Below are positions 1-64,000 of a stretch of DNA of 64,000 nt, in pieces. The stretch covers positions 1 through 64,000 of IMG/VR virus record IMGVR_UViG_3300002835_000043. The stretch is one strand, 5' to 3'. Under the pieces are notes generated by a model. It did not search any database and was not told the origin of the DNA. It saw nothing but the letters and a program-made list of their open reading frames with translations. Made by a program: the position numbers and the translations under genes. Position 1 is the first letter of the stretch. Every line of letters starts with the position of its first letter. The DNA is from a virus.

Positions 1-2
1 TC

Positions 3-305
3 CACGCACCGGAGGAGTTCATCGCTTCGATGGAGGACTACCACGGCATCAAGCGTCGTGAGATTCAGTCGATGCTCGTCGGTGCTGGCACCGCCCTGAC
101 CACGGGCGTTCGTGACCTGCACTTCAAGGGTTACTTCGATGAGATGGATGCCATCATGGACACCTTCACGAACACCTCGGAATGGAAGATCGTGAAGATG
201 TCCGTCACCCTCGACGCAGAGGAGTGGATGGATGAAACGAATCTCGCAGACACGCGGGCGTATCGCCGCACCTGCGACCGCATCGCCAAGCGGAGGAACT
301 CCTGA
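3..305 (+). CDS. Hypothetical protein, probably 5'-truncated by the window edge
   Basis: The frame is open to the left edge of the window; the first ATG is at 30, giving a 91-residue product, but in-frame sense codons precede it (reading H-A-P-E-E-F-I-A-S-M), so the true start probably lies outside. A GGAGGAG at 11-17 lies 12 bases from ATG 30, rather far for a ribosome site. The C-terminal part is charged and helical. The stop overlaps the next start as TGATG, so it is co-translated with the small membrane protein that follows. No family recognised. Confidence 0.55.
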   Translation, partial: HAPEEFIASMEDYHGIKRREIQSMLVGAGTALTTGVRDLHFKGYFDEMDAIMDTFTNTSEWKIVKMSVTLDAEEWMDETNLADTRAYRRTCDRIAKRRNS

Positions 306-403
306 TGGAACCGTTCCTGTTCGCAACCGGCATCTTCCTCGGCGCGGGACTCACCGCCGCCATCTCGACACTCGCGTACAACATTCTCTCCAACCTCGAC
401 TGA
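305..403 (+). CDS. Tiny single-pass membrane protein (32 aa)
   Basis: ATG at 305 overlaps the stop of the preceding gene (TGATG). The product is almost entirely one hydrophobic, glycine- and alanine-rich segment (residues 4-27, FATGIFLGAGLTAAISTLAY within it) with an acidic end. It is too short for homology by eye. Coupling to the upstream gene and the codon style shared with its neighbours support translation. Small inner-membrane peptides of this kind are common among phage early genes; function unknown. Confidence 0.5.
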   Translation: MEPFLFATGIFLGAGLTAAISTLAYNILSNLD

Positions 404-417
404 AAGGAAACTTGAAC

Positions 418-849
418 ATGAACACCGACCCGACCAACGAGAACTTCGACTTCCACGCCTACAAGGACGCGACCGGAGACAGCATGAATATCGTCCACTC
501 CAAGACGATCATGGCACTCTCCGCAAGCGTGAACCGTATGCGTATGGCGACTGACCTGCTCAAGACGAAACTGGTAATCGCCCAAAGCACCAACACCTTC
601 CTCGGCACTCGACTCGCTGCTGCTGGCATTCAGATGACCAGGCACGACAAGAGCATCGTGGACACCTACAAGGCGGTGCAGTTGTCCAAGTCCATCGAAG
701 AAGCGGAGACTGTCGTGACTCGTGGCTTGACAGACAATGAGCGTGAGATCGAAACGCTGGAGGCGCACCTGAAGAATCTGTTGGATCAGATCGAAGGCGA
801 ACTCCGCAAGATGGATGAGCAGGACGGCGAGGAGTGGGAGCAGAAGTGA
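418..849 (+). CDS. Hypothetical helical / coiled-coil protein (143 aa)
   Basis: Start chosen at ATG 418 because GAAAGGAAAC sits at a good ribosome-site distance; the frame is open further upstream without a comparable site. The protein looks all-helical. From about residue 95 to the end it is rich in E, L and K with heptad-like spacing (ETLEAHLKNLLDQIEGEL), suggesting a coiled coil and an oligomer. It ends in a strongly acidic tail. No enzyme motif is seen. The stop overlaps the GTG start of the next gene. Confidence 0.7.
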   Translation: MNTDPTNENFDFHAYKDATGDSMNIVHSKTIMALSASVNRMRMATDLLKTKLVIAQSTNTFLGTRLAAAGIQMTRHDKSIVDTYKAVQLSKSIEEAETVVTRGLTDNEREIETLEAHLKNLLDQIEGELRKMDEQDGEEWEQK

Positions 850-1160
850 GTCTCCAACCTGTACCATCCGACCTCGGCATTGCAGAGGCGATTGACCTGC
901 TGACGGCAGCAGGTTACGAGTACCACGGTGCTACCACGCAAGAGGGTAGTACCGTTTTCTCGTTTCGTCCTCCTCGTAATCCGAACATTCCTCCCGAAGT
1001 AGGTGCGTTGCTCGTAGAGATGATGCACCTCACCGTGGGTGCAATGCTTCAGGAAGCGACCATCTACCTTCCACCGACGAGGGAAGCGACCGTCTACCTG
1101 CCGCAAACCCCCCGTGTCGCCGCTGACAACCGCTCGCTTGCAAATGAAACCGGAAAGTGA
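846..1160 (+). CDS. Small protein, possible outlying member of the AITTxE array family
   Basis: GTG 846 overlaps the stop of the previous gene (GTGA), with GGGAG five bases upstream; an in-frame GTG at 834 lacks a spaced ribosome site. The product (104 aa) has the order seen in the array downstream: a short helix A-E-A-I-D-L-L, then G-Y-E-Y-H-G, a strand with F-S-F, and a helix ending in L-Q-E-A-T-I-Y. A second partial copy of that end motif follows (R-E-A-T-V-Y-L-P), an internal duplication of about 12 residues. Function unknown. Confidence 0.6.
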   Translation: MSLQPVPSDLGIAEAIDLLTAAGYEYHGATTQEGSTVFSFRPPRNPNIPPEVGALLVEMMHLTVGAMLQEATIYLPPTREATVYLPQTPRVAADNRSLANETGK

Positions 1161-1164
1161 TAAA

Positions 1165-1419
1165 ATGAAAAGCATGAAAACCACAACTTCTCGCATTTCC
1201 ATCGTGACCGACCCGTGCGCCAAGTGTGGGTGCCAGATTGCACCTGCTCGTCGTGATGCCCTTCCGCATACCACTACTTGCGTCAAGTGCAGCGACGCGA
1301 AGGCGTATGTCGGGTTTATGGATTGGGGGCACAAGACTGCCCCCGAGATCGTCATGGTCAACCCCGACGACCGTGAGAACCTGCGGCGTGCCCAAGCGAT
1401 CAACGAGAGGAGGCGTTGA
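1165..1419 (+). CDS. Zinc-finger protein resembling DksA/TraR C4 fingers
   Basis: ATG 1165 lies five bases after the upstream stop, with GGAAAG ahead of it. The 84-residue product carries C18-x2-C21 (and C23) and C39-x2-C42 in the arrangement C-x2-C-G-x-Q-I-x3-R-R-x-A-L-P-x-C-x2-C, which resembles the C-terminal finger of the DksA/TraR family. Known relatives bind the RNA polymerase secondary channel. Here the long acidic coiled coil with DxxDxA tip of true DksA is absent, so RNA polymerase binding is only a possibility. The basic C terminus (NERRR) abuts the next start. Confidence 0.65.
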   Translation: MKSMKTTTSRISIVTDPCAKCGCQIAPARRDALPHTTTCVKCSDAKAYVGFMDWGHKTAPEIVMVNPDDRENLRRAQAINERRR

Positions 1420-1620
1420 ATGCCGAAGCGTCAACTAGATGCCCTCGACTTGGAAGCAGAACGCGAGGGTGCAGCAGTACGCCGTAGTCATCAGCAAGTC
1501 TGCAAACCGTATGGATACGGTCGCAGCATCACGAAACAACGCCGAATGCAACTCGACGGCGCAGCGAAGATCGAGTGCAGGACAGTCAAGCAATCATTCA
1601 CAAGGTACTCTCACCTATGA
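1420..1620 (+). CDS. Small basic hypothetical protein (66 aa)
   Basis: ATG 1420 follows directly on the stop of the zinc-finger gene and its stop overlaps the next ATG as ATGA at 1617, so it fits a translational relay. The product is basic, with many R, K and Q and no hydrophobic core that I recognise. An overlapping reading frame (1439-1708) also exists, but lacks coupling on both sides. Moderate belief that it is real, based on spacing only. Confidence 0.45.
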   Translation: MPKRQLDALDLEAEREGAAVRRSHQQVCKPYGYGRSITKQRRMQLDGAAKIECRTVKQSFTRYSHL

Positions 1621-1955
1621 GTCAAGTCACCATCAAGCGAAGCAATCTCATCAAGCGGAGTCATGCCACCTACGCCATCACGGAGGTGGACAACCTGCCG
1701 AACCATGAGTGCATCGCCGTCAAGACACTCCAAGCGAACGGATATGTGTTCGCAGACGCAGCGAACGGATACACTCACTTCGGAAACGAGAAAGTGAATC
1801 CGGGCGAAATCATCTTCCGCTTCAGCGACCCATACGGTGACGATTGGGTGTTCATGCGGGCAGATGAACTGCTCACGGAAGCCAATCTCTACAAGCGACC
1901 GACGAGCAATCGTCGCAGCGAGCGTACTCCACTCACGCCCTTCTTCATCAGGTGA
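1617..1955 (+). CDS. AITTxE-array family member (112 aa)
   Basis: ATG 1617 overlaps the previous stop. The product shows the array pattern: T-Y-A-I-T-E-V-D near residue 20, then L-Q-A-N-G-Y-V-F, an aromatic strand E-I-I-F-R-F, the turn D-P-Y-G-D-D-W, and a C-terminal helix A-D-E-L-L-T-E-A-N-L-Y. A basic, serine-rich tail follows. No catalytic residues stand out; the compact alpha-beta-alpha plan suggests a small binding protein. Function unknown. Confidence 0.7.
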   Translation: MSQVTIKRSNLIKRSHATYAITEVDNLPNHECIAVKTLQANGYVFADAANGYTHFGNEKVNPGEIIFRFSDPYGDDWVFMRADELLTEANLYKRPTSNRRSERTPLTPFFIR

Positions 1956-1958
1956 ACC

Positions 1959-2243
1959 ATGACATCTCGCTCCATTGAAGCAACGCATCAGCAGTCCTTC
2001 GACACCATGACCCGTGAATGGAAGATGAAGAATCGAACCACGATGCAGGACGCGATCACCACCGCTGAAGTGTTCACCGAAAGGGAGTTCACCGGCATGG
2101 TGCTGATGAGCCATGTACCCTACTACCGCTTCAAGCGGCGCGTGGGTGAGTCGGAGACACTTGGACCGTATTGGGACATCACGATGGAAGAACTGCTTGC
2201 CTTCGCGTGGGAAGTCAAGAATCGAATGAGGAACCGAACATGA
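1959..2243 (+). CDS. AITTxE-array family member (94 aa)
   Basis: ATG lies three bases after the upstream stop. The diagnostic D-A-I-T-T-A-E is at about residues 28-34, after a longer N-terminal helix (HQQSFDTMTREWKMKN). A strand region Y-Y-R-F-K follows and the C-terminal helix reads I-T-M-E-E-L-L-A-F-A. The stop overlaps ATG 2240 (ATGA). It fits the family by order of elements more than by identity; function unknown. Confidence 0.7.
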   Translation: MTSRSIEATHQQSFDTMTREWKMKNRTTMQDAITTAEVFTEREFTGMVLMSHVPYYRFKRRVGESETLGPYWDITMEELLAFAWEVKNRMRNRT

Positions 2244-2539
2244 AAGTCATCACACACAACCTCGACCATGCCATCATCACGATGGAGCAGACCGCAGGAT
2301 GCAAGTACCTCGGTGAAGATCATGTCCTTCAGCGTCCGGGCAGAACCATCGTCTACCATGTCTTTCAGAATCGCAGCAAGACGAGGACGGTGGCGTTGAA
2401 AACCATCGTGCTGCTGAACCTCGCAGACGCAATCGCTGCATCATGTCGATTGCATTCCGTTCAGGGACATGACAGACTGCCACAGATCATCGACTCGCAG
2501 GTTGAGTACGCTGACGCTGGTGGCTACAAGAGGACTTGA
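2240..2539 (+). CDS. AITTxE-array family member (99 aa)
   Basis: Start set at ATG 2240, which overlaps the previous stop; upstream in-frame codons would lie inside the neighbour. Near its N terminus it has H-A-I-I-T-M-E-Q, followed by C-K-Y-L-G and the strand T-I-V-Y-H-V-F. The C-terminal third differs from its relatives: a helix (LLNLADAIAAS) and a polar tail without the L-Y end motif. Unknown function. Confidence 0.65.
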   Translation: MKVITHNLDHAIITMEQTAGCKYLGEDHVLQRPGRTIVYHVFQNRSKTRTVALKTIVLLNLADAIAASCRLHSVQGHDRLPQIIDSQVEYADAGGYKRT

Positions 2540-2543
2540 GAAA

Positions 2544-2765
2544 ATGACACGCCCATTGACACCCGCTTCCGCCGCTGACAACTTTCACGATACTGACCGT
2601 TCCAAGCGTATCACGAAACTGATTCGCAACGGATATCTGTATTCCGGTTACGACTACCAATCGGGGCACTACATCTTCGTGGTTACTGAACCGAATGGTA
2701 GCACGATGACTGCTTTCCTGACGAAGCAAGGACTGATGAACGAGGCAGACCTGTATGCAGATTGA
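2544..2765 (+). CDS. AITTxE-array family member (73 aa)
   Basis: ATG 2544 begins four bases after the preceding stop. The helix K-R-I-T-K-L-I-R stands where other members have A-I-T-T; it is followed by N-G-Y-L-Y-S-G-Y, the strand H-Y-I-F-V-V-T-E-P, and the closing helix L-M-N-E-A-D-L-Y. The ending is shared almost exactly with the members ending at 1955 and 2952. It overlaps the next gene by 11 bases. Confidence 0.7.
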   Translation: MTRPLTPASAADNFHDTDRSKRITKLIRNGYLYSGYDYQSGHYIFVVTEPNGSTMTAFLTKQGLMNEADLYAD

Positions 2766-2952
2766 CCAAAACGACTGGCGCCTGCTGGCGGAGATCGCCG
2801 CGTTGAAACACGCAGGCTACCGCTTTCAAAGTTGTCATTCGTCTGGCATTACCGAACCCGTGTGGGTGTTCACGGTGATGATCGACGGCGTGGAGCATTC
2901 GATGGCGTTGAGCCGAAAGAAACTGAAAGAGGAGGCATCCCTGTATGTCTGA
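2755..2952 (+). CDS. AITTxE-array family member (65 aa)
   Basis: ATG 2755 lies within the end of the previous gene. This is the most compact member: helix L-A-E-I-A-A-L-K, then H-A-G-Y-R-F-Q-S, strand V-W-V-F-T-V-M-I, and closing helix L-K-E-E-A-S-L-Y. It appears to define the minimal domain of the family. It overlaps the next start by eight bases. Function unknown. Confidence 0.7.
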   Translation: MQIDQNDWRLLAEIAALKHAGYRFQSCHSSGITEPVWVFTVMIDGVEHSMALSRKKLKEEASLYV

Positions 2953-3244
2953 AAATCGTGAATATCCCATCAGCGTTGAGAGCATGGAGTGGGTCATAAA
3001 GTCCACCGCAGGAGTGTGGGGCATGACGATGACGGTAGACCAAGTTCAGGAAATGGCTACCACGCTAGAGGAGTGTGGGCATTGCAAACTGTTGAGTGTC
3101 CACCGCTGCCCCTCCGTCAATGGATTGAAGGAAATGTTCTACTTTCGCTTTCGCTTCGACCGCCACAACGACGAGATGCTTCTGACTGTTGCTACGCTCG
3201 CCGCGTATTCAGACCACGCTCGCAAGGGAAATCTAGGACTTTGA
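2945..3244 (+). CDS. AITTxE-array family member (99 aa)
   Basis: Start ATG 2945 is inside the end of the upstream gene. The element order is recognisable: M-A-T-T-L-E-E-C-G, K-L-L-S-V, and the strand F-Y-F-R-F-R-F. A long N-terminal extension (about 35 residues) precedes it, and the closing helix reads T-L-A-A-Y. Three cysteines or histidines near residues 44-55 could bind metal, though other members lack them. Confidence 0.65.
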   Translation: MSENREYPISVESMEWVIKSTAGVWGMTMTVDQVQEMATTLEECGHCKLLSVHRCPSVNGLKEMFYFRFRFDRHNDEMLLTVATLAAYSDHARKGNLGL

Positions 3245-3245
3245 C

Positions 3246-3488
3246 ATGATTCACTCAATCGAAAAGCAGGAACTCTACAACGCGATCACGACCATCGAGG
3301 AGTTGGATCATGTGCGTCATTCCGGTTGGGAAGTGCGTAATGGAAGGACTAACGCCATCTTCACTACCTTCGACCGTAGCAACGGACTCCCCATAGATCA
3401 GTTCTGTCTCACCGAGCAGGAGATTCTTGAAAGTGCAAAGCAACTCATCATTTACCCAAAGCGCCGAGGTATCCGTGGTCACATCTGA
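3246..3488 (+). CDS. AITTxE-array family member (80 aa)
   Basis: The ATG is two bases past the previous stop. The family motif is clear: N-A-I-T-T-I-E-E-L at residues 12-20, then H-S-G-W-E-V, strand A-I-F-T-T-F, and a closing helix L-T-E-Q-E-I-L-E-S-A. A basic tail (PKRRGIRGH) follows. The next gene starts inside this one, so the two are coupled. Function unknown. Confidence 0.7.
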   Translation: MIHSIEKQELYNAITTIEELDHVRHSGWEVRNGRTNAIFTTFDRSNGLPIDQFCLTEQEILESAKQLIIYPKRRGIRGHI

Positions 3489-3762
3489 TTCCCTGAAACC
3501 CGTCCTGTTCCTGCCCCCTGACGACAAGGTGCTGTCTGCTGCCATGCTCGGTCACGCCATCACCACGGTCGAGAATCAGCAGGGGTTCGGTCACGGCAAC
3601 GAGATCGTCTATGTCGGATACACGCACGACACCGACCTGAACAAGCGTATGTACCACTTCTACGCCAGCCTGCACGGCAAGGTGATGAAACTCACCTTCG
3701 ATGAGAAGGGAATCAGCAAACTCGCACTTGAAGAAATGAGACAGCAAGGACTGCCAAAATGA
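3475..3762 (+). CDS. AITTxE-array family member (95 aa)
   Basis: GTG 3475 is preferred because GAGGT lies six bases upstream and the start falls within the end of the preceding gene, as elsewhere in this array; an earlier TTG at 3427 would give a longer overlap. The product has G-H-A-I-T-T-V-E-N, the segment I-V-Y-V-G-Y, strand Y-H-F-Y-A-S, and a closing helix I-S-K-L-A-L-E-E-M. Function unknown. Confidence 0.65.
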   Translation: MVTSDSLKPVLFLPPDDKVLSAAMLGHAITTVENQQGFGHGNEIVYVGYTHDTDLNKRMYHFYASLHGKVMKLTFDEKGISKLALEEMRQQGLPK

Positions 3763-4016
3763 CAGAAAAACCAATCTACATCGACCCTGACTCTCATGCC
3801 ATGGTTCAGGTGTATGCCAACGCCATCACGAGCATGGAGGAAGCAGAAAACCTCACCTTCTTGCACTACGATCCCGACTTCGCATGGGTGGATCACGCAC
3901 GAAAGAAAGCACGAAAGGGAATGTTCGTGTTTCGGGACAATGGACGACACCGACCGTCGATGGTACACCACCGACTCGAACCGCTCGACTACCTTCTTCA
4001 GAACTACATCACATGA
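3759..4016 (+). CDS. AITTxE-array family member (85 aa)
   Basis: ATG 3759 overlaps the previous stop (ATGA). N-A-I-T-S-M-E-E-A-E lies at residues 21-30, followed by L-T-F-L-H-Y, a basic stretch (HARKKARKG), the strand M-F-V-F-R-D, and a closing helix L-E-P-L-D-Y-L-L. Its stop overlaps the next ATG at 4013. Unknown function. Confidence 0.7.
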   Translation: MTEKPIYIDPDSHAMVQVYANAITSMEEAENLTFLHYDPDFAWVDHARKKARKGMFVFRDNGRHRPSMVHHRLEPLDYLLQNYIT

Positions 4017-4291
4017 CACGAAACCCACCCACACTCGATCCCTACTACCCTCTCTCCCGTAACGAGGAAGCAATCATCACCACGCTGGAGGACACCACCG
4101 GATTGGAATACCGAGGATGCTTCAACCGAGAACATCCTAGCCGTATCGGTGTCGTGACCTACTTCGTCTTTGCTACCGGACTGAACCCCAAGAAAACGGT
4201 ATATCAAGTTCTCACCCATAAGGAAATCAAGAACTTTCTGAAAGTCACACTTTCCATGTACCCCAAGAGTGGGATTCGCTTTCTTCCATAA
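4013..4291 (+). CDS. AITTxE-array family member (92 aa)
   Basis: ATG 4013 overlaps the upstream stop, and is therefore preferred to in-frame starts inside the neighbour. The motif reads E-A-I-I-T-T-L-E-D-T-T-G-L-E-Y-R-G, the strand V-T-Y-F-V-F-A-T-G, and the closing helix begins L-T-H-K-E-I-K-N-F. The product is mildly basic. The gene ends 10 bases before the last member of the array. Confidence 0.7.
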   Translation: MTRNPPTLDPYYPLSRNEEAIITTLEDTTGLEYRGCFNREHPSRIGVVTYFVFATGLNPKKTVYQVLTHKEIKNFLKVTLSMYPKSGIRFLP

Positions 4292-4301
4292 GGAATCACA
4301 T

Positions 4302-4541
4302 ATGAGCCAAGTTCAAATAATGGTAGACGATCTCGCAGCAATGATTATGACCTTTGAGGAGGGAATGAATCGTAGGTGGAATGGTATTACGACCAATGAT
4401 GAACCCCTGCGTCATATCTTTCTTGAAGTCACGCCCGAGGGTAGAATGAACATGAGTTCTGTACCCATGCTGGTCAAGCCAGAGGATCTTCGTGAATACT
4501 ACTACTCGTACTGCCAGATGAAGAAGGGTATTCAACCGTAG
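4302..4541 (+). CDS. Last member of the AITTxE array (79 aa)
   Basis: ATG 4302 follows TAAGGAAT at ribosome-site distance. L-A-A-M-I-M-T-F-E-E occupies the motif position, then W-N-G, a strand I-F-L-E-V, and a closing helix V-K-P-E-D-L-R-E-Y-Y-Y. This is the most divergent copy. The gene is followed by about 790 bases without a convincing coding region. Confidence 0.6.
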   Translation: MSQVQIMVDDLAAMIMTFEEGMNRRWNGITTNDEPLRHIFLEVTPEGRMNMSSVPMLVKPEDLREYYYSYCQMKKGIQP

Positions 4542-4614
4542 TACGGAGGGATCACGAATGGTCACGGAGTGGGGGATTGTGGGGGATTGTGGGAAACTAA
4601 AATAATGCTAATAA

Positions 4615-4667
4615 ATGGGGGTGCTGTGTGATGCTTTGACGGCATCCATGTCTCCGCAGCCCCCCAT
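4615..4667. other. Inverted repeat with nested hairpin
   Basis: ATGGGGG at 4615-4621 pairs with CCCCCAT at 4661-4667, with CTG/CAG just inside. GATGC and GCATC form an inner hairpin around 4630-4646. There is no U tract after it, so it is not an ordinary terminator; it could be a structured leader or a protein-binding site. Confidence 0.4.
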
Positions 4668-4959
4668 CAGACGCGCCTGTGAGCGCATTAGAGACACGCA
4701 GATCCATCCGAAACGCACTCCGAGGGACGCAGATACCCTCTGATGTCCTCTGCGAAGTTCAAAAAACACCCCATTCCATACCCTGCACTGCCGCGCTGGC
4801 AACCTGCTGATTTATATTACCCCTCATAACCGCTATATTACTACCGCCCCTCTGAAACCCCCTGTGTTTCCGCTGCCGATTGGGGTCTGTGAAATCTAAT
4901 CCCATCGAATATTATTTCTCGACTTTCAGAGGTGGGCGAGTCGAAAGTTCAAAAATCCA

Positions 4960-5026
4960 CCATATGCCTACCATATGCCAAGAAATCCTCCATATGCCTA
5001 CCATGTGCAGGGAAATCTACCATATG
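4960..5026. repeat. 30-bp direct repeats of CATATG sites
   Basis: Two full units (4960-4989 and 4990-5019) and the start of a third share CCATATGCCTACCAT followed by an A-rich spacer. CAT(A/G)TG hexamers start at 4961, 4972, 4991, 5002 and 5021: alternating spacings of 11 and 19 bases, so paired sites one helical turn apart on a 30-base period. This looks like an array of dimer-binding sites (operator or replication iterons). Confidence 0.7.
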
Positions 5027-5262
5027 TGAAGATTCCTGTATTCCTGCGTGCGGTGAATGCCCCAGAACCAGGACCACCCAGAACCGGTCCTGTGGTCCAG
5101 GTGAGTCCGGCGATTTGAAAGTTCAAATATTACGCCATGTGCTTGAATACCGAGCATTCGAGCATATGTGAGATTTCCGAATATTTGAAGTTCGATATTT
5201 CAACTTTCACCCATGTGGCAATATGTGAACAAAAAAATCTTATGTAATCTTGAAAAGACCCC

Positions 5263-5290
5263 TTGACTTATTACCGGACCGTGGTATATT
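5263..5290 (+). promoter_or_regulatory. Sigma70-like promoter
   Basis: TTGACT (5263-5268) and TATATT (5285-5290) are separated by 16 bases. The site lies about 45 bases ahead of the ATG at 5335 and just downstream of the CATATG-rich control region. Host-type boxes here suggest early expression. Confidence 0.75.
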
Positions 5291-5334
5291 TATGTCGTGG
5301 TGATGAAAGCCACAGAAACAGAAAGGACACTCAT

Positions 5335-5628
5335 ATGTCGAACACATCGTACACGAAGAACCAAGTGGAGTTTCTTGCAGAGTGCAAGAAGCACTTTCCG
5401 AACAAGACCGTTCTCACCCGTAAGGAACTGCTTACGGTCAAGGACGCTCTCGGTTACAGCGTGATCCCCGTATGGGTCACGGGCGACCCTGCTCGCAAGG
5501 CTGGTCGGGCGCAGTATTCCTTCACGGAACTGTCCTCCGACATCGCCGCCCTGCCCGTGTCCAACGATACGCGAGGTGCGCCGCGTCAGAAGTCGAGGGT
5601 GGCTTCGACGGGTTCAACCACGCCCTAA
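5335..5628 (+). CDS. Small hypothetical protein under a strong early promoter (97 aa)
   Basis: Start ATG 5335 follows GAAAGGAC; an in-frame upstream ATG would lie at the -10 box and is rejected. The N-terminal two-thirds look like a compact winged-helix-like fold (TRKELLTVKDALGYSVIPVW), with K/R residues and a Gly-Arg-Ala-Gln-Tyr turn; the C terminus is disordered, rich in S, T, R and P. DNA binding is possible but not demonstrated by a clear helix-turn-helix. It is the first gene after the control region. Confidence 0.7.
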   Translation: MSNTSYTKNQVEFLAECKKHFPNKTVLTRKELLTVKDALGYSVIPVWVTGDPARKAGRAQYSFTELSSDIAALPVSNDTRGAPRQKSRVASTGSTTP

Positions 5629-5649
5629 TACCCGCCTAGATGGCGGCTG

Positions 5650-5682
5650 GGTTTCGGATGCCTAATCGCATCCCAAACCTTT
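5650..5682 (+). terminator. Hairpin terminator after the 5335 gene
   Basis: GGTTT-c-GGATGC (5650-5661) pairs with GCATCC-c-AAACC (5668-5679), with one C.C mismatch and loop CTAATC, followed by TTT. The U tract is short, so termination may be partial. Confidence 0.55.
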
Positions 5683-5723
5683 CCCAATGGGTTGTCTCGG
5701 TGAACTAACCCACCACCACGCCC

Positions 5724-5740
5724 GCTAGAGCGACTCTAGC
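5724..5740. promoter_or_regulatory. Perfect 7-bp inverted repeat ahead of the 5762 gene
   Basis: GCTAGAG (5724-5730) and CTCTAGC (5734-5740) flank CGA, 21 bases before the ATG at 5762. It could be an operator or a leader hairpin placed just upstream of the ribosome site (TTGGAG). Confidence 0.4.
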
Positions 5741-5761
5741 AGTTACTTTGGAGATTTCACT

Positions 5762-6016
5762 ATGAAGAATCGCAACAAGTTCCGTCCGTCTTTCGTCGCC
5801 ACCGTCACCGTTGATCTGTACGAGAACAGCACGGACAGCAAGTTCGATGCCTTTGCTGCTCGCATCGCCGGTAGCAATGTGCGTCTGATTGAGTCGGACG
5901 GCGGCACCTACACCTACGAGGTGACGGATGCTGGTCTGCCCATCGTGATCGACCGCTGGAACAGCCGCCTCGGCACCGGCATGAGCGACGCGAACATCAG
6001 CGTCAGCCGCGCCTAA
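5762..6016 (+). CDS. Small hypothetical protein (84 aa)
   Basis: ATG 5762 follows TTGGAGATTTCACT, a good ribosome site. The product begins with a basic segment (MKNRNKFRP), then alternating strand-like stretches (SFVATVTVDLY, NVRLIESD, TYTYEVT, LPIVIDRW), suggesting a small beta-rich or alpha/beta fold. No motif recognised. It has its own leader hairpin and strong terminator, so it is a single-gene transcript or the end of one. Confidence 0.7.
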   Translation: MKNRNKFRPSFVATVTVDLYENSTDSKFDAFAARIAGSNVRLIESDGGTYTYEVTDAGLPIVIDRWNSRLGTGMSDANISVSRA

Positions 6017-6041
6017 TCGCACGATGAGGTGAGGAATACGA

Positions 6042-6064
6042 GGGGGGTCGCAAGACCCCCCTTT
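6042..6064 (+). terminator. Rho-independent terminator
   Basis: GGGGGGTC (6042-6049), loop GCAA, GACCCCCC (6054-6061), then TTT. An 8-bp GC-rich stem with a stable GNRA-type loop directly after the 5762 gene. Confidence 0.85.
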
Positions 6065-6075
6065 CCTCGTTTCAA

Positions 6076-6168
6076 ATGGATGAAGCAATCACTCTCGTAC
6101 TTCTTCTGCTGATCGGCATGGTGCTGGCTAGCAGTTCACTTGAAAACCTGTTTCGGAAAGACCGATGA
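6076..6168 (+). CDS. Tiny membrane protein (30 aa)
   Basis: ATG 6076 to TGA 6168. One hydrophobic helix (residues 5-19, with four consecutive leucines) and a basic end (LFRKDR), so probably inserted with the C terminus in the cytoplasm. The stop overlaps the next ATG at 6165. Comparable in size to the membrane peptide at 305. Function unknown. Confidence 0.5.
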   Translation: MDEAITLVLLLLIGMVLASSSLENLFRKDR

Positions 6169-6425
6169 CCACTCCTTCACTCAAGACCCGTACTGAACCG
6201 AAGTTTCGCTCTCTGATCGTTCTCGCAGCCAAGAATCCAGGCGATCCCGCTATTTGGGTCGATCCACGACAGCACAATGTGTCGATGGTCACGATCACCG
6301 ATGAGGACTTCGCCATGCTGGAGCGTGGTGTCGTCACCATCGAAGGCATCATTCCAATGGTCGAAATGTCGATTTCTGATTCGACCATGATCGTCCCCGA
6401 GAACTCCCACGAGGTGATCGAATGA
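6165..6425 (+). CDS. Hypothetical protein (86 aa)
   Basis: ATG overlaps the upstream stop (ATGA), and its own stop overlaps the next start at 6422. The product has strand-like segments (SLIVLAAK, VSMVTITDEDF, GVVTIEGI, VEMSISDSTMIV), so probably a beta-rich domain. No motif recognised. Part of a four-gene coupled run from 6076 to 6863. Confidence 0.65.
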   Translation: MTTPSLKTRTEPKFRSLIVLAAKNPGDPAIWVDPRQHNVSMVTITDEDFAMLERGVVTIEGIIPMVEMSISDSTMIVPENSHEVIE

Positions 6426-6718
6426 GAGCAGAAAAGCGTGTCGTTCCTGATCCGAAGCCCACTTTCACGAATCCCTACACGATTTCCCGTAGGTGTATCG
6501 TGACATCCAAGCATTTCTCCGTGATCGTGGAACGCGATCATTGGGACGCATGGGTGCATGGAAAGGGTAGCAGCAAGACGCTGTTTCCCTACCTGAACGA
6601 CGGGGATCGTGAGTTTCTCGTAAGTTCTTTGTCGCCCGAGGGTTACGAGATTCTGTTCCGTGAGAGCGTTGGAAGCGATCCCGAGGACGATGGTGACGAG
6701 GAAAATCCCGATGTTTGA
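6422..6718 (+). CDS. Hypothetical protein with acidic tail (98 aa)
   Basis: ATG overlaps the previous stop. A basic N terminus (MRAEKRVVPDPKP) leads to strands and aromatic residues (FSVIVERDHWDAWVHG), and the last 15 residues are strongly acidic (DPEDDGDEENPD). The pattern of opposite charges at the ends may reflect DNA mimicry or protein docking, but this is speculative. It overlaps the start of the next gene by eight bases. Confidence 0.65.
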   Translation: MRAEKRVVPDPKPTFTNPYTISRRCIVTSKHFSVIVERDHWDAWVHGKGSSKTLFPYLNDGDREFLVSSLSPEGYEILFRESVGSDPEDDGDEENPDV

Positions 6719-6863
6719 GAAACCCGGTCGAGACAAGCGCCGCAAGCGTCTACAGAACAAGAAGCGTGACCAATGGAAGCGCATGAAGCAGATGGGACGA
6801 AAGGACTACGGTCCTCCGAAGGATGTGAAGCCTTTGGATCGACCTGAAGAACCCCAAATCTGA
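6711..6863 (+). CDS. Small, very basic protein (50 aa)
   Basis: ATG 6711 within the end of the previous gene. The first 30 residues are packed with K and R (RDKRRKRLQNKKRDQWKR), followed by a proline-rich end. Likely RNA- or DNA-binding by charge. A strong terminator follows 22 bases after the stop, marking the end of the GC-rich block. Confidence 0.6.
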   Translation: MFEKPGRDKRRKRLQNKKRDQWKRMKQMGRKDYGPPKDVKPLDRPEEPQI

Positions 6864-6884
6864 AAATCCCGAATCATGGGTCTG

Positions 6885-6919
6885 CCCCACATATGCCTAA
6901 CCGTATATGTGGGGTTTTT
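6885..6919 (+). terminator. Strong terminator closing the GC-rich block
   Basis: CCCCACATAT (6885-6894) pairs with ATATGTGGGG (6905-6914), loop GCCTAACCGT, then TTTTT. The stem also contains a CATATG site (6890-6895), the hexamer repeated in the 4.9-5.3 kb control region. Confidence 0.85.
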
Positions 6920-7433
6920 CTTTATTTGAACTTATGCACTTGTCACAGATCGAGCAGCTCGAGCACGCCCAGGACCAAATCGAGCAGCCATACATTTCAA
7001 ATATTAGAACTCAAATTATTCTATCAAATTGTAAAGGAAAATCAAGCATATTTGAAGCATTTGGTAGCATCAGAGACACCAGAGGAATACCTGGGACATC
7101 TATAGATGGCGGAATGGGTTCAAGTTCACATATTGAATTTCCCTGTATTCGCTCGCTATCTGCTTATATGGGCGAGTCTCAAACTGAAAAAAACAGTGTT
7201 TCGGCGTATGGGTGGGGGGTGAGCCTCTGCCGTATTAAGCACCCATCCTCTCTTTCTCTTTAACCCCTCAATTTTAAAAATACCCCCCTACCCCCAAATC
7301 CTATAAACTTTTCAAATAGGATCCCCCGTATCCAAATTTAAAAAACACACCCCCACCCCCAAAACTGTAAATACTTTCTATTAGGATCCCCCACTCCCTA
7401 ATTTACTAAATACACATAAAAGGAACTATACCC
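6920..7433. other. Composition boundary without convincing genes
   Basis: Open frames of 70 and 118 codons begin at 6893 and 6907, but these starts fall inside the terminator and they have mixed composition and no ribosome site, so I do not call them. Between about 6,990 and 7,260 the base composition falls from GC-rich to AT-rich. The end of the stretch carries tandem C-run repeats (7271-7415) and then the ribosome site AAAGGAACT of the 7434 gene. Confidence 0.55.
7271..7415. repeat. Imperfect tandem repeats with C-runs (about 64-bp period)
   Basis: Unit A (7271-7327) and unit B (7335-7392) both run A/T-rich start, then two C-runs, an A/T stretch and TAGGATCCCCC. A third partial unit starts at 7400 (AATTTACTAAATACAC). 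The 64-65 base spacing and the conserved order argue against chance. They sit just ahead of the first AT-rich gene, so may be control elements or traces of a joining event. Confidence 0.6.
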
Positions 7434-7853
7434 ATGAATATTAACGAATCATCCCTTAGAGAATATGTAAATAATGTCGTAAAGAGCATTTTAGAAGATG
7501 TTTTTGATAGTCCTACATCAGCAGCAGCAAGTAGAGCAAATGTCAAAAAAGCAACAAAGGTATTGGGAGCAAGTTCACCACATACAAAGTCATTAACTAA
7601 ACTTCACAATACTATGAAGAAAAGTCCTTATCACTATGGTATCGCTGATGATGAATTAGAAAGAAGAGAAATTGAAAAGTATGATGATTTGGATTCGCGT
7701 GATGTTCCTGCTTCAAAACCTACACTAACTCCAATGAAAGGAAAGGGATACGATGGATATGATGCTATATTTGGAGGTTCTAAGAAAGGTATAAACCTTG
7801 GAGTTATTAAGAAGGCTGCAGCAGCAATTAGTAAAAAGACTAAAGGTAAATAA
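7434..7853 (+). CDS. Putative structural / head-internal protein (139 aa)
   Basis: ATG 7434 follows AAAGGAACTATACCC. The N terminus has an amphipathic helix (SLREYVNNVVKSILEDVF) resembling the helical module in other small proteins of this region (8956, 11102, 26798). The rest is disordered and becomes basic, with glycine and lysine-rich patches and a K-rich end. By analogy with T4-like internal proteins this could be packaged in the capsid, but no family is recognised. Confidence 0.7.
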   Translation: MNINESSLREYVNNVVKSILEDVFDSPTSAAASRANVKKATKVLGASSPHTKSLTKLHNTMKKSPYHYGIADDELERREIEKYDDLDSRDVPASKPTLTPMKGKGYDGYDAIFGGSKKGINLGVIKKAAAAISKKTKGK

Positions 7854-7874
7854 AGACATTTAAAGAAATAAAAA

Positions 7875-7900
7875 ACCCCGCTTCGGCGGGGTTCTTTTTT
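7875..7900. terminator. Bidirectional terminator
   Basis: ACCCCGC (7875-7881), loop TTCG, GCGGGGT (7886-7892), followed by a T-rich run on the plus strand and preceded by an A-run serving the minus strand. It separates the convergent genes ending at 7853 (+) and 7930 (-). Confidence 0.9.
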
Positions 7901-7929
7901 ATAATTTAAAGAGTATTACTTACTCTCCT

Positions 7930-8322
7930 CTATTTCTTCTTTTTCATTCTTGCTGCTGCTGCTCCAGCACCAGTTACCGCACCGAGTCCAGCACCAGTAC
8001 TCAATCCTGCTGCTGCCGCTGCTGTTGCTTTCTTTGCTGCTTCTACTTTACCTACCATTGTCTTTTCGGGTTCTTTGAATGTGTGCTCTACTGATCCTGC
8101 TGCACTACCGGCTGCACCACCAAGACCTGCACCAAGACCTGCTGCTAAGAGTGCTGCTCCGAGTTTCTTTTTGATATTTTCTGTTAACTCTTCTTCATCT
8201 AGAAGATCTACTAAAATGTTCTCTAGAAGTTCTGAGTACTCTTGTTCTGACTTTAGTTCTTCTGAGAGTCTATGTGACTCGTTTAGGTAGTAATTGTATT
8301 TTTGTGCTAATGGATTGTTCAT
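7930..8322 (-). CDS. Putative head-internal protein with duplicated N-terminal module (130 aa)
   Basis: The start is taken as the ATG read from 8322, which has AAAGGAAAAC upstream; an upstream in-frame start lacks one. Residues 1-45 (MNNPLAQKYNYYLNESHRL onward) nearly duplicate the N terminus of the protein at 11102-11500, also at DNA level. L-N-E followed by S at residues 14-17 fits the L/I-x-E site cut by T4-type prohead proteases. The middle is glycine- and alanine-rich and hydrophobic (residues 60-85), and the end is basic (RMKKKK). Probably packaged in the prohead; inference. Confidence 0.7.
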   Translation of the reverse strand: MNNPLAQKYNYYLNESHRLSEELKSEQEYSELLENILVDLLDEEELTENIKKKLGAALLAAGLGAGLGGAAGSAAGSVEHTFKEPEKTMVGKVEAAKKATAAAAAGLSTGAGLGAVTGAGAAAARMKKKK

Positions 8323-8345
8323 TTGTTTTCCTTTAATCGTATTTA

Positions 8346-8579
8346 TTACTTCCAAAATCTTGTTTGATCTCTCCAGAACTTTGCATTTTCTTTGTTTTTT
8401 TGTGTTGGTTCAACTGCACGATTCAAAATAGCAAGTGCTCTTTCTTTTTTTATATTACCTTGCACATATTCTTTACTTTTTCGTGAACTTTTTAGTTTAT
8501 CACCATGAATATCTGCTGCTTGGAGCACTCTTTCTCTTCCTGGTGTTAAGAAATCTTTAAATTCAAAAAAAGTTTTCAT
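8346..8579 (-). CDS. Putative capsid-targeted small basic protein (77 aa)
   Basis: It begins MKTFFEFKDFL, closely matching the MKT(Y/F)xEF start of T4 internal proteins that directs them into the prohead core. The rest is highly basic and helical. It overlaps the upstream gene by four bases (ATGA), in a four-gene minus-strand operon (9156 to 7930) that ends at the bidirectional terminator. A clear L-x-E cleavage site is not seen here. Confidence 0.7.
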   Translation of the reverse strand: MKTFFEFKDFLTPGRERVLQAADIHGDKLKSSRKSKEYVQGNIKKERALAILNRAVEPTQKNKENAKFWRDQTRFWK

Positions 8580-8959
8580 TGTTGGTTTCTTCTTCTTTCA
8601 GCACTCAATTCTCTTTGAAATCCTTTTTGAGTGTTTCTTCTTACGGGTGTCATTGAAGGATCTGCTACTAATTTATCTTTACCGAAACCGCCTAAGTTTG
8701 AAGGTGATCCACCGCGTTCTGGATGATCAGCCCATGCATCTGGATGAAGACCACCGGGTTGAACATTAACACCATGAGACTTTAATTGGTGCAATGCTCT
8801 TTGTACCTTGGGTGTATTGCCGCTTGACATTGTTTCTCTTCTTGCAATATGTGCAATTTTTTCTAAACGACCAAGTTTATGTTTTGAAACACCAGGTATA
8901 TAAGAACCTACATTGTGGTCGTTTGATGCTTCATCCAAGTACTCTTTAAAATTCTTCAT
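8576..8959 (-). CDS. Putative capsid-targeted protein with L-D-E/A site (127 aa)
   Basis: The N terminus MKNFKEYLDEA matches a capsid-targeting sequence plus the protease consensus L-x-E followed by a small residue (L8-D9-E10, A11). The body is basic, rich in G, H, R and N, with little hydrophobic core (for example GRLEKIAHIARRE), consistent with a DNA-associated internal head protein. Coupled by four-base overlaps on both sides. Confidence 0.7.
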   Translation of the reverse strand: MKNFKEYLDEASNDHNVGSYIPGVSKHKLGRLEKIAHIARRETMSSGNTPKVQRALHQLKSHGVNVQPGGLHPDAWADHPERGGSPSNLGGFGKDKLVADPSMTPVRRNTQKGFQRELSAERRRNQQ

Positions 8960-9156
8960 TTCTTGACTCGTTCCTTGTATTTCTTAGTTTTTGCTTTTGG
9001 GATTTCTAAGTTGTTCTTTGCAGCATCTTCTGCAAGTTCTTCCATTAAATTCTTAAATCCCTCTTCACCGAATGCTTTTTCTAAAATTGCTTCCAGTAAT
9101 TGGGTGTATTCTACTTGTGCCTTGAGTTGTAACTCTAAATTTTCACTTTTGCTCAT
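8956..9156 (-). CDS. Small helical protein with LLExIL module (66 aa)
   Basis: First gene of the minus-strand operon, with AAGGAG well placed before its ATG. The helix V-E-Y-T-Q-L-L-E-A-I-L-E-K-A-F-G-E-E parallels E-Y-S-E-L-L-E-N-I-L-V in the proteins starting at 8322 and 11500. The tail is basic (KTKKYKERVKK). Likely a scaffold-interacting or head-internal protein by association. Confidence 0.65.
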   Translation of the reverse strand: MSKSENLELQLKAQVEYTQLLEAILEKAFGEEGFKNLMEELAEDAAKNNLEIPKAKTKKYKERVKK

Positions 9157-9177
9157 GATAATCTCCTTTTCTTTATG

Positions 9178-9185
9178 TATAAATA
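9178..9185 (+). promoter_or_regulatory. T4-type late promoter box TATAAATA
   Basis: Exact match to the T4 late consensus, 25 bases upstream of the ATG at 9210 in an intergenic gap. gp33, the co-activator needed for such promoters in T4, is encoded at 40260. Confidence 0.75.
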
Positions 9186-9209
9186 CGGTGATGAATGAAA
9201 ATCTAGGTT

Positions 9210-9980
9210 ATGGCTATTCCTTCTTACGGAAAGTCATCAAGCATGGCAGAACATAAGCATAATCATGCATCATGTGAAACCTGTGAAACTTTAAAAAATG
9301 AAGAAAAAGAAAAACTAAAGCAAGATTTAAAAAATTGCGCTGCGGCAAGAGATGCAGCAGAGCGTGAAAAAAAGGCGGAATTAGAAAAAACGGCTTTAGA
9401 AGCAGAAGAAAAAGTTGAAAAAATGAAAAAACAACTAATAGCCTTTCAATTGGCTACAGTTGTGGGTGTTACTATCCTCGGACAAGAAGCATTTGATAAG
9501 ATATTTGCAAAGGTAGAGGAAGTAAAAAGTGTCCAAGACAAGATCACTGGTATCAATTCGAGTGAAGAAAAGTCAGAAAAACCAAAAAAAGTGTCTAAAG
9601 ATGTAAGTTTTACAGAATTTAAACCAACTTCTTTACTAAAATTGACTGATTTTGGTGGTTTTGAGCAAAATATTGTTATAACCGACTCAAGAACTGATAA
9701 TAATTTACCTTGGATACCCTTAGAAAGCACAGTTGTATCATCTTTGATCACTAAACCAACTCAATTGATTGTAGATCCACCAATTTACACTCCACCAAAA
9801 GTTACAAACATCTCAACTTATGATTTTTCAGTGTTTATGATGGATATACCACCAGAGATTCCATCATTACAGTATCAACTTTTACCATTTCAAGATAGTC
9901 CTTTTGTATTTGGACAAAATGAATCAAATATTCCTTCACCTGGTGCATTTATGTTGTTGAGTATCGCAAGTTTTTTATAA
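9210..9980 (+). CDS. Coiled-coil membrane protein with PEP-CTERM-like end (256 aa)
   Basis: ATG 9210 is preferred (AGG upstream, late promoter at 9178); ATG 9243 is an alternative. Residues 20-75 form a charged coiled coil with two C-x2-C-like cysteines at its start. A hydrophobic segment (about residues 75-92, FQLATVVGVTILG) follows. The rest is Pro/Thr/Ile-rich and strand-like, and the protein ends in I-P-S-P-G-A-F-M-L-L-S-I-A-S-F-L, which resembles the P-x-P plus hydrophobic helix of PEP-CTERM sorting signals but lacks the final arginines. Function unknown. Confidence 0.65.
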   Translation: MAIPSYGKSSSMAEHKHNHASCETCETLKNEEKEKLKQDLKNCAAARDAAEREKKAELEKTALEAEEKVEKMKKQLIAFQLATVVGVTILGQEAFDKIFAKVEEVKSVQDKITGINSSEEKSEKPKKVSKDVSFTEFKPTSLLKLTDFGGFEQNIVITDSRTDNNLPWIPLESTVVSSLITKPTQLIVDPPIYTPPKVTNISTYDFSVFMMDIPPEIPSLQYQLLPFQDSPFVFGQNESNIPSPGAFMLLSIASFL

Positions 9981-10041
9981 TAAAAAGAAGAAGATGATGA
10001 ATTTTTAACTCAAAATCACATATTGTAAATATTAAACCCGC

Positions 10042-10070
10042 AAACTCCCACTTGACACGGTGGGAGTTTT
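10042..10070 (+). terminator. Terminator after the 9210 gene
   Basis: AAACTCCCAC (10042-10051) pairs with GTGGGAG (10060-10066) and is followed by TTTT. The loop itself contains the -35 box of the next promoter. Confidence 0.75.
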
Positions 10071-10080
10071 GCTATATACC
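10052..10080 (+). promoter_or_regulatory. Sigma70-like promoter nested in the terminator
   Basis: Perfect TTGACA at 10052-10057, with TATACC at 10075-10080 (17-base spacer) or TATATA at 10073 (15). The -35 box lies in the terminator loop and its descending arm forms the spacer. It drives the outer-membrane protein gene at 10125. Confidence 0.75.
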
Positions 10081-10124
10081 ACTACATCCCTTCGGAGTAG
10101 GGATTTTACAAATAAGGAGATAGA

Positions 10125-10862
10125 ATGAGAAACTTAATCGCTACTTTAGCACTTTCACTTTGCGGTGTTGCAGCAGCACAAAATGCTGCTCCTGCACCTG
10201 CACCAACTCCAGTTGTATCAAACATTTCTGTCGAGGAAGGTCTAACCTTCTGGGGCAAGAAGAATGTAGATACAGTTGTCGAACTAGACTCAACCGTAAA
10301 GGGTAAGTTGTTCGACATGGCAGGTTGGCATGTCACTGTACCAGTTTACTCACAAGATTATACTGGTTACGGTGCAATTGATCTTGGTTTAGATTACGCA
10401 GTTCTAAGCAAGGTCAATTTCCTTGGTTCTGTCACTAATGTCGCTGTTGAGGGTGGTGTTTGGTTACCAACTGGCTCTGCTGGTTATGGTACTGATAATG
10501 TCAACCCACACATCGGTGCAAATTATGACATGACTTGGGGTGCAGTAGTTTACACCCAAACATTTGATTATCGTTTCAACGGTGATGTAGCATATAGCCC
10601 AGTTTTTGGCAATGCTGCTACTTACTTGGTAAACGCAGAATCATTTGTTGCATACAAGTGGAACACACTTTCAGTCGGTGTTGACCTAAATCAATGGTAC
10701 ACCGAAGGTAGTGATGTTGCATTCCTCGGTCCTAAGGCTGTTTGGAATGTGTCCAACAATGTTGATGTCAACGCAGGATTTGGTATTCCTGTTTGGCAAA
10801 ATGTTGCTGCAGGCAACGAAAACAGTTGGAATGTTACTTTAGGTCTTGGAATCAATTTCTAA
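10125..10862 (+). CDS. Predicted outer-membrane beta-barrel protein (245 aa)
   Basis: Good ribosome site (AAGGAGATAGA). A classical signal peptide covers residues 1-19 (MRNLIATLALSLCGVAAAQ), then a short Ala-Pro linker, then alternating polar/aromatic strands, and the protein ends in L-G-L-G-I-N-F, with the terminal phenylalanine used by outer-membrane barrels for assembly. It thus looks like a porin-like barrel of about 8-10 strands. Phage-encoded barrels (Lom, phage PA-2 porin) alter the host surface, often against superinfection. Base composition is higher in GC than most neighbours, perhaps reflecting high expression or transfer from a host. Confidence 0.8.
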   Translation: MRNLIATLALSLCGVAAAQNAAPAPAPTPVVSNISVEEGLTFWGKKNVDTVVELDSTVKGKLFDMAGWHVTVPVYSQDYTGYGAIDLGLDYAVLSKVNFLGSVTNVAVEGGVWLPTGSAGYGTDNVNPHIGANYDMTWGAVVYTQTFDYRFNGDVAYSPVFGNAATYLVNAESFVAYKWNTLSVGVDLNQWYTEGSDVAFLGPKAVWNVSNNVDVNAGFGIPVWQNVAAGNENSWNVTLGLGINF

Positions 10863-10885
10863 TTTTATTTTAAAGGAGATTTACT

Positions 10886-11026
10886 ATGAACAAGAATACT
10901 TGTCCAATCACTGGTTCTTTCTGCTGGAAGAACCCACTTCAACTAGTCGCTTTCCTTGCACTCCTACCATACGCCATGAAGGGCGTTGCTTGGATCACCA
11001 AGGGAGTTGCTGGTTGGTTTAACTGA
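10886..11026 (+). CDS. Small membrane protein (46 aa)
   Basis: ATG 10886 after AAAGGAGATTTACT. The product has two short hydrophobic stretches (LQLVAFLALLPYAM, then WITKGVAGW) and two N-terminal cysteines. It is 24 bases downstream of the barrel gene and ends before a terminator, so the two share a transcript. It may assist or accompany the barrel; function unknown. Confidence 0.7.
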   Translation: MNKNTCPITGSFCWKNPLQLVAFLALLPYAMKGVAWITKGVAGWFN

Positions 11027-11052
11027 GTTTAACTAACAATATACTCCGAAGC

Positions 11053-11078
11053 AAAAACCCCGCTTACGCGGGGTTTTT
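11053..11078. terminator. Bidirectional terminator
   Basis: AAAAACCCCGC (11053-11063), loop TTAC, GCGGGGTTTTT (11068-11078). It closes the plus-strand barrel operon and the convergent minus-strand operon ending at 11102. Confidence 0.9.
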
Positions 11079-11101
11079 CTTTTACAATCTGTTATTGTTT
11101 A

Positions 11102-11500
11102 TTATTTTACAATTTTTCCACCCTTGCCATAAAGTTTCTTGCTGCTTCGTTCCTTACGAATTGTGTTTGCTAATTTAATTTCTTGTGCTGCAATTCTTGC
11201 TGCTTTATTATGTGCGGCATCGGCACTGTCTGCAGAACCCATTTCACCTTCTCTCCAAGCATCTGCTGAAGCTCTCATATACTTATTTCTTAAATTTCTT
11301 TTTTCTTGGTTAGTTTCTGTTGCACGCTCTGGTGTTTGAGCCATATCCTCAAACAATCCGTAGAATGCTTCTTCACCGATTAGTTCTACTAGAATGTTCT
11401 CTAGGAGTTCTGAGTATTCGGTTTCGTTTTGGAGTTCCTCTGAAAGTCTATGTGATTCGTTTAGGTAGTAATTATACTTTTGTGCTAATGGGTTGTTCAT
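11102..11500 (-). CDS. Paralogue of the 7930-8322 protein (132 aa)
   Basis: Residues 1-40 are almost the same as those of the protein starting at 8322 (MNNPLAQKYNYYLNESHRL, then E-Y-S-E-L-L-E-N-I-L-V), after which the two diverge completely: this copy continues with a polar, basic helix and ends KLYGKGGKIVK. The shared part includes the L-N-E/S protease-like site. A module shared by otherwise unrelated tails suggests a targeting signal. Third gene of the minus operon that starts at 12590. Confidence 0.7.
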   Translation of the reverse strand: MNNPLAQKYNYYLNESHRLSEELQNETEYSELLENILVELIGEEAFYGLFEDMAQTPERATETNQEKRNLRNKYMRASADAWREGEMGSADSADAAHNKAARIAAQEIKLANTIRKERSSKKLYGKGGKIVK

Positions 11501-11502
11501 TT

Positions 11503-11718
11503 TTAGTTTCCTTTATTAAGTTTTTCTTGACTTTTTTCCTGATCTCTCATTCTTTTCTGTTGTGCTGCTTCACCTGCTGGTGTAACTCCTTGACCTTCAC
11601 GGTGTGTGTCACGAACACCTAAATCAATACCAGACTTTCTTTGAAGTCTTGCGAGTTCAGCATCATTTGCTCTCTTTGCAGCATTTTCCCACATTTTAAC
11701 ATGTTCGTCTTTATTCAT
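11503..11718 (-). CDS. Small, charged hypothetical protein (71 aa)
   Basis: It lies between two putative head-internal genes, overlapping the upstream one by four bases and leaving two bases to the downstream one. The product is extremely polar, with helix-forming K/E/A/Q stretches (RANDAELARLQRKSG, AQQKRMRDQEKSQEK) and almost no hydrophobic core, so probably disordered or coiled. Likely packaged or scaffold-like given its context; not recognised. Confidence 0.65.
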   Translation of the reverse strand: MNKDEHVKMWENAAKRANDAELARLQRKSGIDLGVRDTHREGQGVTPAGEAAQQKRMRDQEKSQEKLNKGN

Positions 11719-12590
11719 TTTTGGTTTCCTTTTTTCTTCTTGTTCTTTAGTTTACGCTCTCTATATGCATTTGCAATTGCTTGTGCTGCACGAGGATCAT
11801 AAGTATCTTTTGTTTTTTCTTCTGATAGTTTACCTTCACGCTTCATTTGAAGAGCAGCAGCAACTGCTCTCTTTTGAGGATATCCCTTATCCTTTATGAG
11901 ATGACGAATCTCTGAAGAAACCTTCTTGAATTTTTCTAATAATGTTTCTTCTTTTACATTCATTGCTCGCTTGATACCTTTGACAGCATTTGCTTGTTGT
12001 TTGCCTGTGAGCGAAGCGTAGTGCTTTCCAGAACCGTACATCATGGACGATAGTTGTGAACCACGCTTTGCAACATATGCGTCCTTTGTTGCTTTACTGA
12101 TCTCATCAATTTGCTCTACTGATTCTTTTTGATAATCAGATTTTTCCATTCCATCGGATATACCAGATGCTTTTCTAAATCTCTGTGCATCGAAGTTGGG
12201 ATTTGATTTGTAAAAATACATTGCAGCCTTCTTGTGCTCTGCTGGTCTTTCCTCTGGACGAAGATTTGCAATTGCCTTAGCAACTTGAACCATGTGTTTT
12301 CTGGTTGATCTCTTTGGAACTTTGATACCAACTAAAGTTTCAACATCTTCATTTACTTTCTTTTTAGCAATTGCTTTACCGATTGCTTTTCTACGGTTTA
12401 GGAGGTACTTATCAGTATCATCAACTATACCGTTATTATCTACATCTGAATCTTCCTTACCTACTGGATCTAATGCTACTTTCTTTGCTTCATCTAAACG
12501 AGCAACTAATTCTTCAATTACTAAAATTAGTGCTTCATTCTCTGTTTTTAAAGATTCAATCAGTTGATCAATATTATTTGTATTTGACAT
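11715..12590 (-). CDS. Putative head-internal protein with dockerin-like calcium loop (291 aa)
   Basis: First gene after a minus-strand late promoter. An N-terminal coiled coil (residues 8-35) is followed by D-x-D-x-D-N-N-G-x-x-D (DSDVDNNGIVDDTD, about residues 48-61), matching EF-hand/dockerin calcium loops, then Y-L-L-N-R-R-K-A-I. The remainder is basic, helical and repetitive in K/A, with two segments (G-Y-P-Q-K-R-A-V-A-A-A-L and a K-rich end) of the kind seen in phage head-associated proteins. Several L-x-E triplets could be protease sites. Role inside the head is inferred. Confidence 0.7.
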   Translation of the reverse strand: MSNTNNIDQLIESLKTENEALILVIEELVARLDEAKKVALDPVGKEDSDVDNNGIVDDTDKYLLNRRKAIGKAIAKKKVNEDVETLVGIKVPKRSTRKHMVQVAKAIANLRPEERPAEHKKAAMYFYKSNPNFDAQRFRKASGISDGMEKSDYQKESVEQIDEISKATKDAYVAKRGSQLSSMMYGSGKHYASLTGKQQANAVKGIKRAMNVKEETLLEKFKKVSSEIRHLIKDKGYPQKRAVAAALQMKREGKLSEEKTKDTYDPRAAQAIANAYRERKLKNKKKKGNQK

Positions 12591-12611
12591 GGGTATATCT
12601 TCCTTTTAGGT

Positions 12612-12619
12612 TATTTATA
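12612..12619 (-). promoter_or_regulatory. T4-type late promoter box (minus strand)
   Basis: TATTTATA on the plus strand reads TATAAATA on the minus strand, 22 bases from the ATG at 12590, followed by AAAGGAAG as ribosome site. It would drive the three-gene minus operon down to 11102. Confidence 0.75.
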
Positions 12620-12668
12620 AAACCTTTGACTTGTATACATACTGTGCCAAGGATAATAAAGATCTATT

Positions 12669-13778
12669 ATGGATATACTAAAAACCCTAAAAGAAGAGCA
12701 AAAAGAGTACCATTTAACTCTTTTAGAAGACATTCAGGACAGAGATGGTGGTTCTGTAACAATGATCCCAGGGAAAAGCAGTCCTGCTGCTGAAACTCTC
12801 TTTCCAACCTCATATCCAAGAGATGCAAAGAAAATTATTCTAAAAAGAATTCCAACAACAAGTATGGAAGAATTCTTAATGAGATTGCAACTCATTCAAA
12901 ACATGCAAGCACAACAAGAAGCAGAACAACAAGAACAACAACCAGACGAAGAACAAGTTGCTGCAAATGAAGAATTTTTGAATAGTGTTCTTACTTTTTT
13001 AAGTGAAAAAAAAGTTTTTAATATGTTTGGACCTAAAACAATGAATACTCTTGCAGCATTATCGGTTGCAGGTGGTATAGGTCTTGGTGGAAAAGCATTT
13101 GAAAAGAGTATTGATAGTAAAGATAATCCAACATCAAGTAAGGTATCTTTAAGCAAAGCACCAGAAAAACAAACTTTAAAAATAAACGATTTAAAGAAAT
13201 CAACTGAAAAACCAGTAGAAGCAAAAGAAGAAAAACCAACAAATGTAGTTGGTGATTTGCTCGTCCCACATTTAAAAGAAATGGAAGGATGGAGAGCAAG
13301 AAGATATAAGGATAGTAAGGGACTTCCTACAGTTGGTCATGGTGCATTGATTGATGGAAGTTTTGTTGGTACAATGGAAAAAGTCTTCCCACACCAATCC
13401 AAAGAGTGGAGACAAAAAGTAGCAGCAGGAAATATGGAATTAACCGCTGCTCAAGGACACGAACTTCTAACACATCAAGCAAGACAAAAACATGATCAAG
13501 TAAGAGATATTATTGGTCATGAAACATTTGATAGTATGCATCCAAATTTAAGAATGCATATTGCATCTGAGCATTTTAGAGGTATGATAAAGAAATCACC
13601 AAAGGCACTTGCACTAATCCGTAAAGGTGATTTGAAGGGTGCAAGTAAAGAATATTTGAACGCCGATGATTATAGAGAGAATACTGAAAATAGTATTGGA
13701 AAAAGAATGAAAAATCTTTCAGATGCTCTTGCAAAATATTCAGAAGGTGTTAAAATACCACAAACGACCGAAAAATAA
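12669..13778 (+). CDS. GH24 (T4-type) lysozyme with long N-terminal extension (369 aa)
   Basis: The C-terminal domain (about residues 197-360) matches T4 lysozyme: E206, D215 and T221 keep the E-x8-D-x5-T spacing of the catalytic triad, followed by V-G-H-G. It should cleave the beta-1,4 bond between MurNAc and GlcNAc. The N-terminal 195 residues are acidic and Q-rich (residues 78-100), contain E-F-L-N-S-V-L-T-F-L and a glycine-rich hydrophobic stretch (128-141), then a K/E-rich linker. No export signal is present. In T4 the virion lysozyme is a domain of gp5; here the hub protein lacks it, so this enzyme may be virion-borne, or may be the lysis endolysin. Confidence 0.85.
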   Translation: MDILKTLKEEQKEYHLTLLEDIQDRDGGSVTMIPGKSSPAAETLFPTSYPRDAKKIILKRIPTTSMEEFLMRLQLIQNMQAQQEAEQQEQQPDEEQVAANEEFLNSVLTFLSEKKVFNMFGPKTMNTLAALSVAGGIGLGGKAFEKSIDSKDNPTSSKVSLSKAPEKQTLKINDLKKSTEKPVEAKEEKPTNVVGDLLVPHLKEMEGWRARRYKDSKGLPTVGHGALIDGSFVGTMEKVFPHQSKEWRQKVAAGNMELTAAQGHELLTHQARQKHDQVRDIIGHETFDSMHPNLRMHIASEHFRGMIKKSPKALALIRKGDLKGASKEYLNADDYRENTENSIGKRMKNLSDALAKYSEGVKIPQTTEK

Positions 13779-13794
13779 TTAAAGGAGATTGGGT

Positions 13795-14325
13795 ATGAGT
13801 GATCAGATGAATACTATGGACTTTGAAACATTTGTTAAAACTAATCAAGTTTTCCCCAATCAACCAATTAAAGAACAACAAACAAATCAGGAAGATAATA
13901 AAATTTCTACTCCCACTAGTAGAGGAAATGTTGTTATACCAACTAAAATTGAAATAAAGCAATCTTTAATTCACAATCAAGGTGTTTTCGCAAAAGAACA
14001 AATATTAGAAGGTGAACTTATTGAGATTGCTCCTCTTCTTAAATTAGAATGGAGAATGCAATACCAACACGATCCAATAATTAAAAGTTACATTTGGCCA
14101 AATTTAAGTTGTAATTGTAGAGACTGCAAAGTTCATAGTCCTATAGCATACATGCCAATGGGATATGCTCCATTATACAACCATTCAGAAACACCAAATG
14201 TTTCTTTAAAATTTAATTGGGCAGAACAAACAGTATCATTTAAAGCAATGAAAAATATTGAAATTGGAGAAGAACTTTTTATTCATTATTTAATAAAAAG
14301 TTGGAATCAAAATGATAAAAAATAA
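13795..14325 (+). CDS. SET-domain protein, putative protein-lysine methyltransferase (176 aa)
   Basis: ATG 13795 with AAGGAG eight bases upstream. After a 45-residue disordered, Q-rich start come SET elements: G-V-F-A-K-E-Q-I-L-E-G-E (63-74), N-H-S-x2-P-N (129-135), and I-x-I-G-E-E-L-x3-Y (155-165), the SAM-binding and knot motifs with the final tyrosine. C106-N-C-R-D-C111 may bind zinc. SET enzymes methylate lysines; in phages the substrate is unknown and could be a host or virion protein. Coupled to the next gene, which starts 14 bases before its stop. Confidence 0.8.
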   Translation: MSDQMNTMDFETFVKTNQVFPNQPIKEQQTNQEDNKISTPTSRGNVVIPTKIEIKQSLIHNQGVFAKEQILEGELIEIAPLLKLEWRMQYQHDPIIKSYIWPNLSCNCRDCKVHSPIAYMPMGYAPLYNHSETPNVSLKFNWAEQTVSFKAMKNIEIGEELFIHYLIKSWNQNDKK

Positions 14326-14629
14326 ACAATACACAATAGAATACTTGAAGGATGGGATTTATGTTCTTTTGGGTAAAAATCCATTGAACAATTCTAATGT
14401 TGTGCTTGCAAAATCTGATTCTCCGAGTAAACTACTTGAGTATGGTTATTTGGATCTTGGAATAACACAACCCATAGACATGTCGAGCACTGTAACAGCA
14501 ATTATGGATCTTGAAACGATATCGTCTATGGGTGGTATTAAAATGCATGAAGAAATGATGGATGTAATTCAAAAACTTATTGATGGTCTTTTAAACAAGA
14601 AGTTCGATGAGGAAAATTATTATGAATAA
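14312..14629 (+). CDS. Hypothetical protein (105 aa)
   Basis: The start lies within the end of the SET gene, and the stop overlaps the following gene. The product shows strand-like N-terminal residues (QYTIEYLKDGIYVLLG), a middle rich in small polar residues and an amphipathic C-terminal helix. Not recognised. The neighbours make it part of a five-gene run leading into GMP reductase. Confidence 0.65.
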   Translation: MIKNKQYTIEYLKDGIYVLLGKNPLNNSNVVLAKSDSPSKLLEYGYLDLGITQPIDMSSTVTAIMDLETISSMGGIKMHEEMMDVIQKLIDGLLNKKFDEENYYE

Positions 14630-14894
14630 TACTTTTGTAGTTTCTGGCGTTAGAACCATCAATGGTTCCAAACCAATTATTGATCTGATTAGACACCCAG
14701 TAACAGATGCACATATTGCATGTTTTAGAAACTTTAATAACGAAGAATCTATTGATGGTTATGATTATCATGAGATTCTTTCTATTAGAAATATGCTCAC
14801 TCAAATTCTAAATGAGATAGATACTAGAGAAGTGATTGATGAAATTAATAATGCTTCACAGTATGACCCTCATTCAGAAGACGATGGAGCATAA
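14622..14894 (+). CDS. Hypothetical protein (90 aa)
   Basis: ATG 14622 is chosen over an in-frame start 15 bases earlier because GAGGAAAA precedes it. The product begins with strand-like T-F-V-V-S-G-V, has a central helical part, and an acidic end (DPHSEDDGA). Directly followed by the next ATG. Not recognised. Confidence 0.6.
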   Translation: MNNTFVVSGVRTINGSKPIIDLIRHPVTDAHIACFRNFNNEESIDGYDYHEILSIRNMLTQILNEIDTREVIDEINNASQYDPHSEDDGA

Positions 14895-15068
14895 ATGCAA
14901 CATAGAGAAACATGGGTTCAAGATTTAATAGACTCAGCAGAATCCTGTGTGATTGGTTATGAGAAATATCTTAAGGACAAAATTAGTTCAAAAGATTTGG
15001 CTAAATTAATGAAACAACTTCGAAATTTACTCCCAATGGATTTGGAAGATAAAATAGAAGGCAAGTGA
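14895..15068 (+). CDS. Small helical protein (57 aa)
   Basis: ATG 14895 directly follows the upstream TAA. The product is all-helical and amphipathic (WVQDLIDSAESCVIGYEKYL, then DLAKLMKQLRNLLP), charged and without recognised motif. It ends 12 bases before GMP reductase, with the ribosome site AAAGGAAA between. Possibly a small regulator or adaptor; unknown. Confidence 0.55.
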   Translation: MQHRETWVQDLIDSAESCVIGYEKYLKDKISSKDLAKLMKQLRNLLPMDLEDKIEGK

Positions 15069-15080
15069 AAGGAAACTAAA

Positions 15081-16139
15081 GTGAAGATTGAAGATGATGT
15101 AAAACTTGATTTTGCAGATGTTTTGATTCGTCCAAAGCGAAGTAACCTTGATAGTCGTAGCAAGGTTGATGTCGAACGCACATTTAAATTTAAACTACCC
15201 AGTGGTGAATTTGTATGGAGAGGTGTCCCTATTGTAGCCGCTAATATGGATACAGTTGGTACATTTGAAATGGCAAACTCTCTTGCAGATTACGGTGCTA
15301 TGTGTGCTATTCACAAGTATTACTCTGAAGAAGATTGGGGTCGTGAAGCAAGTTCATGGTTGAGAAAACATTCTGGTCTTTGTGGATTGATTTATACAAT
15401 GGGAATGGGAAACGATTCCACAACATTAACAGAAATTCAAAAAGCAGAAAAGATATTAAATGCACATAAGCATGTTCGGTTTATTTGTCTTGATGTTGCA
15501 AATGGATATACTGAAAAGTTTGTAAATTATGTTAAAACCATTCGTGGTTTATTTCCAGATCATGTTATTATTGCAGGTAATGTTGTTACCCGTGAGATGA
15601 CTGAAGCACTGATTCTTTCTGGTGCAAACATCATCAAGGCAGGAATTGGACCAGGATCTGTCTGCACCACTCGTAAGGTTGCTGGTGTGGGTTATCCTCA
15701 ACTCTCCTGCATCATGGAGTGTGCTGATGCAGCACATGGGCTTGGTGGTTATGTGCTATCAGATGGTGGTTGTACTTGTCCGGGTGATGTAGCAAAGGCA
15801 TTTGGTGCTGGTGCAGACTTTATTATGATTGGTGGTATGTTTGCAGGAACTGATGAGTCTGCAGGACAAGAAACAGAGAACGGTAAAGAGTTCTATGGTA
15901 TGTCATCTGCTACAGCAATGGAAAAACATTCCGGTGGTGTTGCTACTTATCGTGCAGCAGAGGGTAAGAAGGTATTTGTTAAAAAGACTGGACCAGTTGC
16001 AAATATTATGCAACAGATTCTTGGTGGTGTCCGTTCTGCTTGCACATATGTTGGTGCAGCAAGACTTAAGGATCTGTCAAAGTGTACAACTTTTATTCGT
16101 GTCAATCGTCAGTTAAATAACATATTTCAAGAAAATTAA
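15081..16139 (+). CDS. guaC: GMP reductase
   Basis: The 352-residue protein has the IMPDH/GMP reductase barrel. The active-site loop [13 protein letters not shown] (186-198, catalytic C195) followed by G-V-G-Y-P-Q is diagnostic of GMP reductase, and S-D-G-G-C (about 227) and I-G-G-M-F-A-G line the phosphate site. There is no CBS insertion, and length fits GuaC. It converts GMP and NADPH to IMP and ammonia. With the PurA-like enzyme at 16942 it forms a route from guanylate to adenylate. The start is GTG or ATG near 15081 with AAAGGAAAC upstream. Confidence 0.92.
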
Positions 16140-16197
16140 AATTTGAATATTTGCATTTGACCCTGAAAAAAAATCTTATAAAACTTTACTTTTTTCC

Positions 16198-16225
16198 TTG
16201 CGGAGTCCGATAAAAGTCGTATACT
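16198..16225 (+). promoter_or_regulatory. Sigma70-like promoter ahead of the tRNA region
   Basis: TTGCGG (16198-16203) and TATACT (16220-16225), 16-base spacer. TATACT lies in the palindrome CGTATACTATACG, which could be an operator. It precedes the structured leader and the first tRNAs. Confidence 0.65.
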
Positions 16226-16516
16226 ATACGAGTCAGAGAAAATAACAAAGGAAACACACTATGAAGCACTTTGATAATAATATTATGTGGTTACATTAAA
16301 ATTACTTTTATTGTTTATAGTATTATATTATTAAATAAGGTTTGTCGGTATGCACCGAGAGCAGATCCGAGCGAGACAGAAATGGTTTACGGAAAACCAC
16401 TGCAGTCTCTCGACTACAAAACCGTTTCACTGGTTGGTTTACGGTTCCTGATACGAAGGTGATGAATGCCCGTAAGGCAGTAGTAGTTACCGGATACAAC
16501 CAAAACCGTCTTTTAT
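16226..16516 (+). ncRNA. Candidate structured RNA leader before the tRNAs
   Basis: Only a 12-codon frame (16261-16299, after AAAGGAAACACACT) is plausible here. From 16345 to about 16505 the sequence is clearly richer in GC than its surroundings and folds: TCGGT/ACCGA (16345-16358); TGGTTT/AAACCA (16383-16399) enclosed by GAGAC/GTCTC; and GCC/GGC near 16469. GGTTTACGG and AAAACCG each occur twice. This may be a small RNA, a processed leader or a tRNA-processing signal. No known family recognised. Confidence 0.35.
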
Positions 16517-16589
16517 GCCCTCTTAGCTCAGTTGGTAGAGCAGTTGACTTTTAATCAATAGGTCGTAGGTTCAATTCCTACAGGGGGCA
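16517..16589 (+). tRNA. tRNA-Lys (UUU)
   Basis: Acceptor stem GCCCTCT/AGGGGGC, D arm TAGCTCAGTTGGTAGAGCA, anticodon loop CTTTTAA (anticodon TTT), T arm GTAGG-TTCAATT-CCTAC, discriminator A. CCA is not encoded (A followed by CTT). It reads AAA/AAG, abundant in the phage genes. Confidence 0.95.
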
Positions 16590-16594
16590 CTTTT

Positions 16595-16667
16595 GGGATG
16601 GTAGACCAACGGCAGAGTCGGGACACTCAAAATGTCCATAGTGTGGGTTCGAATCCCACCCGTCCTA
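16595..16667 (+). tRNA. tRNA-Leu (CAA), short variable loop
   Basis: Acceptor GGGATGG/CCGTCCT, anticodon stem GGACA/TGTCC, loop CTCAAAA (anticodon CAA), T arm GTGGG/CCCAC, discriminator A. The variable region is only about five bases (ATAGT), whereas bacterial leucine tRNAs normally have a long arm. CCA not encoded. Confidence 0.85.
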
Positions 16668-16682
16668 CTCAGGAGAATAATA

Positions 16683-16949
16683 ATGATTGACAATCCGTAT
16701 AATGAACTGAACGATCATACCTTTCTGATATATCTTGCACAGAATGATTACATGATTGATGGTCACTTTCTTCCTGAAGGCAAACGACTGATGGAGATTG
16801 CTAATAAATTACAGGAGAGAGCAATGTTTATTTTTGGTGACGGTAAATCTGAACCAATCATAGACTTCAAAGCAGAAAAATACAAGAAGTCTCAGGAAGC
16901 AATGGATAGACTCGCACAACTTGATGAGGAGTTGGGATTAAATGATTGA
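16683..16949 (+). CDS. Hypothetical helical protein (88 aa)
   Basis: ATG 16683 has AGGAGAATAATA directly upstream; the open frame extends back into the tRNA and is rejected. The product is acidic and mostly helical (FKAEKYKKSQEAMDRLAQLD), with a small N-terminal region rich in N and D. It overlaps the purA start by eight bases, so the two are co-translated; perhaps a small partner of that enzyme, but this is only context. Confidence 0.7.
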   Translation: MIDNPYNELNDHTFLIYLAQNDYMIDGHFLPEGKRLMEIANKLQERAMFIFGDGKSEPIIDFKAEKYKKSQEAMDRLAQLDEELGLND

Positions 16950-17934
16950 TTATGTAGATGTGATATATGGTTTAGCATGGGGCGATGAAGGCAAGGGAAA
17001 GATTTCTAATGCTCTTGCTCCAAAATATGATTATGTTTGTCGTTGGAACGGTGGACCAAATGCTGGTCACACTGTTTATGTAAATGGACAAAAATTTAAA
17101 ACTCATATTATTCCATCCGGTATCTTTGCAGGTAAGAAGTGTGTAATTGGACCGGGATGTGTAATTAACCCAGATAAATTCTTTGAAGAGATCCGTGGAC
17201 TTCGTGCAGCAGGATTTGATACTTCTCTTATCAAAATTCATCCAAATGCACATATTATCACCGAAGAACATATTGAGTGGGACAAGAAGAATCTTGGTCA
17301 CTTAGGAACAACTTCTCAAGGAATTGCTCCTTGCTATTCAGATAAGATGTTGCGTAGAGGTAGGAGAGCAAAGGAATATTTTATTTCGGAGTGGTTGTGG
17401 GATGGTGAACTATCAGGTAGAGTGCTTTGTGAAGGAGCACAAAGTGTTTGGCTTGATATTGATCATGGTGATTATCCATTCGTAACTAGTAGTTCAACAA
17501 TGCCATACTCTGCATGTTCTCTTGGTTTCTCTCCGAAGAAGATTCGCAGATTGATTGGTGTTGCAAAGGCATATGATACAAAGAGTGGTAAAGATCCACT
17601 CTTCCCCGAAACATTATGGAATGATCCCGTACTGAATCGAATTATTGAGGAGGGTCAAGAATTTGGTTCTACTACGGGTCGTAAACGATTGGTGAATTGG
17701 TTGAACCTTGATAAGTTGAAGAAGTCTATCGTCTTATCGGGTTGTACTGAACTCATCATAAATAAGTGTGATGTTCTCAAGAAGGTTGGAGAATTTAAGG
17801 TCATTCATGGAAATGAATACATGAATTGTACAAGTTTTGCTATGATGTCTGCTTATATTCAAGATACTTTAATGTTTAGTAGTGGTTCGGATTTACATGA
17901 AATTACTTTCTCTGGTGATAAGGAAAGTATTTGA
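16942..17934 (+). CDS. purA: Adenylosuccinate synthetase (PurA-like, short form)
   Basis: W-G-D-E-G-K-G-K (13-20) is the GTP-binding loop with catalytic D15, and N-A-G-H-T (40-44) supplies the catalytic His43; G-A-Q-S-V-W-L-D and T-T-G-R-K-R are also conserved. It joins IMP and aspartate using GTP, giving adenylosuccinate. At 330 residues it is about 100 shorter than typical bacterial PurA and is nearer the length of archaeal PurA and phage PurZ. PurZ enzymes, which make the 2-aminoadenine precursor, usually replace the catalytic Asp; here it is kept, favouring a PurA (or a PurZ0-like intermediate) role. Neighbouring guaC supplies IMP. Confidence 0.88.
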   Translation: MIDYVDVIYGLAWGDEGKGKISNALAPKYDYVCRWNGGPNAGHTVYVNGQKFKTHIIPSGIFAGKKCVIGPGCVINPDKFFEEIRGLRAAGFDTSLIKIHPNAHIITEEHIEWDKKNLGHLGTTSQGIAPCYSDKMLRRGRRAKEYFISEWLWDGELSGRVLCEGAQSVWLDIDHGDYPFVTSSSTMPYSACSLGFSPKKIRRLIGVAKAYDTKSGKDPLFPETLWNDPVLNRIIEEGQEFGSTTGRKRLVNWLNLDKLKKSIVLSGCTELIINKCDVLKKVGEFKVIHGNEYMNCTSFAMMSAYIQDTLMFSSGSDLHEITFSGDKESI

Positions 17935-17935
17935 T

Positions 17936-18006
17936 TCCTTTGTGGTGAAACGGTATCACAGGAGACTTTGGATCTCTTTTTCCTAGTTCGAATCTAGGCA
18001 AAGGAA
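17936..18006 (+). tRNA. tRNA-Gln (UUG)
   Basis: Acceptor TCCTTTG/CAAAGGA, D arm TGGTGAAACGGTATCACA, anticodon loop CTTTGGA (anticodon TTG), T arm CCTAG/CTAGG, discriminator A. It starts two bases after the purA stop. CCA not encoded. Confidence 0.95.
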
Positions 18007-18010
18007 TTAT

Positions 18011-18083
18011 TCTTGAATAGCTCAGTTGGTAGAGCAGTGAGCTGTTAACTCACGGGTCACTGGTTCGAGTCCAGTTTCAAGAG
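18011..18083 (+). tRNA. tRNA-Asn (GUU)
   Basis: Acceptor TCTTGAA/TTCAAGA, anticodon stem GTGAG/CTCAC with loop CTGTTAA (anticodon GTT), T arm ACTGG/CCAGT, discriminator G. CCA not encoded. Confidence 0.95.
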
Positions 18084-18086
18084 TTT

Positions 18087-18158
18087 GCCATGTTAGCACA
18101 GTGGTAGTGCAGTGCTTTTGTAAAGCACAGGTCATCGGTTCGAATCCGATACATGGCT
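18087..18158 (+). tRNA. tRNA-Thr (UGU)
   Basis: Acceptor GCCATGT/ACATGGC, anticodon stem GTGCT/AGCAC with loop TTTGTAA (anticodon TGT), T arm ATCGG/CCGAT, discriminator T. It reads ACA, a very common codon in the late genes. Confidence 0.95.
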
Positions 18159-18162
18159 TTGT

Positions 18163-18789
18163 ATGTTAAATATTAATATTCCACATTTTTATTGTTACAT
18201 GAGAAAAGAACAAATGTATCAACATAAAAATCATGTTGGTGAATTTGTAAAAGTTACTGTATTTGGAGCACAATCTAATCCAGATAGAGCATTACTTTTT
18301 CATGTGATGACTGATGATGGGTTAGTTAGAAGTAGAGTTCCAATTCATATGTTATGCCACAAAGAAAATGCTCCTAATATTCAATTAGATTATTTACAAT
18401 TATGGGATTGTTTTTCTATAAATTGCACAAATATTGTTTATGACTATTTAAAAGGTGCAAGAGCAAAAATAATTCTAAAAGATAAAAAAGAACTTTGGGG
18501 TAATTATATGATGACATTTGATTGGTATGATAATTCATATAGTGACGAACCAACACAATACAAATGTTTACATATGGTTGAATTGGATAATGGTTGTTAC
18601 GCTTTACAACCAAATAATAGAATATATTGGAAACATATGTCTTTTGTTACAAAACCATTTCCACAAAATCCTGATTATAAAGTTGATCATAAAAATTTTA
18701 GATGTGAAGGAACAAGTGATAGATGGATTATTGAAGGAGAAGATGACAGTTATTATTATGATTTGAAAGAGGATAAAGATGGGCGGTAA
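18163..18789 (+). CDS. Hypothetical protein, beta-rich (208 aa)
   Basis: ATG 18163 follows the tRNA-Thr almost directly and lacks a clear ribosome site; an internal start near residue 18 is possible. The product is aromatic-rich, with many W, Y and F in strand-like segments (VKVTVFGAQ, KCLHMVELDNGCYAL) and an acidic end. It resembles conserved proteins of unknown function in T4-like phages, but I cannot name a family. It overlaps the next small gene. Confidence 0.65.
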   Translation: MLNINIPHFYCYMRKEQMYQHKNHVGEFVKVTVFGAQSNPDRALLFHVMTDDGLVRSRVPIHMLCHKENAPNIQLDYLQLWDCFSINCTNIVYDYLKGARAKIILKDKKELWGNYMMTFDWYDNSYSDEPTQYKCLHMVELDNGCYALQPNNRIYWKHMSFVTKPFPQNPDYKVDHKNFRCEGTSDRWIIEGEDDSYYYDLKEDKDGR

Positions 18790-18958
18790 ACATTCAGCAG
18801 GTAAAGGTGATACATATAGACCCGTAGATTGGGAACAATATTCAAAAAATTGGGATGATATTTTTGGAAAAAAGAAAGGTAAATTAAAAAATGAGCAATG
18901 TACAACTAATCGGACTGGTAAGCGGAGAACAAATAATCGCAAAGATCGAACTAATTGA
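18779..18958 (+). CDS. Small conserved phage protein of GKGDxYRPV type (59 aa)
   Basis: ATG 18779 lies in the end of the previous gene. The N-terminal 38 residues (H-S-A-G-K-G-D-T-Y-R-P-V then D-W-E-Q-Y and N-W-D-D-I-F-G-K) match a short protein found widely in large phages, function unknown. Relatives usually end shortly after the F-G-K-K; here the frame continues for about 20 basic residues that overlap the next gene by 68 bases, so the true function may lie only in the first 40 residues. Confidence 0.65.
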   Translation: MGGKHSAGKGDTYRPVDWEQYSKNWDDIFGKKKGKLKNEQCTTNRTGKRRTNNRKDRTN

Positions 18959-19202
18959 AAATGTATATTCAATTAAAAATCCAGCAATTATTGTTCCAGT
19001 TGGTAAAGGAGAACTTGCATTAGCCCCTTGGTTGCCGTATACTACGGTAGATCAAACAGGAGTTACGATCAATAAGGAGCGTGTTCTTTTTGTTCTTACT
19101 CCACAACCAGAACTAGCAAATAATTACAATGAAAATTTTGGTAGTGGTCTAATCATTCCAGATAAGACAGTATCAGCACCAAAGTTGTCATTAGTTGAAT
19201 GA
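18891..19202 (+). CDS. Small beta-rich protein, possibly Sm-like (103 aa)
   Basis: Start ATG 18891 with AAATTAAAAA ahead. It shows S-G-E-Q-I-I-A-K-I-E-L-I-E-N-V-Y-S-I-K-N-P-A-I-I-V-P, then L-A-P-W-L-P-Y-T and a strand R-V-L-F-V-L-T. This pattern, early strands with G-E-x-I-x-A, resembles small Sm-like proteins reported from phages of the cyanophage type. Sm-like rings bind U- or A-rich RNA, which would fit a tRNA-rich region. Assignment is from pattern only. Confidence 0.6.
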   Translation: MSNVQLIGLVSGEQIIAKIELIENVYSIKNPAIIVPVGKGELALAPWLPYTTVDQTGVTINKERVLFVLTPQPELANNYNENFGSGLIIPDKTVSAPKLSLVE

Positions 19203-19208
19203 CATCAT

Positions 19209-19282
19209 GCGCTCGTAGCTCAGTTGGATAGAGCAGATGCCTTCTAAGCATCAGGTCGCAGGTTCGAATCTTGCCGAGCGCG
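19209..19282 (+). tRNA. tRNA-Arg (UCU)
   Basis: Acceptor GCGCTCG/CGAGCGC, anticodon stem GATGC/GCATC with loop CTTCTAA (anticodon TCT), T arm GCAGG/CTTGC, discriminator G. It reads AGA, by far the favoured arginine codon in the AT-rich genes. Confidence 0.95.
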
Positions 19283-19297
19283 TTTAAGGAGTTTATT

Positions 19298-19534
19298 ATG
19301 AATAGTATGGATATTGTTGAAAGACTTAAAGTTGATATTGAGATGTTAAGTATGAGTCCTGATGAAAAAGAGAGACTAATTTCAACTACATTAGAGATGG
19401 CTCTGAATGAAATTCAGCATCTTAGAAAGAAAAATTCAGATAGCGATTATCTTTCTTCATATTTTACTGAATGGCATGATAAAAAGAATGTTAAGAAAAA
19501 TACAATCACCAATATTGATGTTGGAGAGATTTGA
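19298..19534 (+). CDS. Hypothetical helical protein (78 aa)
   Basis: ATG 19298 has AAGGAGTTTATT upstream; the frame extends back into the tRNA and the longer form is rejected. Helical and amphipathic (IVERLKVDIEMLSMSPDEK, then LEMALNEIQHLRKK), it may form a dimeric coiled coil. The end is polar. Not recognised. Its stop is followed after two bases by the deaminase-fold gene. Confidence 0.65.
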   Translation: MNSMDIVERLKVDIEMLSMSPDEKERLISTTLEMALNEIQHLRKKNSDSDYLSSYFTEWHDKKNVKKNTITNIDVGEI

Positions 19535-19536
19535 TC

Positions 19537-19908
19537 ATGTCTGTTTTGGATGAATTAATTTCTGATGCATATCCAATTTGCTTGGAAATGAATCGTCAGA
19601 AGAAGCATGTTTCTTTTGTTCTTTATAAGAATCGTGTTGTTTCTGTTGGTAGAAATGTTTTTAAAACACATCCTCTTGCAAAAGAATATGGATATCAGTT
19701 TAATGAAATGCATTCTGAACTTGATGCATTCCGTAAAATTCCATATAATTTTCGTAGTAAGAAGTTGACTCTTGTAAATGTTAGGTATAATAAGTTTGGG
19801 AAACTACGAATGTCAAAACCATGTGAGCATTGTGCTCCTTGGTGTCAGGAAGTTTTTCATGAAATTTATTACACGACCGATGATGGTGTCGTGAGAATGG
19901 AGTACTAA
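19537..19908 (+). CDS. Cytidine/deoxycytidylate-deaminase-fold protein (123 aa)
   Basis: ATG 19537 is preferred to a start at 19531. Residues H59-S-E61 and P95-C96-x2-C99 form the zinc-binding and proton-relay motifs (H-x-E and P-C-x2-C) of the cytidine deaminase superfamily, with the usual 34-residue spacing. Additional C103 lies near. Members deaminate cytidine, dCMP, or adenosine 34 in tRNA (TadA). Its place among tRNA genes, and a tRNA-Ser with A34 at 25004, makes a tRNA role worth testing, but dCMP deaminase is the more usual phage enzyme. Substrate unknown. Confidence 0.8.
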   Translation: MSVLDELISDAYPICLEMNRQKKHVSFVLYKNRVVSVGRNVFKTHPLAKEYGYQFNEMHSELDAFRKIPYNFRSKKLTLVNVRYNKFGKLRMSKPCEHCAPWCQEVFHEIYYTTDDGVVRMEY

Positions 19909-20183
19909 TGTATCGTCTTCATATTGATATTCCAATCAATGCTTCAGAAGAGAAAGCACTTAAGATTTCTCAAGAAATTATTAATTTTGCATTTGATAAT
20001 TTTCAATCTCACGCACTTCTAATGTCTCATGATATTGAAAGTGTAAATTATCGTCTTGGAAATGATTATGATCGTCAGAAGTCTAATTATTTTTCAAAAA
20101 ATGAAAATGGTCATGTAAATAATAAGAAGAGCAAGATTGTTATCAAAACTTCTGAGAATTCTGTTGACTCTGACCAAGAATAA
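19908..20183 (+). CDS. Hypothetical protein (91 aa)
   Basis: The ATG overlaps the deaminase stop (TAATG). The first 55 residues look like a compact alpha/beta unit (RLHIDIPINASEEKALKIS), the remainder is disordered, rich in K, N and S. Proximity suggests co-expression with the deaminase. Not recognised. Confidence 0.6.
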   Translation: MYRLHIDIPINASEEKALKISQEIINFAFDNFQSHALLMSHDIESVNYRLGNDYDRQKSNYFSKNENGHVNNKKSKIVIKTSENSVDSDQE

Positions 20184-20199
20184 GTTATATTACTGATAT

Positions 20200-20271
20200 G
20201 GGATGCATGTGTCGGGTGGCACAGGGTCGCTTATAACGACCTACCGCAGAGTTCGAGTCTCTGGCATCCTA
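20200..20271 (+). tRNA. tRNA-Ile (UAU)
   Basis: Acceptor GGGATGC/GCATCCT (first pair G-U), anticodon stem GGTCG/CGACC with loop CTTATAA (anticodon TAT), T arm CAGAG/CTCTG, discriminator A. A tRNA reading AUA directly through U34 is uncommon in bacteria, which normally use a CAU anticodon with lysidine. CCA not encoded. Confidence 0.92.
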
Positions 20272-20274
20272 CTT

Positions 20275-20835
20275 ATGACAGAAACGCGAAACATTATTGA
20301 TCATTATCATTATTGGAAGCACGAAGCAATTCTTGCGGACCTAGATAAGCGTAGGCATAATTTTACTGTGCTTTGCAGTAATTTGTACAATGATTTTAAT
20401 ATTGCAACGGTGATCAGAAATGCGAATGCCTTTCTTGCAAAGGAGATCATTCTATATGGAAGCAAGCAATATGATAGGCGCGGCACCGTTGGTACTCATA
20501 ATTATAATCGTTTTGTTCATTGTAGGGATGAGCAACAACTCGGATTGAAAATTGAGAACATGATTCGTCAGCACGGTACACTTCGTATCGTTGGTATTGA
20601 TAATGTTCGAAATGCTCGTCCAATTGAAGATTATACTTGGCCAACTAATGAGCATGTCCTTATGGTTTTTGGTCAAGAACAAGTTGGAATTCCACAAGAA
20701 CTTCTTGACAGGTGTGATGATATTTTGTATATTACTCAGTATGGATCTGTTAGAAGTTTGAATGTTGGTTGTGCTTCATCCGTTGCAATGTATGATTATT
20801 GTCGCAAGGTTGAAGCAGGTGTTTTGGCCCCATAG
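20275..20835 (+). CDS. SpoU (TrmH/TrmL) family RNA 2'-O-methyltransferase (186 aa)
   Basis: ATG 20275 lies just after the tRNA-Ile; the open frame extends back into it. SpoU motifs are present: N42-x5-R48-N-A (motif 1), F-G-Q-E-Q-V-G-I-P-Q-E-L-L (132-144, motif 2) and S161-L-N-V-x2-A-S-x-A-M-Y-D-Y (motif 3), forming the trefoil-knot SAM site. The enzyme should methylate a ribose 2'-OH of tRNA or rRNA. TrmL acts on position 34 of tRNA-Leu CAA and UAA, and both of these are encoded by this phage, so a TrmL-like role is plausible. Its 3' end overlaps the tRNA-Glu by ten bases. Confidence 0.88.
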   Translation: MTETRNIIDHYHYWKHEAILADLDKRRHNFTVLCSNLYNDFNIATVIRNANAFLAKEIILYGSKQYDRRGTVGTHNYNRFVHCRDEQQLGLKIENMIRQHGTLRIVGIDNVRNARPIEDYTWPTNEHVLMVFGQEQVGIPQELLDRCDDILYITQYGSVRSLNVGCASSVAMYDYCRKVEAGVLAP

Positions 20836-20898
20836 ATTAACTGGCTAAATTCCCGCCCTTTCAAGGCGGTCATCCGGGTTCGAGTCCCGGTGGGGTCA
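20826..20898 (+). tRNA. tRNA-Glu (UUC)
   Basis: Acceptor GGCCCCA/TGGGGTC, anticodon stem CCGCC/GGCGG with loop CTTTCAA (anticodon TTC), T arm CCGGG/CCCGG, discriminator A. Its first ten bases are also the end of the SpoU coding region, including the stop codon. Confidence 0.95.
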
Positions 20899-20914
20899 CT
20901 TTAGGATTATAATT

Positions 20915-21376
20915 ATGGGATTTACATCTACATTTTTTGGTCAAGGTCAATTTCCATACACTACCTCATATGAAGGATCTACTTATGTCACACAGGCATA
21001 TACAAATCCTCCAGAATATAAATCTTCACTTTCCATGACTACACAGTTTTCAAATGCAATTAATGGGAATACGGTTGCCCTTGCAGAATATAATAGTACT
21101 TTGTTTACTGGAGAAGCAGTTGGTCTTTGGATTTATAGATTATATTTTGATGGTCAATTAGTTGGTATATATCAAATGTGTGATCAACAATTTTCATTCC
21201 CAGTGACATTTGATCGTGTTGAAGGGTTTTGTATGGGTGTGCCACTCACTCCTGCTATCCCATATCGTGGTACTCCTGAACCTGAGCCATCGCCACCGAT
21301 TCCATCACCAGCGTCTATTGCTATTTTGATTTGTTACACATTTTTTTCTCTACGAAAGAACCCTCGCAATGCATAA
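20915..21376 (+). CDS. Hypothetical protein with P-x-P / hydrophobic / basic C terminus (153 aa)
   Basis: Good ribosome spacing (TTAGGATTATAATT before ATG 20915). The body is aromatic, T/S/G-rich and strand-like, as in virion surface proteins. The end reads P-E-P-E-P-S-P-P-I-P-S-P-A-S, a hydrophobic stretch (IAILICYTFF) and L-R-K-N, which resembles a PEP-CTERM sorting signal. There is no N-terminal signal peptide, which PEP-CTERM proteins need, so surface anchoring is uncertain. It overlaps the next gene, which has a similar C terminus. Confidence 0.65.
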   Translation: MGFTSTFFGQGQFPYTTSYEGSTYVTQAYTNPPEYKSSLSMTTQFSNAINGNTVALAEYNSTLFTGEAVGLWIYRLYFDGQLVGIYQMCDQQFSFPVTFDRVEGFCMGVPLTPAIPYRGTPEPEPSPPIPSPASIAILICYTFFSLRKNPRNA

Positions 21377-21902
21377 TTCATTACTAGTCTCTACCGTGCT
21401 TACTCTTGCCGCAACGAATGTTTCACAAGCCGCGTTAGTTTCGATTTCACAAATTGTGACCAACAACACCTTGACCACTCAAACTTATGATTTTTCGGCT
21501 TGGAGTGGAATGGGTTCCTCAACGACCCCTGCCTATATGCGAGGTTCAATTAGTATTACTCTTAGTGATTTTAATCGTGATGGTGCAATGCTTTCCTCGG
21601 ACGGTCTTTACCTTGCACAAGTTAACTCGGTGTTAGTGAAAACTATGCCTAATACTCCGTTTACTCTGACTGCTCCTGCTCGCAGTGGTAATTCATATAC
21701 CAATAGTTTTGGTTGGGAATATCTTACAAGTTCACTCTCATCGTCTGATTCTATTGAATTGCGATTGAATTTCCGTTTAACTCCTGGTGATCAGGTCGCT
21801 ATCGCAGGAACTTTTGAAGTTGCTTCTGTCCCTGCACCTTCATCTTTTATGTTGATTGGATGTGCAGGAATTGCTGCACTGTTTGGAAAAAGAAATAAAT
21901 GA
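21369..21902 (+). CDS. Secreted protein with PEP-CTERM-like sorting signal (177 aa)
   Basis: Residues 1-21 form a signal peptide (LLVSTVLTLAATNVSQA). The body is a Thr/Ser-rich beta domain as in many PEP-CTERM proteins. The C terminus V-P-A-P-S-S-F-M-L-I-G-C-A-G-I-A-A-L-F-G then K-R-N-K has the P-x-P-S-S, glycine-rich hydrophobic helix and basic end of exosortase substrates. In bacteria this is cut and the protein is anchored or released. In a phage it suggests cargo made for the host envelope, or a gene taken from the host. It overlaps the methyltransferase start. Confidence 0.75.
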   Translation: MHNSLLVSTVLTLAATNVSQAALVSISQIVTNNTLTTQTYDFSAWSGMGSSTTPAYMRGSISITLSDFNRDGAMLSSDGLYLAQVNSVLVKTMPNTPFTLTAPARSGNSYTNSFGWEYLTSSLSSSDSIELRLNFRLTPGDQVAIAGTFEVASVPAPSSFMLIGCAGIAALFGKRNK

Positions 21903-22993
21903 AAGTAGGATCACTATTTGCAGGTATTGGTGGTTTTGATCTCGGTTTTGAACGAGCAGGATTTGAACTTGCTTGGTCAGTCGAAATTGATCCACATTGT
22001 AGAAAAGTTCTACAAAAGCATTTTCCAAATGCTAAAATTTATTCAGATATCAAGCAAGTAAAGGTTGAAGAACTTGAAAAGGTTGATATCATCTGTGGTG
22101 GATTTCCTTGTCAGGATTTATCGGTAGCAGGTAAGCGTAAAGGTCTTGCTGGAGAAAGGTCAGGATTATTTTATGAAGCAATGCGACTTGTACGGGGAAT
22201 CAATCCCCAGTTCGTCATACTCGAAAATGTGCCAGGATTGTTGTCGAGCAATAAAGGAAGGGATTTCGCAGTCCTCCTCGCTGAAATGGACAAAGGGTGG
22301 GATTGTCAGGAAATCGCATGGAGAGTTCTTGACAGCCAATTCTTCGGAGTGCCCCAACGACGCAAGCGCATCTTTATTGTCGCAAGTTCTCGAATCGGGG
22401 GTGCCGAGCAAGTATTGGCTCTCTCCGAAAGCATGTCAGGGGATTCTACGAAGAGCAAAGACAAGAGGAAAGAACTTACCTCCAGTATTGGAGGAAACAT
22501 TGAAGAGACAAAGTGGTGGGATGGTGGACAACTCTCAGACACCTTAACATCTTCAAGTTTATTTCGTCAACAAGCAGAACCGGATAAGCGTAGAATGTCT
22601 GCAGTATTGGAGCCTATTCCTTACGATTTATTCCAGATTACAGCACCTATCAATAAGCAAACAAGAGTACCGGGTGATCCGTGTCACACTCTTGCTGCTT
22701 CTAATGCAGTTCATGCTGCTATGGTAATGGCAGTTCGTACAGCACAAACAGGAGCAAATGGTCATGGTGTTGCAGAAGAAGTTTCTCACACATTAGATCT
22801 TGCAAATGGTCAAGCAGTTGCTTATAATCTAACAATTCGAAGATTAACACCTTTGGAATGTGAGAGACTACAGGGATTTCCTGATAATTGGACTGATGGA
22901 CAAGCAGATACTACAAGATATAAGCAACTAGGAAATGCAGTTACCGTGAATGTAATTGAATGGTTAGCAAATAATCTGAAAGGAATAATATGA
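21899..22993 (+). CDS. DNA (cytosine-5) methyltransferase (364 aa)
   Basis: All key C5-MTase motifs appear in order: F-A-G-I-G-G-F-D-L-G-F (7-17, motif I), G-G-F-P-C-Q (67-72, catalytic C71), E109-N-V (motif VI), Q-R-R-K-R-I-F (motif VIII), and G-N-A-V near residue 346 (motif X). It transfers methyl from SAM to C5 of cytosine. The target-recognition region spans about 190-300 and its specificity cannot be read. No restriction endonuclease is beside it, so it probably protects phage DNA from host restriction. ATGA overlap with the previous gene. Confidence 0.93.
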   Translation: MKVGSLFAGIGGFDLGFERAGFELAWSVEIDPHCRKVLQKHFPNAKIYSDIKQVKVEELEKVDIICGGFPCQDLSVAGKRKGLAGERSGLFYEAMRLVRGINPQFVILENVPGLLSSNKGRDFAVLLAEMDKGWDCQEIAWRVLDSQFFGVPQRRKRIFIVASSRIGGAEQVLALSESMSGDSTKSKDKRKELTSSIGGNIEETKWWDGGQLSDTLTSSSLFRQQAEPDKRRMSAVLEPIPYDLFQITAPINKQTRVPGDPCHTLAASNAVHAAMVMAVRTAQTGANGHGVAEEVSHTLDLANGQAVAYNLTIRRLTPLECERLQGFPDNWTDGQADTTRYKQLGNAVTVNVIEWLANNLKGII

Positions 22994-23289
22994 GTGGTAA
23001 AGTAATTTGGAACTATAGAATTATTATGGATGATACTACAGAAGATCCACATGATGCTTGGTATGCTATTCATGAAGTATATTATCTTGATGGGGAACCA
23101 ATTGATCATACCGTAAGTCAGTCAAGTGTTTATGGTGATAGTATTGAAGAGTTGAATAAGTCTCTAGTAAAGATGCGAGAAGCATTCAATCACCCTATCT
23201 TGAAGAAGTCTGATTTTCCACCAATGGATAACTATCGTCGTGAACACTGGATGAAAGCAAGAGAAATGGGAGAATCTTATGAAGGATAA
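22990..23289 (+). CDS. Hypothetical protein (99 aa)
   Basis: ATG overlaps the methyltransferase stop. The first half has W-N-Y-R-I-I-M-D and A-W-Y-A-I-H-E-V-Y-Y-L-D-G, strands of a small alpha/beta fold that occurs in conserved phage proteins of unknown role; the second half is helical with K/E/M residues. Overlaps the next gene by 11 bases. Confidence 0.65.
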   Translation: MSGKVIWNYRIIMDDTTEDPHDAWYAIHEVYYLDGEPIDHTVSQSSVYGDSIEELNKSLVKMREAFNHPILKKSDFPPMDNYRREHWMKAREMGESYEG

Positions 23290-23605
23290 ATTTGAACCAG
23301 ATGCATTTGTTCGTAAGATCATTCTAGATGATCATGAAATTGAAAGTTTGCAAAAAACACTTTATTTTCTAAAGGGTGTCGAACTTGCAACACCAAATTC
23401 ACAATATATGCACAGTGTTATTTCAGAAGTAATTGAGAGTGTTGATTATGTTGTTAGACAGTATTGGAATGCACCAATCGCAACTGAGCAAGATTTTAAA
23501 GATCGAAAAGCACGATATGAAGAACTTGATCTAATTCCAACAGATGAACTTCTGCGTGCTACTCGTCAGTATATGAACAGAATGAAGAAAGGAAAAAACA
23601 AATGA
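23279..23605 (+). CDS. Hypothetical helical protein (108 aa)
   Basis: Start within the end of the previous gene. The product is largely helical (HEIESLQKTLYFLKGVELA, SEVIESVDYVVRQYW) and ends in a basic segment (NRMKKGKNK). The stop overlaps the following ATG (ATGA). Not recognised. Confidence 0.65.
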   Translation: MKDKFEPDAFVRKIILDDHEIESLQKTLYFLKGVELATPNSQYMHSVISEVIESVDYVVRQYWNAPIATEQDFKDRKARYEELDLIPTDELLRATRQYMNRMKKGKNK

Positions 23606-23766
23606 TCGATAAGAAGCATGAACTCCGTCGTAGACGCAAGCGTAAGTATGAATCTCGCCGTCGTAGAAAGCAAGAGCAACTTCTAAATGCAAAGAAGGAA
23701 ACTCTTCGTAAGTTGGATGCTATTGGTCGTTGTCCTGCTTGGATCAAGGCTGAGAAGGGTATTTGA
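23602..23766 (+). CDS. Small, extremely basic protein (54 aa)
   Basis: Starts in the stop of the upstream gene. About 23 of the first 40 residues are K or R (for example LRRRRKRKYESRRRRKQEQ), and the end has C-P-A-W-I-K. The charge implies RNA or DNA binding; in size and composition it recalls ribosomal proteins of the bS21 type, found in some phages, but the match is not firm. It precedes tRNA-Cys by six bases. Confidence 0.6.
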   Translation: MIDKKHELRRRRKRKYESRRRRKQEQLLNAKKETLRKLDAIGRCPAWIKAEKGI

Positions 23767-23772
23767 TTTACT

Positions 23773-23846
23773 GGTCGGGTACTCAAGTGGCTTAAGAGAA
23801 CGGATTGCAAATCCGTGATTCGTGGGTTCAAATCCCACCTCGACCT
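23773..23846 (+). tRNA. tRNA-Cys (GCA)
   Basis: Acceptor GGTCGGG/CTCGACC, anticodon stem ACGGA/TCCGT with loop TTGCAAA (anticodon GCA), T arm GTGGG/CCCAC, discriminator T. CCA not encoded. Confidence 0.93.
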
Positions 23847-23849
23847 TGC

Positions 23850-23920
23850 GCGTGTATGATGTAGTGGTAACATATTAGATTTCCAATCTTATCTCGTGAG
23901 TTCGAATCTCACTACACGCT
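23850..23920 (+). tRNA. tRNA-Gly (UCC)
   Basis: Acceptor GCGTGTA/TACACGC, loop TTTCCAA (anticodon TCC) on a stem with one mismatch, T arm GTGAG/CTCAC, discriminator T. The D arm TGATGTAGTGGTAACATA is typical of glycine tRNAs. Confidence 0.92.
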
Positions 23921-23921
23921 T

Positions 23922-23929
23922 TATAAATA
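23922..23929 (+). promoter_or_regulatory. TATAAATA box between tRNA-Gly and tmRNA
   Basis: Exact T4 late consensus placed one base after tRNA-Gly and directly ahead of the tmRNA acceptor piece. It may give the tmRNA its own late transcription, or be part of the spacer in an AT-rich genome. Confidence 0.5.
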
Positions 23930-24195
23930 ATCTTTGATATCGTTGATCTTCAATGAAAGACAATCAGGACAGGGGTTCGATTCCCCTCGGCTCCACTTGA
24001 CGGGGCTGTACAGGTATTCGACTGGTGTTTAGTAAGGAAAAGGGAGATATTCGGGACAGGCAACGAGTCTCGTTAAAAAATAGTTGTAAACAATAATTGC
24101 TAACGAACTAGCAATGGCTGCTTGAAGCAGTGGGGAATGATTCACCCGCATCTGAACGAATCACGATTTGCAGTCAGAAATGATTGCAAATCATT
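23930..24195 (+). ncRNA. ssrA: Circularly permuted (two-piece) tmRNA
   Basis: The acceptor piece comes first: P2 strand AAAGACAATCAG (23956-23967), T arm AGGGG-TTCGATT-CCCCT (23971-23987), acceptor strand CGGCTCC (23988-23994) and discriminator A. After only six bases the coding piece begins with GGGGCTG (24002-24008), which pairs with that acceptor strand, then the conserved GGTATTCGAC and CTGGTGTTT (24022-24030), which pairs with the P2 strand. A reading frame at 24099-24125 gives A-N-E-L-A-M-A-A and TGA, like a proteolysis tag. A hairpin (24165-24192) probably ends it. tmRNA frees stalled ribosomes with SmpB. Outer ends are approximate. Confidence 0.88.
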
Positions 24196-24207
24196 TTGGA
24201 GGACTTT

Positions 24208-24363
24208 ATGAATAATGAACAATTACTTGCAATGTGTGATGAATTAAAAAATATTAGAGCAAATATTGCTCATCAACTTTCAAGAATTTCTGCAATTGAA
24301 AGAGTAGTAACAGATATTCTTTCTCCAAAGGAAGAAGTAAAAAATGAAGAACCTCAAAATTAA
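24208..24363 (+). CDS. Small coiled-coil protein (51 aa)
   Basis: ATG 24208 follows TTTTGGAGGACTTT, a strong ribosome site just after the tmRNA. The product (residues 4-40) is one amphipathic helix with heptads (LLAMCDELKNIRANIAHQL) and an acidic end. It overlaps the lipoprotein gene by 20 bases. Unknown function. Confidence 0.65.
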   Translation: MNNEQLLAMCDELKNIRANIAHQLSRISAIERVVTDILSPKEEVKNEEPQN

Positions 24364-24640
24364 ATTTTGCATTTTAATGTTTTGTTTACTTTCTGGTTGT
24401 ACTCTAAAGAGAGTTTACTATCCTGCTTATGTTGTTGGTTATGACATGTATGGAAATCCAATTTATTATTATGATTATTATTATGTTAATTTGGATGATC
24501 CTAATAGTGCAAAAAATGCACAGCCATATATTATTCAACAGCCACCAGTTCAACAAATTGTAGTTCAACAAACACCACAACAAACTCAACAGACTGAAAA
24601 GAATAGTGGTAAATCTTGGGATTGTAATTGCAATCATTGA
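24344..24640 (+). CDS. Lipoprotein, tyrosine- and glutamine-rich (98 aa)
   Basis: Residues 1-19 are a type II signal peptide with lipobox L-L-S-G-C (cysteine 19), so the mature protein should be lipid-anchored in the host membrane. Then come a Tyr-rich segment (about residues 24-50), a Q/T-rich low-complexity stretch and a short end with two cysteines. Phage lipoproteins often block superinfection or act in lysis (Rz1). The absence of a companion Rz-like gene on the same stretch weighs against Rz1. Confidence 0.8.
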   Translation: MKNLKIKFCILMFCLLSGCTLKRVYYPAYVVGYDMYGNPIYYYDYYYVNLDDPNSAKNAQPYIIQQPPVQQIVVQQTPQQTQQTEKNSGKSWDCNCNH

Positions 24641-24665
24641 AGTTTATGGTATAGTACTAATACAT

Positions 24666-24739
24666 GGGACGGTAGACCAATCGGCAGAGTCAATAGACTT
24701 AAAATCTGTGTAGTGTGGGTTCGAGTCCCACCCGTCCTA
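24666..24739 (+). tRNA. tRNA-Leu (UAA), short variable loop
   Basis: Acceptor GGGACGG/CCGTCCT, loop CTTAAAA (anticodon TAA), T arm GTGGG/CCCAC, discriminator A. The overall sequence is close to the tRNA-Leu (CAA) at 16595, and again the variable region is short (GTAGT). It reads UUA, the main leucine codon of the late genes. Confidence 0.88.
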
Positions 24740-24763
24740 CTTAACTAAATAGATTACTGTACT

Positions 24764-24836
24764 GGGCAAATAGCTCAATTGGGAGAGCGTCGCCTTTGCA
24801 AGGCGAATGTTGCGGGTTCGAGTCCCACTTTGTCCA
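24764..24836 (+). tRNA. tRNA-Ala (UGC)
   Basis: Acceptor GGGCAAA/TTTGTCC, anticodon stem TCGCC/GGCGA with loop TTTGCAA (anticodon TGC), discriminator A. The T stem has one C-A mismatch (GCGGG/CCCAC). Confidence 0.92.
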
Positions 24837-24841
24837 CTCTT

Positions 24842-24914
24842 GGTCCCTTAACTCAACGGCTAGAGTGTTACCTTTACACGGTAAAAGTTGTAGGTTCGAA
24901 TCCTACAGGGATCA
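24842..24914 (+). tRNA. tRNA-Val (UAC)
   Basis: Acceptor GGTCCCT/AGGGATC, anticodon stem TTACC/GGTAA with loop TTTACAC (anticodon TAC), T arm GTAGG/CCTAC, discriminator A. Confidence 0.95.
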
Positions 24915-24918
24915 CTTC

Positions 24919-25000
24919 GCGTCGATACCAAAGCGGCAACTGGGACAGACTGTAAATCTGTTGTCTTTAGACTCCGTAGGTTCGAGTCCTACTCGGCGCA
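24919..25000 (+). tRNA. tRNA-Tyr (GUA)
   Basis: Acceptor GCGTCGA/TCGGCGC, anticodon stem ACAGA/TCTGT with loop CTGTAAA (anticodon GTA), an enlarged variable arm (TGTCTTTAGACTCC) as expected for tyrosine, T arm GTAGG/CCTAC, discriminator A. Confidence 0.95.
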
Positions 25001-25003
25001 CTT

Positions 25004-25088
25004 GGACAGATGGCAGAGTGGTCTATTGCAGCAGTTTACTAAACTGCAGAGGTGAATGCCTCCGAGGGTTCGAATCCTTCTCTGTCCG
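25004..25088 (+). tRNA. tRNA-Ser, anticodon ACU
   Basis: Acceptor GGACAGA/TCTGTCC, anticodon stem GCAGT/ACTGC with loop TTACTAA, which places A-C-T at 34-36. Long variable arm (GAGG/GCCTC hairpin) and discriminator G fit serine. Bacteria normally use GCU for AGC/AGU; A34 here is unusual. Alignment with the neighbouring tRNA-Ser (UGA) supports the reading. Confidence 0.85.
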
Positions 25089-25094
25089 CATTTT

Positions 25095-25182
25095 GGGTAG
25101 GTGGCAGAGTGGTCTAACGCGGTTGTCTTGAAAACAACAGTAGGTGAATAGCCTACCGGGGGTTCGAATCCCTCTCTACCCT
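25095..25182 (+). tRNA. tRNA-Ser (UGA)
   Basis: Acceptor GGGTAGG/TCTACCC, anticodon stem GTTGT/ACAAC with loop CTTGAAA (anticodon TGA), long variable arm (GTAGG/CCTAC type), discriminator T. Confidence 0.93.
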
Positions 25183-25199
25183 TTCACTAGATACTTCAT

Positions 25200-25273
25200 C
25201 GGGGTGTGGCTCAGCTTGGTAGAGCGTCTGCTTTGGGAGCAGAAAGTCGTAGGTTCAAATCCTATCACCCCGA
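25200..25273 (+). tRNA. tRNA-Pro (UGG)
   Basis: Acceptor CGGGGTG/CACCCCG, anticodon stem TCTGC/GCAGA with loop TTTGGGA (anticodon TGG), T arm GTAGG/CCTAT, discriminator A followed by CTT. Confidence 0.95.
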
Positions 25274-25300
25274 CTTATACATACACAAAACGGAGGAAAT

Positions 25301-25495
25301 ATGGATCTACTACTAATATCACAAATTAGTCTCGCCATAAGTCTTGTGACATTTTTTGTAATTAGTATGGTCAAATTTTACAATTTTGCTTACTCTCGTG
25401 GATATACACATGGTCATCATTCTGGCTTTACACATGGATTGTATAAAGCACAAGAAATAAAAAATAAAAGGAAGGTTGAATATGGATATGCTTGA
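25301..25495 (+). CDS. Small membrane protein with His/Gly-rich tail (64 aa)
   Basis: ATG 25301 after GGAGGAAAT. One transmembrane helix (residues 2-24, SLAISLVTFFVISMV), then Y-S-R-G-Y-T-H-G-H-H-S-G-F-T-H-G, a short histidine-rich repeat, and a basic end. It overlaps the next gene, which has the same plan, so the two are likely partners or duplicates. Function unknown. Confidence 0.7.
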   Translation: MDLLLISQISLAISLVTFFVISMVKFYNFAYSRGYTHGHHSGFTHGLYKAQEIKNKRKVEYGYA

Positions 25496-25637
25496 TTACA
25501 CATTTATTATTTGTATGTCTGCTGCTTTAGTTTGTTCTGTAGCACAAATTTGTTTTACCTTTTATGATAAGGGATACAGAACTGGTTATAATGCAGCATT
25601 GAATACAAAAAAGAAGAAAACTACAAAAAAGAGGTAA
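25482..25637 (+). CDS. Small membrane protein (51 aa)
   Basis: ATG 25482 in the end of the previous gene, with AAGGTTGAAT upstream. One hydrophobic helix (residues 6-27), then Y-D-K-G-Y-R-T-G-Y-N-A-A-L, echoing the Y-x-R-G-Y-T-H-G of its neighbour, and a lysine-rich end (KKKKTTKKR). A likely divergent duplicate. Function unknown. Confidence 0.65.
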   Translation: MDMLDYTFIICMSAALVCSVAQICFTFYDKGYRTGYNAALNTKKKKTTKKR

Positions 25638-25645
25638 TATAAATA
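25638..25645 (+). promoter_or_regulatory. T4-type late promoter box TATAAATA
   Basis: Exact consensus one base after the previous stop and 24 bases ahead of the ATG at 25670, followed by AAAAGGAAC. Confidence 0.8.
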
Positions 25646-25669
25646 CTGTAGTTAATAAAAAGGAACCCC

Positions 25670-26590
25670 ATGAAGACATTTAAAGAATTTAGTCAATTAG
25701 ACGAAGGTATTTTAGATACCGTTAAGGATTTAGTAAAATCCATCGGTAGAGGTATTGGCAAAGGTGTAGTTGGTGCTGCTAAGTATGGAGCACAAGCACT
25801 TGGTGCAATTCCTAGTGGTCTAATTGGTGGATTAAAATCTGGAGTTGGCGGAGGTGGTGGTTATGGTGGTTATGGTATAACTCGTCGTGGTGGTGGTTCA
25901 AGTAAAAAAATTGAACAATTGAAGGCGGAATTAGCAAAAGCAAGAGTAGGAAGTAAACCATCTGGTAAACCAAAAGCACCAAAAGGAACTGGTACAAAAT
26001 TACCACCATCTGGTCTTGGTTCTAAACCAACAACTCCACCATCTGGAGCACCAACAAAGGTTCCATCACCAACAGGGTCTGCTCCAGTACCACCAGCAAC
26101 ACCAACACCAGCAGTTCCTGCTCCAGCAGCACCAGTTCCTGCTCCAGTTAAAACACTAACAAAGGCAGAAAAGAAAGATAGAAGAGATGCTGCAAGAACA
26201 GTTGGTGGTGTAACGAGTAGACTAGGAAAAATTGAATCAAATCCTGATGATGATACATCTTTCCGTGCAGCAAGAACGGATCCAGCAAAAGAAAAACTCG
26301 CAGCAAAAGGTGTTGAATTAGAAACAAAGAGAGCAGCACTACAAACCAAAACTGGCAAATTAAGAAAAGGTGTAGACAAGAAAGATATTAAGTCCTTCAA
26401 TATAGATCAAGAAATGACTAAAGGTAATATTATCAAGAGTGGTAGTATTGCAAGTAATCCTGAATTAGCAAATAAACTTGCTGCAGCAAGAGCAAGAATA
26501 GCAAGAACTAAGGCAAAATCGGGTCAGGTTATGGGTGCTTATGAATCGACAGATTTACTTAATTCGGTAATGAAGTTCTTAAATAAGTAA
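25670..26590 (+). CDS. Putative capsid-targeted internal head protein (306 aa)
   Basis: The N terminus MKTFKEFSQLDEG combines the T4-type capsid-targeting start (MKTxxEF) with an L-x-E/G prohead protease site (L10-D-E12). Next come a Gly/Ala-rich helix, a glycine-tyrosine repeat region (residues 58-74), a long P/A/K-rich stretch (95-165), and a basic helical end with the terminal motif D-L-L-N-S-V-M-K-F-L. High positive charge and low complexity fit a DNA-condensing internal protein. Directly under a late promoter. Inference from signal and composition. Confidence 0.75.
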   Translation: MKTFKEFSQLDEGILDTVKDLVKSIGRGIGKGVVGAAKYGAQALGAIPSGLIGGLKSGVGGGGGYGGYGITRRGGGSSKKIEQLKAELAKARVGSKPSGKPKAPKGTGTKLPPSGLGSKPTTPPSGAPTKVPSPTGSAPVPPATPTPAVPAPAAPVPAPVKTLTKAEKKDRRDAARTVGGVTSRLGKIESNPDDDTSFRAARTDPAKEKLAAKGVELETKRAALQTKTGKLRKGVDKKDIKSFNIDQEMTKGNIIKSGSIASNPELANKLAAARARIARTKAKSGQVMGAYESTDLLNSVMKFLNK

Positions 26591-26617
26591 AAAATAAGAT
26601 CCACAAATATTATTTTA

Positions 26618-26625
26618 TATAAATA
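26618..26625 (+). promoter_or_regulatory. T4-type late promoter box TATAAATA
   Basis: Exact consensus 27 bases after the previous stop. The expected start point is near 26631, where a GC-rich, foldable segment with its own terminator begins. Confidence 0.7.
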
Positions 26626-26629
26626 ATAG

Positions 26630-26755
26630 TGATCGGGCTGAGTTGGTCGTAGACAGTCCTCAAGCGAACTACGCCATTCATGCTAAAAAGGAACTTCGCT
26701 ACCTTTCGATCTTCATAGGGGAAGGGGTTTCGTGAGAAGCCCCTTCCTTTTTTTG
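26630..26755 (+). ncRNA. Candidate late-expressed small RNA with pseudoknot
   Basis: About 125 bases between a late promoter box and a strong terminator, much richer in GC than either side, with no convincing gene (open frames lack ATG and ribosome site). GATCG (26631-26635) pairs with CGATC (26707-26711); inside, CGTAG (26648-26652) pairs with CTACG (26669-26673), and AGCGAA (26663-26668), in the loop of that stem, pairs with TTCGCT (26695-26700), giving an H-type pseudoknot. It may be a trans-acting RNA or a riboswitch-like element. No known family recognised. Confidence 0.55.
26720..26754 (+). terminator. Very strong terminator
   Basis: A 12-bp stem, GGAAGGGGTTTC (26720-26731) with GAAGCCCCTTCC (26736-26747), GNRA-type loop GTGA, then seven T. 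Confidence 0.93.
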
Positions 26756-26797
26756 GGTACATTATATATACTAGGTAATCTCTAATAGGAGCAAAAA

Positions 26798-27301
26798 ATG
26801 GACACAAATAAGGAATGGTTGGATCAATTAATGGCAACATATACAAATATGAACAATCCAGTTTCTGAACCAGTAGCAGAAACCAAAGAAGAAGTTCTCA
26901 ATGAAGAATGCACAGAGTGCAATGAATCAGCAGAACCACAAGTAGAACAAACAGAAGAAGTTGAAGAATTAGAGGAAGAAACCTCAAATGAAGACTTTAT
27001 GGTATCTCTATTAGAAGATGTACAAGCAGCAGTTGGTGAAGATCTAACAGAAGAAGAGATCGAAGCAATTCTCGAAACCGTATCTCTAGTTGTTGAGGGT
27101 ATGGTCAAGAAGATGAAGAATGTAACAGAAGCACACATAGGAAAAAGTGGATTCCCTACTCAAGACGAACGCACATTTGCAGATAGAATAAAACTAGGTG
27201 CAAAACTTGATGCAAAAGGTGAAACTAAAGGTGCAGAAAAACGAGCATGGCACGCACTTGACAAATGGGCACAGAGAAAAGCAGAAAAGAAGAAGTATTG
27301 A
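26798..27301 (+). CDS. Acidic putative scaffold / head-core protein (167 aa)
   Basis: ATG 26798 after AATAGGAGCAAAAA. The first 100 residues are very acidic (E-rich, for example VEQTEEVEELEEE) and include the helical module F-M-V-S-L-L-E-D-V; L-x-E triplets are frequent. The last 60 residues turn basic. Acidic scaffold plus basic end is typical of T4-like prohead core or internal proteins. No firm family match. Confidence 0.65.
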   Translation: MDTNKEWLDQLMATYTNMNNPVSEPVAETKEEVLNEECTECNESAEPQVEQTEEVEELEEETSNEDFMVSLLEDVQAAVGEDLTEEEIEAILETVSLVVEGMVKKMKNVTEAHIGKSGFPTQDERTFADRIKLGAKLDAKGETKGAEKRAWHALDKWAQRKAEKKKY

Positions 27302-27304
27302 TCT

Positions 27305-28231
27305 ATGATTTACGAACTCCTAGTAGAGCAATTAGCACTAGTCATTCTTGAGAACCGTCTTTCCCTAGAGGAAGGCGGTTCTAGAATGAATCTTCCTATC
27401 GAAGATAGTAAGAGAAAATTCTTTCCATCAATTAGATCTTTAAAGAAACTAAATCCAAAAATGGTTTTGGTTTATGATAAAGAAGGAAAGGTAAAGAGAG
27501 TTCCAGAATCAGAAGTAAAGAATTATGCAGGATTAGCAGAAGCATACCTCTCAAAGTATTCTTATAGAACACCAAAAGAGACTATGGCTTCTCGTGTTAC
27601 AGTAGATCCAAAGACAGGTGAAGAAAAATCTGCAAAGACATTTACTGCAAAAATGGATGCAAACGCAGATTTAGAAAAATTACAAACTTTAAAAAATAGA
27701 GTTAAAGAAACAGGTAAACAACATGAAGTATCCTTTATTGGCAAAAAAGGACCACAACTTCAACCACAAAAGCATAGAGAAATTGAACATAAATTAGAAG
27801 TAAGAATGCATATGGGAGAACCACATGTATTTCACAAGGGTGAAAAAGTTCAATTAAGAGCAACAGGAAATGGTGTACATATTGTTGCACCCGGCGAAAA
27901 AAATGATAGAATAGTAGCACACACAGGAATGTTGAGTTCACCACATTTTGGTGGTGCTGCAACAAGAAGAGCAATTCAAACTGGTCGTTCAGTAGAACAA
28001 ACAACACAAAAGCAAGCAGAGAGAAGAAAACGAGTTGCTAAGAAGGTTGCAAAGAAGAGAAGACTTTCAAGTGAAGTTAAAGCAAAGGCAGCAGCAGTTC
28101 AAGGAAAGGCAAAGAAGTTAACTCCTCCACCCGTAGCACCTGCTCCAGCAGCACCCGAAAGCGGTAAGAGTGAAATTGGTGAATTTAGAAGTAGAATTGC
28201 AGATATTATGAAGCGTATGAGAAAAGGATGA
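27305..28231 (+). CDS. Basic structural or head-internal protein (308 aa)
   Basis: It starts three bases after the previous gene. N-terminal hydrophobic helix with I-L-E-N-R-L-S-L-E-E-G-G (an L-x-E-rich segment), a middle with strands, then an A/K/R-rich second half (AERRKRVAKKVAKKRR, about residues 236-251) and a Pro/Ala linker. Strong positive charge suggests DNA contact in the capsid. No recognised family. Confidence 0.65.
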   Translation: MIYELLVEQLALVILENRLSLEEGGSRMNLPIEDSKRKFFPSIRSLKKLNPKMVLVYDKEGKVKRVPESEVKNYAGLAEAYLSKYSYRTPKETMASRVTVDPKTGEEKSAKTFTAKMDANADLEKLQTLKNRVKETGKQHEVSFIGKKGPQLQPQKHREIEHKLEVRMHMGEPHVFHKGEKVQLRATGNGVHIVAPGEKNDRIVAHTGMLSSPHFGGAATRRAIQTGRSVEQTTQKQAERRKRVAKKVAKKRRLSSEVKAKAAAVQGKAKKLTPPPVAPAPAAPESGKSEIGEFRSRIADIMKRMRKG

Positions 28232-28236
28232 AGTAA

Positions 28237-28887
28237 GTGAAAAAATTTAATCATGTACCTGTTGAACTAAAAAATAAACTAACAACTAAAGAAATAGACG
28301 GAAAAAGATACTATGTTACAGAAGATGGTAATTCTTATCCGTCTGTAACTACGGTTACAGGTTGGGAGAAGAGAGAGTTCTTTGCTGAATGGCGAAGAAA
28401 GAATCCAGAAGAATCAAAAAGAGTTCTTCGCCGTGGAAATAAGTTCCACTCAATTATAGAAGCATATTTAAATAATGAAACAATTAATCCTGATGATTAT
28501 TCACCGGGTGAATATTATTTGTTTTCACAATTAAAGTCAGAACTGAATAAGATAGACAACATTAGAGCACTCGAAACCGCACTACAATCCTCTCTGTTGG
28601 GTTTGGCAGGTAGAGTTGACTGTATTGCAGAGTTCGCTGGCAACTTGTCTATAATCGATTTTAAGACCTGTTCTGCTGAAAAGGGCAAGGACAGTATCAA
28701 GGAATATTTTATGCAAGCAACTGCATATGCAATTATGTTCCAAGAACAAACTGGTATACCTGTAAAAAACATTGTTATCCTTATGAGTTGTGAAGATGGT
28801 TCTATAACTGTATTTGAAGAAAATCCTTTGAATTATACAAAACTACTTAAAGAAACCATCGAATCATTCATGATAAATAATTCATGA
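28237..28887 (+). CDS. PD-(D/E)XK nuclease, RecB-like exonuclease (216 aa)
   Basis: The motifs of the RecB/MGME1-type nuclease appear in order: G67-x3-H71, E113, G-R-V-D128, I-I-D141-F-K143 and Q160-x3-Y164. The core reads L-A-G-R-V-D-C-I-A-E-F then S-I-I-D-F-K-T. Such phage enzymes degrade or process DNA ends, single-strand preferring in the MGME1 branch. Start GTG/ATG at 28237 with GAAGTAAGT upstream. It stands between head-internal genes and the glycan cluster. Confidence 0.85.
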   Translation: MKKFNHVPVELKNKLTTKEIDGKRYYVTEDGNSYPSVTTVTGWEKREFFAEWRRKNPEESKRVLRRGNKFHSIIEAYLNNETINPDDYSPGEYYLFSQLKSELNKIDNIRALETALQSSLLGLAGRVDCIAEFAGNLSIIDFKTCSAEKGKDSIKEYFMQATAYAIMFQEQTGIPVKNIVILMSCEDGSITVFEENPLNYTKLLKETIESFMINNS

Positions 28888-28888
28888 G

Positions 28889-29833
28889 ATGTCAGACAAA
28901 TACTTTCCAGCAAATACATGTGTTTTAGCGTGTTCGGGACCATCTCTGAACACAATTGATCCTTTTAGTTTGGGATTACCTGTTGTTGCAGTTAGTACAG
29001 CAATAAGAAAAATAACAAAACCACATTTTTGGATTATTGCTGACTATTTAAATGAGATGCATGGAATAGAAGGATCACATGCTTATTCTGATCCAGATAT
29101 AATAAAAGTTTTACCAGAAGGCAAAGTATCAAGTGGAGCAAATGCTCAAAGTGTTGTTTTGTGTAATTATGACACAAATACTCGTTGGCCAGATGTAGAG
29201 TCTGTTTTATTTAATGGTGCACAACCATTTATAAGAGGACCACATAAATCCGTAACATTTGCCATCCAATGGTTACATTATATTGGTGTAAAAAATGTAA
29301 TTTGGGTTGGTAATGATTTAAAAGCAAATAGTATGAAAGAGAAATATTGTTACGAGGTTCAAGAGTTTGATATGAAGAAGGCTTATAATTATGATAAGAC
29401 TTTGGATCAAACAGCAGATGCACTCAGACAATGGCACCCAATAGCATTAAAAAGAGGATTCAAATGGTTTTCTTGGAATTGTGGTGAAGTTTTTGAATCA
29501 TTTGTTCCAAAATTTGACCTGAATTGGTGGGAAAGCGAGGGGAAAGAGCAACTAAGACAGTATGCTCCAATTACCTTTCCAACAGTAGATATTCCAGCAT
29601 ATCAACCTACTCCCAAAATAGAAAAACCAGTACAAAAAAATGAAATACAAGTTTTAAGAAAACAACACCAACAACCACAACAACCATCACAGAAAAAAGA
29701 ACAACCAAAACCTTTCAATAAAGATGCGTATTTAACATCACCATATACTCCAAACATGACTGGTAATCATTCACGAAGAGAAATTAGAAAAAATGAAATG
29801 AATGTGAAAAAACAATTACGAGCACCAAAATGA
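28889..29833 (+). CDS. Glycan-cluster protein with GPSLN motif (DUF115-like)
   Basis: The N terminus V-L-A-C-S-G-P-S-L-N (11-20) and W-I-I-A-D near residue 50 resemble the nucleotide-binding part of the 6-HMPPK-like/DUF115 (MAF) family, which acts in surface sugar or sialic acid transfer. A second conserved part, V-I-W-V-G-N-D, follows at about 140. The last 80 residues are P/Q/K-rich and disordered. It opens a run of coupled glycan genes; exact activity unknown. Confidence 0.65.
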   Translation: MSDKYFPANTCVLACSGPSLNTIDPFSLGLPVVAVSTAIRKITKPHFWIIADYLNEMHGIEGSHAYSDPDIIKVLPEGKVSSGANAQSVVLCNYDTNTRWPDVESVLFNGAQPFIRGPHKSVTFAIQWLHYIGVKNVIWVGNDLKANSMKEKYCYEVQEFDMKKAYNYDKTLDQTADALRQWHPIALKRGFKWFSWNCGEVFESFVPKFDLNWWESEGKEQLRQYAPITFPTVDIPAYQPTPKIEKPVQKNEIQVLRKQHQQPQQPSQKKEQPKPFNKDAYLTSPYTPNMTGNHSRREIRKNEMNVKKQLRAPK

Positions 29834-30450
29834 ATGAGTTTAAAATTATAAGTTTTTATACAGATAATGGAATCTATGCTGATATGGCAAAAAGATTAAA
29901 AGATTCCTGCAAAAAATTCAGTATAGAATGCGATATAGAAAAGTATAAAGACAGAGGTTCCTGGGTTGATAATTGTAATATAAAACCAGAATTTATATTA
30001 AAAAAATTAAATGAAGATGTCGATTGTGTTATATGGGTGGACTCTGATGCAAAAATAATGAGTTACCCATATTTGTTTTTAGACACGCCTATGGATTTTG
30101 GTGTTCGTGGAGAACCGGGAGCAAGAAAGAAAACTCCTGTTGGAAGAGAAGAAATAGAACTTCCAAAAAATTGGCCAGTTCAAACAGAACTGATGTGGTT
30201 TAATTCTGGTACTATGCTGTTTCGTAAATGTAAAAGTACAATAAGAATGGTTGAGAGATGGTTGGAACTATCTAAATCAATGACAAGATCATGGGATCAA
30301 TGGAGTTTACAGCAAGCGTGGGCAGATGTACAACCAACTACTGAATGGTTTCCACGAACTTATTGTCAGATAGATAGATTACACGGAAGAGACAAAGCAG
30401 TGGTTTTACATGATTTAGCATCAGTAATGCAGAGAGTGGATAGAAAATGA
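29830..30450 (+). CDS. Glycosyltransferase, GT-A type (206 aa)
   Basis: The C-V-I-W-V-D-S-D-A segment (about residues 65-73) carries a D-x-D metal/nucleotide-sugar motif after an N-terminal Rossmann-like half. F-N-S-G-T-M-L-F is typical of the acceptor side of such enzymes. Closest in the window is 31418 (S-W-V-x-N-C, V-I-W-V-D-S-D vs V-L-W-I-D-A-D), so the two are paralogues. It overlaps neighbours by four bases on both sides. Donor and acceptor unknown. Confidence 0.75.
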   Translation: MNEFKIISFYTDNGIYADMAKRLKDSCKKFSIECDIEKYKDRGSWVDNCNIKPEFILKKLNEDVDCVIWVDSDAKIMSYPYLFLDTPMDFGVRGEPGARKKTPVGREEIELPKNWPVQTELMWFNSGTMLFRKCKSTIRMVERWLELSKSMTRSWDQWSLQQAWADVQPTTEWFPRTYCQIDRLHGRDKAVVLHDLASVMQRVDRK

Positions 30451-31421
30451 AAACAGCATTAATAATTGGAGCGAATGGTCAAGACGCATCTTATCTTGCA
30501 GAATTTTTATTAGATAAAAATTATAAAGTTCATGGAACGATTCGTAGAAATTCTGTTCCGGAATCACAAACAACCAGAATACAACACTTACATGATGAAA
30601 ATAAAATAACATTACATTACATGGATTTGATAGATCCTATAAGTGTTGATTCTATAATAAAGCAAACACAACCAGATGAAATATATCATCTTGGTGCTCA
30701 ATCACATGTTCAAGTTTCTTTTGATTTACCAAAATATACACTAGATGTTAATTCTGGTGGAACTTTAGCAGTTTTAGAGGCTGTTAGAAGATTCTCTCCT
30801 CATTCAAAAGTATATCATGCAGGTACATCAGAAATGTTTGGTAATTCTTGTGACTCTGATGGGTTTCAAAGAGAAACAACACCAATGGTTCCAGTGAGTC
30901 CATATGGTTGTGCAAAATTATATGCACATACTCTTTGTAGAAACTATAGACAAGCATATAACATGTTCGTCTGTTCTGGGATATTGTTTAACCATGAGTC
31001 CCCAAGAAGAGGAATAAATTTCGTAACTAATAAAACCGTATTAGAAGCCGTTAAAATAAAATTAGGATTATCGGATAAACTTGTTCTTGGTAATCTAGAA
31101 GCAAAAAGAGATTGGGGTCATGCAAAAGATTATGTAGAAGCAATGTGGTTGATGCTTCAACAAGAAACACCAAAAGATTTTGTTGTTGCAACTGGTGAAA
31201 CTAGATCAGTTAAAGAAATGATCGAATATGTTTTTTCAAAATTAGAATTGGATCCTTGGAAATATATTAAAACTGATAAAAAGTATTTAAGACCAGAGGA
31301 ATTAAATTATCTAAGAGGTGATTCTACAAACATAAGACAAGTTTTAAATTGGAAACCAAAATATACTTTTGAACAAATGATGGATGAAATGATTAATTAT
31401 TGGCTGAATGAATTACAATGA
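30447..31421 (+). CDS. gmd: GDP-mannose 4,6-dehydratase
   Basis: Short-chain dehydrogenase fold with G-A-N-G-Q-D-A (8-14) for NADP, catalytic T127/S128/E129 and Y153-x3-K157 (S-P-Y-G-C-A-K), and R-R-G at 185-188 as in Gmd. Length 324 is slightly under the bacterial 345-370. It makes GDP-4-keto-6-deoxymannose, the precursor of GDP-fucose, GDP-rhamnose and GDP-perosamine. The second enzyme (GDP-fucose synthase) is not found in this window, but two fucosyltransferase-like genes are. Confidence 0.93.
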   Translation: MKTALIIGANGQDASYLAEFLLDKNYKVHGTIRRNSVPESQTTRIQHLHDENKITLHYMDLIDPISVDSIIKQTQPDEIYHLGAQSHVQVSFDLPKYTLDVNSGGTLAVLEAVRRFSPHSKVYHAGTSEMFGNSCDSDGFQRETTPMVPVSPYGCAKLYAHTLCRNYRQAYNMFVCSGILFNHESPRRGINFVTNKTVLEAVKIKLGLSDKLVLGNLEAKRDWGHAKDYVEAMWLMLQQETPKDFVVATGETRSVKEMIEYVFSKLELDPWKYIKTDKKYLRPEELNYLRGDSTNIRQVLNWKPKYTFEQMMDEMINYWLNELQ

Positions 31422-32044
31422 AATATCCTATAACTATAACATTTTATACACCTGAATATAAAGAAGAAGCAAGAAAATTAGAAGAAACTTGTAAATTATT
31501 TAATTTACCTTTTTATTCATATGAAAAACCAAGTAAAGGTTCTTGGGTTCATAATTGTACAATGAAAGCAGAAGTAATTCAGGATGCTTTGTATTTACAC
31601 AAGCACCCTGTTTTGTGGATAGATGCTGATGGCAGATATAAATCACATCCAAATATATTTGATTCAAATGAATTGTATGAATGTGATTTTGGTGCTTATT
31701 TTATTCCTGATGTTTGGAATCAACCAAGAAATGTACATTTAAGACCTTGGGGATTTGATAGAGGTAACGAAGCATTAGCAGGCGGCACTATGTTTTTTAA
31801 TTATACAGATAAGTGTTTTAATTTAATAGATGATTGGAAAAAAGAAAGTCAAGCAAATCCAACAAGATGGGAACAACAAAGTCTTCAAAAAGTTTGGGAT
31901 AAATACGATAGAGATGGTTTAAAAACATACTTCTTCAATCAAGCGTATTGCAAAGTATTTGATTGTAAATGGTTTGAAGAACCGAAAGAAATAGTTGTAG
32001 AACATACACAAGCAAGTAGACGGTTAAAAGGAAATATAAGATGA
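31418..32044 (+). CDS. Glycosyltransferase, paralogue of 29830 (208 aa)
   Basis: It has G-S-W-V-H-N-C and V-L-W-I-D-A-D-G (about residues 68-75), the latter a D-x-D motif, followed by A-G-G-T-M-F-F-N. The arrangement copies that of the gene at 29830. Overlaps the gmd stop (ATGA) and the next start. Substrate unknown; likely part of the same glycan pathway. Confidence 0.75.
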   Translation: MKYPITITFYTPEYKEEARKLEETCKLFNLPFYSYEKPSKGSWVHNCTMKAEVIQDALYLHKHPVLWIDADGRYKSHPNIFDSNELYECDFGAYFIPDVWNQPRNVHLRPWGFDRGNEALAGGTMFFNYTDKCFNLIDDWKKESQANPTRWEQQSLQKVWDKYDRDGLKTYFFNQAYCKVFDCKWFEEPKEIVVEHTQASRRLKGNIR

Positions 32045-32721
32045 TAATAGATTTAAAGAGTATAAAAAAAGTTTATATAAATCTTGATCGTGATGTTGAT
32101 AGAAAAAATAAATTTGAAAATATAATTAAAGAATTACAGTATACAAATATTGATAGGTTTTCAGCAAGACTATTGCCCAAAATAAGAGATTTTAATCATG
32201 GTTGTAGTCAAAGTCATCATGATTTGATGAATCAATATAAAAATGAATTACCATTATTTTTGATGGAAGATGATGCAAAACCAACTAAATGGTATGATGA
32301 ATATGTAAATGATGGTAAAATAGAAGTACCAGATGGTGCAGATGTGATCTATATTGGATTTTCAACTGCAGGTTGTTGGAAAAATTTAGGAGTAGATTTT
32401 TGTGCAAAACCATATAATGAAAAATGGGTAAGATTAAAACATTGTTTGGGAACTCATGCTATGATTTTTTTAAATAATAACATACAAAAATTTATAGAAA
32501 ATTCTGGAAGTACGATACAAAGAAAAGTACCTCTGGATATTGGTTATGCTAAAGAAGTTTTACCAAATTTAAAAATTTATGCACCAAAAAAATCATTATT
32601 CTATCAATGGGATAAATGTTGGATAACTACTAATACCACTGTTGATGTGGATAATAATAAATGGACTTCCCATAATGAGGACGGAACAATAAATTTTATT
32701 AGGGATTATATAAATGCTTGA
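32041..32721 (+). CDS. GT25-family glycosyltransferase (LPS galactosyltransferase-like)
   Basis: Typical start V-Y-I-N-L-D-R-D-V-D-R-K (11-22), then G-C-S-Q-S-H (54-59) and L-F-L-M-E-D-D-A (73-80), the three hallmarks of glycosyltransferase family 25 found in lipooligosaccharide synthesis. C-L-G-T-H-A-M-I-F follows further on. Length 226 fits. It transfers a hexose, often galactose, to a glycan or protein; acceptor unknown. Confidence 0.85.
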   Translation: MIIDLKSIKKVYINLDRDVDRKNKFENIIKELQYTNIDRFSARLLPKIRDFNHGCSQSHHDLMNQYKNELPLFLMEDDAKPTKWYDEYVNDGKIEVPDGADVIYIGFSTAGCWKNLGVDFCAKPYNEKWVRLKHCLGTHAMIFLNNNIQKFIENSGSTIQRKVPLDIGYAKEVLPNLKIYAPKKSLFYQWDKCWITTNTTVDVDNNKWTSHNEDGTINFIRDYINA

Positions 32722-33556
32722 TTTTACAGATTGTACATTTTTAATACCATATAAAAATAGTAATAAAGATAGAGAAAATAATTTACTACATGTATTGCGT
32801 TATTTAAATACTTTTTTAAAAACAAATGTTGTAGTTATTGAACAAAAAAATAATATATTAACCAATACTTTAAATATAATAAATTCTAAACATTTTAATA
32901 ATATTTCTTTAATTTATAAAGAATATGATAGTGGTCATAATTTTAATTTTCATAAAACTAAATTATATAATTTAGGAATGCAAGAAATAAAAAATGAAAT
33001 AGTTATACCATATGATGCTGATGTTTTAATACCATTAAGTCAGTTAGTAGAAGCAAGAAATAGCATAAAACAAGGATTTGATTATTGTTTTCCTTTTAAT
33101 ATGAATTATATTGAAATTTCAAAATTATTACCGGATGATAGAGAAACTCTATTAACTGATTATAATTTTGAAAATTATAAAATTAAAGCATCTTGTAAAC
33201 ATGAAGAAAATTCAAAAAAAATTTACAGTAAAATTCCAGGTATAGTTAGAGGATGTCCTCCAGGCGGTTGTCTTTTTATAAAAAAACAAGTTTATATAGA
33301 TTTTGGATTAGAGAATGAAGATTTTTATGGATATGCTCCAGAAGATATAGAAAGAAAAGATAGATTAAAAAAACTTGGTTATAGTGGAACTTCGATAGAT
33401 GGTGATATCTATCATATAGAACATCACACAGAAGATAGAAGAATAGCATCTACAGATTCTAAAAATTTGTATGCTGATATTTCCAGAATGGATGCTAATA
33501 CTATAAAAGATTATTATAGTAAAAAAAATTATAAAAATATATATGGATTAAAATAA
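32714..33556 (+). CDS. Glycosyltransferase, GT2/GT7-like (280 aa)
   Basis: GT-A fold with T-F-L-I-P-Y-K-N-S at the start and P-Y-D-A-D-V (about residues 97-102) as D-x-D motif. G-Y-A-P-E-D-I-E-R-K-D-R-L-K-K-L-G-Y (about 216-233) resembles the G-x-E-D-x-(E/D)-x2-R-L signature of GT7 galactosyltransferases and chondroitin-type polymerases. P-G-G-C-L-F-I supplies the preceding loop. Substrate unknown. Confidence 0.8.
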   Translation: MLDFTDCTFLIPYKNSNKDRENNLLHVLRYLNTFLKTNVVVIEQKNNILTNTLNIINSKHFNNISLIYKEYDSGHNFNFHKTKLYNLGMQEIKNEIVIPYDADVLIPLSQLVEARNSIKQGFDYCFPFNMNYIEISKLLPDDRETLLTDYNFENYKIKASCKHEENSKKIYSKIPGIVRGCPPGGCLFIKKQVYIDFGLENEDFYGYAPEDIERKDRLKKLGYSGTSIDGDIYHIEHHTEDRRIASTDSKNLYADISRMDANTIKDYYSKKNYKNIYGLK

Positions 33557-33557
33557 T

Positions 33558-34307
33558 ATGAAAGTTTATATAGATTGGCATTATGATATAGATCCATCAC
33601 CAATAAACACATGGTCTAGAACAAAAAATATTCATGAGTGTGATATAGTTGTATCCGTTAATAAAAACAAATTTTATGATAAAAAAACTATTAATTGGTT
33701 ATACGAACCAGAATCTATAATATCAAGTGTATATAAAAATTGTTTAAATTCAAACAATTATATTGCTACTCACAGAGTAGATTCATCATTTAATAAAAAA
33801 ATTACTATACCACCTTGTTTTCCATCTTGGATCGATGAGTGTGATAGAAAAATTTATAATAAAACAAAATTAGTAAGCATGGTAGCATCTAAGAAAAATA
33901 TATGTTCAGGTCATTCAATAAGACAACAAGTAGCAGATGCTAATGAAAATAATTTGGATTTATATGGATTTGGTAGAAAAAATCAATTAGATAAAAAAAT
34001 AGAAGGACTAAAAGATTATATGTTTTCTGTTGCTATGGAAAATAGTGTGGCTGATATTTATTATACAGAAAAACTATTAGATTGTTTTTTAACAGGAACA
34101 ATTCCAATATATTGGGGATCAAAAAAAATAAATGATGTTTTTGATAAAAATGGTATTATATTTTTAAATGATGATTTCACAATACCTGAAATAAGTGAAG
34201 AAATTTATATATCAAAATTAAACTCAATTAAAAATAATTTTGAATTAGCCCATAAATATAATTATAAAGCCTCAGATGGTATACAGTTTATAACGGAACA
34301 ACTATGA
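33558..34307 (+). CDS. GT10-family (alpha-1,3/4-fucosyltransferase-like) enzyme
   Basis: Its second half holds the GT10 signature: F-S-V-A-M-E-N-S (about 155-162), then Y-Y-T-E-K-L-L-D-C-F-L-T-G-T-I-P-I-Y-W-G (167-186), which binds the GDP-fucose donor in the family. The N-terminal half is shorter than in bacterial enzymes from Helicobacter (249 against 400 or more). Together with gmd and a GT11 homologue it suggests fucose-like decoration. Donor could also be a related GDP-deoxysugar. Confidence 0.87.
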   Translation: MKVYIDWHYDIDPSPINTWSRTKNIHECDIVVSVNKNKFYDKKTINWLYEPESIISSVYKNCLNSNNYIATHRVDSSFNKKITIPPCFPSWIDECDRKIYNKTKLVSMVASKKNICSGHSIRQQVADANENNLDLYGFGRKNQLDKKIEGLKDYMFSVAMENSVADIYYTEKLLDCFLTGTIPIYWGSKKINDVFDKNGIIFLNDDFTIPEISEEIYISKLNSIKNNFELAHKYNYKASDGIQFITEQL

Positions 34308-35050
34308 AAAAAATACACATAAATTATGCGGCACTAGGAACTAATCACAATTACAACCACCCAAATGGTGGTTATTTTAATGCTCAGATGTTGAATAGTT
34401 CAACAGCAAAAACTGTTGCAGGATTCGATGAAAGTATTAATTATAAAATAGAAAGTTTACCAGAAGATTTTAAAACAAAACATTATCAACATTTTTCACA
34501 TACCAGAGGGGCTGGTTATTGGATTTGGAAACCTTATATAATTTTAAATCATTTAAAAAATAAAATGAATGATGATGATTTATTGATGTATACTGATTCT
34601 GGTTGTCACTTTATTAATAATTTAAATCCTTTATTTAACCGTTTAAATGATACACAAGAAAAAGTTTTAGTATTTAATCTCGCTCAAATAGAAAAAGATT
34701 GGACAAAAAGAGATTGTTTTATAAAATTAAATTGTGATACCCCAGAATTTACCGATAGCAAACAGATAATGAGTACATTTTTTCTTTGTAGAAAAAATGA
34801 TTTTGCAATAAATGTCGTGGAACAATGGTATAATGAAATTAGTGATTTTCATATGGTTTCTGATGAATATATTTCTCCATCAAAAACACCAAATTATCCA
34901 AGTTTTAAAGAACATAGACATGATCAATCTATTTTAAGTCTTGTTTGTAAAAAAAATAATGTAGAATTTATGGAAGATATAAGTCAATGGGGAGATCCTA
35001 TTAAGAGAAATATGCCACAACTTGTTGCACATACAAGAAAAAGAGATTAA
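34304..35050 (+). CDS. Glycosyltransferase-like protein (248 aa)
   Basis: R-G-A-G-Y-W-I-W-K-P-Y-I-I (about 68-80) followed by L-L-M-Y-T-D-S-G-C matches a family of poorly studied capsule/LPS glycosyltransferases with W-(I/L)-W-K-P and D-x-G motifs. H-D-Q-S-I-L-S-L near residue 205 is the typical late motif of GT-A enzymes. Overlaps GT10 by four bases. Activity unknown. Confidence 0.7.
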   Translation: MKKIHINYAALGTNHNYNHPNGGYFNAQMLNSSTAKTVAGFDESINYKIESLPEDFKTKHYQHFSHTRGAGYWIWKPYIILNHLKNKMNDDDLLMYTDSGCHFINNLNPLFNRLNDTQEKVLVFNLAQIEKDWTKRDCFIKLNCDTPEFTDSKQIMSTFFLCRKNDFAINVVEQWYNEISDFHMVSDEYISPSKTPNYPSFKEHRHDQSILSLVCKKNNVEFMEDISQWGDPIKRNMPQLVAHTRKRD

Positions 35051-35058
35051 GGATATTT

Positions 35059-35823
35059 ATGAAAATACAAAAAGTAATACATGCATGTGATGATAAGGAA
35101 TTTTATTATGATTTTTGGCCAATTGTATCTAAAATTTGGAAATTAAAATTTAATATAGAACCAGTTTTATTATATTTTGGTACAAAAAATCCATCTACAG
35201 AATATGGTACTGTTGTTCATATGGAAATATTACCAGATATTCCGGTAAATACTCAATGTCAATTATCTCGATATTGGATACCAGTTACGGAACCAGATAC
35301 TATCTGGATGACATCTGATATTGATATGTTACCTATCTCTAGACAATATTTTATTGATAATATAAATCACATATCTGATGATAAATTTGTTGCGTTAAAT
35401 TCAGATCCAAGAGAAAAATATCCAAATTTGTTATATTCTTGTTGTTATAATGTTGCACAAGGGAAAACATTTACAGATCTATTAGGCATTTTACCATCAT
35501 GGAAAGATTTTATGTCATCTGGATTTTGGAAAGAAAATACACATAATTATAAACCTGATGGTCTATCTGATGCTTTACCTCATTGGGGGGCAGATGAAAT
35601 GTGGTCTAGTAAAAAAATAAACCAATATCATGATCAAAATAGAATAATTCGATTACATAGAGATTGTGGTAGACACAGATGCCATAGAATAGATAGATTA
35701 GAATGGAACTGGTCTGATGATAAAGTTAAAAATGAATATTATTATGATTGTCATAGTATAAGACCATATAAAATACATAAAGAATCTATTGATAAATTAG
35801 TAAATTTAATAATAAATAAATGA
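35059..35823 (+). CDS. Probable glycosyltransferase (254 aa)
   Basis: Starts eight bases after the previous stop with AAGGATATTT. The motif T-S-D-I-D-M-L-P (about 86-93) looks like the D-x-D of GT-A folds, and H-W-G-A-D-E-M-W (about 174-181) like the late acidic motif. The N-terminal part is a Rossmann-like sheet. Coupled with the following gene. Donor and acceptor unknown. Confidence 0.65.
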   Translation: MKIQKVIHACDDKEFYYDFWPIVSKIWKLKFNIEPVLLYFGTKNPSTEYGTVVHMEILPDIPVNTQCQLSRYWIPVTEPDTIWMTSDIDMLPISRQYFIDNINHISDDKFVALNSDPREKYPNLLYSCCYNVAQGKTFTDLLGILPSWKDFMSSGFWKENTHNYKPDGLSDALPHWGADEMWSSKKINQYHDQNRIIRLHRDCGRHRCHRIDRLEWNWSDDKVKNEYYYDCHSIRPYKIHKESIDKLVNLIINK

Positions 35824-36560
35824 ACATGATAAATTACGACGAATATATTTGGGGAGACAAATTTAAAAATTTATCTTCTTGTAATTTTGTAAAAATTGAT
35901 GATGCTAGGAGTTTTTTAAATAGAACATCAAAAATAAATAAAATTGTAACACACAATGGAGATTTACCAGTAGATGCATCATATCTCTCCCTTAAAGATA
36001 AATTTAATTTTTGGTTTGGACAAAATATAATTATTGATGATGAAAAAATTATACCTATACCAATAGGACTGGAAAATGATTATGTTCCAAATTCAATACA
36101 AAAAAAACATATGCTACATGACTATAGTAATAAAAACATAATTATTAAAAAATTGTTATATATTAATCACAATATTGGTACTAATCATGCCGAAAGAATA
36201 ATTCCTTATAATTTGTTTCAAACTAATAATTTTATTACTATACACAGTTGTGATGGATTTGGTGGTCAAAATTCATATTATACAAATATTAAAGAACATG
36301 AATTTATTCTAAGTCCACCCGGAAACGGGTTAGATTGTCATAGAACATGGGAAATATTATATCTTGGAAGAATTCCTATTTTAAAAAATATTGGTTCTCT
36401 TAAAAAATTATACAGCAATCTTCCTGTTATTTTTATTGATAAATACGAAGAAATCACAGAAGATTTTTTATTAAATAAAAAAAATGAATTAAAAAATAAA
36501 TCATTTAATTATAATAAATTAAAATTTAGTTATTGGAAAAATTTAATAGAACAGGAATGA
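35820..36560 (+). CDS. Exostosin-like (GT47-type) glycosyltransferase (246 aa)
   Basis: The C-terminal half has F-I-L-S-P-P-G-N-G-L-D-C-H-R-T-W-E (about 164-180), then L-G-R-I-P-I-L, the donor-binding signature of exostosin-like GT-B enzymes (S-P-x-G-x-G-x-D-x2-R-x-W-E). ATG at 35820 or 35826; the first overlaps the preceding stop. Known members transfer GlcA, GlcNAc, galactose or xylose in polysaccharides. Confidence 0.78.
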   Translation: MNMINYDEYIWGDKFKNLSSCNFVKIDDARSFLNRTSKINKIVTHNGDLPVDASYLSLKDKFNFWFGQNIIIDDEKIIPIPIGLENDYVPNSIQKKHMLHDYSNKNIIIKKLLYINHNIGTNHAERIIPYNLFQTNNFITIHSCDGFGGQNSYYTNIKEHEFILSPPGNGLDCHRTWEILYLGRIPILKNIGSLKKLYSNLPVIFIDKYEEITEDFLLNKKNELKNKSFNYNKLKFSYWKNLIEQE

Positions 36561-36567
36561 AAAAATT

Positions 36568-37347
36568 ATGATAACAGTAAATTTAATGGGAAGACTTGGT
36601 AATAATTTATTTCAATTAGCAACATGTTTATCACTAGCAAATAAAAATAATACAAAAGCTTACTATTGTAAAAATGAATCAAATATAAATGTATTAGAAT
36701 TACCGGATATTCAATACACTTCTTCAAATGCTCCAAATGTATTTTCAGAAAAAAAATTTAATTACAATGAAGAATTTGAAAATTTAACAGATAATACACA
36801 TTTACATGGTTACTTTCAATCGGAAAAATATTTTAAAAATTGTAAAGATTTAATACTAAAAAATTTTTCATTTAAAGAATATGTAAAACAAAATGTAAAG
36901 ACTAATGGTTATTCTGATATTGAAAATATAACAAATCAATATACAGCAATTCATATAAGAAGAACAGATTATCTAACAATACAACATGCTCACCCAATTT
37001 GTTCAAGAGAATATTATATAAATTGTTTAAATGAAATTTCACCATCCGGAAAAATTTTAATTTTTTCTGATGATTTAAATTGGTGTAAAGAAAATTTTAT
37101 AGGAGATCAATATGTTCATGTAAATTTAGATCATCATTGTTGCTTATACATGATGACTAAAGTTAAAAACATAGTAATAGCAAATAGTTCATTTAGTTGG
37201 TGGGGTGCATGGCTAAATAATAGACAAGACAAAAAGGTATATGCTCCAAAACAGTGGTTTGGGGACACTTTGCCATATAGATCTGCTGATATTAATCTGA
37301 CTAATTGTTTGAAGGATCTTTATTGTGAAGGGTGGAATGTAAGATGA
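36568..37347 (+). CDS. GT11-family alpha-1,2-fucosyltransferase-like enzyme
   Basis: G-R-L-G-N-N-L-F-Q at residues 8-16, A-I-H-I-R-R-T-D-Y (about 129-137) and N-S-S-F-S-W-W-G-A-W-L (about 208-218) are the three hallmark motifs of GT11, the H-R-R segment binding GDP-fucose. Length (259) is close to bacterial members (about 290). This is the second fucosyltransferase-type gene in the cluster, supporting a branched fucosylated or related 6-deoxy-sugar glycan. Confidence 0.9.
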   Translation: MITVNLMGRLGNNLFQLATCLSLANKNNTKAYYCKNESNINVLELPDIQYTSSNAPNVFSEKKFNYNEEFENLTDNTHLHGYFQSEKYFKNCKDLILKNFSFKEYVKQNVKTNGYSDIENITNQYTAIHIRRTDYLTIQHAHPICSREYYINCLNEISPSGKILIFSDDLNWCKENFIGDQYVHVNLDHHCCLYMMTKVKNIVIANSSFSWWGAWLNNRQDKKVYAPKQWFGDTLPYRSADINLTNCLKDLYCEGWNVR

Positions 37348-38084
37348 AAATTGCAATAATAGTTCTAAGTGGTGGTAAAGATATTGCTCATTCAAATGGT
37401 AAAACATATGATGAATTGGTTGATACTATAAAGGAAACATGGGCAAAAAGATTACCAGATAATGTCAATATTTTTTTTAATTACGGGTTTATACCAAATT
37501 ATGATAATAATCCAAAATTAGGTGAAACAAAAATTTATAAAGACATGTTATTACATGGTATAGAAGAATCATATGAAAATATGAATAAAAAAGTTTTAAA
37601 TTCATTATCCTATTTTGAAAAAGAAACCGATTATGATTTTATTTTTAGATGTTGTTGTGGTAGTTATATTAATGTTGAAAATTTAGTTAATTTTTTATCC
37701 AATAAACCAAAACAAAATTTTTATTGTGGTGTACCAACATCCTATAACCATAAAGGTGAACATTTTAATTTTGCATCTGGCTCTGGATTCTTTTTCAGTA
37801 AAGATGTATTAAAAATTATATCTAAAAATTTAAATAAAATGATAGATGAAGAAATAAAATTAGATGATGTTACTATAGGATATCATTTTAAAAAACTTGG
37901 AATAAATATTCATCCAGGGGCAAAAAGAAAAGATATAGGAGATTTACCGGAAAATAGACACCATCTTATTGATCTAAATTGTATAACAAAAGAAGATTTA
38001 TCACACTATCATTTTCATATGAGACACAATTCCCTTGGTATGAAAAAATTACATAATTTAATTGAAAATAAAATTTATTGTTAA
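37344..38084 (+). CDS. Fringe/GT31-like glycosyltransferase (246 aa)
   Basis: ATG 37344 overlaps the GT11 stop; a start 12 bases earlier is less likely. F-I-F-R-C-C-C-G-S-Y stands where D-D-D/T-D is found in GT31, then A-S-G-S-G-F-F-F-S (about 150-158) and D-D-V-T-I-G-Y (about 177-183), as in Fringe-like beta-3-glycosyltransferases. The usual D-x-D is altered here, which may mean changed metal use or low activity. Confidence 0.7.
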   Translation: MKIAIIVLSGGKDIAHSNGKTYDELVDTIKETWAKRLPDNVNIFFNYGFIPNYDNNPKLGETKIYKDMLLHGIEESYENMNKKVLNSLSYFEKETDYDFIFRCCCGSYINVENLVNFLSNKPKQNFYCGVPTSYNHKGEHFNFASGSGFFFSKDVLKIISKNLNKMIDEEIKLDDVTIGYHFKKLGINIHPGAKRKDIGDLPENRHHLIDLNCITKEDLSHYHFHMRHNSLGMKKLHNLIENKIYC

Positions 38085-38093
38085 AGGATTAAA

Positions 38094-38855
38094 ATGAAAA
38101 GTAGTATTTCTGATTACGAAAAATATAAAAATGTTTGTATCAAAGCAGTTGAAGATGATTTATTTTTTAAATCATTTCGTTCAAATAATGAATATATGGG
38201 AATATTGGAACATGTTTCATATGAATCTGGATTGGAATATTATAAACATTGTGTAGAAAAAAATAAAGTAGAATTTACAAATGATTTAATAAAAAAATTA
38301 AAAAAAACAGATTATTACGGGCTTCCTAACAGATATAAATTTGAAAAAATAGATGAGTTATCACCAACAATTTTAAGATATATTTCTGTTGCATCTGATA
38401 TTCATAGATTATATGGACCTTTAGATGGCAAAACGGTTGTTGAAATAGGAGCAGGATATGGTGGTCAATCTATGTTAATAAATTTATTATATAATATAAA
38501 AAAATATATCATAATAGATTTACCAGAAGTTATAGAACTTATAAAAAAGTTTTTAACAGTAAATAATATGGATATAGAAAAATATGAATTTTATTCATAT
38601 CCAAATATACCAACTATTAAAACAGATTTTTTAATATCAAATTATGCTTTTTCTGAATGTTATAAGAGTGTACAAGACATTTATATTAAAAATTTAATCA
38701 ATAACAGTAAAAATTTTTATATGGTTGTTAATTTTATATCAAATGATGTTTATAATAAAGAAGAATTATTACAAATGTTAAATGGAAATATAGTAGTAAC
38801 AAAAGAAGAACCAATAACAACAGATACAAATCTTTTATTTTATAAAAAGGATTAA
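38094..38855 (+). CDS. Putative sugar O-methyltransferase (253 aa)
   Basis: V-V-E-I-G-A-G-Y-G-G-Q-S (about 113-124) is the SAM-binding glycine loop. The region before, including Y-G-L-P-N-R-Y and S-P-T-I-L-R-Y, matches putative sugar O-methyltransferases from polysaccharide gene clusters. It likely caps a hydroxyl of a sugar in the glycan made by the neighbours. AAAGGATTAAA precedes the start. Confidence 0.8.
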   Translation: MKSSISDYEKYKNVCIKAVEDDLFFKSFRSNNEYMGILEHVSYESGLEYYKHCVEKNKVEFTNDLIKKLKKTDYYGLPNRYKFEKIDELSPTILRYISVASDIHRLYGPLDGKTVVEIGAGYGGQSMLINLLYNIKKYIIIDLPEVIELIKKFLTVNNMDIEKYEFYSYPNIPTIKTDFLISNYAFSECYKSVQDIYIKNLINNSKNFYMVVNFISNDVYNKEELLQMLNGNIVVTKEEPITTDTNLLFYKKD

Positions 38856-38858
38856 CAA

Positions 38859-39362
38859 ATGAAATCATATTCTCAATGCAAACAAGATTTATATGTTTTA
38901 GAAAAATTAAATAATAAAAAAGATGGCTATTATATTGAGATAGGTGCATATCACCCTACAGATATAAGTAACACAAAATTATTGGAAGAATTGGGTTGGT
39001 GTGGATTAAGCTTTGATGCCAATAATATTTCTTCCATATGGACATCTTTTAGAAAAAATGAATTTATATGGGCTGATGCTTTAAATTTTAATTTTAAAAA
39101 GTGTTTTGAGGAAAAAAATGTTCCATCGGAAATAGATTATTTATCATTAGATATAGATGAAGCAACATTAGGATGTTTAAAAATATTACCATTAAAAGAA
39201 TATAAATTTAAAGTTATTACACTTGAGCATGATGAATATTCACAAGGTTCTGCAAAAAAGAATGCTATGAGAGAAATTTTATTTTCTTATGGTTATAAAT
39301 TAGATAAACCAGATGTTAAAAATGATGGTCATATATATGAAGATTGGTGGTTAAGTTCATGA
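38859..39362 (+). CDS. FkbM-like methyltransferase (167 aa)
   Basis: S-Q-C-K-Q-D (5-10) and G-Y-Y-I-E-I-G-A-Y-H-P (23-33) are the entry to a SAM-binding domain, then D-Y-L-S-L-D-I-D-E and I-T-L-E-H-D-E, as in the FkbM family, which methylates sugar or polyketide hydroxyls. It is short but complete for this subgroup. It overlaps the epimerase start by four bases. Confidence 0.8.
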   Translation: MKSYSQCKQDLYVLEKLNNKKDGYYIEIGAYHPTDISNTKLLEELGWCGLSFDANNISSIWTSFRKNEFIWADALNFNFKKCFEEKNVPSEIDYLSLDIDEATLGCLKILPLKEYKFKVITLEHDEYSQGSAKKNAMREILFSYGYKLDKPDVKNDGHIYEDWWLSS

Positions 39363-40270
39363 ACATGTTAGTTACAGGTGGTTGTGGATTTATTGGTTCT
39401 AATATTGTTGATAGACTTTGCATATCAGAAAATTATAATGTAACAGTTATTGACAATCTTTCATCTGATGCCCATGATAAATTTTATTATAATAAAAATG
39501 TTGTTTATTATAAAGATGATATTAATAATAAACATATAGTAAATGGTATATTTGAAAGACATAGACCAGACTATGTTTTTCATTTAGCAGCAGAAGCAAG
39601 AATACAAAATTGTATAAATGAACCAACAAAAGCATTTAATACAAATACTGTTGGAACTCAAAACATACTAGAAGCATGTAGATTGTTTAATGTAAAAAAA
39701 GTAATGTTTTCAAGCACATCTGCAATTTATGGATTAAATGATACACTACCACAAACAGAAGTATTAAGTCCTAGTTGTCTGAACATGTATTCATATTCAA
39801 AATTGTTTTCTGAAGGATTATTTAAATTATATTCTGAAATGTATGGTATTGATAGCATATGTTTCCGTTATTTCAATGTTTATGGACCAAGACAACCTAT
39901 TCGTGGATCATATGCACCAGTAATTGGTGTATTTTCTAGACAAAAGAAAAACAATGAAAAAATGACTATTGTTGGGGATGGTTTACAAACAAGAGATTAT
40001 ATCCATGTTTCTGATATTGTTTCTGCAAATATAGCAGCAATGAATTGTGAACATAAATTAAATGGAAATATAATAAACATTGGAACTGGTAAATCTTTTT
40101 CAGTTTTAGATATTGCAAAGATGATGAATGGAGAGTATATTCATGTACCTGCAAGAAACGGAGAAGCACGACATACTCTTGCAGACATAACAAAAGCAAA
40201 AGAACTATTAAATTGGGAACCAAAATATAGTTTAGAAAAATACATGGAGAATAAAGAATATGATAATTGA
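39359..40270 (+). CDS. NAD-dependent sugar epimerase/dehydratase (GalE-like)
   Basis: ATG 39359 overlaps the preceding stop. V-T-G-G-C-G-F-I-G-S-N (5-15) binds NAD; S-S-T-S-A-I-Y-G then Y-S-Y-S-K (about 120 and 144-148) give the catalytic Ser and Y-x3-K. R-Y-F-N-V-Y-G-P-R-Q marks the UDP-sugar epimerase branch. It likely converts UDP-glucose-type sugars, supplying galactose or similar donor for the GT25/GT7-like enzymes. It is not the GDP-fucose synthase type. Confidence 0.88.
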   Translation: MNMLVTGGCGFIGSNIVDRLCISENYNVTVIDNLSSDAHDKFYYNKNVVYYKDDINNKHIVNGIFERHRPDYVFHLAAEARIQNCINEPTKAFNTNTVGTQNILEACRLFNVKKVMFSSTSAIYGLNDTLPQTEVLSPSCLNMYSYSKLFSEGLFKLYSEMYGIDSICFRYFNVYGPRQPIRGSYAPVIGVFSRQKKNNEKMTIVGDGLQTRDYIHVSDIVSANIAAMNCEHKLNGNIINIGTGKSFSVLDIAKMMNGEYIHVPARNGEARHTLADITKAKELLNWEPKYSLEKYMENKEYDN

Positions 40271-40481
40271 AAATAGTGAATTAAATCTTCAGCAAGAAAT
40301 TGAAAAAAGAGTTCTTAGGACTGGAGATTCTTATATTGATGCAATTCTTTTTGTATGTGAAAATTATTCTTTAGATCCAGAATATATTGCAAAACATCTA
40401 CCAAAACCAATTGTAGAAAAATTAAGAGAAGAGGGTGAATCATTAAATCTACTCCCAAAATCTTCTCGTCTACCCATATAA
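40260..40481 (+). CDS. 33: gp33-like late transcription co-activator (73 aa)
   Basis: The protein matches the compact gp33 family of T4-like phages: helix E-I-E-K-R-V-L, Y-I-D-A-I-L-F-V-C-E, Y-I-A-K-H-L, I-V-E-K-L-R-E-E-G, and L-N-L-L-P-K-S-S-R-L-P at the end. In T4, gp33 binds the beta flap of host RNA polymerase and links it with the sliding clamp (gp45) for gp55-driven transcription of TATAAATA promoters. It is just ahead of gp32, as in T4 relatives. Overlaps the epimerase end by 11 bases. Confidence 0.82.
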   Translation: MIIENSELNLQQEIEKRVLRTGDSYIDAILFVCENYSLDPEYIAKHLPKPIVEKLREEGESLNLLPKSSRLPI

Positions 40482-40515
40482 ATACCCTTGACTACTCCAG
40501 TATCTGTAGTATACT
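40477..40515 (+). promoter_or_regulatory. Overlapping late and sigma70-like promoters for gp32
   Basis: TATAAATA at 40477-40484 (overlapping the gp33 stop) is followed by TTGACT (40488-40493) and TATACT (40510-40515) with a 16-base spacer. So gp32 can be transcribed both early and late. A ribosome site (AAGGAGATATCGTAT) precedes the ATG. Confidence 0.8.
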
Positions 40516-40571
40516 ACTGGTGTAAGTCGTACATGTCGTACACTTAAAACATACAAAAGGAGATATCGTAT

Positions 40572-41492
40572 ATGTCGTTCAAGGATCTAAAGAAGCGTTC
40601 TCAGGAAAACATTTCGCGTCTGACTGAAGAACTAGAGAAGATGAATAAGGGCGCAGAGTCTTACAAGGATGATCGTTTCTGGAAGCCTACGCTTGATCAA
40701 GCAAGCAATGGTTTCGCTGTCATCCGTTTCCTTCCCCCTGTTGAGGGTGAGGATGTTCCTTGGGTTCGTGTGTTCTCACACGGTTTCCAAGGCAAGGGTG
40801 GTTGGTTCATTGAGAACTGCCCGACCACTATCGGTGGTAAGTGCCCTGTTTGTGAAGCAAACAGTGAACTTTGGAATTCCGGTATTGAGGACGACAAGAC
40901 CGTAGCCCGTGATCGCAAGCGTAAGTTGTCTTACATTGCCAACATCATGGTCGTTTCAGATCCAAAGAATCCTTCAAATGATGGAAAGGTGTTCCTTTTC
41001 AAGTTTGGTAAGAAGATCTTTGACAAGATCATGGAGAAGTTGCAGCCTGAGTTTGCTGATGAGACTCCAACCAATGTCTTTGACTTCTGGAAGGGTGCAG
41101 ACTTCAAGTTGAAGATTCGTAAGGTTGCTGGTTATGTTAACTACGACAAGAGCGAGTTCGATGATTCTACTCCGCTTCTTGGTGGTGATGATAAGCAACT
41201 GGAAGGTGTCTGGGCTAAGCAGCACAAGTTGCAGGAGTTCCTCAAGCCAGAGAACTTCAAGTCTTATGATGAACTGTCCAAGAAGTTGGATAGTGTCCTC
41301 AAGTCTGCTCCAGAGGGTAAGCGTAAGGCTGAGGAGATGTCAGATGATGACTTCGAACCAGAGACTGAACTGAAGTATTCGACTCCCAAGACTGCAAAGC
41401 CAGCAAAGATGGCTGAGAAGAAGATTGAAGAGGATGTCGAGGAAGAGGATGCAATGTCCTACTTCGAGAAGCTTACTAGTGATGACGAGTGA
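40572..41492 (+). CDS. 32: Single-stranded DNA-binding protein gp32
   Basis: The order is as in T4 gp32: a basic N-terminal cooperativity region (K-K-R-S around 7-10), an OB-like core with zinc ligands H70, C83, C91 and C94 (C-P-T-T-I-G-G-K-C-P-V-C), aromatic DNA-binding residues, and an acidic C-terminal tail (from about 270) that contacts other replication proteins. It coats ssDNA in replication, recombination and repair. Its codon use is visibly richer in G and C than surrounding genes, as for a highly expressed protein. It has its own promoters and terminator. Confidence 0.95.
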   Translation: MSFKDLKKRSQENISRLTEELEKMNKGAESYKDDRFWKPTLDQASNGFAVIRFLPPVEGEDVPWVRVFSHGFQGKGGWFIENCPTTIGGKCPVCEANSELWNSGIEDDKTVARDRKRKLSYIANIMVVSDPKNPSNDGKVFLFKFGKKIFDKIMEKLQPEFADETPTNVFDFWKGADFKLKIRKVAGYVNYDKSEFDDSTPLLGGDDKQLEGVWAKQHKLQEFLKPENFKSYDELSKKLDSVLKSAPEGKRKAEEMSDDDFEPETELKYSTPKTAKPAKMAEKKIEEDVEEEDAMSYFEKLTSDDE

Positions 41493-41516
41493 GTTAATGT
41501 GAAGATGGTGTGGAAG

Positions 41517-41547
41517 AGAGCCAGAGAAATCTGGCTCTTTTCTTTTT
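41517..41547. terminator. Terminator after gp32
   Basis: AGAGCCAGA (41517-41525), loop GAAA, TCTGGCTCT (41530-41538), then TTTCTTTTT. It also lies at the end of the convergent minus-strand gene at 41546. Confidence 0.88.
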
Positions 41548-43567
41548 ATAACATAGCTGCTTTATAATAGTCCATATAAACTTTTTCAAGTACACTTTCA
41601 TGTTTATCTGGTATAGTTCCAGCAGAATTGAAGTGTCCATTTGTTTCTAATAGTCTACCACTATTCATACCACCAATCATGTTATTGACTATGATTGGAT
41701 TTGATGAACTGGATGAACCAGATAATAAAGGTGCTATCTTATATGCATCATTATATTCTTGAACAGTATTTGCTAACACTGTACCCAAAACCATAGTTTG
41801 TCTTTGGGTTGCTGTTATATCATTTAACGCATTTTCTTTTATTATCTTGTAGATGTTATTACCAATACTTTCTGTTACTGCATTTGGTTTAGTTGATACA
41901 ACTGCTTCTGATGTTCTATTTTCACCAGCAACTATAAATGAACCAAATCTACTTCCTTCAATGATTCCTTCATTTGCCATCATACCAGCATACTGACCAT
42001 ATGCTTCGTTAACAGCTTCTCTGTGTTTTCTTTCTTGTTCTTCTCTTTGTGCAGCACTAATTAATTCTGAACCATATTTGTTAAAATATTCCTTTGGTCT
42101 TGCCCAAAGATTTGTATTATAATCTTTTAGTATTTCTGGTGCTTCTTTTAATAGCATAAAAACATTATCAAAACCAATTCTATTCAAAACAGAATTTATT
42201 TTTTTATCCGCACCTTTTTTGAGGTAATATTTATAGAGATCATCGGAATTATTAATATTTCTTGCATCTTTAAATGTTTCTAAAATTGTATTAACATCTT
42301 GTATTGAATATTTTTCTCCTTTACCCCAAGCGAGATCCATATCTACTACATTATTTAATTTTTCATGTGTTTTTACAATATTATGTAAAGCAAAAAAATT
42401 CTTTTGAGCATTTTCTACCATCTTTACTGCTCGTTCTTCTACGATCTTTGCTTCATTTATTTTTCCTTCATTTGCCAATTTCAATGCTTCTTGACCCATA
42501 ATTTCTACTTGCTTATTAGTATTTTCTAAATCCATTCTTCCCTGATCTAACATTTCACTTTCCGCAATGCCTCTAGACCAATCACTTGCTGTGTATGCTC
42601 TATATAATGCCTCACTAGCACCATACATTAATCCAACAATAGGAACAGCTCTTGCTAAAGATGGTAAACCAGCTGCAGAAAAAGCATTTGCTGTGGTTGA
42701 GATACCAAGATCTACTAAACCAGCAGATAACGAGCCTTTACCAAAAGCAACACCTGCTTGTTTTAATCTATCTGCAAATGGTACATTTTGTAAATTTGGA
42801 TCAAAAAGAGTGGAAACACCAAGAGCAGTTCCTCCTAAAAATGCAGATCTACCAGCAGAAACTGCACTCATAGTTGCAGCACCTGTCGCTCTGCCTACTG
42901 CACTTGTTCCTGCTTTTACTCTCTCAAATGGAGTTGCTTTTTGTTGTGGTCCAATTCCACTTATTGGTTTTTTACCTGTAATAGCAGTTTTTGCCTTTTC
43001 TCCTGCAATTCTAGAAAATTCTCTTTCAGGTAAAGGTGAAAATAAAGGTTTTCCTTGTATTAAATTTTTTAAAGTTTTTGTTGAAACCGTTTTTGCAGTT
43101 GCTCTAGTTGCAGCACCAGATGCACCAATATCTGCTGCTGATGATGTTCCTGCAGCCATTCCTGGCTTATTAATTACTGGTGTTTCTTTACCATCAAACC
43201 AATTTTTTAATTCATTTATTGCAGCAGTTAACCCAATTAATGATCCTGCCAATCCGGCAATACCCAATCCACCCAATAAATCAGTAATTCCACTAATCAA
43301 AGAACCCAAACCAGACTCCGTTGAAACATTTATTTCTTTATCTCTTATTTCCTCTAATAACTTAGTTGTTTTAATTCTATATTTTTTATCTTCATTTAAT
43401 AATACTTTTGATTCTGACTCAGTTTCTTCTTGTTTTGCAACTTGATCTGATGTTACTTCATTTTGTTTTTTAGTAATATCATATAGAGATTCCATAACTT
43501 TAGAAATCCCGTCAACTTTTTTACTTACACTTTCTAAAATTTTATCTCTATCTTCTTTTAATGGCAT
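41546..43567 (-). CDS. Large structural protein, possible tape-measure analogue (673 aa)
   Basis: N-terminal coiled coil with K/E/D (residues 1-80), then a long hydrophobic, glycine- and leucine-rich stretch (about 86-115, including LLGGLGIAGLAGSLIGLTAA), a middle of Ala/Thr/Gly-rich helices, and a helical C terminus ending V-Y-M-D-Y-Y-K-A-A-M-L. In T4 the tape measure gp29 lies with the hub genes 26, 51, 27, 28 and 48; this gene sits beside gp51 and gp26 homologues, so gp29 or gp28 roles are possible. Assignment by position and composition only. Confidence 0.6.
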   Translation of the reverse strand: MPLKEDRDKILESVSKKVDGISKVMESLYDITKKQNEVTSDQVAKQEETESESKVLLNEDKKYRIKTTKLLEEIRDKEINVSTESGLGSLISGITDLLGGLGIAGLAGSLIGLTAAINELKNWFDGKETPVINKPGMAAGTSSAADIGASGAATRATAKTVSTKTLKNLIQGKPLFSPLPEREFSRIAGEKAKTAITGKKPISGIGPQQKATPFERVKAGTSAVGRATGAATMSAVSAGRSAFLGGTALGVSTLFDPNLQNVPFADRLKQAGVAFGKGSLSAGLVDLGISTTANAFSAAGLPSLARAVPIVGLMYGASEALYRAYTASDWSRGIAESEMLDQGRMDLENTNKQVEIMGQEALKLANEGKINEAKIVEERAVKMVENAQKNFFALHNIVKTHEKLNNVVDMDLAWGKGEKYSIQDVNTILETFKDARNINNSDDLYKYYLKKGADKKINSVLNRIGFDNVFMLLKEAPEILKDYNTNLWARPKEYFNKYGSELISAAQREEQERKHREAVNEAYGQYAGMMANEGIIEGSRFGSFIVAGENRTSEAVVSTKPNAVTESIGNNIYKIIKENALNDITATQRQTMVLGTVLANTVQEYNDAYKIAPLLSGSSSSSNPIIVNNMIGGMNSGRLLETNGHFNSAGTIPDKHESVLEKVYMDYYKAAML

Positions 43568-43571
43568 CTAG

Positions 43572-43742
43572 TTATCCTTTGATTTTATTTTTTCTTCTAA
43601 CTTGTTCCATTCTTTCTTTTTGTTCTTGTATATTCTTTATATGCAATCCAATGTATACTCTTCTTTCCCAAGGCAACATATTTTCTATTTCTTCTAAATT
43701 AAACTTTTCGCTCTCGATTAATGCATAATTTGTTTCGTACAT
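43572..43742 (-). CDS. 51: gp51-like baseplate hub assembly protein (56 aa)
   Basis: Read from ATG 43742 on the minus strand to TAA at 43572. The product has I-E-N-M-L-P-W-E-R-R-V-Y-I-G-L-H-I-K, the (P-W/Y)-E-R-x2-Y pattern of T4 gp51 homologues, then a basic helix. It is placed between gp26-like and the large structural gene, where gp51 stands in T4 relatives. In T4, gp51 helps hub assembly without being in the virion. Confidence 0.68.
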   Translation of the reverse strand: MYETNYALIESEKFNLEEIENMLPWERRVYIGLHIKNIQEQKERMEQVRRKNKIKG

Positions 43743-43768
43743 TATTTTCAAACTTTCAACCGAGAGCG

Positions 43769-44485
43769 TTATTCGAAAAAAGATTTAAAATCATTTATAA
43801 TTATGGGTATTTTATTTCCTTTTGTTGGAGTTACAAATTCTTCTTCATATGTCACTCTTGGTAATTTATCAAAAAAATGTGTAATTTTTAAAAACATTTC
43901 TTTTGGTAGATTTTCTAAAAAATCTATAACTTCTTGTTTACTTTTTTCTTTTGTACTTATTACTTGATCTTTTGTAAAAATTTTATCTATACAAGACACT
44001 ATCAAATTAAACATGGTTTCTGTTCTTGATTTTTCATTTTTTTCTATCTCTATAAATTCACTTATAGATGGATATTTCATAATAACACCCATATTATCAT
44101 TCAACTTTATAGTAGTTGATGTTTTTTCTGGAAGATTTTTAACTATTACATTTTCAAGTTTCATTTCTGTTTCAAATTTTTCATTAGTTTCTGAATCTTT
44201 AACAATTATTTCTACAACTTCGCCCATCGATTTCATTCTTAATTGGATAAAGAGATATTCAACATCAAAATATGGCATTTCTTCAATATTTAATTTTTCA
44301 GAAAAGCATGTATTGAATATACTTTTCATTGCTCCCATAATTTGTTCATCATCCTTTGATTCCAAAGCAATCAATAATATTTTTTCTTCCTTTACAACAA
44401 AGGGTCTAAATGAAACCTTTTTACCAGTTGATGGTACTGTTGTTGTGTATGTTGGAAGTGATACTAAATTTTTCAAATCAATCAT
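43769..44485 (-). CDS. 26: gp26 baseplate hub subunit
   Basis: L-P-T-Y-T-T-T-V-P-S-T-G-K-K-V-S-F-R-P-F (about 10-29) and V-V-K-E-E-K-I-L-L-I-A-L-E-S are the family start of T4 gp26 (and its gp26-like relatives), which typically reads tyrosine-thr-x-P then x-F-R-P-F. F-L-E-N-L-P-K-E-M-F-L-K-I and F-F-D-K-L-P-R mark its C-terminal helix. In T4 it joins the central hub. Located between gp51 and the tube cap gene, the same neighbours as in T4 relatives. Confidence 0.85.
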   Translation of the reverse strand: MIDLKNLVSLPTYTTTVPSTGKKVSFRPFVVKEEKILLIALESKDDEQIMGAMKSIFNTCFSEKLNIEEMPYFDVEYLFIQLRMKSMGEVVEIIVKDSETNEKFETEMKLENVIVKNLPEKTSTTIKLNDNMGVIMKYPSISEFIEIEKNEKSRTETMFNLIVSCIDKIFTKDQVISTKEKSKQEVIDFLENLPKEMFLKITHFFDKLPRVTYEEEFVTPTKGNKIPIIINDFKSFFE

Positions 44486-44495
44486 AATCTACTCC

Positions 44496-45791
44496 TTAAT
44501 CGGGTTTACCAAATGCATTTTCCAAATCGTTTCTATCAAGTAGTCTTGTTTCTGCTATATCTAGAGTCAATGTAATTACAACTGGATTACCGTCTTTAAA
44601 GTGTGCATAAAATCCTTGTTGTGTATAATCTAATTGTACACTTTTTAAGAAACATTTTTGGAGACTTTTTGGTAGAACTTTAGATTCTTCTCCATTTATT
44701 CTAAAATAAAAGTCTACAGTACCTGGGAAAGTATATAAAATACCACCTAGATCTTGTGTTGGGTATGAGTGTTGTTTTAACATTTCTACTATTTTTAAGA
44801 ACTGATCTGCTTCTTCTTTGCTTGTTGGCTGGAATTCGATATTCCATTGCCAATTTCTTAAATTTGGACTTCTATAAAGAGTTTCTGTAGCGGGATTAAT
44901 TGTTTTCCTTGTTGCTAATTGAGCATTATTAGCAAGAAATTCAGCAACATTAGTAGAAGCTTTACCAATACCTGCTCTGGAATTAGGTGTTCCTGATAGT
45001 GGTCCAGTAATTAAATTTAAAAGACCGGATACTACACCTCCTATTGGTATTATCGGATTGTTTGAAAACCCATCAACATTGTGACTGTGTATATCGTTTA
45101 TTTGTTTTGGCAATGGTAAAAATATTGTTTTCTTTTTATTTGGTGAATCGGTATCACCTTCAGTATAAAAATTTTTATTTAATGATTCAATATTATTACT
45201 TGTAAATTCTTTTGTTTTATTAAAATTTTCAACAGCTTGTTTACCACCCTTTAAAAGACCTGTTGTTAATACTCCTAATTTATCAAGTGCAGTAGATTCA
45301 TTTGTTATTTTTTGTTCTGGTATTGCATCAATATAACCACCAATTTTTTCTATTCCAACTGTTGCAAATTCCGCACCCTTTCTGTTTAATTCTTGTGGCG
45401 AATTGCTTAAATTTGGATTTTCATTGCTTGATGGTGAATAGAGAACTATTACCATGCAATCTCTTAATTTGCTAGTATCACCACTAAATGATAATTGTTT
45501 TATGATATCTGAATCTACAGTTGGTAATTTTTGTTCTAGTGCTTTGGCTCTATTTTCAATAAAATTTAATGCTTCTTTATTTGATAGAGTTTTTTCTCTA
45601 CCGGCAGCATCCAAAGTATCTCCTATCAGAGATTCATAATTTGCTGGTACTGAGTTCAAATCTGGTATTGAAACTGGTGGATTAGGATCTGAAACTTCTT
45701 CAGGAGTCCAAGAACCTAGTTTTGAGTAGTTTGCTATGTTTTCTTTTTTAATTAACATTTTTTTAGATAAATAGGAAAGAATTCTGTTCAT
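44496..45791 (-). CDS. Baseplate tail-tube cap protein (gp48/gp54-like, 431 aa)
   Basis: The C-terminal 150 residues show the tail-tube-like fold: Y-R-S-P-N-L-R-N-W-Q-W-N-I-E-F-Q-P (about 298-314), E-A-D-Q-F-L-K-I-V-E-M-L-K, and the end V-I-T-L-T-L-D-I-A-E-T-R-L-L-D-R-N-D-L, typical of gp48 and gp54, which start tube polymerisation on the hub. The N-terminal half is G/S/N/P-rich and disordered. The ATG at 45791 lacks a clear ribosome site; an internal ATG at 45758 is an alternative, because a late promoter box lies only four bases upstream. Confidence 0.78.
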   Translation of the reverse strand: MNRILSYLSKKMLIKKENIANYSKLGSWTPEEVSDPNPPVSIPDLNSVPANYESLIGDTLDAAGREKTLSNKEALNFIENRAKALEQKLPTVDSDIIKQLSFSGDTSKLRDCMVIVLYSPSSNENPNLSNSPQELNRKGAEFATVGIEKIGGYIDAIPEQKITNESTALDKLGVLTTGLLKGGKQAVENFNKTKEFTSNNIESLNKNFYTEGDTDSPNKKKTIFLPLPKQINDIHSHNVDGFSNNPIIPIGGVVSGLLNLITGPLSGTPNSRAGIGKASTNVAEFLANNAQLATRKTINPATETLYRSPNLRNWQWNIEFQPTSKEEADQFLKIVEMLKQHSYPTQDLGGILYTFPGTVDFYFRINGEESKVLPKSLQKCFLKSVQLDYTQQGFYAHFKDGNPVVITLTLDIAETRLLDRNDLENAFGKPD

Positions 45792-45794
45792 TTT

Positions 45795-45802
45795 TATTTA
45801 TA
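45795..45802 (-). promoter_or_regulatory. Possible late promoter box on the minus strand
   Basis: TATTTATA here reads TATAAATA on the minus strand. It is in the 10-base gap between the divergent gp48/54-like and gp4 genes. It lies too close to ATG 45791 for that start, so either the start is 45758 or the box is chance. Confidence 0.4.
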
Positions 45803-46242
45803 TGCCATACAAAGGTAAATATCACCCAGAAAACCCAGAAAAGTATGTTGGTAACTCAAACAACATCATTTATCGCTCTCTATTAGAGAGAAGATTTATG
45901 GTTTTTTGTGATAGAAACGATAATGTTTTGAAATGGTCATCAGAAGAACTTGCTATACCATATATTTCGCCCATAGATAACAGAGTTCATAGGTATTTTG
46001 TTGATTTTGTCATAGAAGTGCAAGAAAAAACAGGGGAAAAGAAGGTTTACCTTGTAGAAATCAAGCCATCTAGACAATGTATTCAACCTAAACAGTCAGA
46101 TAACAAGAAGCAAAGAACATTTATAAAAGAAAGTAAAACTTGGTTAATAAATAATTCTAAGTGGAATGCTGCTTCGGAATTTGCTAAAAAACAAAATTGG
46201 GAATTTAAAATAATAACAGAAAAAACACTAGGAACAAACTAA
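45802..46242 (+). CDS. 4: Head completion nuclease gp4
   Basis: The start M-P-Y-K-G-K-Y-H-P-E-N-P-E-K-Y-V-G matches T4 gp4 relatives closely. I-I-Y-R-S-L-L-E-R-R-F-M (about 22-33) with E29, V-D-F-V-I-E-V (D49), and V-E-I-K-P-S (E73, K75) give a TnsA/PD-(D/E)XK-like site. In T4, gp50/gp4 finish the packaged head, perhaps by trimming DNA, so tails can join. Length 146 is typical. No ribosome site is visible before its ATG. Confidence 0.92.
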   Translation: MPYKGKYHPENPEKYVGNSNNIIYRSLLERRFMVFCDRNDNVLKWSSEELAIPYISPIDNRVHRYFVDFVIEVQEKTGEKKVYLVEIKPSRQCIQPKQSDNKKQRTFIKESKTWLINNSKWNAASEFAKKQNWEFKIITEKTLGTN

Positions 46243-47052
46243 ATGAGCACATTTGGACCATTTGGACCATTAAACGGCGCAAACAGCATAAAATCATTTC
46301 AGGGACTAACGGATAGAATCTCCGCAGGGTCATTTAAACCATATGACTCTGTTGGTTCTTTTTCCCCAGTTACTGGTGATTCAGCAACAGAACTTGCTAA
46401 CTTTTTGTTTACTTCTGGAATCTTATACAGAACCAATAGGTTTTTTGCAACAGTATTCCCACCAAGACTAACAAATAACACACTTTCAGCATTATCTGAT
46501 AGGAATGGATTAAGATTTGTTTGTGAAAATGCCAGTATACCAAATCAATCATTGTTTACATCAGATTATAAGTTGAACAATTTGCCAGTATTGAGATTAC
46601 CATACACCATAGATTACGGTAATGAATTGACTTTAAGTTTTAGAATGACAGACAATTATAAAGAAAGAAAGTTCTTTTTAAATTGGCAAGAATATATCTT
46701 CGATACGGTTAATGGAGTGGAATATTATAACAATTATACAGATTCGTCATTAATTGTTTTAACTCAACTGGATACACAAAATAATAAAGTGTACAATACA
46801 CAATTTATTGGTGCATATCCAACAAATATAGGTTCTATAGAATATTCGTGGGAACCAGATTCAAACTATGTAAAACAATCTGTATCATTCTCATATTATA
46901 GAATGGTTTCTGAAGGTGTGGTTTATGCTAAACCAACAGTTCGTTATGATCCAGATCCACCTCCATTATTAAACAGTACACCACCAGATGTACCTTATTA
47001 CTTAGAACAACCAACTGTTTCCAAACCACCAGACAATTTTGTAGAGATGTAA
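46243..47052 (+). CDS. Tail-tube-fold baseplate protein (gp54/gp19-like, 269 aa)
   Basis: C-E-N-A-S-I-P-N-Q-S-L-F (about 89-100), then L-R-L-P-Y-T-I-D-Y-G-N-E-L-T-L-S-F-R-M and R-K-F-F-L-N-W-Q-E-Y-I (about 142-152) are the tube-protein motifs shared by gp19, gp48 and gp54. Its length and place next to gp53 favour gp54, the tube-initiating cap. The N-terminal 50 residues are Ser/Gly/Phe-rich. Starts directly after the gp4 stop. Confidence 0.78.
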   Translation: MSTFGPFGPLNGANSIKSFQGLTDRISAGSFKPYDSVGSFSPVTGDSATELANFLFTSGILYRTNRFFATVFPPRLTNNTLSALSDRNGLRFVCENASIPNQSLFTSDYKLNNLPVLRLPYTIDYGNELTLSFRMTDNYKERKFFLNWQEYIFDTVNGVEYYNNYTDSSLIVLTQLDTQNNKVYNTQFIGAYPTNIGSIEYSWEPDSNYVKQSVSFSYYRMVSEGVVYAKPTVRYDPDPPPLLNSTPPDVPYYLEQPTVSKPPDNFVEM

Positions 47053-47053
47053 A

Positions 47054-47794
47054 ATGTTTTTTACAAAGCACCCATATACAACACAATTAGATAAAAACGG
47101 CAACCAAATCACCGTAACAGATATAACTTCAACCATAAAGACATATGAAGTTTTTCGTAATACACAATATTCAATTCCATATTATGTAAGAGAAGGTGAC
47201 ACTGCAGAATCAATTGCTAAACAAATATACAATAAACAATCATATTCTTGGATAATTTTATTAGTAAACAATATGAAAGGGATTTATACTGATTGGCCAC
47301 TTTCATCTACAGCATTTGATGCTTATGTAAAAAATAAGTACGGTGGTCTTTCTTCAATTTTCTTTTACCTTGATAGTATCAATAATTACAATATTAAAAA
47401 AGGTGATGTAATTAGATCAACAACTAGTTCCAGTAAAACAGCAGAAGTGGTTGATTGGAATCCATCGTTGAGTAAATTAACTATAAGACAATTGAATGGC
47501 ACTTTTACAAAAAATGAATTTGTCAGATTTTTAGACACAACTCCAACAATTGCAAAAATTGGTAGAGTAAACCTGTATGAACAAGATTCTTTGCATCATT
47601 TTGAGGCAAATGGAATTTATCTAGATCCATTACTTGGTTATTTACAAGGATACATAAATGGTGTAAGTAATGAAGTGATAACCAACTATCAATATGAGAT
47701 GACAGAAAACGATAAAAAGCGTTATATTTACATTCCACTACCAGAGGTAGCAACAAGAATAGAACAAGAATATTCAAATTCTATGGCTGTTTAA
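47054..47794 (+). CDS. 53: gp53 baseplate wedge protein
   Basis: A LysM-like N-terminal domain is clear: F-R-N-T-Q-Y-S-I-P-Y-Y-V-R-E-G-D-T-A-E-S-I-A (about 34-55), then Y-S-W-I-I-L-L-V-N-N-M, the typical gp53 pattern, where this domain joins neighbouring wedges. The rest is beta-rich, with D-P-L-L-G-Y and a conserved K-R-Y-I-Y-I-P end. Length 246 is somewhat longer than T4 (196). Starts one base after the previous stop. Confidence 0.9.
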   Translation: MFFTKHPYTTQLDKNGNQITVTDITSTIKTYEVFRNTQYSIPYYVREGDTAESIAKQIYNKQSYSWIILLVNNMKGIYTDWPLSSTAFDAYVKNKYGGLSSIFFYLDSINNYNIKKGDVIRSTTSSSKTAEVVDWNPSLSKLTIRQLNGTFTKNEFVRFLDTTPTIAKIGRVNLYEQDSLHHFEANGIYLDPLLGYLQGYINGVSNEVITNYQYEMTENDKKRYIYIPLPEVATRIEQEYSNSMAV

Positions 47795-47795
47795 T

Positions 47796-49316
47796 ATGAT
47801 TAATTTAGAAACACTAGGAAGTATAATAATAAAATCTGAAGATGTTTCTGTTGATGTTACAACAGTAGTCACTTCTATAAACTTATATCAAAGTCTATAT
47901 GATCCATTTGTAACTGGAGATATAACAATTGTTGATGTTCCTAGTAGCAGAGTAACTAAAGAATTTAGAGGCGGTATTGTTGGTAAGGGAGAAGAGGTTT
48001 TGTTTTCATTTTCAACAAAAACAAAACCAGTATCAAGAGATAAAAAATTAAAAGCAGAAAAATATTACATCTATAAGGTATCAATGATACCATTAGAATC
48101 TGCTGGTGAACAAGCAATATTTAAACAGGCAACAACATTTCATTTTTGTTCAAAAGGAATGTTTACTAATGAATTTAAAAAAGTAAGAAAAGCATATAAT
48201 AATAAAATTAGCAGTATTGTTTCTAGTATAGCAAAAAATTATCTTTCTATAGATGTATCGGTTGAAGAAGAAACAAATTCAAAACAAAAAGTTGTAATTC
48301 CAAATTTCTCTCCAATGAAAGCAATAATGTGGCTTACTAGTAGAGCATACAGTGGATCAACAGATAAACAAAATCATAACTTTATTTTTTATGAAGATAT
48401 AGATCATATCCACCATTTTACTAGTATTGGTAGATTGATGAAAAATGAACCAGTAATTGGCACAAAAGAAGATGATGGTATAACAATACGAATCATGCCA
48501 GATAATAATGTTGTTTCTGGTGAAATAACAAAAAGAACTTCATTTGAGGCATTACAGCATGTTGCTAAAGATTTTTCTCCTTTAAACAATGTAAAGGACG
48601 GAATGTATGCATCAACATGTTTAACATTTGATATAACCAGAAAAAAGTTTGCAAAAACAACCATGCGTTATGATGAATTATTTAAGAAACAGGATCACTT
48701 ATACGACAGACAACTTGTGGATAAAAACTTTTCAGATGATGCAAGTATAATTAATCAGGCGTATAAAAATCCTGAAACAGTAATAAAATACTATCCAAAG
48801 GCTACAAAATTATACGATAAAAATGAAAAGCCAGGAAATCCAGATAATCCAGCAAACAATGTAGAGAAGTGGTTGTTACAAAGAATTGCTTCTATGGAAG
48901 CAATGGATCAGTTTGGCGTTGATGTTGAAATAAAAGGAAATGTTGGTTTGAATCTTGGAGATGTTGTATTTTTTGGTAGACCACAAGTTGATAGTACTGG
49001 TTCAAAAGATAGAAGAGATCCATTTTTTGTTGGTAAGTTCCTAATAACAAAAATTAAACATTCTCTAGTCAATAGAGGAGATACACTAGGATTTGATTTG
49101 AAAACAACATTATCACTAAGAAGAGATTCTGAATATTCTGATTCAGCAGATACAGCAGCAGATCAATTAGATAATCTATTAAAAGGAACAACTACAGTTG
49201 AAGAATTGGGTGGTTTGGGTAAAGTTGAACAACTTTGTACGGACGCACAGTGCTATCCAAATTTAACTACGAGTGTAAGAAATACTTTTAATTTGCCTAG
49301 GAGTGTAGGACGATGA
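47796..49316 (+). CDS. 27: gp27-like baseplate hub protein (506 aa)
   Basis: The early part (Y-D-P-F-V-T-G-D-I-T-I-V-D at about 38-50) and the later domain (G-N-V-G-L-N-L-G-D-V-V-F-F, about 384-396; L-I-T-K-I-K-H) match hub proteins that build the trimeric ring below the tail tube. A helical insertion and an acidic, Q-rich end follow. In T4, gp27 holds the gp5 spike; here the next gene is the OB-fold gp5. A gene overlap of four bases supports their pairing. Confidence 0.8.
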   Translation: MINLETLGSIIIKSEDVSVDVTTVVTSINLYQSLYDPFVTGDITIVDVPSSRVTKEFRGGIVGKGEEVLFSFSTKTKPVSRDKKLKAEKYYIYKVSMIPLESAGEQAIFKQATTFHFCSKGMFTNEFKKVRKAYNNKISSIVSSIAKNYLSIDVSVEEETNSKQKVVIPNFSPMKAIMWLTSRAYSGSTDKQNHNFIFYEDIDHIHHFTSIGRLMKNEPVIGTKEDDGITIRIMPDNNVVSGEITKRTSFEALQHVAKDFSPLNNVKDGMYASTCLTFDITRKKFAKTTMRYDELFKKQDHLYDRQLVDKNFSDDASIINQAYKNPETVIKYYPKATKLYDKNEKPGNPDNPANNVEKWLLQRIASMEAMDQFGVDVEIKGNVGLNLGDVVFFGRPQVDSTGSKDRRDPFFVGKFLITKIKHSLVNRGDTLGFDLKTTLSLRRDSEYSDSADTAADQLDNLLKGTTTVEELGGLGKVEQLCTDAQCYPNLTTSVRNTFNLPRSVGR

Positions 49317-50698
49317 GTGGATTTTTAGGTAAAGATGGCTTTGCATGGTTCTTCGGCGTAGTTGAAGATAGAAAAGATCCATTAAAAATTGGAAGAGTTA
49401 AAGTACGAATACTGGGTTATCATGATGATGATAAAAATGTTCTACCTACAACAAAATTACCTTGGGCAACACCAATACAAGGAGTAACTTCTGCAGCAGT
49501 TAGTGGTAAGGGTTGGACTCCTCTTGGTCTTGTGGAAGGAACTTGGGTATTTGGGTTTTTTGCAGATCCCGGTTCATATCAAATACCAATGATTCTCGGA
49601 TCAATTGCAGGATTAAATTCCAAGAGTATCAATACACTTGGTGAATATTTTGGAAATGCATTTGCTGATCTAAGAACTGAATCAGAAAGAAGCAAAGCAC
49701 CAAATGATAGATTTGAAAAAAGAGAATATCCAAATGGCAAGGGTAAAGATGGTGATAAACATGGTGCTCAATTAGAAACTTCAAGTAAAAATTCATCATA
49801 CCCAAAATCAAATTATTCACCAACTGCAACCAATAATCCAGATGGAACACCAGACACAAATATATTAGGTATTAATGATAATGATAGATTAGATCAAACA
49901 TCTGTTGGTGTAAAAAATTCAGATAGAAATTCTGGAGGAACTAGAGATACAGCAGTTCCCGTTGCAGATGTAAATTTTGAACCATTTGAAACTGGAGTTA
50001 TAAACAATAGTGGAGCAAATAAAGGAACAAATAAATCATTAGCAACTGGTTATAATGGATTGAAATCTTCATCAAAACCGTCATTAAAACAAAATTATAA
50101 ACAATTCAAAGATCAACCAACAAATGCAAATGGTAAAACTGTATATTCTTCCGGTGCTGGTGGGGTAGGAGTTGATAATTTCTTACCAGTATCAATTTCT
50201 GCTGCTGCAGGTTGCTATAAGAGTAACATGGATAATATCAGAAATGGAACTCAACAGATTAAAAATGATGTAGAGCAAAAAGCAAGAACAACATTGAGCA
50301 CAACAGCATCTGGTGGTAGACAAACAACATCAACCGGATTTGTTAATAGATCTAGAGATTTTGGTTCATATGTACCAACAACAACAGGTTCAAGTACTTC
50401 ACCAAATGATGTACAAGATGCAAATAATAACAAACTTGGAGATCAAAAGCAAACCACTACGACACCAGTAGAACAAGTTGGTTCTAATGATCTTAGTGGT
50501 GGATTTGGAAATCAAACAAGCATAAACGGAATGGCTATAACCAGAGATAATTTTGGAAATATTCTCTTAAATGGTGTTAAAGTTCCAGTAGTAGATGCTA
50601 CCAAGAAGATAACAAATCAATCAGATGCAAATAATCCAGATAGAGATAATGAATGTGGTGATTGTGGTTGTAATGATTGTGATAAACTTAATAAATAA
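49313..50698 (+). CDS. 5: gp5-like hub OB-fold protein without lysozyme domain (461 aa)
   Basis: Residues 1-110 give the OB domain: F-A-W-F-F-G-V-V-E-D-R-K-D-P-L-K-I-G-R-V-K-V (10-31), then L-P-W-A-T-P-I-Q (about 49-56) and G-T-W-V-F-G-F-F-A-D-P-G. The remaining 340 residues are N/S/T/G-rich and disordered, with no lysozyme motif (T4 gp5 has one at this place). The C terminus is cysteine-rich: C-G-D-C-G-C-N-D-C (last 20 residues), perhaps for metal binding or cross-linking. The beta-helix is on the next gene. Confidence 0.87.
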   Translation: MSGFLGKDGFAWFFGVVEDRKDPLKIGRVKVRILGYHDDDKNVLPTTKLPWATPIQGVTSAAVSGKGWTPLGLVEGTWVFGFFADPGSYQIPMILGSIAGLNSKSINTLGEYFGNAFADLRTESERSKAPNDRFEKREYPNGKGKDGDKHGAQLETSSKNSSYPKSNYSPTATNNPDGTPDTNILGINDNDRLDQTSVGVKNSDRNSGGTRDTAVPVADVNFEPFETGVINNSGANKGTNKSLATGYNGLKSSSKPSLKQNYKQFKDQPTNANGKTVYSSGAGGVGVDNFLPVSISAAAGCYKSNMDNIRNGTQQIKNDVEQKARTTLSTTASGGRQTTSTGFVNRSRDFGSYVPTTTGSSTSPNDVQDANNNKLGDQKQTTTTPVEQVGSNDLSGGFGNQTSINGMAITRDNFGNILLNGVKVPVVDATKKITNQSDANNPDRDNECGDCGCNDCDKLNK

Positions 50699-50714
50699 AT
50701 TAGAGAAATAAACA

Positions 50715-52736
50715 ATGTCAGTAACAGAAACACAAGGTAATTGGAACGAACCAGAGACACCATACGGTAAGGTAAAGGGAGAACCCGTAGAGGAGATGTA
50801 TCCTTATAATAAGGTGTATGAATCTGAATCTGGGCATGTTATAGAAGTTGATGATACTCCTGGTTCTGAAAGACTGAACATATTTCACCGTTCCGGTACT
50901 TTTGAAGAATTCCATCCAAATGGTGACAAAAATGTTAAGGTAGTTCGAGACAGATATACAAGTATTTTAAGAGATGATTATGTTCATATTGATGGCTTCT
51001 GTAATGTTACTATAGATAAAGCTTTAAAAATTGTAGTTAATGCCGAAAACACAGAGAGTACCCCCTCAAAGAATGTAAATTTTGATATTGAAGTTGGTGA
51101 AAATTCAAATGTCAATTTAATTCTAAAAAAGGGAAATTGCAACCTAAAACTAGAAAGTGGCGATGCAAATATTCTTTTACAAGATGGTGATATCAATCTA
51201 ACCCAAAAGGATGGCAACTTCAATCACAATGTAAATGGTGATTATAATTTAGAAGTAACAGGTCATATGCATGTGGTTGTTGGAAAAGATTTAGTGAATG
51301 AAATAGGAGGCAGTCGAGACACCAGAATAGATGGTAAATTTGATAATTTACATGTTACTGATGGTTATTCAGAAACTCTAATAGAAAATGGAGATAGAAG
51401 AGTAGAAGTTGGTCTGAATGATCATAAATTAGTTCATGGAGAATCACATCTAAAGGTTGAAAAGGGCAGAAGAGAATTTATAACAGAACATGATGAACTA
51501 TCCGTAGATGGTGATAAAAAAATAAAAGTAGCACCTGGTAACTTTGATATTTTTACAGATGGTAATATATCAGTTTCAACTAGTGGTACATTTGATGGTT
51601 CTTTCGGAAACGCATTAAGATTAACAACTGATTCATCTATGGATGTGGTTGTAGGTACATCTGGAAAAATTACAACTAGTGCGGGTATGGATATATTTTC
51701 TGCATCTCAATTAAAGATTAACAGCAATTCAACAGTAGATATATTAAGTAGCGGTGTTATGAAGTTATCATCTGGTGCTGTAATGGGGCTTAATGCTTCT
51801 GGTGCTTTACTACAAACAGGCAGTGTAATACATTTAAACGGTCCAAAAGCACCAAAAGCAACTGCAGCAACAAGAGCAAGAAGTGCACAATCTGCAACTT
51901 TACCAACAAACCAATTTCTTTATAAACCGGGTGAAATGGGTAAATGGAATAAAACAGAAAATGGAAAATCGCCAGCGTCAATTTTAAATGAATCTACTTC
52001 AAAATTGAATAACCAATTAAACACGCTGAATATATCAAAAGAACAATTAGGTCAATCTACAAATCAACTCAGTGGACTTAGAGAGCAATTAAATACCGCA
52101 GGAACAGATCCTAGTAAATTAAGTTCTGTTGCTAGTTCCACTGCATCATTAACAAATAATGTATCAGGAACTGCGGGAAATGTAAACGGTGTTCTTGGTG
52201 GAATGGGTGGAGTTGTTGATGATGTTTCTAATGTTTCAGGTTCATTAGTTCCGGGATCTGCTGATAGTTTAAGTAAATTTGGAAGTGGTGGTGATTTCTT
52301 GACAGGACTAAAAGAGGGTCTTGGTGGTGTTGTAGGATTTGTTGGTGATATTTTTAGCACCATAACAGATATTGCATGTGGTATCATTGACGCTATTGGC
52401 GGTGCTTTAGACTTTGTTGGGAAAATAGTGTCAGATGCTATTGGTGCAGTAATGGACGCTATAGGATCGGTTATGGACGCTATAGGAACGATTATAGACG
52501 CTGCAACAAAAGCAATAACAGAAGTATTATCGACAATAGCAGATGTAATTGGTCAAGTATTTGACGCTGCTGGTAACTTCATAGGTGGAATAGTTGATGG
52601 TATCGGTAGCGTAATAGACGCAATAGCAAGTATATTCAATGGTCTTGGTGGTAGACCAAGCAACTGTGGTATATCTCTTGCACTGTGTACGGAAGACTTC
52701 TCTATAGGTGTTGCTAACGCACCAGGAGGTGGTTAA
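50715..52736 (+). CDS. Beta-helical baseplate spike protein (gp5 C-terminal-like, 673 aa)
   Basis: Y-E-S-E-S-G-H-V-I-E-V-D-D-T-P-G-S-E-R (about 35-53) and I-F-H-R-S-G-T-F-E-E-F are the start of the gp5-type spike; then short repeats around G-D/N-x-(N/D)-(L/I)-x (about 120-330) form the triple-stranded beta-helix. From 420 on come helical segments and a striking repeat of I-G-x-(V/I)-(M/I)-D-A (about 560-650), an amphipathic, alanine/isoleucine-rich stretch. It should form the membrane-piercing needle below the hub, tipped by the PAAR protein. The C-terminal hydrophobic repeat is unusual for a spike. Confidence 0.85.
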   Translation: MSVTETQGNWNEPETPYGKVKGEPVEEMYPYNKVYESESGHVIEVDDTPGSERLNIFHRSGTFEEFHPNGDKNVKVVRDRYTSILRDDYVHIDGFCNVTIDKALKIVVNAENTESTPSKNVNFDIEVGENSNVNLILKKGNCNLKLESGDANILLQDGDINLTQKDGNFNHNVNGDYNLEVTGHMHVVVGKDLVNEIGGSRDTRIDGKFDNLHVTDGYSETLIENGDRRVEVGLNDHKLVHGESHLKVEKGRREFITEHDELSVDGDKKIKVAPGNFDIFTDGNISVSTSGTFDGSFGNALRLTTDSSMDVVVGTSGKITTSAGMDIFSASQLKINSNSTVDILSSGVMKLSSGAVMGLNASGALLQTGSVIHLNGPKAPKATAATRARSAQSATLPTNQFLYKPGEMGKWNKTENGKSPASILNESTSKLNNQLNTLNISKEQLGQSTNQLSGLREQLNTAGTDPSKLSSVASSTASLTNNVSGTAGNVNGVLGGMGGVVDDVSNVSGSLVPGSADSLSKFGSGGDFLTGLKEGLGGVVGFVGDIFSTITDIACGIIDAIGGALDFVGKIVSDAIGAVMDAIGSVMDAIGTIIDAATKAITEVLSTIADVIGQVFDAAGNFIGGIVDGIGSVIDAIASIFNGLGGRPSNCGISLALCTEDFSIGVANAPGGG

Positions 52737-53023
52737 TGCCGGGTGCTGCTAGAAAATTCGTAGATAGAGTTGGTGGTGGGATAGCATTGGGTTCTAGTAA
52801 TGTTTTTGTTAATAATATTATGATAGCACAAAGAGGCGATAGGGTTACACCACATCCCCCCTGCTGTTGTGGTGTTGGTTGTGGCTGTCAAGAGCACTGT
52901 AGTGCTAGTTTAATAGTGGCTTCTCCAAATGTTTTTGCAAATAATAAAAATGCAGTAAGACAAGGAGATCCAGCAACTTGCTTACACCCAATATCCGGTT
53001 CATCAAATGTTTTTATAAATTAA
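52736..53023 (+). CDS. PAAR-type spike tip protein (95 aa)
   Basis: Starts on the last base of the spike stop. I-A-Q-R-G-D-R-V-T-P-H-P-P (31-43) and V-R-Q-G-D-P-A-T-C-L-H-P (about 74-85) are the two PAAR half-motifs with G-D and metal-binding His/Cys, and S-S/P-N-V-F repeats give the three-sided cone. The middle, C-C-C-G-V-G-C-G-C-Q-E-H-C (44-56), is exceptionally rich in cysteine. The tip caps the beta-helix and sharpens it. Confidence 0.9.
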   Translation: MPGAARKFVDRVGGGIALGSSNVFVNNIMIAQRGDRVTPHPPCCCGVGCGCQEHCSASLIVASPNVFANNKNAVRQGDPATCLHPISGSSNVFIN

Positions 53024-53047
53024 TAAAAAGAAATATACATATTTAAA

Positions 53048-53422
53048 ATGATAGCAAAAGACATAGATTTAAACTTTAATATAAATCCAATAACTGGGGA
53101 TTTAAATAAAAAAACCGATGGAGATGCTCTTAAGCAATCTCTAAGAACTCTTCTTTTGTTAAGTTTATATGAAAAACCATTTAATACGGATTTAAATGCA
53201 AATATTAGAGGATTTTTATTTGAAAATTACCTAATAGATGGAGACATTGAATTAAAAAATAATATCATGAGAATTATAAAAAAATATGAACCAAGAGTAT
53301 CTTTAAAAAGTGTATTAGTTGCTGCTACTCCTGATCAAAATTCAATAGATATTACAGTAGAATATTATTTTACGGGAAATAAAGAAGAAACTTTAAGTTT
53401 CTCAATAGAGAGAACAAGATAA
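53048..53422 (+). CDS. 25: gp25 baseplate wedge protein
   Basis: A-K-D-I-D-L-N-F-N-I-N-P-I-T-G-D (3-18), A-L-K-Q-S-L-R-T-L-L-L (about 27-37), E-K-P-F-N-T-D-L-N-A-N-I-R-G-F-L-F-E (about 42-59) are the full gp25 pattern (E-K-P-F-x-P-x-x-G-x3-R), with the EPR-like E-P-R-V-S-L at about 91. gp25 is the sheath-initiating wedge protein, structurally related to lysozyme but not an enzyme. 124 residues, normal length. Followed directly by gp6. Confidence 0.93.
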   Translation: MIAKDIDLNFNINPITGDLNKKTDGDALKQSLRTLLLLSLYEKPFNTDLNANIRGFLFENYLIDGDIELKNNIMRIIKKYEPRVSLKSVLVAATPDQNSIDITVEYYFTGNKEETLSFSIERTR

Positions 53423-53423
53423 A

Positions 53424-55325
53424 ATGGAACAAAAAAGAGGCGATATTTCTAATTTAGATTTCGTATCAATCAAATCAAATTTGATTGACTTTTTAAACAA
53501 ACAATCAGAATTTTCTGGTTATTCGTTTGAAGGTTCTGCCTTTAATGTTCTCATGGATTTACTAGCATATAACACATATTATAATGCATTTTATAATAAT
53601 ATGGTTGTAAATGAAACATTTATTGATACAGCAGGAAAAAGATCATCTGTTGTTTCACTAGCAAAAAATTTAGGTTATGTTCCAAAATCAACAAAGGCAG
53701 CAACAGCAGTAATCAACATAAAATTGAGTCCAGAAAATTATACAAATGATATAATTACGAGAAATACTCAACTAACCGCAACAGACTCCAACAATAATAC
53801 CTTTACATTCGTAACAACAAAATCATATTCATTTGATCCAATAGAATTTGATGACACAACAGGCGAAACAACCAAATACGGAATAGTCGATGTTCCATTA
53901 ATTCAAGGTACATATACAACATTCACATCCATAATAGCAGATCCAAATCAAAAAATTTCGATACCATATGATGGTGTAGATCTCTCCACAATAAGAGCAT
54001 TTGTTTTGCAATCATTTACAAATCAAGAAGGTATCGAACAAGAATGGAAATTGGCTACAGATATAACAATGGTGAATAAAGATTCTAGAGTTTTCTTTAT
54101 TGAAGAATCTCCATCTGGAACATATGAAGCAACATTTGGTGATGGTGTATTTGGTAAGAAGTTAGAACAAGGAAATTTAGTAATCTTTGAATTTTTAGTT
54201 TCTTCCGGAAGTGCTGGAAATAATATAGGTTCTTCAGATTCAGTGAGTTTTTCATCGTTTAGTTTATCTGGATATGAAATAGAAACAGTTCAACCATCCA
54301 GTGGCGGTTCTGATAAAGAAGATATTGAAAGCATAAGAAGAAATGCTCTAAAAAACTATTCAAATGAAGAAAGAGCAGTTACTGCAAGTGATTACGAGAG
54401 TTTGATTCTTAAAAATTACAACAATATTGAATCTATTCGATGTTGGGGTGGTGAACAAAATAATCCACCACAATATGGAAAAGTTTTTGCCTCAATAAAA
54501 CCATATAATAGTTCCGTACTATCAATACAAGAAAAGAAGCAAATAGTAGATTCTATCCTAAGAAATAGATCTATGGCTGGTATTACTTTAGAAATTTTAG
54601 ATCCAGATATCCTGTACTTAAATCTTTTAGTTAATGCAAAATATGATCCAACATCAACAAGAGATTCTGAAACAAAAATCAAAGAAGTTATTAATACTAA
54701 GATAAGAGAATACGCTGTACAGAATTTTAAAGGATTTGATGATGATTATTATTCATCTGATTTAATTCCAGAACTATTAAAATTTCATCCAAGCATAGTT
54801 GGTGCTTCTACAAGCGTAACTATGGAAAAAAGAATATACCCAGAATTAACAAAGAAAATTACACATACAATTGATTTTGGAAATGAATTATATCACCCAA
54901 GAGCATGTTATGATGTTCCAGTTGTCGAAAGTTCATACTTTAAGATGTATGTAATACAAAATTCAGCATTAGTGGAAAAAATATGTTATTTTGATGATGA
55001 TGGTGATGGAAACATGAGAATTTATACAACAGATAATAAAAACAACAAAATTTACATAAACAATAAAGCAGGAAAAGTTGATTACAAAACTGGAATAATA
55101 ACACTAACAGATTTAACAGTTTCATCATTCGTTAACGCACAAAACTATATTTACTTCATTGCAACACCAAATGATGCAGATGTATTTACCGATTATGACA
55201 CGATATTATCTTTTGATACATCCATTAATAGAAATGTTTCAATAACCTTACTGCCAGTTTACAAAAACTCATTAAACAACGCATCTTATTCTACTAGAAA
55301 TAGTTCTAATTACACATCTGGTTAA
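53424..55325 (+). CDS. 6: gp6 baseplate wedge protein
   Basis: The first 100 residues (F-S-G-Y-S-F-E-G-S-A-F-N-V-L-M-D-L-L-A-Y-N-T-Y-Y at about 31-54) and R-S-S-V-V-S-L-A-K-N-L-G-Y match gp6/J-like baseplate proteins, as do E-R-A-V-T-A-S-D-Y-E (about 312-321) and the Y-G-K-V-F-A-S-I-K-P core. Length 633 is near T4 gp6 (660). It forms the ring of the wedges with gp25, gp53 and gp7. Confidence 0.93.
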   Translation: MEQKRGDISNLDFVSIKSNLIDFLNKQSEFSGYSFEGSAFNVLMDLLAYNTYYNAFYNNMVVNETFIDTAGKRSSVVSLAKNLGYVPKSTKAATAVINIKLSPENYTNDIITRNTQLTATDSNNNTFTFVTTKSYSFDPIEFDDTTGETTKYGIVDVPLIQGTYTTFTSIIADPNQKISIPYDGVDLSTIRAFVLQSFTNQEGIEQEWKLATDITMVNKDSRVFFIEESPSGTYEATFGDGVFGKKLEQGNLVIFEFLVSSGSAGNNIGSSDSVSFSSFSLSGYEIETVQPSSGGSDKEDIESIRRNALKNYSNEERAVTASDYESLILKNYNNIESIRCWGGEQNNPPQYGKVFASIKPYNSSVLSIQEKKQIVDSILRNRSMAGITLEILDPDILYLNLLVNAKYDPTSTRDSETKIKEVINTKIREYAVQNFKGFDDDYYSSDLIPELLKFHPSIVGASTSVTMEKRIYPELTKKITHTIDFGNELYHPRACYDVPVVESSYFKMYVIQNSALVEKICYFDDDGDGNMRIYTTDNKNNKIYINNKAGKVDYKTGIITLTDLTVSSFVNAQNYIYFIATPNDADVFTDYDTILSFDTSINRNVSITLLPVYKNSLNNASYSTRNSSNYTSG

Positions 55326-55327
55326 AC

Positions 55328-57172
55328 ATGTTACAAGTAGAAATCATATATCCTCAACAAGATTCAACTGTTTATAGTGACGAATTAAAATTTCGTTATA
55401 AAGTTTTAAACAATTTAGAAAAATATAAACTCAGTAAAATTGTTTTCATAGTAAATGATACCGAAGAAATAACAACTACTGTAAGCAATGAATACACTTT
55501 TGATTCTCTCAAATCTGGTACATATGAAATAAAAGGATATCTATTAAATAAAAATAACATAAAAATAGATGAAACGGATTTCTCTGTAAAATTTAATGTA
55601 GTTACTGAAAAATTTGAATCAAAAAATCCAACATGGTCATTTGCTAAAACAAAACTACCACAATTTATACAAGAAGATTATAAAACATTTTCAAGATTTA
55701 TAGAAGCATATTACGAATGGCTACACAAATCTAATAATCCAATTTTTGCACCATTCACATCTGAACAATTTGCTGATGTAGATACCACTCCAGAAGTTTT
55801 CTTATCAAATTTTAGAATACAATATTTAAACGATTTTCCAGATAATATATTGACATCTGGTGATAAAAATATAAAAACAATAATTAAAAATATAAAACAA
55901 TTTTACAGATCTAAAGGTTCTGAAAAGTCCTTTAGATTTTTATTTAGATTACTGTATAACACTTATGTTGATTTTTATTATCCACGAACCGATTTGATAA
56001 AGGGTTCGGGTAATTTGTGGGTAGAGAATGTTGGTATGAAAGTAAAAAATATAGAATTAAAGACTGCATTTTTACTAAAAAACTCTTTAATATATCAATT
56101 AGATGCCAGCGGAAATATAACTGCTTCCGCAAGAGTTGTAGAAGTTAGTGTACAAAGAGTAACAAATATGGATTTAATTGAACTTTTTGTAGCAAATGTT
56201 GTTGGTGAATTTGATGGAGATAAACAAGTTTATAGTGATATGCTAATTGATGGTAAGAGAAAACAAGTATCAATGGATCTTTTACCAGTTGTTACTAGTG
56301 TTGATATAACAAGTAAAGCTTTACGAGTTGGTGATCCTGTTTATTTGCTCGACTCCACAGATTCTATAAGTGGAACTGGTTTTTATGCAGTAATACAAGA
56401 AGTAGATTTTAAAGGTAAAGTAAAAAGATTACAAATAATTGATTCTGGTTATAATTATTCAGGTACACATTTACTTCACAAAAAAAATCAAAATGGCTCT
56501 TACACACCAATATCAGGAACTTATGAAATAGGAGTCATGACAAGATATCCTGGATATTATAAGACAATATCATCTTCTCCCTCCTCTAGAGGCAAATTAC
56601 ACGATAATAGAAAGTACCAAGAACTTTCTTATGTGTTAAAGGTTGAAGAAAATATAATAAATTATGCCGATATAGTCAAGAGGTTGGTACATCCAGCAGG
56701 TGTTGGGTTATTTGGTAGTTACCTTGTTAAAAGAGATGAACAGATCGATGTAAGTAGTTCAACAACTACAAATTTATATTATCAAGGATTTATAGGTAAT
56801 TACCTACCATATACATTCAATACTATAAAAAATTTAAGAAATGATTCTTATCCGAATGCCGATCCTATTCTTTATCCATCGGGTATGACAGATTTGTATC
56901 CTTCTGGATTTAATCCAAATCAAACCATTCCTGATGAGGATGAAGCAACACAAGAACATTTAGCAGGGATTGAAAGAAAAAATTCCGGTGTTAATGATTT
57001 GGTTTTTATTTATAAACCAGATGTATCAGATAAAAATCAAATAAATGAGTATTGGATTGTTTTTCCAAATCCAAATACACTACTAAATAATTCTGATAAC
57101 GCAGTTGGAGAAATAGTAATAAGAGATTTCTTAAAAATACCAATAACAGATTTAACACAAAGTACTAACTAA
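55328..57172 (+). CDS. Baseplate wedge protein, gp7-like (614 aa)
   Basis: An immunoglobulin-like N-terminal domain (about 1-95, with T-Y-E-I-K-G-Y-L-L) precedes F-A-K-T-K-L-P-Q-F-I-Q-E-D-Y (about 103-116), Y-E-W-L, and N-I-K-Q-F-Y-R-S-K-G-S-E-K-S-F-R-F-L-F-R (split here by eye at 188-207), which is a conserved core of T4-like wedge proteins in phages of the cyanophage type. Its place between gp6 and gp8 fits gp7. T4 gp7 is much longer (about 1,030), so homology is partial at most. Confidence 0.75.
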   Translation: MLQVEIIYPQQDSTVYSDELKFRYKVLNNLEKYKLSKIVFIVNDTEEITTTVSNEYTFDSLKSGTYEIKGYLLNKNNIKIDETDFSVKFNVVTEKFESKNPTWSFAKTKLPQFIQEDYKTFSRFIEAYYEWLHKSNNPIFAPFTSEQFADVDTTPEVFLSNFRIQYLNDFPDNILTSGDKNIKTIIKNIKQFYRSKGSEKSFRFLFRLLYNTYVDFYYPRTDLIKGSGNLWVENVGMKVKNIELKTAFLLKNSLIYQLDASGNITASARVVEVSVQRVTNMDLIELFVANVVGEFDGDKQVYSDMLIDGKRKQVSMDLLPVVTSVDITSKALRVGDPVYLLDSTDSISGTGFYAVIQEVDFKGKVKRLQIIDSGYNYSGTHLLHKKNQNGSYTPISGTYEIGVMTRYPGYYKTISSSPSSRGKLHDNRKYQELSYVLKVEENIINYADIVKRLVHPAGVGLFGSYLVKRDEQIDVSSSTTTNLYYQGFIGNYLPYTFNTIKNLRNDSYPNADPILYPSGMTDLYPSGFNPNQTIPDEDEATQEHLAGIERKNSGVNDLVFIYKPDVSDKNQINEYWIVFPNPNTLLNNSDNAVGEIVIRDFLKIPITDLTQSTN

Positions 57173-57173
57173 A

Positions 57174-59459
57174 ATGCTAAAAACCAACTTAAAAAATTCA
57201 TTAATACAGTCTTTTTATGACAAATTTTCCGCATTTTCAAATATAAAAAATTATCTCTTTATTGGTAAAGTTACTGAATGGGATAACGAAACTCTTCCCC
57301 CAACAGCAGACGATTCTCTCAATGAAGAACTAGAGGCATGGAGAAACATGCTACTTTGCAAGTCATTGAATTCTGATGATGTTGCATTTGTAATAAGAAG
57401 AATTAATTGGGAATATAATAAAGTTTTTTCACAATATGATGATGTGATTGAATTGTATTCCGAAACAAATAATTATGATTTTTATGTTTATACTTCTGGT
57501 AAAAATGTTTATAAATGTATTTCAAATAATAATGGTTCGTTCTCTCAATATGAACCATCAGGAACTAGTACTGATGACATAATAACCCAAGATGGTTATA
57601 TTTGGAAATATATGTATTCTGTTAGACCAGAATTAGAAGATTTTATAACGGAGGAATATATTCCTGTAGAATTGCTAGACGAACTATTTTACACCGATCA
57701 ACGATCTCTGCAATTAACAGTTCAACAAGATGCAAAACAAAATAAAAATGGTGCAATCACTTCGATACAAGTAACTCAAACTGGTGCATCATATCCATTC
57801 GCTATTGACTATGTAACAAATCCCGAAGCTCAAATTTTTCATGTTGTACAAGAAACTGTTAATGTTGGTAGTTTTACTATAAAACTAAACCCATTGTCCG
57901 ATATAAGTAGAATTAATGATATTTATAAAAATGATTATGTTGTTTATATTTATTCTGGAACTGGTTCAGGTCAAGTTAGAAAAATAACAGCATATAATGG
58001 TGAATCTTGTATTGCAACTGTTAGTGAAGCATTTACTGAACAAATAACAACTGATTCATATTATAAAATTTTACCAAGAATAGAAATAATAGGTGACGGT
58101 AGAAATGCAGTTGCAATTCCAATTTTAAATCCTTTGACAAAAATGATAGAAAGTGTAACCATCTTAAATGGTGGTGAAAATTATCGAAAAGCAATTGTAG
58201 AAATAAAATCAAAACGAACTAATGATATTGATTTAACAAAAGCAAGAGCAATATTAGCACCAGTTAATGGTCATGGTTATTCTTCTATTATTGAATTAGG
58301 TTGTAAAGATTTAATGATAAAATCATATTTTGATAAAGAAGAAATTCAAGACAATAATTTTTACAATGATTATAGACAAGTTGGTTTGATACAAGATATA
58401 GAATTATTAAATGAAATCACCCCAAAACAAAAATATACTCTTGATATTGAAAATTTAAATGCAACAACAGCATTGACATTGGGTGGAAATTATTCAACAT
58501 TTGTAAGTGTTTTACAGAGCAATCCCAACTTAATAGTAAAACAAGGATCCGATGACAACATCAGTCAAGCACAAGGAACTTATTTAAGTTTTGATTCTAC
58601 AACCGAAACATTAATACTAAAAACTGTAAATGGTAAATTTATGAATTATCCATCATCTACAGTATATCCACTAGTAATAGAGGATTATCCAACAACAGGA
58701 ACCGACACATATTATACATCAGTGAATGTTTTAAATTGTGCTCCTTTAAATTATTATAGTGATTTAACATTCAAATTGGATGATACTATTTTAGGAGAAG
58801 ATTCAAAAACAACAGGTACTGTAGTTGATTGGAAACCTACTTTCTTTGGCACTGACGGTAAATTAGTTGTAACAGATGTAAATGGTTCTTTTGATGAATC
58901 ATATTATAATGATTCTGGAGATTTAATAAATGGAGAAAGAATAATAGCATTCTCTGCTGTGAATATGACATCTGGTATTTCAGGATTTAATGAGAATAAA
59001 GTTGGTATTATTAAGAATATTTCAAAAGCAGGATTAACAGAGGGTAAAACCAGTTATAGAACCACAACTGCTTTAACATTAAGATCTGTAAACAATCCAA
59101 TAACAGATACTTTTTCAGAAACAGATTTTTCAGAAGATGATATTATAAAACAAGAGACATCTGGTGCTACTGGTATTGTAGTTTCATGGAAACTTTCAGA
59201 TGATAAAACCACTGGTACTTTGTTACTGACTGGAGTTGATGGTGCTTTTGATCCAACCCCAACATCAGGACAAAGAATATTGAAATTGGTAGGTGGTTCA
59301 TATACATCAACTTATAAAGATTTTAATGTTGGAATTTACGATATCAAGTTACCAGAAGTTTCTAGGTATTCTGGTAAAATGTTATACATAGAAAATATAA
59401 GACCAGTTGTTCGTGGTGATGATCAAATGGAAGAATTTAAAATAATAATAGGACTCTGA
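57174..59459 (+). CDS. 8: gp8-like baseplate wedge protein (761 aa)
   Basis: N-I-K-N-Y-L-F-I-G-K-V-T-E-W (about 24-37), L-C-K-S-L-N-S-D-D-V-A-F-V-I-R-R-I-N-W (about 63-81), and G-Y-I-W-K-Y-M-Y-S-V (about 141-150) are the conserved N-terminal motifs of gp8 in T4-like phages. The protein is over twice as long as T4 gp8 (334); the second half is beta-rich with repeated domains (G-T-V-V-D-W-K near 548 and G-I-V-V-S-W-K near 675), a duplication likely used for fibre or neighbour attachment. Confidence 0.87.
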   Translation: MLKTNLKNSLIQSFYDKFSAFSNIKNYLFIGKVTEWDNETLPPTADDSLNEELEAWRNMLLCKSLNSDDVAFVIRRINWEYNKVFSQYDDVIELYSETNNYDFYVYTSGKNVYKCISNNNGSFSQYEPSGTSTDDIITQDGYIWKYMYSVRPELEDFITEEYIPVELLDELFYTDQRSLQLTVQQDAKQNKNGAITSIQVTQTGASYPFAIDYVTNPEAQIFHVVQETVNVGSFTIKLNPLSDISRINDIYKNDYVVYIYSGTGSGQVRKITAYNGESCIATVSEAFTEQITTDSYYKILPRIEIIGDGRNAVAIPILNPLTKMIESVTILNGGENYRKAIVEIKSKRTNDIDLTKARAILAPVNGHGYSSIIELGCKDLMIKSYFDKEEIQDNNFYNDYRQVGLIQDIELLNEITPKQKYTLDIENLNATTALTLGGNYSTFVSVLQSNPNLIVKQGSDDNISQAQGTYLSFDSTTETLILKTVNGKFMNYPSSTVYPLVIEDYPTTGTDTYYTSVNVLNCAPLNYYSDLTFKLDDTILGEDSKTTGTVVDWKPTFFGTDGKLVVTDVNGSFDESYYNDSGDLINGERIIAFSAVNMTSGISGFNENKVGIIKNISKAGLTEGKTSYRTTTALTLRSVNNPITDTFSETDFSEDDIIKQETSGATGIVVSWKLSDDKTTGTLLLTGVDGAFDPTPTSGQRILKLVGGSYTSTYKDFNVGIYDIKLPEVSRYSGKMLYIENIRPVVRGDDQMEEFKIIIGL

Positions 59460-59468
59460 GGTAATTAA

Positions 59469-62400
59469 ATGGCATATAAACACACAGATATACTTTCCGG
59501 TTCGCCTTATTACGACGATTTTGCCGATACAAAGAATTTTTTAAGAATTCTTTTTAAACCGGGCTATTCTGTTCAAGCAAGAGAACTAACTCAATTACAA
59601 ACACTATTACAAAATCAAGTATCAAAACTTGGTAGCCATGTATTTAAAAATGGTAGTCTTGTATATGGTGGTGTTTCTACACTTACTGAGTGTAAGTTCC
59701 TCAGAGTAAAACAAACTGATATAAATCATGAGGATCTAAGAGGTAAGGTCATATCAGACACCAGCAGCACAGATGTTCTTGGATCCACAACAGCAAGTAA
59801 AGCAAAAATTGTTTATACTCTACCAGAAGTTATAGGAACAGACGAATATACAATTTTATTCTTACAGTATCTAACTGGAAATGAATTGAACAATGCACAA
59901 AGATTGTTCATAGGTTCTACTGTCCAATCCATAACAGTAAAATCAACAACAGTTGATACTTCAATTCCTGTTTCTGGTTCAGCAAGTCTTGTTTCTGTTG
60001 AAGAAGGTATATTTTATGTTGATGGTTTCTTCGTAAACAATACAAAACAAACAACTTCACTTTATAAATTAGATTCAACATCTGGATTTAGAGATTTTTC
60101 AACACCAACAAACAGAGTTGGATTCTCATTAAATAGAATAACTGTAGACGCAACCGAAGACGAAACATTAAAAGATCCTGCAAATGGTTCATATAATTTT
60201 AATGCACCCGGAGCAGATAGATATGTTATAGAGTTGAATTTGACATCATATGTTTTTGATGATAAAGAAACAAAACCAGAAGAATATTCAACAGAAGATT
60301 TTATTGAACTTGCAAGAACAGTAAATGGTAAATTGGATTTCGTAAGAAGAACTCCAACATATTCCGATTTGCTTGAAATATTTGCTAGAAGAACTTATGA
60401 TGAATCTGGTTCTTATACAGTTAAACCATTTGGTCTAGAACTCAAAAATCATATTCGTTCTGATAAATTTAAGTTTGTAGTTTCACGATATCTTGGTGAT
60501 ATCACAAAACCAATATCATCATCAGTTCAAGATACATTTAGTTATTCCTCAGAAACTGGCAATTTACCACCATTTCCAAATGATATATTAAAGGTTTATG
60601 ATGAAACTACTGCAAAAACATCTCTTTTGGATATTGTAAATGTTAGCGCAAGTTCAGATAGTCCATACGCAACAATTACAGCAAAATATCAAGAAACAGA
60701 CATAAATGATGTATTGACGATAGGATTGAACACAAAGTTTTATCTTTTTAGAAAAGGTAATGCAGTTCCTGAAGGTGGCGTTTTCTATGCAGTAGTCAAT
60801 GTACAAGATACTCCAATAGTAACAATTGATCAAGATGAAACAGGAACATATACATTAACAGATACACCAAAAGGATCAGAAGATAAGTTTGTTTTATCAG
60901 TACAACCAGGCAAAGCATATGTTTATGGTTATGAGTTTGAAAATATTAACAATACAAATATATCAATAGATAAACCAAGAGATACTGTATTTTTAAATAA
61001 TTATGAAGTAAACGCAAATGTTGGAAATTATTTCGTCGCAACAACAACTCTTGGTGCAGATGGTTTGTATAAATTTAATGATTATTCTTCTTCATTGAAC
61101 ATAAATGAATTCCCACCAGTAAAGTTGAAGGGTCAATTTGTTGAAATCAATTTACCAAAGGTAGAAGAACAAGAAGCATCATTACCTGTAAAATATTGGT
61201 CACCTTTGTTTGCTTCAGAACATACAAATTACTCAAGTATATTGTTCTTGGAACCAAATTCCGAAGCAGGTGGTCTTGCATTATTAAAGGAATTGCCAAC
61301 AGGTTCAACTACATATGGTCTTATTAGACCAGAAGAAACAACAGATACTAGAAAGAAAACTATAGGACAAAAAGTATCTGCAACAAATAGTATTTACTAC
61401 AATATAAACAAATCATCATTTGCAACTGAAAATAATATAAGCAGATTGGTATTCACTGAGCCATATCACGGTAATTTTAGAACAGCATATGGTCAAGATG
61501 GTAATGCTGATCTTGATGATCAATTTGGCACTGATGAATATAGAGATACTACAAAAAATTATGTCTATCAAGTTGACTATAAGAATATAAAAAATGCAAT
61601 TCCAGATGAACCAACATCTGCAGAAATTTTAAATTATATTACTGTAAAGAAAGCAGAAACTAGAAGATGGGTTCCTGCTGGTTCTTCAGGCGTAACTAGT
61701 GGAAGTGCATTATATATCAAACAAGGAACAGGAAATATAGTATTCGGTTCAGGTGCAACAAGAGGATTCTCATTACCAGGATCAAATATTACAGATGGTG
61801 TAGGAGAAGAATCTGGTGTAGTATTTAATCCAGAAGTTGGTAGTGATATTTCCTATGGAAGTAGTATTGAAACTGTTCAAATACAAAATAATATTGTTCA
61901 AATAACACTAACAAAGGCAACAGGAGTTGAGGATTGTTCACAAACAAATCCACCAACTGCAACTGATGGTTTTGGTAAATATCGTATTGGTGATCTCATA
62001 ACTCAAGTTTATGATACGGTTGGTGGAAGCACAAGAGAAGCAACAGGTATAGTTTTAGCAGTTAGTGAAAGTCCAGATGCTGGTAATTATAAAATTTATG
62101 TTGAAATGAAAGGTAGTGATGATTTTGTTACAAATGTAAATCCAAATCCAGCACTCTATTCTAATGTTGGCTTGTTATATGCACCATGTGCTTGCTATGC
62201 TATCAAGGGAGTAGTAGTTTTAGACAACTCAACTTGTGGTGAATTTACAACAATTAAATTTACCGAATCTGCAATTTATGGTGAATATACTGCTGGTAAC
62301 AGAGTATTCCAATTTGATGTAAACAGTTTACCAATTGATAGTTTAACACCACCAACAAATTTTGTTTCATCGAAGTGTGTAGCAAAAGGAACTGTTGTAT

Positions 62401-64000
62401 CATGGGATGCAAATACAAGAACACTAATTATTCTACAAGAGAAAAATAAATTTAATAAAGAATCTGGTTGGGTTTTTGAAATAGGAACAGGTATTCATTA
62501 TGGTGGTAGAGGTTGGGATTTGGCAAAACACAATGAAAACACAGTATCATCATTCGAAGAAATAGAAAAAGCATCTGGTGTATTTGTTCATGTTTCTGAT
62601 TCATATGTTAGTGGAAAAGATTTCGATGAAGATAATGCATTTGGTTCTGCTAAACAAATTATAATTTCAGCAGAACAAAACTTTAAGAAAGGCAAGGAAG
62701 CCAGAATTGGTGATATTATAACACAAAGAAATAGCGGTATCACTAGTGAAGGAAAGGTTGTATTCTTTAAGGCTGGTGATGTTGATAATCCTGCAGCAAC
62801 CGAAGATGAAAGCACAACAACATTTGTCTTAACACCAAACACACTAAATGGTGTTTCATTGCCATTCTCGTTCAATATCGGAGCACCATCATCTAGTCCA
62901 TTATCAATTAAAGGAAGATCTCCATCAGTAACATATGCTGTTGATAGTACAAAGGTTCCAACAGGTGGTTTGGTATCCACAACTGTAACAGGAAATGCAA
63001 AATTAAGACAATTACATAGAATTTCAGAGGAAAGATATAGTGTACACTTATTCGACATTGCAATGTTGAATATTGGTTCTACAACATCAAAATATCCATT
63101 AAATTCTACAACACACATTGCAGATACAAATGAAAATGATTTATTTGCTATAGAAACTGCAAATGGTGTTTCAACAATATATTCACCACAACAAAACACA
63201 CTATTGTTTGATTTACCAGTTGGTGACATTGTTCAAAATGTTAGTGATTTTAAATATAGAATTCAAAGAGACATTAATGTAACAATAAACACTACAAGTA
63301 CAACAAAACTAATAGAGCCAGGTTTACCAGCAAATATAAGATTTATAGGTGGTGCTTCTGGAACAGGTGAAGAAACTGGTAAAGTTGATATGGCAGATCT
63401 TCTAGAGCACTATATCTTCTTAAATACCGATAATGGTAAAGTTTATAACCTATCAGATACAAGATATTTTGATAAGATTATTACAAACAATACAAGTGAA
63501 GGAGCTTCTTCAACCTTAACACTTTATATGAAGCAATCTGGTGGTAATAGAATTTTGCCAGATGGTGATTATAAATTAATCGCAACCATGTCTGTTGGTG
63601 GTTCAACACAAACAGGTGTTGGTATTAGAAGCAAAGTAAAGAAGAGAGCAACAAAGGTACTAACATTCAATTCAAGTGGTGTTCTAACAATACCACAATC
63701 AGATATAATTTCTGTTGATTATATGACAACAACAACTGGTGCAATTTATGATTTAACATATTTTACACTAAATAATGGTCAAACAGATAATATCTATGAT
63801 TATGCAACATTCAAATTGAAACCAGAAAATAATGGTGTATTTATTCTGTCAAATGAACAGGTATTGATAACATACACATATTTCGAACATCAAGGTAATG
63901 GACCAATTGTTGTTAACTCTTATGAATCACACAATGATATTCCGGAATATATAAGTCCCTCTACTAATGAAAAATATAAACTTGATACAGTGATTGATTT
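59469..64000 (+). CDS. Large structural protein with DUF4815-like N terminus, open at the window edge
   Basis: ATG 59469, GAGGTAATTAA upstream; still open at 64000 (over 1,510 codons). The start is I-L-S-G-S-P-Y-Y-D-D-F (8-18), L-R-I-L-F-K-P-G-Y-S-V-Q-A-R-E-L-T-Q-L-Q, then L-L-Q-N-Q-V, H-V-F-K-N-G-S-L-V-Y-G-G, the pattern of DUF4815 proteins in large phages. The rest is Ser/Thr/Asn-rich and beta-stranded, as in tail fibre or wedge-attached proteins. It directly follows gp8, where T4 has gp9-gp12. Likely a baseplate-anchored fibre network protein. Confidence 0.85.
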   Translation, partial: MAYKHTDILSGSPYYDDFADTKNFLRILFKPGYSVQARELTQLQTLLQNQVSKLGSHVFKNGSLVYGGVSTLTECKFLRVKQTDINHEDLRGKVISDTSSTDVLGSTTASKAKIVYTLPEVIGTDEYTILFLQYLTGNELNNAQRLFIGSTVQSITVKSTTVDTSIPVSGSASLVSVEEGIFYVDGFFVNNTKQTTSLYKLDSTSGFRDFSTPTNRVGFSLNRITVDATEDETLKDPANGSYNFNAPGADRYVIELNLTSYVFDDKETKPEEYSTEDFIELARTVNGKLDFVRRTPTYSDLLEIFARRTYDESGSYTVKPFGLELKNHIRSDKFKFVVSRYLGDITKPISSSVQDTFSYSSETGNLPPFPNDILKVYDETTAKTSLLDIVNVSASSDSPYATITAKYQETDINDVLTIGLNTKFYLFRKGNAVPEGGVFYAVVNVQDTPIVTIDQDETGTYTLTDTPKGSEDKFVLSVQPGKAYVYGYEFENINNTNISIDKPRDTVFLNNYEVNANVGNYFVATTTLGADGLYKFNDYSSSLNINEFPPVKLKGQFVEINLPKVEEQEASLPVKYWSPLFASEHTNYSSILFLEPNSEAGGLALLKELPTGSTTYGLIRPEETTDTRKKTIGQKVSATNSIYYNINKSSFATENNISRLVFTEPYHGNFRTAYGQDGNADLDDQFGTDEYRDTTKNYVYQVDYKNIKNAIPDEPTSAEILNYITVKKAETRRWVPAGSSGVTSGSALYIKQGTGNIVFGSGATRGFSLPGSNITDGVGEESGVVFNPEVGSDISYGSSIETVQIQNNIVQITLTKATGVEDCSQTNPPTATDGFGKYRIGDLITQVYDTVGGSTREATGIVLAVSESPDAGNYKIYVEMKGSDDFVTNVNPNPALYSNVGLLYAPCACYAIKGVVVLDNSTCGEFTTIKFTESAIYGEYTAGNRVFQFDVNSLPIDSLTPPTNFVSSKCVAKGTVVSWDANTRTLIILQEKNKFNKESGWVFEIGTGIHYGGRGWDLAKHNENTVSSFEEIEKASGVFVHVSDSYVSGKDFDEDNAFGSAKQIIISAEQNFKKGKEARIGDIITQRNSGITSEGKVVFFKAGDVDNPAATEDESTTTFVLTPNTLNGVSLPFSFNIGAPSSSPLSIKGRSPSVTYAVDSTKVPTGGLVSTTVTGNAKLRQLHRISEERYSVHLFDIAMLNIGSTTSKYPLNSTTHIADTNENDLFAIETANGVSTIYSPQQNTLLFDLPVGDIVQNVSDFKYRIQRDINVTINTTSTTKLIEPGLPANIRFIGGASGTGEETGKVDMADLLEHYIFLNTDNGKVYNLSDTRYFDKIITNNTSEGASSTLTLYMKQSGGNRILPDGDYKLIATMSVGGSTQTGVGIRSKVKKRATKVLTFNSSGVLTIPQSDIISVDYMTTTTGAIYDLTYFTLNNGQTDNIYDYATFKLKPENNGVFILSNEQVLITYTYFEHQGNGPIVVNSYESHNDIPEYISPSTNEKYKLDTVID

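Follow-up and report, generated by a model that had tools for sequence, protein, structure and literature searches.

The window, by which we mean the whole stretch of 64,000 nucleotides that was analysed, belongs to a 118,301-bp virus record. The record was found to be that of a T4-like myovirus, with genes for a gp32-like single-stranded DNA-binding protein, baseplate wedge, tail tube and baseplate hub. ARAGORN places 17 tRNA genes in the window and, within this array, a circularly permuted tmRNA gene was observed between tRNA-Gly and a short open reading frame (ORF) at 24208. The features of the locus, together with the evidence for each, are listed below.

23919-23931, plus strand: left copy of an imperfect direct repeat of about 13 bp, CTTTATAAATAAT, flanking the tmRNA gene (comparison with the relative L261)
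23936-23995, plus strand: acceptor piece with P2 strands, T arm, acceptor 3' strand and discriminator, start predicted (RF04321, ARAGORN, covarying helices)
23971-23987, plus strand: T arm with loop TTCGATT (RF04321 alignment, paired stem)
23988-23994, plus strand: acceptor 3' strand CGGCTCC, partner of 24002-24008, with G3-U70 formed by 24004 and 23992 (pairing in relatives)
23995, plus strand: discriminator A, end of the acceptor piece
23996-24001, plus strand: intervening segment CTTGAC, 6 nt (sequence; 12 or 122-134 nt in relatives)
24002-24192, plus strand: coding piece, 3' end predicted, with acceptor 5' strand GGGGCTG, D-loop analogue, P2 5' strands, tag frame, pseudoknot and terminal hairpin (ARAGORN, RF04321, covariation)
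24099-24125, plus strand: tag frame ANELAMAA*, GCT AAC GAA CTA GCA ATG GCT GCT TGA (ARAGORN, relatives)
24118-24130, plus strand: hairpin presenting the stop codon, CTGCT-TGA-AGCAG (2 compensated pairs)
24130-24163, plus strand: H-type pseudoknot, GTGGG/CCCGC and TGATTC/GAATCA (3 compensated pairs in stem 2)
24165-24192, plus strand: terminal hairpin of the coding piece (7 compensated pairs)
24204-24216, plus strand: right repeat copy, CTTTATGAATAAT, within which the downstream ORF begins (24208) (comparison with L261)

The gene was called by two programs. ARAGORN reports a permuted tmRNA (tmRNA*) at 23902-24216 with the tag ANELAMAA, and the Rfam model RF04321 (tmRNA_permuted) matches end to end at 23936-24125 with 87.6 bits (gathering cut-off 47 bits; E 1.9e-15 in a 64-kb search), which is the sole match to this model across the virus record. 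Its score, the order of its pieces, a P1 helix with G3-U70, a P2 helix joining the two pieces and a tag ending in Ala-Ala place it in this family. The first-pass annotation, made from the sequence alone, had proposed a phage-encoded permuted tmRNA whose acceptor piece precedes the coding piece, with P1 and P2 pairing between the pieces and a short ANELAMAA tag, and this description agrees with both programs and with the related phages considered below.

That annotation also took the permuted form as a clue to the host, and this part stands only weakly. The betaproteobacterial tmRNA model RF01850 was the sole one listed of three clade models, but its 66.2 bits lie below the gathering cut-off of 84 and the gene is therefore not a member; scanning the window at gathering scores gave no match to cyanobacterial RF01851 or alphaproteobacterial RF01849. 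The gp6 protein finds its closest counterparts in Methylophilales phage Melnitz and in the Pelagibacter phages Mosig and HTVC008M, at only about 34% identity, so the nearest cultured relatives are also a poor guide. Elsewhere in the window (15081-17934), a GMP reductase (NCBIfam NF003470, above cut-off) adjoins a short adenylosuccinate synthetase that the PurZ model matches weakly; from their predicted activities, the two enzymes would jointly turn GMP into precursors of AMP, as would fit a phage of 34% GC. A long series of ORFs, each of about 200-320 aa, occupies 27305-40270; a GDP-mannose dehydratase and a galactosyltransferase are among the predicted products, which points to a cluster of sugar or glycan genes carried by the phage.

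Relatives were gathered through the phage adenylosuccinate synthetase gene together with a tag-region pattern, and nine tmRNA copies were aligned. The scored pairs were picked from the window sequence, which biases the following proportions toward the window structure: P1 was paired in 63/63 cells, P2 in 68/68 over two counted parts, the T stem and the stop-codon hairpin each in 45/45, the pseudoknot in 93/96 (its stems 45/45 and 48/51) and the terminal hairpin in 103/107. Compensated changes are unaffected by that choice, and 18 pairs were observed to be altered on both sides with pairing kept, four of them in P2. The G3-U70 pair was found to be G-U in all nine copies. Tags in the relatives read ANELAMAA, ANRLAMAA or ANRMAMAA; the AMAA end is invariant and the codon changes are mostly synonymous, so that a tag-like frame is indeed conserved in related phages. 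The gene of L323 departs strongly from the others in its tRNA-like domain (T loop GGCAGTA, and the D region), which speaks against function there, although P1 and the inner part of P2 still pair. Judged by these comparisons of sequence, the phage tmRNA is maintained in evolution and is neither a chance product nor a relic.

We consider it very probable that the locus is a functional ssrA gene of permuted form carried within a phage tRNA gene array. We infer its processing, charging, tagging and benefit from the sequence as follows. The tRNA array would be transcribed and cleaved by RNase P at G24002, while 3' processing would trim the acceptor piece to A23995, so that the six-base segment is thrown away. 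CCA, which is not encoded at the gene, would be added post-transcriptionally and P1 and P2 would hold the two pieces together after processing. The G3-U70 pair would direct charging with alanine. Phage tmRNA would then act with host SmpB and EF-Tu to rescue stalled ribosomes, adding Ala-ANELAMAA. A search of the 118-kb record, which is possibly incomplete, revealed no SmpB gene, so that host SmpB would be needed. The probable benefit is the release of ribosomes stuck on mRNA that is broken in infection.

Three other explanations were weighed against this one. The position within a tRNA array might suggest that the likeness to a tRNA arose by chance, or that a fragment of a tRNA beside tRNA-Gly was misread, but the E-value obtained for the whole permuted model and the covariation of the helices that join the two pieces leave this explanation with a negligible probability. 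A captured host ssrA gene that is decaying and has no present function would agree with the clean deletion of the gene between short repeats in L261; this is very unlikely in view of the compensated pairs, the invariant G3-U70 and a tag that stays intact in the nine copies, its changes being mainly synonymous. Helix covariation and mostly synonymous tag change thus rule out chance and argue against decay.

The phage RNA might instead be a decoy or competitor of host tmRNA and not a rescuer, by analogy with phage DS6A, where a tag-less tmRNA-like RNA is reported to interfere with host tmRNA (PMC11915505). Such a role would draw on the fact that SmpB was not detected in the phage record and host SmpB would therefore be shared. 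We regard the decoy as unlikely since the coding frame, the stop-codon hairpin and the pseudoknot are all maintained and a decoy of the DS6A type needs none of these. A functional, ribosome-rescuing ssrA gene remains the reading that we prefer.

The locus was found in three states among the relatives. A gap of 6 nt occurs in the window, L266, L268, L271 and L326 (12 nt in L028), and a gap of 122-134 nt in L272, L285, L288 and L323; the tmRNA pieces of L272 are nevertheless 97.6-98.7% identical to those of the window. The third state is the absence of the tmRNA in L261 (7933-7960), whose purA is 100% identical to that of the window and which lacks everything between the imperfect repeats. The downstream ORF of L261 is not preceded by GGAGG, and we infer from this that loss of the tmRNA is likelier than gain. 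The gene is thus dispensable in L261. These near-isogenic phages (no tmRNA, a 6-nt gap, and a gap of about 122 nt with a tRNA-like RNA) would make it possible to ask how a phage benefits from its own tmRNA and what the intervening segment can carry.

The long gaps contain an RNA of about 110 nt, found at the following positions.

L272, 7166-7278: RNA of about 110 nt in the tmRNA intervening segment
L288, 1275-1386: the same RNA
L285, 4670-4781: the same RNA
L323, 954-1066, minus strand: the same RNA

All 124 of 124 helix cells are paired in these four distinct copies, and the four pairs that vary do so with changes on both sides (4/4), a signal which is abolished by shifting the partners. The RNA has the layout of a class II tRNA with no canonical decoding loop: a closing stem is followed by a 2-nt spacer, an arm, a 1-nt spacer, a second arm and a long two-part arm, and the last arm (5 bp, with the 7-nt loop UGCAAAU) stacks on the closing stem with no spacer. 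When 756 kb were searched with a covariance model trained on the four copies, nine matches outside the training set were obtained up to E 10; eight of the nine, the best ones (Leu and Ser) included, are tRNA genes, aligned end to end. ARAGORN did not call it a tRNA, no specific Rfam match was seen at E up to 5 and a full-length match was absent from the phage and plasmid records searched; broader searches returned the same four contigs. The insert, known from four contigs, thus appears to be new relative to the sources searched. The Rfam scan gave no support for a likeness to the T-loop hairpin found in twister-sister ribozymes. The gap of the window was also considered as an eroded copy of the element, and no clear remnant was seen past its first bases (CTT).

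Between L272 and L288 the RNA is 89.7% identical, whereas the coding piece of the window-clade tmRNA is only about 78% identical to that of L288, so that the two clades differ less in the RNA than in the surrounding tmRNA. Gains or losses of the RNA in two clades suggest either mobility or repeated loss. Our best guess, drawn from its predicted fold and position, is that the tRNA-like RNA may be freed from the discarded segment by RNase P together with enzymes that process 3' ends. The segment is cut out anyway and may for that reason tolerate small genes; that the gap is such a site, and that the RNA is perhaps a mobile or regulatory tRNA-like element freed by the same processing enzymes, is put forward tentatively, at somewhat less than even chances.

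Other cargo was noticed in such segments. In another phage contig (L348), the gap of a candidate permuted tmRNA, which starts near position 405, contains an intact tRNA-Ser(tga) gene, and a published permuted tmRNA, nominally archaeal, has a tRNA-Ala in its intervening sequence (PMC11915505); together these indicate that the intervening site can host tRNAs. Small ORFs, some of them hydrophobic (for example MFENWHWVYIWGIIVFVNYMFWIIKSLFD), recur where the gap of a candidate phage tmRNA of permuted form measures about 100 nt: in L334, L342, L344 and L364, in L350, L351 and L352, and in L354, L366 and L382. Outside the gap, in the region 641-1720 of L323, tRNA-Gly is separated from the acceptor piece by a 176-aa ORF that looks by eye like an HNH homing endonuclease.

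The first-pass annotation had considered the six-base gap to be far shorter than usual, which is incorrect. A pattern scan of one-genome-per-species bacterial contigs, allowing gaps up to nine bases, found at least 67 loci with a gap of exactly six, nearly all Prochlorococcus, and gaps of about 7 bases, encoded CCA included, in Accumulibacter/Rhodocyclaceae (betaproteobacterial), these counts being lower bounds and not frequencies. A similar scan of viral contigs for gaps of 2-32 nt, again giving lower bounds and not frequencies, found gaps of 4-8 nt in 45 of 121 among the matches listed (the window and S-SSM7 left out) and of exactly six in 13. Short gaps are thus ordinary in both kinds of contig, and the six-base gap was ruled out as a novelty. 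The window gene is a well-supported addition to phage-encoded trans-translation, and it corrects the view that such a gap is special.

Permuted tmRNA is a kind already known in phages, with published examples. The two-piece tmRNA of Methylophilales phage Melnitz has been described, and 53 distinct putative two-piece tmRNAs were counted in phage genomes, 50 of the 53 marine or aquatic (PMC9004378). Covariance models identified such a gene in each of Melnitz, Mosig, HTVC008M and S-SSM7. The bacterial permuted tmRNA of RF04321 resembles the window gene in gene order, P1 with G3-U70, P2 bridging the pieces, T arm, tag frame and pseudoknot; the window gene differs in being phage-borne, in its 8-residue tag and in the one pseudoknot identified. 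Melnitz ssrA and the tmRNAs of Mosig and HTVC008M are likewise permuted genes of T4-like myoviruses of aquatic bacteria, but their tags (ANDNYVPVDYALAA, GEDNFALAA and ANFNEYALAA) differ from that of the window, and Melnitz is reported with a glutamine riboswitch. Synechococcus phage S-SSM7 (GU071098, 21008-21227) also carries a permuted tmRNA, with a gap of 5 nt, although it is of the cyanobacterial type (RF01851, 109 bits) with a tag of 31 residues; its record annotates a hypothetical protein alone and no tmRNA. Prochlorococcus ssrA shares with the window gene a gap of exactly six bases (CTATTT) and the unencoded CCA, whereas it is a bacterial gene with the tag ANKIVSFSRQTAPVAA.

Follow-up and report, generated by a model that had tools for sequence, protein, structure and literature searches.

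We analyzed a 64-kb window, positions 1 to 64,000 of a 118,301-base virus fragment (IMG/VR record IMGVR_UViG_3300002835_000043). At the locus of interest, a T4-late-type promoter, TATAAATA (26618–26625, plus strand), ends 5 nt ahead of the first G (26631) of a small RNA; a T4 late promoter would be expected at this distance from the start of its RNA. We place the transcript at 26631–26753 on the plus strand, its start set by the promoter spacing and its end by a T run. The conserved part covers ~85 nt (26631–26718), and profile R1 scored 95.3 bits at 26631–26753, its sole match in the window. An intrinsic terminator lies at 26717–26750 (plus strand). Judged from the sequence, the promoter box, the conserved RNA and the strong terminator hold as one transcription unit. 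The original prediction had described such a unit, complete and without a clear gene, and was confirmed in these parts; the terminator, given there as 12 bp, has 15 pairs and a T run.

As a word alone, TATAAATA is not rarer than chance in the AT-rich window (10 found versus 8.3 expected). A motif of this class recurs 4–9 nt from the RNA in 17 of the 18 family rows, L021 being the row without it, while a terminator, differing in sequence, is present in all 18. A gp55-like relative of the T4 late sigma factor is encoded in 6 of the 7 family records examined, including that of the window, where it lies outside the window itself (G000:C1:106798-107331). Both parts of a T4-type late transcription unit were therefore found, namely the promoter-type element at a fixed distance and the gp55-type sigma factor, and late expression from the RNA's own promoter, as originally proposed, is probable. 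The gp55-like frames of G294, G295 and G296 are each interrupted by one TGA, and that of G296 also by a TAG; recoding, frameshifts or errors are possible explanations.

The record of the window also encodes T4-type baseplate, tail and gp32 proteins and a T4-type portal. In its baseplate wedge protein, the record comes closest to pelagiphages and Melnitz methylophages, at 33–35% identity. Sixteen Rfam tRNA hits at 16.5–25.3 kb of the window include a permuted (two-piece) tmRNA at 23936–24125 (plus strand, 87.6 bits), just ahead of which stands another TATAAATA (23922–23929). Permuted tmRNAs in aquatic phages have already been published (PMC9004378). By reading, an ORF at 20203–20835 (plus strand), which overlaps a tRNA-Ile gene, resembles a SpoU/TrmH-type RNA methyltransferase, and that at 21369–21902 (plus strand) a secreted protein with a PEP-CTERM-like end; the latter adjoins a DNA methyltransferase gene (21899–22993, plus strand). 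An exonuclease-like gene (phrog_298) is found near the RNA both in the window (28237–28887) and in L213, and L024 appears, by reading, to have a similar gene together with glycosyltransferase-like genes.

Fold and classification of the RNA

The family includes long forms (GATCGGGCTGAGTTGG...) and short forms (GACGGGC...), which have a common, almost invariant core, GCGAACTACGC...TC.TGC...GGAACTTCGCTACCTTT. The genes that flank the RNA differ between family groups. All complementary words named in the original prediction are present in the window: GATCG (26631–26635) with CGATC (26707–26711), CGTAG (26648–26652) with CTACG (26669–26673), and AGCGAA (26663–26668) with TTCGCT (26695–26700). In the predicted fold, the GATCG/CGATC helix, P1, closes a three-way junction (26631–26711, plus strand) with two hairpin loops able to kiss through GCGAA (26664–26668, plus strand) and UUCGC (26695–26699). 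The GCGAA word is not antisense to 23S rRNA, never varies among nine long forms and, in 29 of the 39 distinct RNAs, precedes the core by no more than 45 nt. The RNA with its terminator has a fold energy of −47.7 kcal/mol (z −4.27). Fold energy alone shows little, because this advantage over shuffles all but vanishes in seven relatives folded without their terminators (z +0.06 to −1.60).

Standard pairs make up 97% of the 270 pair cells in the nine long-form sequences. Covariation in related phages, suggested earlier as a check, did not appear: across these nine rows, no pair is altered on both sides, and the five kissing pairs never vary. The H-type pseudoknot of the original prediction was likewise abandoned, as the pairing partner sits in the second hairpin loop of the predicted fold and neither helix covaries.

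Other classes were also considered. The Rfam search that had been proposed returned no family at gathering score in Rfam 15, with the best sub-threshold hits scoring 25.1 bits (cut-off 55) and 20.3 bits (cut-off 80.4), and the relaxed threshold gave chance hits only. By reading, no conserved peptide is encoded, since the RNA's internal ATG frame, of 12 codons, does not stay intact in relatives (shifted by one base in L006; ATGCTTTAA in L008). A riboswitch or attenuator of the next gene (26798–27301) was rejected: the lowest-energy fold separates P1 from the terminator stem, and no switching stem was found. That gene also seems to have its own promoter, given that TATAAATA stands directly behind the terminator in several relatives and that TATATATA, its probable separate promoter, occupies 26763–26770 (plus strand) in the window. 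Box C/D guide RNAs are defined by RUGAUGA near the 5′ end and CUGA near the 3′ end; by eye, no RTGATGA was seen, and CTGA, absent from short forms, is confined in long ones to the vicinity of the 5′ end. The small RNA of the window is probably a standalone, late-expressed phage RNA that is not a gene and lies outside Rfam.

Complementarity to domain IV of 23S rRNA

The original prediction missed the dominant property of the RNA, an antisense complementarity to domain IV of 23S rRNA that accounts for most of its conserved letters. The RNA runs colinear with, and antisense to, about positions 1913–2011 in E. coli numbering, set here by placing the word GGUAGCGAA at 1929. On the plus strand of the window, the first segment, GCTGAGTTGGT (26637–26647), corresponds to 23S ~2001–2011, fits alphaproteobacterial 23S best and is specific to the long form; positions 2002–2011 are paired in 90/90 cells of nine long forms versus 0/60 in short forms. 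GACAG (26652–26656) aligns to ~1990–1994, with 60/63 cells of 1989–1995 complementary in long forms versus 19/42 in short ones. The third segment, TACGCCATTCATGC (26670–26683; 23S 1964–1977), covers, on the Rfam LSU structure, the unpaired 1965–1971 and the 3′ strand of H67. Complementarity here extends to 62/63 long-form and 42/42 short-form cells at 1965–1971 and to 54/63 and 35/42 at 1972–1978.

A short linker (26684–26687, plus strand) then replaces the H71 hairpin. The gap from TGC to TTCGC is 26 nt in the rRNA antisense versus 6–13 nt in the 39 distinct RNAs, where the search pattern allowed 4–22. Beyond the linker, AAGGAACTTCGCTACCTT (26688–26705, plus strand) aligns to 23S 1927–1944 with one conserved A1938:C mismatch, and 1929–1942 is complementary in 117/126 long-form and 78/84 short-form cells. 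By cell counts, the last segment, GATCTTCATAG (26708–26718, plus strand), corresponds to 1914–1924 on the 3′ side of H69; 97 of the 117 long-form cells at 1912–1924 are complementary. Complementarity is thus high in the unpaired 23S junctions (93–100%) and low over both the H71 hairpin (59/198 long, 42/132 short; 30–32%) and the H64 3′ strand (49/90 and 35/60; 54–58%). The RNA is complementary, in order, to the 23S strands on either side of H71, and pairing is predicted to flank and omit this hairpin; promoter and terminator are oriented for the antisense strand. Conserved departures from the complement, A1938:C in 31 of 39 distinct RNAs and positions 1925–1926 in 15 of 15, together with GCGAA show constraint other than pairing.

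The antisense signal was assessed by several scoring schemes. Relaxed BLAST with two relatives gave weak matches to 23S rRNA genes (E 7–10), one of them antisense to an annotated 23S gene. Under strict scoring, the best antisense match in the whole 23S fell within 1913–2010 for all 15 RNAs, with scores of 28–41 where shuffles averaged close to 20.6. The sense strand stayed at shuffle level (16–24); L027 and L007 fall inside the range of 300 shuffles. Gap-tolerant scoring of eight RNAs against three rRNAs (Salmonella, a SAR11 bacterium and a Rickettsiales member) yielded z values of 5.1–14.3, none of the 24 values being reached in 200 shuffles. Across the 64-kb window, the RNA was the one outlier in antisense score (71 versus 49 for the next best). 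A search of the window for other rRNA antisense or a second copy gave the one R1 match only, and its remaining blastn matches to rRNA-operon loci were tRNA genes or weak scattered matches.

Predicted net binding energies, after the cost of opening both folds, ranged from −19.8 to −56.5 kcal/mol (seven RNAs, four targets) against shuffle means of about −5 to −9 kcal/mol, values that ignore that mature 23S is folded and protein-bound there. A first duplex test was weak (z about −1.7 to −7, with L028 within shuffles), owing to the stability that unconstrained duplexes of long shuffled RNAs also have. Taken as a statement about sequence, pairing of the RNA with 23S rRNA is well supported.

Distribution of the family and host hints

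Gapped pattern scans of 2.9 million viral contigs returned 10 and 27 stretches. Five of the 27 (L020, L023, L026, L030 and L031) were judged chance by eye, as were L033–L038, 15 of the 28 from another scan and L055–L060; these were usually GC-rich or coding DNA with no terminator. From the antisense model we derived an H71-skipping pattern (TACGCYNNTCRTGC, 4–22 bases, TTCGCTACC), which excludes true antisense 23S because rRNA has 26 bases at this point. It matched 58 stretches, 38 of them previously unseen, comprising known members and new groups in different surroundings. A few chance hits are to be expected among them as well, since earlier scans of like stringency gave 5–6 each; L220 was judged chance by eye. 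The last scan added L251/L252/L256, L254/L258 and L255, with L250, L253 and L257 set aside by eye as chance. The total is 66 viral contigs (57 of the 58, L028, L032 and L045, and 6 of the 9 from the last scan), several of which may be one virus population.

Removal of duplicates and L220 before counting left 39 distinct RNAs; L229, without a promoter, was kept. A terminator (dG below −15) accompanies all 39, versus 26 of 780 random same-strand positions, and a T4-late-type promoter motif lies at most 85 nt away in 29, versus 50 of 780. GAA[CT] precedes TTCGC in 37 of the 39. This word was not demanded by the pattern and is found in 22 of the 25 distinct new RNAs (L220 included). In 14 of the same 25, the stretch after the core fits the 3′ side of H69 (p<0.05); only 3 reach this level for the stretch before the core against 1978–2014.

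A second kind of member places the antisense core 11–25 nt behind a stop codon (L214, L218, L222, L226, L235 and L251), with a terminator and no late promoter motif (L251 by reading). The gene ahead of the core in L226 (1824–3224), L235 (6341–7702) and L251 (5105–6355), on the minus strand in each, resembles a phage ATP-dependent protease. The 3′ untranslated region of these protease-like genes carries the 23S-antisense element, constituting a second, promoterless architecture. L214, L218, L222, L226 and L235 read TTTCGTGC, which fits 23S with A1971 (GCACGAAAGG), a form seen in the panel's Firmicute, cyanobacterium and Deinococcus. As a host hint, this fit is suggestive only.

The best fit of the long forms is to alphaproteobacterial 23S with U1967, of the Rickettsiales type (mean 75.8 in a panel of 24 rRNAs, from which Aliarcobacter was left out for want of the anchor word), closely followed by two Planctomycetes (73.2 and 70.9) and then by SAR11 (67.6–69.1) and Gammaproteobacteria (53.8–62.7). 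The U1967 that the long forms match is, among the matches listed, typical of SAR11. This apparent alphaproteobacterial fit is in keeping with the pelagiphage-like relatives of the phage. The fit of short forms does not single out a host group, and a cyanophage origin was rejected, with the psbA family in 0 of 37 records, many being fragments. For uncultured phages, 23S complementarity might also help to point to the host.

Searches elsewhere delimit the family. In BLAST, five family queries brought up nothing among 50,697 phage records beyond chance or rRNA hits, and a 601-base query had no hits. Of six cultured T4-like relatives, two of them SAR11 phages, none contained a match to the R1 model, and three pieces of HTVC008M reached an antisense score of 51 at best, versus 71 in the window. 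The exact long-form pattern was absent from bacterial genome contigs, and the H71-skipping pattern from all 385 alphaproteobacterial genomes.

A proposed action on the host ribosome

We propose, with a probability of roughly 0.55, that this late small RNA base-pairs in trans with host 23S rRNA and clamps free or immature 50S subunits. The free RNA would fold on itself through P1 and the GCGAA/UUCGC contact, covering part of its own seed. On its target, the antisense segments would pair with the junction strands flanking H71 (1927–1942 and 1964–1977) and with the 3′ side of H69; the long form would pair additionally with 1990–1994 and 2001–2011, and H71 would be left out. The 23S region concerned belongs to the intersubunit face of the 50S subunit, folds late and is exposed in free or immature 50S, which makes these the likeliest partners. 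Domain IV would then be held and the normal intersubunit surface blocked, so that host ribosome activity might be lowered or redirected late in infection. In principle, pairing could block, chaperone, protect or mark for decay; we infer that the RNA is transcribed, pairs in the cell with one such ribosomal state and acts as an inhibitor. More tentatively, and at slightly worse than even odds, the RNA may represent a widespread class of viral rRNA-clamp RNAs in at least two phage kinds, T4-like ones with a late promoter and others behind a stop codon, which pair with the 23S strands flanking H71, control the large subunit and are tuned to the 23S of their host group.

Other readings share parts of this evidence. 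The RNA could be a helper that pairs with 23S, much as U3-type snoRNAs do, to chaperone assembly or act as a placeholder in late 50S maturation and so keep up the supply of ribosomes in long infections. Multi-segment pairing to junction strands with hairpin H71 free is folding-chaperone behavior, and the internal GCGAA/UUCGC contact would permit release. However, a helper would call for new 50S subunits late in infection, and the very stable predicted pairing favors trapping over release; we regard this reading as unlikely. Descent from an antisense rDNA fragment that now works by structure, or via an mRNA or protein, would accommodate the constraint on the non-complementary GCGAA and P1. Such a relic would decay evenly, yet many different RNAs, among them the second kind behind stop codons, keep the likeness exactly in the 23S junctions and lose it over H71, which leaves this reading decidedly improbable.

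Modification and toxin cleavage are both known for the H69–H71 region, and the RNA might mark 23S for cleavage or modification, or shield H69–H71 from host rRNA-cutting toxins in abortive infection. The conserved A1938:C mismatch adjoins U1939, in favor of this reading, but box C/D features were not seen by reading, and we give this explanation little credence. We give even less, close to none, to a late regulatory RNA defined by its H-type pseudoknot, with the target unspecified. The promoter, the terminator and the complementary words all agree with it; the loop–loop geometry and the lack of two-sided pair changes do not, and 23S complementarity is the stronger account of the conserved letters. 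The clamp remains our preferred reading, and it is directly testable, as target, orientation and compensatory mutations are all predicted. If true, some uncultured aquatic phages act on host ribosomes via antisense RNA, a new layer of phage–host conflict.

OOP and sar are trans-acting antisense RNAs of phages, and to our knowledge no phage RNA targets the ribosome by base pairing. By title and abstract start, we found no open-access paper on a phage RNA antisense to 23S rRNA, nor on any small RNA of phages or bacteria that targets ribosomal RNA. Like OOP, sar and c4, the RNA described here is a short phage-encoded antisense RNA; c4, which is counted among phage antisense RNAs and sRNAs, also keeps its complementary stretches in loops, and the main text of the review that covers it contains no occurrence of rRNA or 23S (PMC12197685). 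Known phage antisense RNAs act on mRNAs or sRNAs, whereas the match here is to 23S rRNA. In eukaryotes and archaea, U3-type and guide snoRNAs pair with rRNA at several separated segments, as this RNA is predicted to do; unlike them, it is viral, belongs to phages of bacteria, and has no C/D boxes that we could see and no known partner proteins. Aquatic T4-like phages of the same virus group carry further parts that act on host ribosomes, namely ribosomal protein bS21, encoded for example in HTVC008M, and permuted tmRNA (PMC9004378). Those are homologues of host parts, whereas this RNA is the complement of one. Being folded, conserved and antisense to the very center of the host 23S, it suggests that these uncultured T4-like viruses may also act on ribosomes by base pairing.
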